The notes beneath the pieces were generated by a model. That model was not told where the DNA came from and searched no databases. It saw only the letters and a program-made list of their open reading frames with translations. A DNA stretch of 21,546 nt from Candidatus Pacearchaeota archaeon (GTDB lineage: Archaea > Nanoarchaeota > Nanoarchaeia > Pacearchaeales > GW2011-AR1): NCBI GenBank assembly GCA_023228245.1, contig JALOBN010000042.1, forward strand, positions 1 to 21,546. Direction: 5' to 3'. Shown one piece after another: positions 1 through 21,546 of the stretch (position 1 is its first letter; each line of letters starts with the position of its first letter). A program made the translations under genes and the position numbers.

Positions 1-66
1 ACATTAAGCCTTAAGGCTTAATCCTTAATAGATACTCTCTTAAGTCTTAAAGATTAATCCTTAATG
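1..66. repeat. par upstream TTAA comb (operator/centromere candidate)
   Basis: Eight TTAA cores sit directly before parA, centred at 5.5, 12.5, 19.5, 26.5, 41.5, 48.5, 55.5 and 62.5. That is two blocks of four with an exact 7-bp step, separated by 15 bp. Most cores lie in CATTAAG, CCTTAAGG or CCTTAAT contexts. The same motif recurs inside the next gene but one (843-939). Such arrays are typical of partition-protein binding sites that serve as centromere and autoregulatory operator. The spacing is seen; the function is inferred. Sequence left of base 1 is not available, so the array may extend further. Confidence 0.75.
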
Positions 67-67
67 C

Positions 68-811
68 ATGGAAGTAGTAGCAATTGCAAATCAGAAGGGA
101 GGCTGTGGCAAGACCACAACAGCAGTCAATCTATCGGCTTGTCTTGCGGCCAAAGGGAAAAAAGTCCTACTAATCGACCTGGACCCCCAAGGATCGGCTA
201 CAACCCATCTAGCGATCAGTAATTTTGAAAACACCATGTACGAGGCCATGCTGGGCGATCTCAGCCTATCACAGCTCACCACACCCACAGAGATCAACGG
301 CTTAGATATCATCCCCGCAGATAAGCGCCTCGGGAAAGCAGAGATGGAGATAGCTGGCAAATCCATCGCCAGAGAGAGGATACTAAAACCAAAAATTCAA
401 ACTCAAAATGCCTATGACTTCATCATCATCGACACGCCGCCCAACCTCGGATTTTTGACCATTAACGCGATGGTGGCCAGCGATACCGTACTTGTGCCAA
501 TCCAAACAGAGTTCTTTGCGATCCAAGGGTTATCGATGATCTTGGATTTGGCAAAGGCGATATCTGAGGGCCTAGGCCAAGACCTGAAGTTAAGATACTT
601 GCTGACCATGTACGACGCCAGGACCAAAATGGGAAAAGAGGTAATCACGCGAGTTCGTGAGCTTCTCGGAGATGATGTCTTCAAGGTCGTCATTCCCAGG
701 AGCATCAAGCTGGCCGAAGCTCCGAGCTATGGAAAGCCCATTCATTTGATAGATCCTGAAGCGCCGGCTGCAAAAGCATATTCACAGCTCGCTGATGAGG
801 TGATCGCATGA
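68..811 (+). CDS. parA: ParA-family partition ATPase
   Basis: Plasmid partition ATPase of the ParA/Soj group; it binds ATP and non-specific DNA and moves plasmid copies apart with a DNA-binding partner. The deviant Walker A motif KGGCGKTTT is at residues 9-17, the Walker A' segment LIDLDPQGSAT at about 35-45, and the Walker B region DFIIIDTPPNLG at about 116-127. At 247 aa with no N-terminal HTH it matches the short ParA class (type Ib-like or Soj-like), which relies on its partner for operator binding. The stop overlaps the next start as ATGA, so the two genes are translationally coupled. The TTAA repeats ending just before the ATG probably mediate autoregulation. A second, incomplete copy begins at 20853. 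Confidence 0.95.
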   Translation: MEVVAIANQKGGCGKTTTAVNLSACLAAKGKKVLLIDLDPQGSATTHLAISNFENTMYEAMLGDLSLSQLTTPTEINGLDIIPADKRLGKAEMEIAGKSIARERILKPKIQTQNAYDFIIIDTPPNLGFLTINAMVASDTVLVPIQTEFFAIQGLSMILDLAKAISEGLGQDLKLRYLLTMYDARTKMGKEVITRVRELLGDDVFKVVIPRSIKLAEAPSYGKPIHLIDPEAPAAKAYSQLADEVIA

Positions 812-1146
812 CCGGGGACTTAATGGACCGTGTTTTTGGCGACATTAAGACGAAAAAGTCAGAAGCCTTAAGGAATGAAACATTAAGCAAGCAAGCATTA
901 AGTGAAGATACATTAAGCCTTAAGGCATTAAACATTAAGCTTATTGATGAGGCAATAGCGGCTGCAAATAGCAAGCGGCGAATGATAGGCGTGTGGAGTC
1001 CAATTATAGCAGCAGCCATGTGGTATTTGAAAGGGACTATCCCCCGGTTTTCTATAAGCGAAGTAGCAAGCCACTGGATCGAAGAGGGCTTAGAGCGTGA
1101 TTATCCCGAATTGGTGCAAAAGATACGAGAAGGGATGAGGAAATGA
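808..1146 (+). CDS. ParB/ParR-like partition partner with repeat-encoded N-terminus
   Basis: A 112-aa protein coupled to parA by an ATGA overlap; by position and size it should be the DNA-binding partition partner. Residues about 22-46 form a pentapeptide series (ALRNE, TLSKQ, ALSED, TLSLK, ALNIK) encoded by DNA carrying the same CATTAAG/CCTTAAGG motifs found upstream of parA. The C-terminal half (about 65-112) has a basic segment, then a short strand-like FSIS followed by helices (EVASHWIEEGL, YPELVQKIREGM), which could be a ribbon-helix-helix or similar dimeric fold. I do not recognise a specific family. The ParB role is inferred from synteny and shared motifs, not from sequence similarity. 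Confidence 0.7.
   Translation: MTGDLMDRVFGDIKTKKSEALRNETLSKQALSEDTLSLKALNIKLIDEAIAAANSKRRMIGVWSPIIAAAMWYLKGTIPRFSISEVASHWIEEGLERDYPELVQKIREGMRK
843..939. repeat. TTAA comb inside the parB-like coding sequence
   Basis: TTAA cores are centred at 846.5, 869.5, 884.5, 899.5, 914.5, 921.5, 929.5 and 936.5, so the steps are 23, 15, 15, 15, 7, 8 and 7 bp. All are multiples of about 7.5 bp, in the same register as the array at 1-66. Seven of the eight cores are CATTAA(G) or CCTTAAGG. A 15-bp unit is exactly five codons, which explains the pentapeptide series in the protein. Probably a partition-complex binding site that also codes for protein. Confidence 0.75.
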
Positions 1147-1283
1147 ATAATTACCAGCTCTCGGAGAAGATCACACCTCAATTACCACCAAGCCAGGAAG
1201 AAGTGATGAAAAATGGGGGGGGTGGCAGTTTTGGCGATAAAACCAAATTCCCAAATCAAGGAAACAATCAAATAGTCTTATAG
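1143..1283 (+). pseudogene. Small ORF with poly-G tract, probably frameshifted tail
   Basis: ATG overlaps the stop of the previous gene (ATGA). As written it gives 46 aa beginning MNNYQLSEKI. A run of eight G at 1215-1222 disturbs the frame. If the run were six or nine G, the protein would end in GGWQFWR with a stop at 1238-1240. That tail matches GWWQFWK, encoded at 2031-2054 before a TGA, and the preceding residues also match (EEVMKN versus EEIKKK). The two are therefore likely related C-termini, and this one is out of frame in the given sequence. Function unknown. The G run may be a sequencing error or a real slippage site. Confidence 0.5.
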
Positions 1284-1302
1284 ATACATATCAAGGAAGA
1301 AC

Positions 1303-1827
1303 ATGAAACTAAAAATCAAGATTACCGGGCCAAAAGTGCATGACGTGGGCTACCGTGTATTCCTGCTAAAAAATGCCATGAACCTTGCCCTGCCTGGATT
1401 GTCTGCCTACAACTGGGAAGAGAACGACCAGCAAGAGGTAATCGCCCTGGTGGAAGGAGACGAAGCCAGAATTGCGCCCTTCTTACAGGCCATTGAGAAG
1501 AATAAGCCGGAGCTGGCCGAAGTCTCTAAGGTGACCTCTGAGCCCTACGACGGCGACGTTGGGCGAACCATTGAGATGGCCATGCTATGCTCATTTGTTC
1601 AGCTGGATAAAGCTATACCGTTACTCCTGAAGATCCAAGAGAATACCGCCGTGATCCCTCGGATTAGCGAGGACATAAAAGCAGTGCGGAAGAATACCGA
1701 CACAATCCCCCAGGTACTGGAAGAAATCAAGGGCCTGAGGGAGGACATCCAACCAGGATACGGAATGACTCTTAGACAGGTAAAATCAGATATCAGAGCC
1801 ATAAAAGAACGCTTAGGCATGATATAG
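1303..1827 (+). CDS. Acylphosphatase-like domain with C-terminal helical repeats
   Basis: Residues 1-95 resemble the acylphosphatase fold: the phosphate loop region VHDVGYR (usual form V-Q-G-V-G-F-R) puts the catalytic-type Arg at 18, and Asn 37 in SAYNW matches the second catalytic residue. Residues about 105-165 contain spaced helical repeats (IQENTAVIPRISEDI, VRKNTDTIPQVLEEI, LREDI) likely to form a coiled coil. True acylphosphatases are about 90-100 aa, so this is a fusion. The enzyme hydrolyses acyl phosphates, but on a plasmid the fold may serve as a binding or oligomer module. SD AAGGAAG lies before ATG 1303. Activity is not certain, because the loop Q-G is replaced by H-D. Confidence 0.75.
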   Translation: MKLKIKITGPKVHDVGYRVFLLKNAMNLALPGLSAYNWEENDQQEVIALVEGDEARIAPFLQAIEKNKPELAEVSKVTSEPYDGDVGRTIEMAMLCSFVQLDKAIPLLLKIQENTAVIPRISEDIKAVRKNTDTIPQVLEEIKGLREDIQPGYGMTLRQVKSDIRAIKERLGMI

Positions 1828-1828
1828 G

Positions 1829-2011
1829 ATGGCACGCAAAGAAGATGTTTTGGCGGCTTATGCAGATGAGCAATACAGGAAGCTCCAGAGAGAAAAGGAC
1901 CAATACATATCACTTGATGAGTATTGCGCCAAACGTGGCATTTAAAAGACGTATTACTATTTTCACAAATTTTACCAAATGCATCAGCCAGCTATCATTG
2001 AAGCCCGGTGA
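1829..2011 (+). pseudogene. HTH-like small gene interrupted by an in-frame TAA
   Basis: From ATG 1829, one base after the previous stop, 38 codons read as a convincing protein (MARKEDVLAAYADEQYRKL..., then LDEYCAKRGI) up to TAA at 1943-1945. The same frame continues open through KTYYYFHKFYQ to TGA at 2009-2011. The joined pattern EYCAKRGI-x-KTYYYFHKF resembles the helix-turn-helix of transposase or recombinase N-termini of the form E(Y/F)C...GIS...T(F/Y)Y.W. A point mutation such as CAA to TAA would explain it. Either a pseudogene or a 38-aa remnant; the family is not identified with certainty. Confidence 0.45.
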
Positions 2012-2054
2012 TGAAGAGATCAAGAAAAAAGGATGGTGGCAGTTCTGGAAGTGA
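1998..2054 (+). pseudogene. C-terminal GWWQFWK tail fragment
   Basis: In the frame ending at TGA 2052-2054 the last residues are DEEIKKKGWWQFWK, matching the frameshifted tail at 1200-1240. No good start codon lies close: the frame is open back to 1845, but its first part is only the shadow of the ORF at 1829. TTG 1998 or an upstream ATG (1917) are possible starts. An ATG at 2011 in another frame overlaps the TGA of the interrupted ORF and would give 38 aa to 2127. I treat this as a fragment or a very small tail-anchored peptide; Trp-rich ends like this may contact membranes, but that is speculation. Confidence 0.3.
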
Positions 2055-2138
2055 GATGATAATGGATGTCAATATCAAAAAAGGTAATAAAATAAGGCGC
2101 TTGTGGATGCAGGCAAATAGATTTTAGGAGAGATTGAA

Positions 2139-2480
2139 ATGCCAGATGAAACAAAAACCATGATCAGAGAGAGACTTGCAAGACTGAGAACGCTTACAGA
2201 AGGAGAAGAAATAAGTGAGACTTTCGCCGAAATTTCCGAGGCTCCTTATAAGTTATATAAGGAAGAAGATGCCAATGATTTTTCCATACGCATAATGATC
2301 ATAGACCAAGCAGAATTGCAACGAATAAGGATGGGCACACGCCCAAGAAGTACGCATGTGCCACATAGACCTATATCGAAAACAATTGAGGAGTTCATGG
2401 AAGAACGAGATGATCATGATGATGCACTAAATCTACTGCTGTTTAAAATAGATGAGTTATTAGATCAGAGAAGGCAATAG
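2139..2480 (+). CDS. Hypothetical protein, 113 aa
   Basis: Preceded by a clear SD (TTAGGAGAGATTGAAATG), so the start at 2139 is well supported. The protein is charged and mostly helical: an N-terminal helix (IRERLARLRTLTEGEEISETFAEI), a central basic segment (RMGTRPRSTHVPHRP) and an acidic C-terminal helix (IEEFMEERDDHDDALNLLLFKIDELL). No catalytic motif, signal or membrane segment is visible and I do not recognise the family. It is followed by a small TTGCC-TTT-GGCAA hairpin near 2510-2522 and then a T run, a plausible terminator. Confidence 0.7.
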   Translation: MPDETKTMIRERLARLRTLTEGEEISETFAEISEAPYKLYKEEDANDFSIRIMIIDQAELQRIRMGTRPRSTHVPHRPISKTIEEFMEERDDHDDALNLLLFKIDELLDQRRQ

Positions 2481-2567
2481 TGGACTGTCCTCGAAAAAAG
2501 TTAGATAACCATTGCCTTTGGCAAAGATCATTTTTTGTATATGTCTATATAATAAAATAATAGTTAT

Positions 2568-2992
<425 letters not shown>

Positions 2993-3036
2993 GCAGCTGT
3001 GCGGTAGTGGCTGGCCAGGCCGATAGACAAGCATTC

Positions 3037-3267
3037 TCATCCTTTCAGCCAGAACTCTGCAGGCCATAACCCTTCTTCTTTAGCGACTACACCATCAGAG
3101 CTAGCGGCTTCAAAGCGACACCAGATCATCTCATCCACCTCCGAGAGCCTGACACCAAACACCTCAGCCAGGATCTCCCTGGCGGCTTCCAGCTCCATAG
3201 CCTTCTGACTCATTGCCTTCTTCTGTGGCCTGACTAGCTGCCTGAGAACTCCTGCCATGACGAACAT
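3037..3267 (-). CDS. Small helical protein, methanogen-type
   Basis: A 76-aa protein with an amphipathic helix pattern (ELEAAREILAEVFGVRLSEVDEMI) and an aromatic C-terminus (EEGLWPAEFWL). Similar short proteins with AREILAEVFG...EEMI...LWP are familiar to me from Methanothrix-type genomes, but I cannot name a function. No good SD precedes the first ATG (3267). ATG 3213, preceded by AGAAGAAGGCA, gives a 58-aa product starting MSQKAMELEA and may be the true start. No DNA-binding or catalytic motif is seen. Confidence 0.6.
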   Translation of the reverse strand: MFVMAGVLRQLVRPQKKAMSQKAMELEAAREILAEVFGVRLSEVDEMIWCRFEAASSDGVVAKEEGLWPAEFWLKG

Positions 3268-3321
3268 ATTCTACATGTAAGGTTAAGTAGTTTGGCCGGA
3301 AAACAATATCAATAGGGCATT

Positions 3322-3337
3322 TTTCCATAAATGGAAA
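3322..3337. promoter_or_regulatory. Palindrome upstream of the thermonuclease gene
   Basis: TTTCCAT-AA-ATGGAAA is a perfect 7-bp inverted repeat with a 2-bp centre, 34 bp before the nuclease ATG. Position and symmetry suit an operator for the nuclease promoter; the short centre makes an RNA hairpin less likely. Confidence 0.45.
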
Positions 3338-3370
3338 GCTTGAATAACATACAATGATAAGAATGAAACC

Positions 3371-3817
3371 ATGAGACTGACTAAAGCCTTCTTAATGCTG
3401 ACCATGATGCTCCTGATTGCCCTGGCAGCCGGCGCGCCGGATGAGGCCATGGGAAGAGTTTCCAAGGTTGTGGACGGTGACACATTTGATGTCACGGTCA
3501 CTGAGGGCGATTCGCGGGTTATGGTCGATGATGTGATCAGGATCAGGCTTGCAGACATTGACACGCCCGAGGTTCGCGGCCCGAAAGCCTGCGAAGCTGG
3601 AAAGAAGGCATCAGCCTATACGAAAACATGGCTCCTTAATACATTCGTCTCCCTAGACCTCGATGATAAGACCGGCAAAGACTCTTATGCCCGATGGGTG
3701 GCAGTCTGCTATCTGCAGGATGGCCGGAACTTCAACAAGATGCTTGTGGATGCCGGCCACGCGGTGATAAAGGACTTCAAAAATAATGAGTTCAACCCTA
3801 AGAGCTGGTGGACCTAA
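3371..3817 (+). CDS. Secreted thermonuclease (SNase-like)
   Basis: An exported nuclease of the staphylococcal nuclease (TNase) family, which cuts DNA and RNA with Ca2+. Residues 1-22 are a signal peptide (hydrophobic MLTMMLLIALAAGA). The OB-fold core follows: GRVSKVVDGDTFDV (28-41), RLADIDTPE (59-67, with catalytic-type Arg59 and Glu67), the AGKKASAYTKTWL helix, and YARW (106-109) with catalytic-type Arg108, then NKMLVDAGHAV. All key residues are present, so it should be active. At 148 aa it has the usual length. It overlaps the end of the winged-helix gene on the other strand by 4 bp (convergent). No SD is visible before ATG 3371. A separate secreted protein at 12710 carries the zinc domain often fused to such nucleases. 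Confidence 0.93.
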   Translation: MRLTKAFLMLTMMLLIALAAGAPDEAMGRVSKVVDGDTFDVTVTEGDSRVMVDDVIRIRLADIDTPEVRGPKACEAGKKASAYTKTWLLNTFVSLDLDDKTGKDSYARWVAVCYLQDGRNFNKMLVDAGHAVIKDFKNNEFNPKSWWT

Positions 3818-4065
3818 GAATAGATCGCTTCAACCGCCTTATGGTGCTCTAAAGCTTGCTCTCCTTTTTCAGTCGTCTTATACATGATATTCTCACCGGG
3901 AATGACTTCAAGCAGTCCTTTTTCAAGCAGTAAATCCAAATACCCTTTCACGGTTTTGAAATTCAATCCTGCCAGGTAAACGATCCTGGTCTTATTGGCG
4001 GCGTCTTCCTGGCATAAGCTGAGAATTTGAGCCTTAATTTGATCTCGGTTTCTCTTTTCTCGCAT
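3814..4065 (-). CDS. Winged-helix transcription regulator
   Basis: An 83-aa winged helix protein of the archaeal HTH_45-like type: N-terminal helix (RDQIKAQILSLCQE), recognition-helix region (NKTRIVYLAGLNFKTVKGYLDLLLEKGLLEV) and wing (GENIMYKTTEKGEQAL). It probably binds as a dimer to the long inverted repeat upstream (4113-4163) and represses itself. A minus-strand TATA box (CTTTTATAAG, about 4089-4098) lies about 28 nt before ATG 4065, so the transcript is likely leaderless, and no SD is present. Its convergent 3' end overlaps the nuclease gene. Confidence 0.85.
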   Translation of the reverse strand: MREKRNRDQIKAQILSLCQEDAANKTRIVYLAGLNFKTVKGYLDLLLEKGLLEVIPGENIMYKTTEKGEQALEHHKAVEAIYS

Positions 4066-4112
4066 AACTCAGATCAGTATCTTACATACTTATAAAAGTT
4101 TCTTCTTATGCA

Positions 4113-4163
4113 TTTCTTATGTAACTGACCACATGAGATAATATTAAGTCGTTACATAAGAAA
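4113..4163. promoter_or_regulatory. 13-bp inverted-repeat operator
   Basis: TTTCTTATGTAAC (4113-4125) and GTTACATAAGAAA (4151-4163) are perfect inverted 13-mers 25 bp apart, just upstream of the TATA box of the winged-helix gene. Partial half-sites (CTTACATA near 4081, TTCTTATG near 4101) lie closer to the promoter. Likely operator of the 3814-4065 regulator. Bases 4164-4294 hold no gene that I can support. Confidence 0.7.
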
Positions 4164-4294
4164 CTGGCAGATATTGATTTATACAGCAAATATTATAATT
4201 CATATAATGCCCTTGGATCAACGATCTTCTAGCTGGATGATAGCTAAGGACTGGCTATAGATCGCTTGTTTAGCTAAAGGTGTCTTGCCTTGGC

Positions 4295-4567
4295 CTACAA
4301 ACTCAAGCCATGCCCGAGATAAAGCGCAAAGTGCCCTATAATCAGCAGGTCAGATGCACCAACAAGAACCTTGACCGCGAGAGGATCCACCTTCAAGTTC
4401 TTTTCGCAGAAGGAAACAACCCACCAAGAGATGGCTAGCATGAGGACTAAGGCTATCATGGTAAGGCAGAAGATGATGAAATGAGCGATTAGGCTTACCG
4501 TATAAGGCTCAACTATCACCCAGACCTCATGGTAAAGTTTATAGATATAGCCGTTCCACTCACTCAT
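4295..4567 (-). CDS. Small membrane protein with two TM helices
   Basis: A 90-aa protein with a hydrophobic helix at about residues 23-50 (VSLIAHFIIFCLTMIALVLM...) and a second at about 63-84 (AVKVLVGASDLLIIGHFALYL). The short loop CEKNLKVDP between them is polar. No family was recognised. It lies between the winged-helix promoter and the damaged gene at 4583-4901, on the same strand as both, and could be the last gene of that minus-strand group. No strong SD is seen. A holin-like or ion-channel role is possible but unsupported. Confidence 0.6.
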   Translation of the reverse strand: MSEWNGYIYKLYHEVWVIVEPYTVSLIAHFIIFCLTMIALVLMLAISWWVVSFCEKNLKVDPLAVKVLVGASDLLIIGHFALYLGHGLSL

Positions 4568-4582
4568 TGCAATACGACCTAC

Positions 4583-4901
4583 CTAGGTTGTGTTTTCGGC
4601 TAGCCAGTTCCTGCTGGCTAGCCAAATTCCTACTGCCTCACTTTTTCTATCTAGGTTCACCGTTGACACAAGGAATATATTAGCGTTGCTGATTTTTTTG
4701 ATTATCCGATTATCATCATCAGAAGACGGTTTGCCAATATCATCAATATAGACGACATTGCGGCGCAAAAGCCATGTCGTTCGACTGACTCTTCTTTCCG
4801 GCCCGGCTCTGATGCGCCATGAGAACCATCCGGCAGTCCTCCAGAACGCGCAGGGTTTCTAGAATTAATCGTTTCATTTGGCAACGGTTCGAAGAGTACA
4901 T
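4583..4901 (-). pseudogene. Frameshifted gene (two overlapping minus-strand frames)
   Basis: Frame 1, from ATG 4901 to the stop at 4743, gives MYSSNRCQMKRLILETLRVLEDCRMVLMAH... . Frame 2, entering near 4768 and stopping at 4583, gives RRNVVYIDDIGKPSSDDDNRIIKKI... to WLAENTT. Both look coding, neither is complete, and they meet at a GGCTTTTGCG stretch where one inserted T would join them into about 107 aa. VVYIDD is Walker-B-like, but no P-loop is present. A TATA-like ATTATAATAG (4933-4942) lies before the start. The product is unknown. It may instead be two overlapping small genes. Confidence 0.4.
4598..4623 (-). terminator. 10-bp perfect hairpin at the end of the damaged gene
   Basis: GGCTAGCCAG-TTCCTG-CTGGCTAGCC is a perfect 10-bp inverted repeat with a 6-nt loop, ending 15 bp before the stop of the 4583 frame. 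It also encodes the repeated WLA at the protein end. A terminator or mRNA-stabilising hairpin is plausible; there is no long T run after it. Confidence 0.4.
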
Positions 4902-4929
4902 CGATCCAGCCAAAGAAATAATATCCAAA

Positions 4930-4980
4930 TTCTATTATAATAGAAACGAAACCGAAACGGTATTAGCGGATCAACTAAAG
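4930..4980. repeat. Dispersed repeat, copy 2, with 16-bp palindrome
   Basis: 4933-4980 matches 2568-2615 (about 42 of 48 bases). Here it begins inside a perfect palindrome, TTCTATTATAATAGAA, at 4930-4945, which doubles as the TATA region of the minus-strand gene ending at 4583. Confidence 0.55.
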
Positions 4981-5053
4981 CAAGCATCAAACGGTTATTA
5001 TCCTTCTTGGATTTATATATTTACGATAAATTTTAATGTTTTACCTTATATCC

Positions 5054-5761
5054 TCAGCTCATAAATGGCAGTACTTCGCCCATTCTGAACCGTTGCCAAT
5101 TGTCACGTTCACGGTATTCTTTTATAATAGTACAATAATCTAAATCATCAACTTTAGCCACAAGGCGCATTGTGGCTCTTCCGTCGTTGGGCGTGTGCTC
5201 ACACTTCAGAGCCGGAAAAAGCTTTTCTGCCTTCTCCATTGCCCGGATTGCATCACGCCGGCTAGGGGCCTGGCCTTCCTTGCCAGCCAGGAAAGTACGG
5301 ACATCAGGAGAGCTAAAAGCAAAATCCTTCTTTCTATTCTCTCCCTTCGCGATGGTCTTTACATGCTCATAGAGCATCACGGCGCGAAGTTTGATCTTTG
5401 TGGAAGCCTGAATTATCCTTTCTGCAGCATTGGCGGCGGGCCTTCGGCTTATGGCCTCTCTAATGGGTTTGAAAGCTTTTCTTATGTAGGCATTGAGCAA
5501 AATAAGCTTTTGGATAGGGCTTTTCTCATTCTTGATTGTGTTTTGGGCGTTTATCAGCAATTCGGCTGAATCTTTCTTGTCTATTAGCCGTTCTTCTCTG
5601 GCAATGTCTAGGATGTCATTGAACAAGGCCACAGTGGAATTTGAGAGGGCCTGCAGCTCTGAAAAGGGAATTTCAAGAATAGGATCATCAGGCGGTACAA
5701 TATCGTTTCGCGTCGCTGTGGACGCAAAGCTATTTATCTTAGCTAAGGCTACTTTATCCAT
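5054..5761 (-). CDS. Unknown 235-aa helical plasmid protein
   Basis: A long helical protein without signal or membrane segments. Residues about 25-130 are helices with little charge bias. Residues about 150-205 (FSSPDVRTFLAGKEGQAPSRRDAIRAMEKAEKLFPALKC...) look like a winged-helix or similar DNA-binding unit, with basic positions and a final strand TMRLVAKVDDLDY. I chose ATG 5761 because the SD AAGGAGA ends 6 nt before it; the upstream TTG would sit directly on the SD. It lies 82 bp downstream of the RHH gene on the same strand and is probably co-transcribed, suggesting control of copy number or maintenance. The family is unknown. Confidence 0.75.
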   Translation of the reverse strand: MDKVALAKINSFASTATRNDIVPPDDPILEIPFSELQALSNSTVALFNDILDIAREERLIDKKDSAELLINAQNTIKNEKSPIQKLILLNAYIRKAFKPIREAISRRPAANAAERIIQASTKIKLRAVMLYEHVKTIAKGENRKKDFAFSSPDVRTFLAGKEGQAPSRRDAIRAMEKAEKLFPALKCEHTPNDGRATMRLVAKVDDLDYCTIIKEYRERDNWQRFRMGEVLPFMS

Positions 5762-5771
5762 ACGCAATCTC

Positions 5772-5814
5772 CTTGCAAGCGGAGTTTCTCCTGTCAGGGT
5801 GCGGGAACACCCTG
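5772..5814 (-). promoter_or_regulatory. Leader hairpins between RHH and 235-aa genes
   Basis: CAGGGTG-CGGGAA-CACCCTG (5795-5814) is a perfect 7-bp stem. Closer to the gene, minus-strand CTCC...GGAG around an inner CTTGCAAG palindrome can pair with the SD of the downstream gene. Together they could modulate translation or terminate part of the RHH transcript. Confidence 0.4.
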
Positions 5815-5843
5815 GCCGGAACCAGTTCTTTTATCTCTTCTGT

Positions 5844-6008
5844 TTAAGCAGTCGTTTCGTTCACGTTTTCGGATTGCCTGAGAACGCGTAATGCGTATTC
5901 GAGAGCGTGGGATCTAGTTCTGAATCGTTGTTTATCGACCTGATCGTCAACCCAGGTTAGGAGTTCTGGGTCAACTCTGGCGCTTACGGTGATTTTCCCC
6001 TCGCCCAT
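5844..6008 (-). CDS. Ribbon-helix-helix (CopG/Arc-type) repressor
   Basis: A 54-aa protein with the classic RHH pattern: strand GKITVSARVD, then PELLTWVDDQVDKQ (helix 1), a short turn RFRTR, and SHALEYALRVLRQ (helix 2). RHH dimers insert the strand into the major groove at palindromic sites. Exactly such a palindrome (6009-6023) abuts the start codon. The ATG lies about 27 nt from a strong TATA box, so the mRNA is probably leaderless. It is followed by the 5054-5761 gene on the same strand. Typical roles are copy-number control (CopG), antitoxin or plasmid repressor; no obvious toxin is seen next to it. Confidence 0.88.
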   Translation of the reverse strand: MGEGKITVSARVDPELLTWVDDQVDKQRFRTRSHALEYALRVLRQSENVNETTA

Positions 6009-6040
6009 GTATACGTCGTATACCCTATGTTATATTTAAA
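6009..6040 (-). promoter_or_regulatory. RHH promoter with palindromic operator
   Basis: GTATACG-T-CGTATAC (6009-6023) is a perfect 7-1-7 palindrome directly before the RHH start. The TATA element, minus-strand TTTAAATATA (6031-6040), is centred about 27 nt from the ATG, so the palindrome covers the expected transcription start. This is strong architecture for autorepression. Confidence 0.75.
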
Positions 6041-6085
6041 AGTATTTCAAATCTAATTATAAAGCCAATTGGTGTCAAGTCGCAA

Positions 6086-6240
6086 TATATAAACAAAAGC
6101 GTGGCGATAATATGCAGGCGAACACATTTGATGTTATCCCTAAGCGTAAGCACATCGCATTTTTTAAGCTCAGCAAGCTCTAAAAGGGAGGCGGTTTAAA
6201 TAACCGAAATAGGCTTTTATCTGCTTTTTTTAATTATTAT
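6086..6240 (+). ncRNA. Candidate short transcript (TATA box, 23-aa ORF, terminator)
   Basis: A plus-strand TATATAAA box (6086-6093) lies 22 nt before ATG 6112, which opens a 23-codon ORF (MQANTFDVIPKRKHIAFFKL...) ending at 6183. Right after it come CGGTT-TAAAT-AACCG (6192-6206) and T-rich tracts (6216-6232). The unit is divergent from the RHH promoter. It could be a leaderless micro-protein or a small regulatory RNA such as a plasmid copy-control RNA. Bases 6241-6711 are AT-rich with no supportable gene. Confidence 0.35.
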
Positions 6241-6711
6241 TTTTCAGCATTTTTCCCCAAAAACTGCATCTTAACTCACATCATTTATTTACTAGATCAA
6301 TGCGCTTGAACCTCCAAAATCGCTATGCTCAAAATCGTTATCAGCAAAACAAAAAGTTCTTTGGAGTACTTTTCTAGGCCAATCATCAGGGGTGTGGGCG
6401 GCCAATTCAGTTTATTCTCATAGTATGTAGAATGGGTGAGTTATCAGAATAACAATTCCTATGGATTAATTATTTGACATAAACTGAAAATAAAATTTTG
6501 TTAAGTTAGTTAATAATTAATCAATTGAATAAAAGTATCTAAATTTGAACATTATAGATTAACTGACTATCTTTACATCCTTACACCAATTAAATGTGCG
6601 GATTTGAATTTTAAGTAAAATCATTATTAAAACGACAGAATGAATAACAATTGTTATCTAGCTGGTACCAAGTGATGAGAAGGCGGCGGGGATGGCCTGA
6701 GCAAACTTTTT

Positions 6712-6891
6712 ATGACGATGATCAATGGGAAGGGTATGAAAGATGATAAAATATGCACGCCCATGCCCTGCCCCAAGTGTGGATATCTGGCCGATGGATG
6801 GATTTACAATAATGGCTTTACTGTGCGTATAAAATGCCCACAATGTGAGTATGATAAGGAAACGACAATCGGCTCGGGTAATGATGAATAA
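6712..6891 (+). CDS. Small zinc-ribbon protein
   Basis: A 59-aa protein with two CxxC knuckles (CPKCGYLADGW and KCPQCEYDK) 22 residues apart, a classic zinc ribbon. The rest is short and charged. Starts at 6712, 6718 or 6736 are all in frame; the last is preceded by GGGAAGGGT. Such ribbons mediate nucleic-acid or protein contacts, for example in transcription factors or replication accessories. No other domain is present. It is isolated, with no same-strand neighbour until 7422. Confidence 0.75.
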   Translation: MTMINGKGMKDDKICTPMPCPKCGYLADGWIYNNGFTVRIKCPQCEYDKETTIGSGNDE

Positions 6892-6944
6892 GGGAAAGAG
6901 AAGCATGCTATTTTGGCGCTTTTTTGCCGCCAATAACATAATTT

Positions 6945-7115
6945 TCATCGCTCTTCCCGGCTGGTCGTTGTGCGCGAGGAACAGCTCTCTCTCTCGGCTC
7001 CCTGGCAGGTGCAGGACGGCTCTCCTCGGGGGCTCCAGGCTCACCCCTCAGCAGCTCGGGCGGCTCCCCATGGGGGCAGGTCGAGGACGTTGGCCGCCAG
7101 GAGGTGAAGTCGAAG
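6945..7115. other. GC-rich inserted segment
   Basis: About 170 bp of clearly higher GC than both flanks (tracts such as CTCGGGCGGCTCC and CCATGGGGGCAGG). On the minus strand, fragments such as LLAANVLDLPPWGAARAAEG and LEPPRRAVLHLPGSRERELFLAHNDQ are open in different frames. This looks like a decayed piece of a GC-rich gene. I do not recognise it. The rest of 6892-7421 has a TATA-like TAATATATAAAAAC (7132-7145) and inverted repeat AATTTCG/CGAAATT (7252-7290). Confidence 0.45.
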
Positions 7116-7363
7116 CATAGCGATTTTCGCATCTAATATATAAAAACTTTGCACCGTCGTATGGAAAGCACACGCCGAAAAATGCCTTAAAATGCGCAGG
7201 AAAACTCAAAACTGCGATTAAAACGCTCAACTTCTGTGTCTGAAATCGATGAATTTCGCCTTGGCACAATTAGCTATTTAAGCCGAAATTTCCATTTTAT
7301 TATCTGTATAACGGATCGAATGGGATGAATGAAAAACTGATTATGTAACGGAAAGTTAGAGCA

Positions 7364-7385
7364 ACGGCGCGTTGGCCCGCGCCGT
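7364..7385. promoter_or_regulatory. GC hairpin upstream of the replication operon
   Basis: ACGGCGCG-TTGGCC-CGCGCCGT is a perfect 8-bp GC-rich stem with a 6-nt loop, 37 bp before the first gene of the Rep operon. It may act as an origin cruciform, leader attenuator or boundary terminator. It is the strongest hairpin in the window. Confidence 0.55.
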
Positions 7386-7421
7386 CACTAGAATTGAAAC
7401 CACCTGCTAGGAAGGTTTCTT

Positions 7422-7664
7422 ATGATAAAGGAAACAATACGGCAAGATAAGCCTTTGGGTTCAGTTAACCCATATGAGGATAGACTAGGAATAATCCATA
7501 TCATCGACGACGGCACCCGATGGTCTGGCAAATTGATAGCTATTATCGGGGAAAACTTACTTTTTGAAAAGAAGACCGGCATTCGCGTTTTGGTCAACCC
7601 CGCAGCTTGTAAACTAATTATCGAACTTCAACCTGCCAAGATAATTGCACCGGAACGGTGCTGA
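7422..7664 (+). CDS. Small beta-rich (Lsm-like?) protein, first Rep-operon gene
   Basis: An 80-aa protein that predicts as five short strands (LGIIHIIDDG, TRWSGKLIAIIG, NLLFEKKTG, IRVLVNP, CKLIIEL), the pattern of an Sm/Lsm barrel: dG..~~GkLi~i~...l.~. The similarity is weak, and it resembles the better Lsm candidate at the end of the operon (10583). SD AGGAAGG lies 7 nt before ATG 7422. Its stop is one base before the primase ATG, so the genes are translationally coupled. It may bind RNA or single-stranded DNA for replication. Function inferred only. Confidence 0.65.
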   Translation: MIKETIRQDKPLGSVNPYEDRLGIIHIIDDGTRWSGKLIAIIGENLLFEKKTGIRVLVNPAACKLIIELQPAKIIAPERC

Positions 7665-7665
7665 G

Positions 7666-8514
7666 ATGGATCCATCTTTTATCAGAGCCTTGCAGAAGAT
7701 CCCACCCCAGCTCCGAGAGAGGCCCGGCGCAAGGTTTACGGTTATCATCAATGGGCAAAAGAAGCCAGAGGGCAAGGACTGGTCTGGCATCAATGGGGCA
7801 AACTATGCCATTAACGACGCGCCGTTAGCGGGCTATCTGGCTGAAGGCCATAACTACGGCGTGCTCACCGGCATTGGTGCCCTTGTGGTCCTTGATGTAG
7901 ATGATATTGCCCGGCTTGAGGCTCTTGGAATAATCAAGGAGCTGCCTGAGACCTTCACAGTGAAGACCGGGCGAGGTGGATTGCACTTCTATCTACTCTG
8001 CAAGGAGCTGAAGGATAAGATCATTTTAGAGGATCCTGAGTTGAAGGACATCGAGGGCGATCCTCTCCACCTGGGAGAGCTGCAGGCAATGGGGCAGCAG
8101 GTAGTTGGGCCGAACTCAATTCACCCGAACGGCAACAGATACGAAATCATCAAGGACTTGCCTATTGCCACTATCACAAAAGATGCTCTCTTGCAGATCC
8201 TAAGCCCGCTCAATCAGATCAACACACAAGAAGCAGAGCACAAGCGGCGCAAGTCTGGAAGATCATCAATTGGCGATTCAATCCCCATTGAATCAATCTG
8301 TTGGCCGAAGGACATCAAGGAAAGAGCAGGGGCAGAGGTCCGAGGATCTCACCCCTTACACGGTAGCGAGTCTGGCAAGAACTTCGCTGTGAATACCGCG
8401 AAAAATTGCTGGCATTGCTTCAGGCATAAGAGCGGCGGCGGCCCTCTTGAATGGATCGCAGTTCAAAAAGGTATCATTCGCTGTGAGGATGCTAAGCCGG
8501 GGTGCCTGCGATGA
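7666..8514 (+). CDS. Archaeo-eukaryotic primase-polymerase with zinc finger
   Basis: A prim-pol of the archaeo-eukaryotic primase superfamily (bifunctional DNA primase/polymerase N-terminal type), which synthesises primers at the plasmid origin. The metal-binding acids are in LVVLDVDD (Asp77, Asp79). The nucleotide motif is TGRGGLHFY (His107). The third block is GELQAMGQQVVGPNSIHPNG (about 137-156), typical of this family. A C-terminal CHC2-like zinc module follows (about 237-275: SHPLHGSESGKNF...CWHCFRHKSGGG), with His replacing one Cys. I use ATG 7666; the longer TTG start overlaps the previous gene. The stop overlaps the helicase start as ATGA. At 282 aa it is a compact primase lacking its own helicase, which is supplied by the next gene. 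Confidence 0.9.
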   Translation: MDPSFIRALQKIPPQLRERPGARFTVIINGQKKPEGKDWSGINGANYAINDAPLAGYLAEGHNYGVLTGIGALVVLDVDDIARLEALGIIKELPETFTVKTGRGGLHFYLLCKELKDKIILEDPELKDIEGDPLHLGELQAMGQQVVGPNSIHPNGNRYEIIKDLPIATITKDALLQILSPLNQINTQEAEHKRRKSGRSSIGDSIPIESICWPKDIKERAGAEVRGSHPLHGSESGKNFAVNTAKNCWHCFRHKSGGGPLEWIAVQKGIIRCEDAKPGCLR

Positions 8515-10586
8515 GCAGCAAGTATGATGAGACGCTCAAGGCGGCCAAAGAGATGGGAATAGAGATCCCAACCCAAACCGGCCCGACCCTTGAGGATGCA
8601 CTTCTTTTCATAGCCGATAGATGCGACGGCGCAAGCAGTACCGACGGGCAGGGATTCAATAAGCTGGATACGACCTTCGGAAAGGCCATGGCCGATAAGG
8701 TCCGGGCCGGTAAGAGGCTATCAAGGCAGGAGTACAAAGATGTCTACAAGATGCTGAAGAACTACAACAACAAGCAGCTTATACCGTCTGATATGGATAT
8801 TAGGCTGATTCCAAAAGATCAGCCCGAAATGGAGATCATACCCGAAGAGCCCGAGAGGGAGCAACCTTCCCCGGAGACAGTCGCCGCGGCCCATGAGATC
8901 CTAGAGCACAAGAGCCCGATAGACGCACACTTGGATTATGTCAAAGGGCGGATTTACGGCGGCGAAGCCCCGGCGAGAGTCATCACAATGGCCGGCTATT
9001 CTACATATCTACCCCCGGACGATAGGTTCCACTCTGATGTAGTGGGATCCGCTCAGAGCGGCAAATCCGCAAACACTACCACCGCATTGGAGACATTCCC
9101 AGAAGAGAATGTTATTGTCACCTCGGAGGCATCGCCAAAATCTCTTTACTATCTAGCTCAGAAAACACCGGAAAGGCTGAAGGATGCTATCGTTTACATT
9201 GACGATGCACGCAACGAACATATCCCCTTACTGAAAACCTTCAGGAACGAGGGCAATGTCACTCCCCGAAACCTTACGGTCGTAGATGGTGAGGTTATGG
9301 AGATGGTAGTTCAACACCGACCCGTGGTTATTGCATCCTCCGTAACACCATTAAGAGACATGGAGCAGCAAGCCACTAGCAGAGCCTTCCTTGCGTCAAT
9401 TTCCGACCCGACCCCGGAAGAAGAAAAGAAAGTCAGGGCGGCAATAAGGCAGCATGCCAGGGCGGGCGCTATCATGACACATGGTACGGATGAGAAGCTA
9501 AACATCCTTCGAACAATGGTCCGTATCCTCAGAGACGAGGGCGTGAGGGAGGTACTTGTGCCCTTCGATCCACATGAGCCCAACGGGGCAGACCGACGCG
9601 GTACAGGGCAGTTTATGAGGCTGATTAAGATCTCAGCTTTCATCAACCAATTTCAGAGACCTATCATGGAACTTTCAGATGGTCGAAAGTTCGTATTAGC
9701 CGTCTATGAGGACCTTGCCACCGCGGCGCAAGTTTGGTTTGACTTTGCCGAAGGACAGGAGTTCAAGATATCAGCCAGGGCGGTGGATGTGCTCAAAGCA
9801 ATTCCCGAAGCATGGCCGGGAAAGATGGCGCCCACCATATCCAAAGAGATGGGCAAAGGGCAGCGAACCATTGAGCGCTACCTTGAGGATCTTTATGAAG
9901 CGGGCATAGTGAGCCGCGAAAAGATAACCGCTCCAGGCATGCCATATGGATATTGGGTAGAGCCTGAGATGCGACAAAAAGCCCTGTCGCAAATAACAGA
10001 TACAGTAGACGTTGCGCTGAATAGCGACAGAATCACGACAAAAAATCTTTGTCGCAAATATATGGCCGAAAAAACGTCCTATTCGTTAAAGGACTCAATT
10101 AAAGAGTTCTTTAGTAATAGCGACATAGATATTAAGAGAATGTATAAGGAAATAAAAAATAAGGGCATCCTTGCTGAGGGAGAGGGCCCCGAAAAAATTT
10201 ATCTCTCTCTCTTTTTCAGAAAAACGTGTCGTGATTCGGTAAATGTGGCTAATGATAGCGATGAATCGCGACAAAGCAAAATGTCGCTATTGTCGCAAAT
10301 CCCTGCTGATAGCGATTCTGAAAATGTCGCAAATACCCCAAATTCTGTCGCTATTCCAACGATAGGCCCTCATTCCCGTAAAGAGGATCCCGGCTATCAG
10401 GCGTTCAAGGCTAACGTGCAACGCTGGAGCCGGAACACTTGCCGGTTATGTGGTGCGCACTTTGAGGATCCGCTCACAATCGGCTATCATGGTGGCGGCT
10501 ATATCTGTGAAAGGTGCCGGCGAGACGGTGCACCTGCAGAACCGCCAAAGGCAGATGCACAAGCTCGATTAGGAGAGGTAGCATGA
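8511..10586 (+). CDS. Replicative helicase/initiator ATPase with wHTH and zinc finger
   Basis: The helicase half of the Rep pair, 691 aa. The N-terminus has a DGASSTDGQGFNKLD motif known from plasmid and phage helicase-primase proteins. Walker A is GSAQSGKSA (about 179-187), Walker B is VYIDDA (about 228-233), a sensor-like VVIASS is near 275, and TSRAFLASI (Arg291) is a probable arginine finger, so it is a P-loop (AAA+-like) ring ATPase. A winged helix follows (about 415-480: VDVLKAIPEAW...TISKEMGKGQRTIERYLEDLYEAGIV), then a Ser/Asp/Lys-rich linker carrying DNA iterons (about 490-620), then a CRLC...CERC zinc finger. ATG 8511 overlaps the primase stop. The whole linker is AT-rich, unlike the rest of the gene. 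Confidence 0.9.
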   Translation: MSSKYDETLKAAKEMGIEIPTQTGPTLEDALLFIADRCDGASSTDGQGFNKLDTTFGKAMADKVRAGKRLSRQEYKDVYKMLKNYNNKQLIPSDMDIRLIPKDQPEMEIIPEEPEREQPSPETVAAAHEILEHKSPIDAHLDYVKGRIYGGEAPARVITMAGYSTYLPPDDRFHSDVVGSAQSGKSANTTTALETFPEENVIVTSEASPKSLYYLAQKTPERLKDAIVYIDDARNEHIPLLKTFRNEGNVTPRNLTVVDGEVMEMVVQHRPVVIASSVTPLRDMEQQATSRAFLASISDPTPEEEKKVRAAIRQHARAGAIMTHGTDEKLNILRTMVRILRDEGVREVLVPFDPHEPNGADRRGTGQFMRLIKISAFINQFQRPIMELSDGRKFVLAVYEDLATAAQVWFDFAEGQEFKISARAVDVLKAIPEAWPGKMAPTISKEMGKGQRTIERYLEDLYEAGIVSREKITAPGMPYGYWVEPEMRQKALSQITDTVDVALNSDRITTKNLCRKYMAEKTSYSLKDSIKEFFSNSDIDIKRMYKEIKNKGILAEGEGPEKIYLSLFFRKTCRDSVNVANDSDESRQSKMSLLSQIPADSDSENVANTPNSVAIPTIGPHSRKEDPGYQAFKANVQRWSRNTCRLCGAHFEDPLTIGYHGGGYICERCRRDGAPAEPPKADAQARLGEVA
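9970..10355. repeat. TGTCGC iteron cluster, candidate replication origin in coding DNA
   Basis: TGTCGC occurs ten times (both strands): plus at 9985, 10050, 10282, 10291, 10325, 10346; minus at 9971, 10024, 10120, 10268. Longer forms are TGTCGCAAAT at 9985, 10050, 10291, 10325 and TGTCGCTATT at 10282, 10346 (minus at 10020 and 10116). Fewer than one would be expected by chance in 386 bp. A perfect CGACAAA/TTTGTCG stem sits at 10036-10054. The tract 10080-10165 is strongly AT-rich, like a duplex-unwinding element. The cluster is confined to the linker of the helicase gene. Binding by the wHTH of the same protein is inferred. Confidence 0.75.
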
Positions 10587-10831
10587 GACTTCCCGCGCCG
10601 GAGATCTCCTCCGATCCATTCATGGAGCTGGAAGGCAAACGCATTGTCTGCAAGGTGGACGGCCAGCAGATAAGAGGCCGTTTGATATCTGTCCTAGATG
10701 GGTTTCTGACCCTGCAAGAAGACCGAAGCAGACCTCGGATTACCTTGAACAAATACGAAATTAGTAGCATAAACGAAGAGCAGAGGCCCATTTCCCAGTC
10801 TCCTAAACTCACACGAATGTTCTGGAGGTAA
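10583..10831 (+). CDS. Lsm-like small protein, last Rep-operon gene
   Basis: 82 aa with a good Sm/Lsm-like pattern: MELEGKRIVCKVDGQQIRGRLISVLDGFLTLQED (Sm1-like, with the central G-x-L and D-x-F) and ITLNKYEISSIN (Sm2-like). Lsm proteins form rings binding U-rich RNA. Here it may bind single-stranded nucleic acid for replication or control. The start ATG overlaps the helicase stop as ATGA, with SD AGGAGAGG before it; the upstream in-frame start would lie inside the helicase gene and is rejected. It shares shape with the first gene of the operon, suggesting an old duplication. Confidence 0.65.
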   Translation: MRLPAPEISSDPFMELEGKRIVCKVDGQQIRGRLISVLDGFLTLQEDRSRPRITLNKYEISSINEEQRPISQSPKLTRMFWR

Positions 10832-10854
10832 ACGCAAGTGCCTAACATAAATAA

Positions 10855-10938
10855 AAATGTATAGATATAAACATGCATCGACGCATTTGTTTTCGTTTAA
10901 GATGCAATAAACGTGCAATGTGCAAATGTATTATTGCA
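10855..10938 (+). promoter_or_regulatory. Promoter region with inverted repeat
   Basis: A TATA-like TAGATATAAAC (about 10861-10871) is followed by inverted repeat TGCAATAA (10903-10910) and TTATTGCA (10931-10938), and several TGCAAT/GCAAAT half-sites between. Probably promoter and operator for the small gene at 10999. Confidence 0.4.
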
Positions 10939-10998
10939 GAGATTTGATCATTAGCAGGAAAGTGAGAATTATGTCAGAAAGAATTGATCCGGCAGTCT

Positions 10999-11169
10999 AT
11001 GGCAATTTTAGCAGACAAGCTTACAGAGTTGGAGAAAGGCAACGCATTGAGCGAACAATCTGTGGATGAGCTTGCCGGAATGGTTCTAACCCAAATTCAA
11101 GCCGTGGTTGATATCTCCCTGGCAACCAACGAGGCCGAAAAGCTGGAGATAATGAATAGGTACCTGTGA
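10999..11169 (+). CDS. Small helical protein, 56 aa
   Basis: Reading from ATG 10999 gives MAILADKLTELEKGNALSEQ... to IMNRYL, a clean two-helix coiled-coil-like protein, acidic. The SD AGCAGGAAAGTGAG lies before another ATG (10971), which opens a different frame to 11069 (MSERIDPAVYGNFSRQ...). A single-base shift near 10990 would join the two into one 66-aa protein, so a frameshift is possible. In-frame TTG 10984 is also possible. Role unknown; it may accompany the HTH gene downstream. Confidence 0.55.
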   Translation: MAILADKLTELEKGNALSEQSVDELAGMVLTQIQAVVDISLATNEAEKLEIMNRYL

Positions 11170-11198
11170 GGAAATAAATTGACGTAAAGATGGCATAC

Positions 11199-11246
11199 TT
11201 TGTACATTGATATATCTATTTTCCTTATTGTACAAAAATATATATG
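11199..11246 (+). promoter_or_regulatory. Promoter/operator of the terminase-small-like gene
   Basis: TTTGTACA (11199-11206) and TGTACAAA (11229-11236) are inverted 8-mers 22 bp apart. A TATA stretch AAATATATATG (about 11236-11246) overlaps the second arm and lies 25-35 nt before ATG 11271. GTACATTAAGG occurs again at 11252. Good autoregulation geometry for the HTH protein that follows. Confidence 0.6.
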
Positions 11247-11270
11247 CGTTGGGTACATTAAGGATAACAT

Positions 11271-11807
11271 ATGACAAAACCAGACAAAAACCGACAGCTA
11301 TCCATAGAGCAGGCTAATGCCCTTGAACATCTGCTGCAGGGCCAAAGTGATAGAGCTGTAGCTGAGGCCGTGGGCGTAGCCCGGCAGACTATCTGGGAGT
11401 GGCGCAACCATGATCCCCTTTTCATAGCCGAGCTGAATCGGCAGAGGTTCGAGATGTGGACAGAGGCCCGCGAGAGGCTGAAATCCCTGGCCAATCATGC
11501 TTTGGATGTTGTAGAGCTGCATCTTGGCAGTGGTGATCCTAAAGCCTCCCTGGCGGCAGCCAAGTGCATTCTGCAGGGCACCAGGCTCTTGGGTGATACA
11601 GATCTGCCCAAGGAAGGCCCAACGACTCCCGAGGGCGTGATCATGGCTGAGCTGCGGACTGACGCCCGGCGGGAGCTGGCCGCCAAAGAGGGGCCGGCTA
11701 TATCGAGATTTTTCGATCCATTTATGGAAGAGGAACTTTCGGCCAGGGTCGAGGATTTGGCCAAGAGCAGATTGAAGAAAGCAATGGCAGAAGTGGGGCT
11801 TGCATGA
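11271..11807 (+). CDS. HTH protein resembling phage terminase small subunits
   Basis: 178 aa. Residues about 10-55 form a helix-turn-helix (LSIEQANALEHLLQGQSDRAVAEAVGVARQTIWEWRNHDPLF) as in phBC6A51-like/terminase small proteins and transposase HTH units. Then comes a long helical region (RERLKSLANHALDVVELHLGSGDPKASLAAAKCILQG) typical of terminase small oligomers, and an acidic-basic C-terminus. It binds DNA; in phages it picks the packaging site. No large terminase is in the window, so here it may be a regulator or a relic. The stop overlaps the HNH gene start as ATGA. SD AAGGA lies before ATG 11271. Confidence 0.75.
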   Translation: MTKPDKNRQLSIEQANALEHLLQGQSDRAVAEAVGVARQTIWEWRNHDPLFIAELNRQRFEMWTEARERLKSLANHALDVVELHLGSGDPKASLAAAKCILQGTRLLGDTDLPKEGPTTPEGVIMAELRTDARRELAAKEGPAISRFFDPFMEEELSARVEDLAKSRLKKAMAEVGLA

Positions 11808-12031
11808 CTACAAAACGTGACTACAAAAAGGAATATCGCGAGTACCACGGCAAACCTGAGCAAATAGCGGCCCGATCACAGCGAAATGCTGCAAGGGCAA
11901 AGGTAGGGCTTACAGTGGGCGATAAAAGAGAATGCGACCACAAGAACCCGATTTCCAACGGTGGAAGCAATCGCATAACCAATCTGCGAGCTGTGGCAAG
12001 GAGCACAAACCGCAAGAAGGGAGCGAAATGA
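11804..12031 (+). CDS. HNH nuclease-like protein
   Basis: 75 aa with an HNH-type core: a basic helix (PEQIAARSQRNAARAKVGL), then DHKNPISNGGSNRITNLRAVARSTNRKKG, the classic D-H...GG...N-L-R...N-R-x-K pattern. The first His pair is DH (residues about 45-46); N59 in TNLR and N69 in TNRKKG fit the HNH metal site. Zinc Cys pairs are absent, as in many small phage HNH proteins. It is translationally coupled to the terminase-small-like gene, the usual neighbour in phages, which suggests a packaging-derived module. Confidence 0.82.
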   Translation: MTTKRDYKKEYREYHGKPEQIAARSQRNAARAKVGLTVGDKRECDHKNPISNGGSNRITNLRAVARSTNRKKGAK

Positions 12032-12039
12032 TAGATATA

Positions 12040-12069
12040 TGGGAAGAAGAGACCCCGCCTCTTCTCCCA
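12040..12069. terminator. Bidirectional terminator hairpin
   Basis: TGGGAAGAAGAG and CTCTTCTCCCA pair over 11 bp with one bulged A and a 7-nt loop. It sits between the convergent HNH gene and the exported protein gene at 12080. Confidence 0.6.
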
Positions 12070-12079
12070 CATGATATGT

Positions 12080-12583
12080 TTATTTGACGATAAAAGATTG
12101 GCAGATTGCAACGAACTGGTCCTTAGTGTAAGTAGCGATGGTTTTGCCCTGATAACGCACATCACTGTAGCCATGAACTATGATATACTTGCCATTCTCT
12201 TTAGAGTAGTCTATGAAACCTCGAAACCTGTATTGGGGATTTCCATCAATATCATTACCAAGCTGTTCGACATTGAATAGCATTGGCTTGCCATCATCTG
12301 TTACCATCTCTTCAAAATCATTCCCTGGGCCGATAAAACCCTCCGCGTAATCCTGTAAATCCTTAGAAAGAGCAGATTCTTGCCAATTGATGCCAATTAT
12401 GGGTTTAGTCGTTCCCGGCATAACTAACCTTGAAATATCTCCGGATTCGACCGTATATGGAAGATTTATCTCAATGGTGCCTATATCAGATTCAAAAGTT
12501 TGAACACTAGCTGATACTACGCCTACCGGAATGAACAGCATTATAGCTATCATCAAACCTTTAATATTAAATTTTAGGCTCAT
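12080..12583 (-). CDS. Exported protein with signal peptide, 167 aa
   Basis: The N-terminus MSLKFNIKGLMIAIMLFIPVGVVSA is a signal peptide. The mature part is beta-rich (FESDIGTIEINLPYTVE..., PIIGINWQESALSKDLQDYAEGFI..., GKPMLFNVEQLG..., YRFRGFIDYSKENGKYIIVHGYSDVRYQGKTIATYTKDQFVAICQSF), the layout of small surface proteins of methanogens: strands, a helix, strands, then a last helix as in PsbP/Mog1-like folds. The family is not certain. A TATA-like TTAAAATA near 12610 and an inverted repeat (12592-12610) at the start region suggest a leaderless, regulated transcript. Confidence 0.75.
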   Translation of the reverse strand: MSLKFNIKGLMIAIMLFIPVGVVSASVQTFESDIGTIEINLPYTVESGDISRLVMPGTTKPIIGINWQESALSKDLQDYAEGFIGPGNDFEEMVTDDGKPMLFNVEQLGNDIDGNPQYRFRGFIDYSKENGKYIIVHGYSDVRYQGKTIATYTKDQFVAICQSFIVK

Positions 12584-12591
12584 GTTTTACT

Positions 12592-12610
12592 AAATAGTTT
12601 AATACTATTT
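12592..12610 (-). promoter_or_regulatory. Inverted repeat at the 12080-12583 promoter
   Basis: AAATAGT-TTAAT-ACTATTT is a perfect 7-bp inverted repeat, 9-27 nt before the ATG, overlapping the likely TATA box and transcription start. Confidence 0.45.
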
Positions 12611-12655
12611 TAACTCTTTATCTTGTCGTAGAAATCTACATGCTTTTACATGTTT

Positions 12656-12709
12656 GACCCAAAGGTTTTTCGTTAGAACATTCGTCTCCTTAAAAGAGGA
12701 GGGAAATTT
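12656..12709 (+). promoter_or_regulatory. Shared cassette leader, copy A
   Basis: GACCCAAAGG-TTTTTCGTTAGA followed by an SD hairpin (CTCCT-TAAAAG-AGGAG) and GGAGGG, then ATG. First of five related leaders (others before 13085, 13869, 14472, 15269). CGTTAGA begins 39 nt before the ATG. Confidence 0.7.
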
Positions 12710-13018
12710 ATGAAGAGAATAATACTTGCAAGTCTTATACTGCTGTCGTTGGCTATCTCATTGGAGATTGCGCCAGCACTGTCCAATGGTGCTGAGCATC
12801 CCAATGATGTGGTGGAGCTTGCCGCCCAAAGCACCTTAACGGGTGGCAACTCACTTGGTACTTGTGATTATATCGGAAACAGTAATACGCATAAGTTCCA
12901 CGTGCCGGGGTGTTCATGGGTGCCGAAGATTAACCCAGAGCATAAGGTTTGCTTCTCAAGTGCTAGCAGCGCGATAGCTGCAGGATATGCAGCTTGCAAG
13001 AAATGTCATCCTGCTTAA
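12710..13018 (+). CDS. Secreted Ada-type zinc-binding protein
   Basis: The signal peptide MKRIILASLILLSLAISLEIAPALS is followed by a short linker and a C-terminal domain (about 52-102: YIGNSNTHKFHVPGCSWVPKINPEHKVCFSSASSAIAAGYAACKKCHP). This is the Ada metal-binding-like module, with Cys in PGCSW, CKKC and a fourth in KVCF. This domain is often fused to secreted thermonucleases. The element also codes for such a nuclease at 3371, but as a separate protein. Role: zinc binding outside the cell, partner unknown. It carries cassette leader copy A and a strong SD. Confidence 0.85.
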   Translation: MKRIILASLILLSLAISLEIAPALSNGAEHPNDVVELAAQSTLTGGNSLGTCDYIGNSNTHKFHVPGCSWVPKINPEHKVCFSSASSAIAAGYAACKKCHPA

Positions 13019-13028
13019 TAGATCAAAT

Positions 13029-13084
13029 CACCCAAACCCTTTTCGTTAGAACCTCCAATATTGAAATAAGATTAAGAGGGATTA
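13029..13084 (+). promoter_or_regulatory. Shared cassette leader, copy B
   Basis: CACCCAAACCC-TTTTCGTTAGAACCTCCAATATT...AAGATT, then AGAGGG and ATG. CGTTAGA starts 41 nt before the ATG. An AATATT/AAGATT stem with one mismatch replaces the ATCTT/AAGAT stem of copies C-E. Confidence 0.7.
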
Positions 13085-13738
13085 ATGAGACGAATAGCAA
13101 TAATCGCGTTCTTGGCACTTGCCTTGTATGTTGGAAACGCAGGGATTGACCTGGCTGCTTCCACATCTGATTCATCATATGATAATCGTACCTTTGATCA
13201 ACTCAGCACCGACTTAGAGAACGGCGCCATGATACTTGATTTGACAATTGGCCGAAAAGCTGGAAGGGCACAAATGCTCGGACAAATAGAAGCAATTTAT
13301 TCTAGGGAGGACATTAGCAACTACAACGAAGCTCTAAAATTCAGATGCAATGAGTCGCGTTATAACGAGCTAAAGGTGATAGCGTTTCCTGGCTCCACGA
13401 GTGACCTGATAGATGAGTACGGAGACTATATCGGACCAGGTGCATCATATGATAGCGATCCCACCTTTTATAATGATACCGTGGTGACGTATCTAGTATG
13501 TGGCTTGCAAGCAGGAAGAGCGGAAGTGGCAGGACAAGTGCTTGAAGCGAATTATTATGGAAATGGAACTGAAAAAATTGATAAGGCCACATTTACTGGA
13601 ACAATTGCTCAATGCAACGCAGCCATTAGAAATTATAACAAACTTCTAAAGACTCACTGCGACACATACAGTAGCTACCGTTATGATGAGCTTAAGATAG
13701 AAGAATTCAGAGAACCAACTGATTGGGCATATCAGTAA
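13085..13738 (+). CDS. Secreted protein with internal duplication
   Basis: 217 aa, signal peptide 1-26 (MRRIAIIAFLALALYVGNAGIDLAAS). The mature part is two similar halves. Half 1 contains LTIGRKAGRAQMLGQIEAIY...NYNEALKFRCNESRYNELKVIAF. Half 2 contains YLVCGLQAGRAEVAGQVLEANYY...NYNKLLKTHCDTYSSYRYDELKIEEF. Each has AGRA.~.GQ~~~, NYN..LK..C and (R)Y(D/N)ELK. The paired Cys may form disulfides outside the cell. Family and function unknown. Leader copy B precedes it, and the TAA stop is followed in frame by a 30-codon coding-like tail (13739-13831). Confidence 0.8.
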   Translation: MRRIAIIAFLALALYVGNAGIDLAASTSDSSYDNRTFDQLSTDLENGAMILDLTIGRKAGRAQMLGQIEAIYSREDISNYNEALKFRCNESRYNELKVIAFPGSTSDLIDEYGDYIGPGASYDSDPTFYNDTVVTYLVCGLQAGRAEVAGQVLEANYYGNGTEKIDKATFTGTIAQCNAAIRNYNKLLKTHCDTYSSYRYDELKIEEFREPTDWAYQ

Positions 13739-13831
13739 AATCGTAAGCAGATAACCGACTTGAACCGGGAAGAGTTCGCCAGGGAGCTGGCGGCAATAGG
13801 CAAGCCTGTTGACCCAAACATTTTTCGTTAA
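13739..13831 (+). pseudogene. Coding remnant in frame after the stop of 13085-13738
   Basis: Directly after TAA the same frame reads NRKQITDLNREEFARELAAIGKPVD, then PNIFR and a stop at 13829. The codons are GC-richer than the gene before it. It ends inside leader copy C. It looks like a fragment of another gene fused here, or a lost C-terminal domain cut off by the TAA. Not identified. Confidence 0.4.
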
Positions 13832-13868
13832 ATCCTGCAATCTTGGAAGAAGATGATGGAGGGAATCG
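13811..13868 (+). promoter_or_regulatory. Shared cassette leader, copy C
   Basis: GACCCAAACA-TTTTTCGTTAAATCCTGCAATCTT-GGAAG-AAGATGATGGAGGG, then ATG 13869. The ATCTT/AAGAT stem is perfect, and SD GGAGGG follows. CGTTA starts 43 nt before the ATG. Confidence 0.7.
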
Positions 13869-14342
13869 ATGAAGCTGTTTATTGCAATCATGGCAACCGC
13901 ACTAATGGTAAGTGTTGCATCTGCTGCCAACCAGTATGCAGAGGCATCCGCTAAGCTGGAAGAGGTCATAAGCAGCTCTTTAGGATTGGCCCCATTTAGT
14001 CCAAGTGTCATAATGACCAATGGCCAAACACACATTACCCTTGATTCAACGCAGCTAGGAGACTATCCCACTCCGGCAGATGTTAGGAGAATCATCGAGC
14101 TTTACTATAAGATCGTAGCCGGTACCGGATATGCAGGCAGCTTAGTGTTGGTCATAAACAACCTCGACGGTATAGCCACATATAGATGGCTTATCAGTCC
14201 ATATTCCAAAGATGATTTTGATACGCAGCCAAATTATGTAATGGAGAATCTACAGAAATTGAATCCAGGCCTTGAAGGAATTGCAGGATCAGGGGCTTGG
14301 ATATACAGCGATCCAAATTATGTGGGCCGCAAGCCGGCATGA
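13869..14342 (+). CDS. Secreted small protein, paralogue 1
   Basis: 157 aa, signal peptide MKLFIAIMATALMVSVASA. The mature part: a helix (QYAEASAKLEEVISSSL), strand (VIMTNGQTHITLDS), helix (ADVRRIIELYYKIVAGTG), strand (GSLVLVINNLDGIATYRWLISPYSKDDF), then a terminal region with NPGLEGIAGS. The helix-strand-N.DG.(I)AT..W pattern recurs in the products of 14472 and 15269. Similar small exported proteins are common in methanogens; the function is unknown. Leader copy C with SD GGAGGG is upstream. Confidence 0.75.
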   Translation: MKLFIAIMATALMVSVASAANQYAEASAKLEEVISSSLGLAPFSPSVIMTNGQTHITLDSTQLGDYPTPADVRRIIELYYKIVAGTGYAGSLVLVINNLDGIATYRWLISPYSKDDFDTQPNYVMENLQKLNPGLEGIAGSGAWIYSDPNYVGRKPA

Positions 14343-14420
14343 GAATGGAACGGGAACCCGTAATTGTTGATTGGCCACCGACATAATGAAGGTCTCATCA
14401 CATAGTAAAAGGTCGATCAA

Positions 14421-14471
14421 AAGGTTTTTCGTTAGATCCCGTAATCTTGAGAGAAGATAAGGAGGGATATA
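14421..14471 (+). promoter_or_regulatory. Shared cassette leader, copy D
   Basis: AAGG-TTTTTCGTTAGATCCCGTAATCTT-GAGAG-AAGATAAGGAGGG and ATG 14472. The ATCTT/AAGAT stem is kept although the loop differs from copy C. CGTTAGA starts 42 nt before the ATG. Confidence 0.7.
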
Positions 14472-15128
14472 ATGAAAATACTGATAGCGTTGGTGATGGT
14501 AGCGCTTTTCTGCCTGTCACCTATGGTAAGTGCTATAACGCTCGATGATGCTGCGGCGATTCAGAATTCTAGTAATCAATTTGTTGATGCTGGTATGGTA
14601 AAAAAGATAGATGTTTCAGTGCTGCCTACAGATGGCGTTATATACAATATCACTGCGAATTCTGAAAACACCAAATACCTCGCCCAACAGATCGGAGTTA
14701 TTGCATTCTCTAACTTGACATATTATTATCCCGAAGTAACCTATGGCTGGATAGGTATCTTCATCGAATCCCCGATAGAAGGTGTTGTTTACGCACCTGT
14801 GTTCTTCGATATTTATCAGAGTGATCTGTCTGAAATAATAGACCGAAGACAACCCTCGCAAATCGAAGCTCTTAAAGTCGTCAATTATATAATCAACAAC
14901 CGAGGAACAAAAGCTAGTTTCTATAAAAATCCCACGATTCTTACACATTCCAATATCAAAAGTGATCCGAAACCAAGTTCGACATCCCCTAGTGCAATTT
15001 CATCAGGTTCAACAACGTCTAGTTACTCAGGTCATTCATCTGATTGCACACCAATCCAGGTAAAAGGATATTACAGAAAAGACGGCACATATGTACGTCC
15101 TCATACTAGGAAGCCAGCCGGCTGTTAA
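14472..15128 (+). CDS. Secreted protein, paralogue 2, with Ser/Thr-rich tail
   Basis: 218 aa, signal peptide MKILIALVMVALFCLSPMVSA. The body (about 25-140) has the same helix-strand order as paralogues 1 and 3 (IGVIAFSNLTYYYPEVTYGWIGIFIES...VVYAPVFFDIYQSDL). It then carries a low-complexity Ser/Thr stretch (about 163-195: PSSTSPSAISSGSTTSSYSGHSS), likely a glycosylated spacer. The last part (PIQVKGYYRKDGTYVRPHTR) is the short motif seen at the end of many secreted and surface proteins (GYYRKDGTYV.PH.R). Leader copy D; SD AAGGAGGG. Confidence 0.78.
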   Translation: MKILIALVMVALFCLSPMVSAITLDDAAAIQNSSNQFVDAGMVKKIDVSVLPTDGVIYNITANSENTKYLAQQIGVIAFSNLTYYYPEVTYGWIGIFIESPIEGVVYAPVFFDIYQSDLSEIIDRRQPSQIEALKVVNYIINNRGTKASFYKNPTILTHSNIKSDPKPSSTSPSAISSGSTTSSYSGHSSDCTPIQVKGYYRKDGTYVRPHTRKPAGC

Positions 15129-15134
15129 AGCAAC

Positions 15135-15199
15135 GCCGGGCCGGGAAACTCTGCACCGTGACAGATTCACGCGATCCGCCCGGCTATTTTTCTTTTTTT
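15135..15199 (+). terminator. GC stem with T-rich tail after 14472-15128
   Basis: GCCGGGC (15135-15141) and GCCCGGC (15178-15184) are perfect inverted 7-mers, 36 nt apart, followed by TATTTTTCTTTTTTT. Likely terminator before leader copy E. Confidence 0.55.
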
Positions 15200-15210
15200 G
15201 TAAATATTGG

Positions 15211-15268
15211 ACCCAAACCTATTTCGTTAGATTCTGCAATCTTGGAAGAAGATATGGATGGATGTAAT
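15211..15268 (+). promoter_or_regulatory. Shared cassette leader, copy E
   Basis: ACCCAAACCTATTTCGTTAGATTCTGCAATCTT-GGAAG-AAGATATGG, then a weaker SD (GGATGGATG) and ATG 15269. CGTTAGA begins 44 nt before the ATG, which helped choose this start. Confidence 0.65.
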
Positions 15269-15727
15269 ATGAATTTTGTAAATAAATTAGGTGAGGTCAT
15301 TGGGTTGTTTGTCCTGGCTATGTGCATCATTGCGCCAAATGTATCCTCTACTGACTATTCGTTGATGGAAAAGACCAGCGAGAACATACTTTCTGATTCA
15401 CAATATAACCTTGGTATAATCGCGCCTAGTGTTAGTATTACCCCGTACCAAGTGGCAGTTAACTATATTGGTGCATCTGGAACCACTGAAGCCATCATGA
15501 AAGACGTTGGTAGTATTATTGGGGTCTACTGGGCCATAGTCAATAATTATCCCGAAGTCGGAGATCTTCTAATTACTATTGAAGATATAAACGGCAACGC
15601 AATTGGCACGTTGACATGTCAGAAGAGTTGGGTATCCGGTCTAGATATAAAAGATACCAGTGCTAACCAGAGGGTAGCTCTAAAAGTTATGATGACCGCA
15701 GAGACAACCGGAGCAGCAGCTAATTGA
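15269..15727 (+). CDS. Secreted small protein, paralogue 3
   Basis: 152 aa from ATG 15269, chosen because it aligns with the starts behind the other leaders and opens with a signal peptide (MNFVNKLGEVIGLFVLAMCIIAPNVSS). An upstream ATG at 15158 would put the leader inside the coding region. The mature part is a strand (YQVAVNYIGASG), helix (AIMKDVGSIIGVYWAIVNNYPE), strand (DLLITIEDINGNAIGTLTCQKSWVSGLD) and terminal helix, matching paralogues 1 and 2. Function unknown. The next gene follows 25 bp later and is probably co-transcribed. Confidence 0.75.
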   Translation: MNFVNKLGEVIGLFVLAMCIIAPNVSSTDYSLMEKTSENILSDSQYNLGIIAPSVSITPYQVAVNYIGASGTTEAIMKDVGSIIGVYWAIVNNYPEVGDLLITIEDINGNAIGTLTCQKSWVSGLDIKDTSANQRVALKVMMTAETTGAAAN

Positions 15728-15752
15728 TCCTATTGTAAGAAGGTGATAATTG

Positions 15753-16343
15753 ATGAAACAATGGATTATGATGTTACTGCTATTTACTACCACCACCTCG
15801 ATAGCAGCATGTGTAGAACTGAATGCAGGAAATGCAAATATAGACCTAGGTGATGGTTATAAGGCATCATTTGTGCTTCCAGATATCGGAAAGACCTATA
15901 ATGTTGAGGTATATCCTCCAAGCGTAAATGATATCATGAAATTAAAATCTTATGGGTTTTCAATATCATCCGATGAGAAAGAGTTAGCAAAAGCGTCCAT
16001 GTACGTATACCCTAGTCCACAGCCAAATCCTATACCCAAAGCCAGGACGGAACCCTCTATAATGCCTGAAATTATGGGTCAAAGAATCATAACTCCTATG
16101 ACTATATCAGATGCCCCCGGTTATGTGGGCTATGATCAGAATAAAGATGCATTGGGAACGGATACAAGCAATGCTGTAACTGGATTTTTCCGCTTCTTCC
16201 CTGGAGCGCGAGAAGTATCTAACTCCTTGGAGAGCGCCATTGAAGTCTCAGGCGAGACAGGCGAAGCTCCGGCATCTGCTCAGACCTTGCAGGTATTCAA
16301 TTCTATGATGAATAGCATCAAGATATCTGGACCAGGCATTTAG
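15753..16343 (+). CDS. Secreted protein, 196 aa, same operon
   Basis: SD AAGGTGAT lies 6 nt before ATG 15753 (upstream TTG 15750 rejected). Signal peptide MKQWIMMLLLFTTTTSIAA. The mature part has a strand-rich N-terminal part (VELNAGNANIDLGDGYKASFVLPDIGKTYNVEVYPP), a Pro-rich linker (PSPQPNPIPKARTEPS) and a TISDAPGYVGYD turn resembling the T.DG.PG..G motif of methanogen surface proteins. It lacks a cassette leader, so it depends on the transcript from copy E. Beyond its stop lies a foreign coding scrap (16343-16396). Function unknown. Confidence 0.72.
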   Translation: MKQWIMMLLLFTTTTSIAACVELNAGNANIDLGDGYKASFVLPDIGKTYNVEVYPPSVNDIMKLKSYGFSISSDEKELAKASMYVYPSPQPNPIPKARTEPSIMPEIMGQRIITPMTISDAPGYVGYDQNKDALGTDTSNAVTGFFRFFPGAREVSNSLESAIEVSGETGEAPASAQTLQVFNSMMNSIKISGPGI

Positions 16344-16396
16344 CGAGCTTTTACGAACTTACTGAAGAGGAGATCAAGATTGTTGAGAGCGCATAA
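16343..16396 (+). pseudogene. Scrap of an Eco57I/PglX-type methylase C-terminus
   Basis: In another frame, across the stop of the previous gene, the DNA reads ASFYELTEEEIKIVESA and stop. The pattern (L/F)Y.LTEEEI.IVE is a familiar C-terminal end of Eco57I/PglX-type DNA methyltransferases. Nothing else of such a gene is present, so this is a relic from recombination. Bases 16397-17411 hold no other supportable gene. Confidence 0.4.
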
Positions 16397-16695
16397 GTCA
16401 ATCTCATGCACCCAGACGGCATGACAAATCATGTACGATTAAGTGCAAGAAAATGCTTCAAAAAATGGATGTTCGTGCCTAACTTTTGGATGGAATCTGG
16501 AAGAATTAGCCTGAATAGTGTATCATAATACCACATTAGAGGAGCTTCGGAGGCCGCAAAAGTTCGACTTATTTAGACCACGCATAATCACATGCAATAG
16601 CCGATATGGACCTGAAAATAATCGGACATTTTTCGAGCAATTCTAGAGCGCCCAGTGGAGGGAGGCGAGATACGCTAATCATAACATCACGAATA

Positions 16696-16744
16696 ATCCA
16701 TACATAAATGGTGCGTCCACGCAACAAGATGCATTTATGTGGAT
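16696..16744. repeat. Long inverted repeat with inner palindrome
   Basis: ACATAAATG (16702-16710) and CATTTATGT (16732-16740) pair perfectly, and the stem extends to ATCCA/GGAT with a 2-nt bulge, about 13 bp in all. Inside the loop GCGT-CC-ACGC forms a second small stem. A structured RNA, recombination site or replication-related cruciform is possible. Confidence 0.5.
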
Positions 16745-16870
16745 AACATTTTAACAAATTAGGTCCAATGATAGCGATATTCACCGGATGGGTTTAAATA
16801 CCCTCAAAAATGCTACCGATAGCATGCGACCTATTGCGAGAGGCTTGTGAAAAACATATCCTATTAGCCT

Positions 16871-16960
16871 TTGATTCTGGTGATATTCAGGGCAAGCACG
16901 ATGAGTCCTATCAATATCGAACCCAGGCAAAAGCCACCTATGCAAAAAAAAATCAAACTG
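16871..16960 (-). pseudogene. Possible membrane-helix fragment
   Basis: On the minus strand, one frame gives LIFFCIGGFCLGSILIGLIVLALNITRIKG and a stop, a clear membrane helix. No ATG precedes it; the frame enters through a T9 run (16943-16951), where an indel may have destroyed the start. Possibly the end of a decayed small membrane protein gene. Confidence 0.3.
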
Positions 16961-17124
16961 CACGCTACCAACTCACCCTAAAGAGATGGTGTATGCTTTG
17001 GGCCGCACGCCCAGGTTGACAGCATGGCCTCAAATACCTACGGGAAAGTGCGTGTAACTCACAGAACGCATTCCTATTTTCAGGCTATCACTTAACAAGC
17101 CCAAAATTGCTTCAGGCTAACTAC

Positions 17125-17148
17125 TCATTCCACTACACTATGGAATGA
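17125..17148. repeat. 8-bp inverted repeat
   Basis: TCATTCCA-CTACACTA-TGGAATGA is a perfect 8-bp hairpin with an 8-nt loop. It has no gene context that explains it, and T runs do not follow. Confidence 0.4.
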
Positions 17149-17367
17149 TTTATCGACAATTGCCAGATCTCGAAAAATCGCTACCCATAGCGCCAATAAA
17201 GTGAAATTAAACCTGGAGCGCAACATCAGAGGGTTAGGCCCAGAAAGACTATTTATAATATTATCTTGAGGCCTCTTTCTCCTTTTCCTAGGCCTTCCCA
17301 GACTATTTTCGGATGGGATAGGCCAGTATGTGTAGCTGGCGGGAGGCAGGCCAAACCCCTCACTCTT

Positions 17368-17418
17368 CACCTAGTTAAGTTACCATGAAAATACTTGAAA
17401 TTTTCATAGTTTTAGGTG
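17368..17418. repeat. Nested inverted repeat
   Basis: An outer CACCTA/TAGGTG and an inner ATGAAAAT-ACTTGAA-ATTTTCAT (17385-17407) form two stacked stems. It sits just downstream (in minus-strand sense) of the ORF ending at 17412, so it could end that transcript. Confidence 0.45.
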
Positions 17419-17666
17419 CGAATTGTAAATTCATCAATGCTTTCTATGTCATTATTCCAATATATCTCAAAATGCAATAGAACTCTTTGCGGAAGGTTTC
17501 CCCCCAGGAAGCTAAGAAAAGCTCTTAGAGCAACGTGAAGTACGGTTCTTCCATATAATGAGCCTGAAAAGAAGCTTTCAGAACGGAAGTGACTTATAAG
17601 CTTTTCATGAGCCGTGAGCCAGGTAAATAAAACTTGAAGAGGATATATCATATCCCATTTGATCAC
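17412..17666 (-). CDS. Doubtful ORF after the exported protein gene
   Basis: 84 aa, starting with GTG that overlaps the TGA of the preceding gene (GTGA). The protein (MIKWDMIYPLQVLF...SGSLYGRTVLHVALRAFLSFLGGN...) has no recognisable motif. The underlying DNA has several small hairpins (CTAAGA/TCTTAG near 17512-17530; CTGAAA/TTTCAG near 17566-17581), so this region may be RNA rather than protein coding. Kept only because of the coupled start. Confidence 0.25.
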   Translation of the reverse strand: MIKWDMIYPLQVLFTWLTAHEKLISHFRSESFFSGSLYGRTVLHVALRAFLSFLGGNLPQRVLLHFEIYWNNDIESIDEFTIRT

Positions 17667-18346
17667 TTCTTAGGCAGTTTAGGTATATGCTCCCTACGCT
17701 TCTTGATTGTGATTATAATCTCGTAGATCGTGAAGATAGATAAGCCTAACAGCGTAATTTGCAAATATAAATTATAAATTATTTGATTTATTATTTGATT
17801 TGATATTGAGATATTTTCATTCGGAGGTATTACATTTTCACGATTGCTTTGGTTGCTCTCATTCATATCAATTTCAGGAGGTGTTTGTGTTACATCACTA
17901 CTTGGATAAACTGCTTCTCTCGTGTTAGTTGTTTGATGAAAGATTACTCTTTTGGTTTCGCCTACCGCCTGTGAAAATTGCGCTAATCCAGCATTTCCTG
18001 TCAGGGAACAGGAGCCTGCTGGTTCTCCTGTTATAATCTCCTCGTTAATATAAATTATTTTCGCAGTTGGCGGCTTTGATATCCAGTCAAAATCAGCTTG
18101 CTTAATCGCCTTAAAAGGAATCGTTAGCGTTGCATTTCCCCGCTTAATTATAAAATTTTTGTGCCAACAATCAGTAGGAAAATATTTGGGACAGCAATCT
18201 CTTCCTAAATCATAAACTTCTGTGGATAAATCTTGCATATCAACAACAGTGGCATTATACATTTCCACAGCGGAAGTTAACTGTAATAAAAATCCAGTCG
18301 TTAGAAATAGCATTATTAAAAAAACCAGCTTTTTCAAGATCTGCAT
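17663..18346 (-). CDS. Exported membrane-anchored protein
   Basis: 227 aa from ATG 18346, preceded by AAGGTG (the GTG at 18358 overlaps the SD). A signal peptide (MQILKKLVFLIMLFLTTGFLLQLTSA) leads to a Cys-containing ectodomain (DCCPKYFPTDCWHKNF..., GSCSLTGNAG), then an Asn/Ser-rich segment with several N-glycosylation-type sites, and a C-terminal membrane helix (about 195-214: LYLQITLLGLSIFTIYEIII) followed by a basic tail (KKRREHIPKLPKK). Type I topology: outside domain, inner basic tail. Family unknown. Its promoter has a TATA (about 18385-18395) and a leader hairpin. Confidence 0.75.
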   Translation of the reverse strand: MQILKKLVFLIMLFLTTGFLLQLTSAVEMYNATVVDMQDLSTEVYDLGRDCCPKYFPTDCWHKNFIIKRGNATLTIPFKAIKQADFDWISKPPTAKIIYINEEIITGEPAGSCSLTGNAGLAQFSQAVGETKRVIFHQTTNTREAVYPSSDVTQTPPEIDMNESNQSNRENVIPPNENISISNQIINQIIYNLYLQITLLGLSIFTIYEIIITIKKRREHIPKLPKK

Positions 18347-18364
18347 TGTTGTGCCCACCTTATT

Positions 18365-18398
18365 GAGGAAAGTGATTTTCCTCTATATATAATATATC
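18365..18398 (-). promoter_or_regulatory. Promoter and leader hairpin of 17663-18346
   Basis: The minus-strand TATA run ATATATTATATATAG (18384-18398) is followed by GAGGAAA-ATCAC-TTTCCTC (18365-18383), a perfect 7-bp stem in the untranslated leader just before the SD. Confidence 0.5.
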
Positions 18399-18791
18399 GC
18401 GGCCATACTGAAGAAGGAGGCCCAGGATCTGGCCAGGAGAGCGAAGACCCAGAAGGAAGCGGCGGCAACCATGAGAACGGCCAGGGTGACAGTGCAAAAC
18501 CTCCAGTCCTTAGCAGCTAAGAGGCTCTCCCAGGCCCAGGCTCAGAAGCTGCAGGCCAGGCTGGAGGATCTCCATGTATGGGAGCAGAGGAAGGTTAAGG
18601 AGTCCAAGGCTGGGCCGAAGGCTTACACTTACTATATGACCTCCTGGAGAGAAGGAGGGAAGTTAAGGAACGTTTACCTGGGCTCTTCCCGTAAGATGAG
18701 CAGAGAGGAGGCCCAAGAGCGGGCCAGGGCTTTGAAGAGGGAGGCCTTAGGGATCTCTTCCCCTCCTGCGAACGGTAATATAGTTCTATGA
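18393..18791 (+). pseudogene. 5'-truncated DUF6788-like gene
   Basis: The frame is open from 18393 with convincing protein (YIAAILKKEAQDLARRAKTQ...) but has no start codon until ATG 18471, which gives 106 aa. The C-terminal part (about 45-95 from 18471) contains KAYTYYMTSWREGGKLRNVYLGSSRKMSREEAQERARAL, a DUF6788-like unit often found in methanogen DNA-associated proteins. A GC-rich codon set (AGG, GCC, CTG) contrasts with its neighbours. The 5' end is lost at the junction with the promoter at 18365-18398, so it may be a fragment captured from a chromosome. The stop (18789) lies within TAGTTCTATG, one arm of an inverted repeat. Confidence 0.55.
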
Positions 18792-18828
18792 CCTTATTTT
18801 AATTATCAATCAAAATGACATAGAACTA
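18781..18828. repeat. 10-bp inverted repeat at the end of the truncated gene
   Basis: TAGTTCTATG (18781-18790) and CATAGAACTA (18819-18828) are perfect inverted 10-mers. A related TAGTTCTACGAC occurs at 19380. Function unclear: terminator, or ends of an inserted piece. From 18829 to 19312 no supportable gene is seen. Confidence 0.45.
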
Positions 18829-19312
18829 AATGAGGATGGAGGGGGTAAGGCCGTTTTCGATATACATAGGCTTAGAGCGTTGTAGCAAAAGGCCCTTTAA
18901 GGCCTGTAAAATGTAGCTATGCAAGTCGAAAAGAAAGTATGTAAAGGCTGGAGAGCGTGGCCGTGCTCCCCTAGATACCCAGTCCTCCCTCACCGAAATG
19001 ACCCAAACAGAAGAATTTTATTTATAAATTACCTATTCTTTGCTTCATATCACAAAATCGATACGCTCAAAGAGCCATCGCGTAACATAGTGATGATTGA
19101 GCCAAAACCATATTGATAATAATGTGTGGATTAAATTAACATTATCAAGCGACTCAATTTTGTGCCAAGATTGCAACCTCTGATTTTGGCCAAAGGTAGC
19201 GATTGCAAAAGGTCACTCCAGAATCGAATATTTCATAGTCTATATGTATGAAGAGCCGATTTTTACCATGTTTTCTCTTGATTTGATTGTATCAAACGAG
19301 TATAAGCTTTGA

Positions 19313-19359
19313 TGTTGCCGATTGGCTGAAGCGTGTACCAAAAACGGTACAAGGCAACA
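19313..19359. repeat. Composite cruciform
   Basis: TGTTGCC (19313-19319) and GGCAACA (19353-19359) enclose TGTACC-AAAAAC-GGTACA (19334-19351). Both stems are perfect. It lies in a gene-free stretch (18792-19466); it could be a small structured RNA or a binding site. Confidence 0.45.
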
Positions 19360-19466
19360 GTATTATCTCTATGCAGAAGTAGTTCTACGACATATCTTCA
19401 CCAATCCACACAAGAAACTCATTAAGATTGATTTTCAAAAATAGAGATAATTCGAATTGAGCAGTT

Positions 19467-19976
19467 TTAAGTCGTTTGATTAATTTTCTTGAGGCACTCA
19501 TTCACCATTTTTTGAGCTTTAGACGATTCAGGGTTTATCGAAACCGCTTTGTTATAAGCAATAATTGCTTCTTCGTATTTTCCCTGCTTAAAATAAGCTG
19601 TGCCGAGATTTAACCAAATATCTCCAACAGCACAAGGGTCATCAAAACGGTACAGATCACTCTCTTGAATCGCAAGCTCATAGAATCTTACAGCACCTGC
19701 AAAATCACCATTATCGTAGCATTTGTTACCCTCTTCCATATATTCAGTAACGGAATTATACATTACTAAATCGGGAGGGCCTATAGTCGCTGGACCATAC
19801 GTATCCCATACAGCTAGTCGTTCCGTAGAACGTGAGATATCCGCTAATAATGATTTGTTTTCAGAATTGTTGATGCTTGTATTATTACTTTGTAGCTTAT
19901 CCATTACAGCATTTCCAAATAGGGTCAATGATACGATAAGCAGAATAAAAAGCAATAATATGAATCCCACTCTCAT
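19467..19976 (-). CDS. Membrane-anchored TPR protein
   Basis: I use ATG 19976, because the GGAGG SD is 7 nt from it and only 1 nt from the first ATG (19982). It gives 169 aa. The N-terminus MRVGFILLLFILLIVSLTLFGNAVM is a membrane anchor or signal. Residues about 70-165 hold TPR units (YMEEGNKCYDNGDFAGAVRFYELAIQESD; GDIWLNLGTAYFKQGKYEEAIIAYNKAVSINPESSKA), typical protein-binding repeats. The TATA box TTATATAG is near 20017-20024. Its partner is unknown; it lies beside the small membrane protein gene at 20055 on the same strand. Confidence 0.85.
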   Translation of the reverse strand: MRVGFILLLFILLIVSLTLFGNAVMDKLQSNNTSINNSENKSLLADISRSTERLAVWDTYGPATIGPPDLVMYNSVTEYMEEGNKCYDNGDFAGAVRFYELAIQESDLYRFDDPCAVGDIWLNLGTAYFKQGKYEEAIIAYNKAVSINPESSKAQKMVNECLKKINQTT

Positions 19977-20054
19977 ACACATGCCTCCAACGCTCTGTAA
20001 TATATTCGCGATATGTTATATAGTCGACGCTTCGGGTAAAATAACAGCATAAAT

Positions 20055-20435
20055 CTAATAATTGGAATCAGTCCCTTTCGATGGCGGCTTGCCAATTAGA
20101 TACCCAAGAATGGTCCCCAATAACCCAAACATAGGAGCTATTTGCTGATCAGAATATCCCATAACTATTAGAAACAATCCCGCGGGGACTATTACAGAAA
20201 CTGCGAATACACGAGTTGCTTCCTGATCCCAACCAGCGTTTTTTTTAAGTGCGACGATTCCCGTAAAAATAACTAAAATTAATCCAAATGCAAGAATGCC
20301 GAGGCTTAAATATATAACCTGCATAGGAACACCTGTAAAAAGCGTATTGCGCTTGATATCTACATCAAGTTGCCCTAATACAGTGGGAACAACTAGCAAT
20401 AATGAGATCAGAGACGAAATAATCCATTTTTTCAT
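20055..20435 (-). CDS. Small membrane protein, three TM helices
   Basis: 126 aa from ATG 20435, chosen because GGGGAG lies 6-7 nt upstream and the N-terminus is then a normal signal-like helix (MKKWIISSLISLLLVVPTVLG). A longer reading from 20666 runs backward through the CRISPR repeats and is a shadow. After the first helix, TM segments follow at about 37-58 (VIYLSLGILAFGLILVIFTGIV) and 70-92 (RVFAVSVIVPAGLFLIVMGYS), then FGLLGTILGYLIGKPP. Family unknown; the GxxxG-like end resembles holin or small integral membrane proteins. It is divergent from the CRISPR promoter. Confidence 0.7.
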   Translation of the reverse strand: MKKWIISSLISLLLVVPTVLGQLDVDIKRNTLFTGVPMQVIYLSLGILAFGLILVIFTGIVALKKNAGWDQEATRVFAVSVIVPAGLFLIVMGYSDQQIAPMFGLLGTILGYLIGKPPSKGTDSNY

Positions 20436-20497
20436 TGAGGACTCCCCAGAGCACCTTAAAACGCCTACAGACATGTAAGATAAAGCCGTTATGATGC

Positions 20498-20505
20498 TAT
20501 AAATA
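20498..20505 (+). promoter_or_regulatory. TATA box ahead of the mini-CRISPR
   Basis: TATAAATA at 20498-20505 faces the array. Transcription starting about 25 nt downstream would begin near 20527, 13 nt before the first repeat. Confidence 0.55.
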
Positions 20506-20539
20506 CTAAGGGCGCTCAAAAGTTTAATAGAACAACACC

Positions 20540-20649
20540 GTTGCAATCCATCCCGAGATGAGATGCCAATTGCAAGAATTCGTCGGAGCACATTATTTAA
20601 ACGAACGGGAAGGTTGCAATCCATCCCGAGATGAGATGCCAATTGCAAG
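20540..20649 (+). CRISPR. Mini-CRISPR: two 37-bp repeats, one 36-bp spacer
   Basis: The two identical 37-bp repeats are at 20540-20576 and 20613-20649. They begin GTTGCAATCC and end CAATTGCAAG; the middle is CATCCCGAGATGAGATG. The spacer is 20577-20612. The repeat ends ATTGCAAG, very like the ATTGAAAG/C crRNA tag of archaeal repeats, which sets the plus orientation; TTGCAAT...ATTGCAA is an inverted repeat in the repeat ends. No cas gene is in the window, so host Cas proteins would be needed. I saw no match to the spacer elsewhere in the window. A plain direct repeat is the alternative, but the repeat/spacer lengths fit CRISPR. Confidence 0.8.
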
Positions 20650-20693
20650 TGCCTTCCAGCTATCATATTGTGGATGAAAATAAGCCTAAATGG

Positions 20694-20721
20694 GAGAGGC
20701 GATACATCCGCCCCTCTTTTT
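20694..20721 (+). terminator. Terminator-like hairpin after the array
   Basis: AGAGGCG pairs imperfectly with CGCCCCTCT, then TTTTT (20717-20721). Position and orientation suit the end of the array transcript. Bases 20722-20785 show nothing further. Confidence 0.5.
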
Positions 20722-20785
20722 CTCCAGATGCTAGACGGCTCCTAGGTGCTGTTTGGGCAACCCGGTCTAAAGATAGGTTTTACCT

Positions 20786-20852
20786 ACATTAAGCATTAAG
20801 GCTTAATCCTTAATAGATACTCTCTTAAGTCTTAAAGATTAATCCTTAATGC
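20786..20852. repeat. Second copy of the par TTAA comb
   Basis: Same eight TTAA cores in the same 7/15-bp spacing as bases 1-66, with one difference near the start (CATTAAGG instead of CCTTAAGG). The TTAA cores are all kept. Confidence 0.75.
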
Positions 20853-21546
20853 ATGGAAGTAGTAGCAATAGCAAACCAGAAGGGAGGTTGTGGCAAGACC
20901 ACAACAGCAGTTAATCTATCTGCTTGTCTTGCGGCCAAAGGGAAAAAAGTCCTACTAATCGACCTGGACCCCCAAGGATCGGCTACAACCCATCTAGCGA
21001 TCAATAATTTTGAAAACACCATGTACGAGGCCATGCTGGGCGATCTCAGCCTATCGCAGCTCACCACGCTCACAGAGATCAACGGCTTAGATATCATCCC
21101 CGCAGATAAGCGACTCGGGAAAGCAGAGATGGAAATAGCTGGTAAATCCATCGCCAGAGAGAGGATATTAAAACCAAAGATCCAAACTCAAAATGCCTAT
21201 GACTTCATCATCATCGACACGCCGCCCAACCTCGGATTTTTGACTATTAACGCGATGGTGGCCAGCGATACCGTGCTTGTGCCAATCCAAACAGAGTTCT
21301 TTGCGATTCAAGGGTTATCGATGATCCTGGATTTGGCAAAGGCGATCTCTGAGGGTCTAGGCCAGGATCTGAAGCTAAGATATTTGCTGACCATGTACGA
21401 CGCCAGAACCAAAATGGGGAAAGAGGTAATCACGCGAGTTCGTGAGCTTCTCGGAGATGATGTCTTCAAGGTCGTCATTCCCAGGAGCATCAAGCTGGCC
21501 GAAGCTCCGAGCTATGGAAAGCCCATTCATTTGATAGATCCTGAAG
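20853..21546 (+). CDS. parA: ParA-family partition ATPase, second copy, cut by window end
   Basis: Matches the 68-811 gene at about 96% over 694 bases, with only two amino-acid changes seen (Ser to Asn near residue 51, Pro to Leu near residue 73). The Walker motifs are intact. The frame is open to the window edge (231 codons). Synonymous changes dominate, so both versions have been under selection to keep function. Either this is the same locus seen again after circling the plasmid in a mixed population, or a true second partition gene. Confidence 0.9.
   Translation, partial: MEVVAIANQKGGCGKTTTAVNLSACLAAKGKKVLLIDLDPQGSATTHLAINNFENTMYEAMLGDLSLSQLTTLTEINGLDIIPADKRLGKAEMEIAGKSIARERILKPKIQTQNAYDFIIIDTPPNLGFLTINAMVASDTVLVPIQTEFFAIQGLSMILDLAKAISEGLGQDLKLRYLLTMYDARTKMGKEVITRVRELLGDDVFKVVIPRSIKLAEAPSYGKPIHLIDPE

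Follow-up and report, generated by a model that had tools for sequence, protein, structure and literature searches.

Near the right end of the 21,546-nt stretch of DNA analysed here (the window), two direct repeats enclose a short unique sequence, raising the question of whether a mobile element carries a CRISPR array that it uses without cas genes of its own. The initial annotation, made from the letters alone, described the locus as a plasmid-borne mini-CRISPR with its own TATA box and terminator, and suggested that it could be a weapon against other elements. Our best explanation is a cas-less, single-spacer CRISPR mini-array on a mobile element, acting via the Cas proteins of the host, to which we assign a rough probability of 0.55.

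The repeat-spacer-repeat unit

Two identical 37-bp repeats, located at positions 20540–20576 and 20613–20649 of the + strand, flank a 36-bp spacer (20577–20612, +), exactly as first described. Their 73-bp period does not correspond to a whole number of codons, so they do not form a peptide repeat. Ungapped matching revealed no further copy in the window, not even a degraded one; the next best match (21 of 37 positions) lies on the opposite strand and overlaps the array, and the best one outside the array reaches 20 of 37. With two repeats only, the case for an array rests on a single pair. This pair is far beyond chance, the longest exact direct repeat being 17 bp across 100 Markov-1 sequences of the window size and the longest other one within positions 1–20785 being 20 bp. 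The spacer is unique in the window, where its best other match covers 21 of 36 positions. The unit thus has near-identical direct repeats in the range of about 20–50 bp and a unique spacer of length similar to the repeats, as expected of CRISPR arrays, and, with one spacer, falls within the one or two expected of mini-arrays.

As a control, 63 other loci (659,502 bases, ~660 kb; 8 overlapping sub-loci of an original 71 were dropped) were searched for exact pairs of 23–50 bp with a period of 45–100 and a gap of at least 18. Fourteen pairs were obtained, most of them sitting in local tandem or low-complexity fields, and all had inverted ends of no more than 4 bp, compared with 7 bp in the window pair. 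When one mismatch was allowed, 16 other pairs appeared, with inverted ends of at most 6 bp (an AT-rich 29-bp pair in locus L024), followed by 5 bp (L053). The window pair stands out against these control loci, though the control is small.

As another origin of the pair, we considered ordinary tandem duplication, with a unit of 73 bp. Aligned with the 36 bases that precede the first repeat, the spacer agrees at 14 of 36 positions, a level that 5.7% of positions across the window attain at this offset, and the last 17 of these bases agree at 10 (TTTAA..GAAC in both), which 0.3% of positions reach at the 73-bp offset. The latter agreement, noticed after the fact, hints that more than the repeat was duplicated and runs against a plain CRISPR reading; it may be due to chance or represent a promoter-like box in each unit. 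Against a duplication, identity is perfect across the 37 bp and near random beyond, and a duplication in decay would not leave so sharp a boundary; the relatives searched also yielded no copy of the unit. Its occurrence as an ordinary tandem duplication in related elements, named at the outset as an observation that would speak against a mini-array, was not supported, the closest relative being without a copy. We therefore regard this origin as very improbable.

CRISPR-type features of the repeat

On the + strand the repeat starts with GTTGCAAT and ends in ATTGCAAG, the latter being the repeat-end tag noted originally. This tag looks similar to the ATTGAAA(C/G) tags found on archaeal crRNAs. 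The two ends form a perfect 7-bp inverted repeat (TTGCAAT/ATTGCAA); when the letters of the repeat were shuffled 20,000 times, inverted ends of at least 7 bp arose 23 times, and 29 of the 20,500 37-mers of the window have them. Folding was more stable than that of shuffles on both strands (z = -3.2 on +, -3.9 on -). The repeat is thus partly palindromic and hairpin-forming, a property that is common, though not universal, among CRISPR arrays. In the sequences given in the respective reports, the 37-bp CRISPR repeats of Nostoc sp. PCC 7107 (PMC4916379) and Thermanaerosceptrum fracticalcis (PMC7988955) also begin with GTTGCAAT; as both were found via a text search for this string, they demonstrate its occurrence in CRISPR repeats and not its typicality. 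We consider it likely that the locus is of CRISPR identity.

Flanking signals

A TATA-like box is present at 20498–20505, starting 42 bp before the first repeat. It reads TATAAATA on the + strand, being the sole copy of that octamer there, and TATTTATA on the - strand, ~62 bp before the ATG (position 20435) of a divergent gene, and could serve either this gene or the array. Since the box reads both ways and is near this ATG, it cannot be assigned to the array; a TATA box does precede the repeats, as annotated, but it may be the promoter of the divergent gene. That gene (20055–20435, -), the left neighbour of the array, encodes a small membrane-type protein (126 aa) for which no relative was found in IMG/VR, and 104 bp separate its ATG from the first repeat.

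On the right side, a weak hairpin plus T run occupies 20692–20725 (+) and is a possible terminator; the stem contains one mismatch (-11.1 kcal/mol when the hairpin is folded alone). Since a terminator scan called none at this hairpin and the 81-nt region 20650–20730 folds no better than shuffles (z -0.48), the terminator is weak; the hairpin and T run that had been described exist, but their assignment as the array's own terminator found little support. In Rfam, no family reached the gathering score across the window; the models returned around the array (miRNA, leader and snoRNA) were all at chance level. No tRNA was found in the window.

These flanks bear on the possibility that recombination brought a repeat-spacer piece of a host array into the element, or that the locus is what is left of a longer array, and that it is now inert or only a recombination site with host arrays. 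There is no clear leader in the 104 bp between the divergent ATG and the first repeat, the TATA box is ambiguous, and no target was found in phages, plasmids and IMG/VR (see below), all of which agree with such an origin. In arrays undergoing decay the last repeat is usually degenerate, and the two repeats here are identical, with no decay, which counts against a remnant. In the discussion of orphan plasmid arrays in PMC9071438, the ideas put forward are that they are remnants in decay or that they help integration through recombination with host arrays. Capture or decay appears unlikely here.

The par module and the closest relative

The array ends 203 bp before the start of a second copy of parA (20853–21546, +), its right neighbour, which is cut by the window end. 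Directly before this gene are CTTAA/TTAAG boxes (20786–20852, +), which are separate from the array and likely represent a partition operator or centromere. The two window ends (1–761 and 20786–21546) are 761-bp near-duplicates with 96.3% identity, each holding par boxes and parA. They have 28 differences; 22 of the 27 coding ones fall in third codon positions, and there are 2 amino-acid changes in 231. This suggests either two par modules or a circular element whose closure joins versions from two strains. In addition, CATTAAGC-type boxes, mostly spaced every 15 bp, occur at 863–940 within the start of a parB-like gene and echo the boxes before parA.

The end duplicates are relevant to a further possibility, namely that a longer true array was collapsed to one spacer by short-read assembly, which would be compatible with the mini-array reading. 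The window is probably a metagenome contig, and, with ends differing at 28 positions, a strain mixture and a simplification during assembly are possible. Against a collapse, both flanks of the array are unique, and reads are usually longer than a 37-bp repeat. We regard a collapse as improbable.

The closest relative found is an IMG/VR contig of 17,738 bp (L002/L065), whose ParA is 93% identical. Its DNA match to the window begins at the CTTAA boxes, with 80% identity over 1,221 bp for the first copy and 84% over 757 bp for the second. Its parB-like gene is 15 aa longer (127 vs 112 aa), and the field of CATTAAGC-type boxes has five units there. The contig contains parA, the parB-like gene and the CTTAA boxes, with a different gene at the array's place; the site itself is present and the array absent. 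Window positions 20490–20730 gave no match at E 10 in this contig or in two further IMG/VR relatives (possibly fragments), and no array-like pair was detected in the sequence available for these three relatives, of which the 17,738-bp contig may itself be a fragment.

These data allow evaluation of a non-CRISPR reading, in which the two repeats are protein-binding sites of a plasmid, for instance iterons, a partition centromere or a tandem operator ahead of parA. Partition centromeres and operators that lie before parA likewise have direct repeats close to this gene, and the 203-bp distance to parA, the partly palindromic repeat, the TTTAA..GAAC motif ahead of both copies and the presence of the exact repeat core in no species genome searched are all consistent with protein binding. 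However, the par module has its own short boxes, the separate CTTAA motifs between the array and parA, and the 37-bp repeats lie outside the module common to the closest relative. Since that relative has the boxes and parA (84% DNA identity over 757 bp) with another gene at the array's place and no array in its 17,738 bp (possibly a fragment), the repeats are not kept with the par module, which argues against a centromere. The plasmid of Methanosarcina barkeri Wiesmoor likewise has short iterons directly before parA, and an identical pair of 37-bp sites with a 73-bp spacing would be an unusual form of iteron. Protein-binding repeats are accordingly judged improbable. In the M. barkeri plasmid, two repeats ahead of parA were tried as a parallel, and this was dropped because they sit in a field of short iterons.

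Search for cas genes and nature of the element

No Cas effector, Cas6 or Cas1/Cas2 was detected by PADLOC among the 39 scanned of 73 ORFs (at least 60 aa), nor any Cas family by Pfam in 20 proteins; the proposed lack of cas genes was thus borne out for these proteins, and within the 39 PADLOC-scanned ORFs the array has, as mini-arrays do, no cas genes of its own. At E 0.01, PADLOC matched 15 families in the 39 ORFs, each in one protein, including SNase-type and ParA-type models, LmuC, PD-Lambda-5_A and regulator/CARF-type models. Those labelled as CRISPR-related were Csa3, CasR, WYL/Csx1, CARF3 and a winged-helix model, with a best E value of 4e-4. Pfam domains identified in the 20 proteins include ParA, acylphosphatase, Prim-Pol, SNase, HTH_45, HNH, Ada zinc-binding, TPR and others, and a small-terminase-like protein was found among 10 proteins compared with PHROGs. 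Judging from ParA, the primase-polymerase domain and the small-terminase-like gene, the element looks like a plasmid or virus-plasmid.

Search for a matching host array and a target

When the locus was first described, it was proposed that the repeat be compared with chromosomal arrays of the host and the spacer with plasmids and viruses. Neither comparison gave a convincing match. The central 20-mer of the repeat had no exact match in the species genomes (one for each of 84,980 species, contigs of at least 3 kb) or in IMG/VR, where arrays with the exact ends GTTGCAAT...ATTGCAAG and this geometry were also absent. The whole repeat had no BLAST match in plasmids, and in phages gave 24-nt matches only, to two marine virus records (E 0.5). 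In the open literature, 20-/21-mers and 13-/15-mers of the repeat from both strands were not found, and a search for ATTGCAAG as a CRISPR repeat tag in archaea returned nothing judged relevant.

For the spacer, no match was found in plasmids, three phage records were matched at chance level (E 5), and both 18-bp halves were without exact match in IMG/VR. In the 63 control loci, the best agreement was 23 of 36 positions, reached four times, as chance expects. The host possibly lies outside the collection, and these searches would overlook any repeat whose core differs, as well as any protospacer mismatched in both halves; these negatives therefore weaken, and do not refute, the reading of the locus as an inter-element weapon.

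Host of the element

Plasmid pH6Ac of Methanothrix harundinacea matches 3 of 27 window proteins, namely the Prim-Pol (38% identity over 259 aa), SNase (45.5%) and Ada-type (38%) proteins, whereas pGP6 of M. soehngenii matched none of the 27 at E 1e-3 and the M. barkeri plasmid matched ParA alone. Among the PLSDB matches listed for ParA, ordered by identity, the closest are bacterial (45%), with M. barkeri in row 20 (41.9%). Six joined proteins matched 51 PLSDB records, including 1 from Methanothrix, which was the best and matched through SNase, and 46 from Bacillus. The rep-like protein (see below) gave ~21% matches to Methanothermobacter plasmids beside bacterial ones, and a megablast of the whole element found no match in plasmids. 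The archaeal host of the element is probably a methanogen; a Methanothrix-like host is a reasonable guess rather than a result, since the bacterial PLSDB matches of ParA and the joined proteins, together with the ~21% matches of the rep-like protein, count against a clear answer.

Comparison with known mini-arrays and proposed function

Mini-arrays of archaeal viruses, as described in PMC6858448, lack cas genes, contain 1–2 spacers directed at related viruses and resemble host arrays in their repeats and leaders, and in the viruses of Sulfolobales they have been implicated in conflicts between archaeal viruses; cas-less archaeal virus arrays of 1–2 spacers reported in PMC11656645 provide further precedent. 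The locus has the anatomical features of these mini-arrays and is a candidate with well-formed anatomy. The Saccharolobus portogloboviruses SPV1 and SPV2 (PMC6858448) likewise carry 1–2 spacers and no cas genes on an archaeal mobile element. According to the description of their arrays in the same paper, however, repeats and leaders are similar to those of host arrays and several spacers match a rival virus, whereas neither kind of match was found for our locus. The SPV arrays also have a leader with a promoter, which is lacking in phage ones; here there is an ambiguous TATA box 42 bp before the first repeat. The mini-array of Acidianus two-tailed virus, with one spacer between two repeats as in the window, is reported to have a repeat of a known host type, CRISPR-B (PMC6858448), whereas our repeat has no matched type.

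Arrays without cas genes on plasmid-like elements are also known, 207 orphan arrays being reported in a plasmid survey in which ~3% of plasmids carried any CRISPR or cas locus (PMC9071438). As stated there, that survey used complete sequenced plasmids, most of them with an assigned host, whereas the element studied here has no assigned host and its repeat no type.

If the locus acts as a mini-array, it would be transcribed as a short precursor, which a host Cas6-type enzyme would cut inside the repeats to give a crRNA of ~73 nt or less, corresponding to one repeat-spacer unit. The crRNA would be loaded into a host effector complex, which would then attack the carrier of the protospacer. This carrier would most likely be a second mobile element, in competition for the shared host. 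We lean slightly towards an array that is functional in trans with host Cas proteins; that it is directed at a competing element is a tentative suggestion. For the inter-element weapon proposed by the initial annotation, the anatomy is best read as that of a cas-less mini-array on a mobile element, but the matching host array and the target were not found. A still more specific scenario is doubtful: in it, a Methanothrix-like methanogen harbours a plasmid-like element with a one-shot guide cassette, whose repeat core is absent from the species genomes searched, and this element borrows host Cas proteins and excludes a yet-unsequenced competitor. If the array is expressed and aimed at a competing element, the mini-array strategy would extend to a small plasmid-like element of, probably, methanogens.

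Other features of the element

The rep-like protein consists of 694 aa (8502–10586) and is assigned to PF27228; 68 other homologues were found. Short peptide patterns, a limited test, gave 86 matches in the species genomes and no confirmed relative there or in IMG/VR, and this replicon family may be poorly represented in both. An element of 31–69 nt (TTTTCGTTAGA..CTGCAATCTTGGAAGAAGAT..GGAGGGAT) is present in five copies between 12647 and 15268, at or just before the starts of small genes encoding secreted-type proteins, which suggests a shared promoter or leader. A 47-bp direct repeat with 89% identity occurs at 2568–2614 and 4933–4979, 2.4 kb apart, and one of its copies adjoins a small gene with a weak homing-endonuclease match (E 0.005). 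In the closest relative (L002), a 20-bp palindrome-like sequence of the AATAGTTGAC/GTCAACTAT type is present in two copies, at 8809–8828 and 9025–9044, 216 bp apart.
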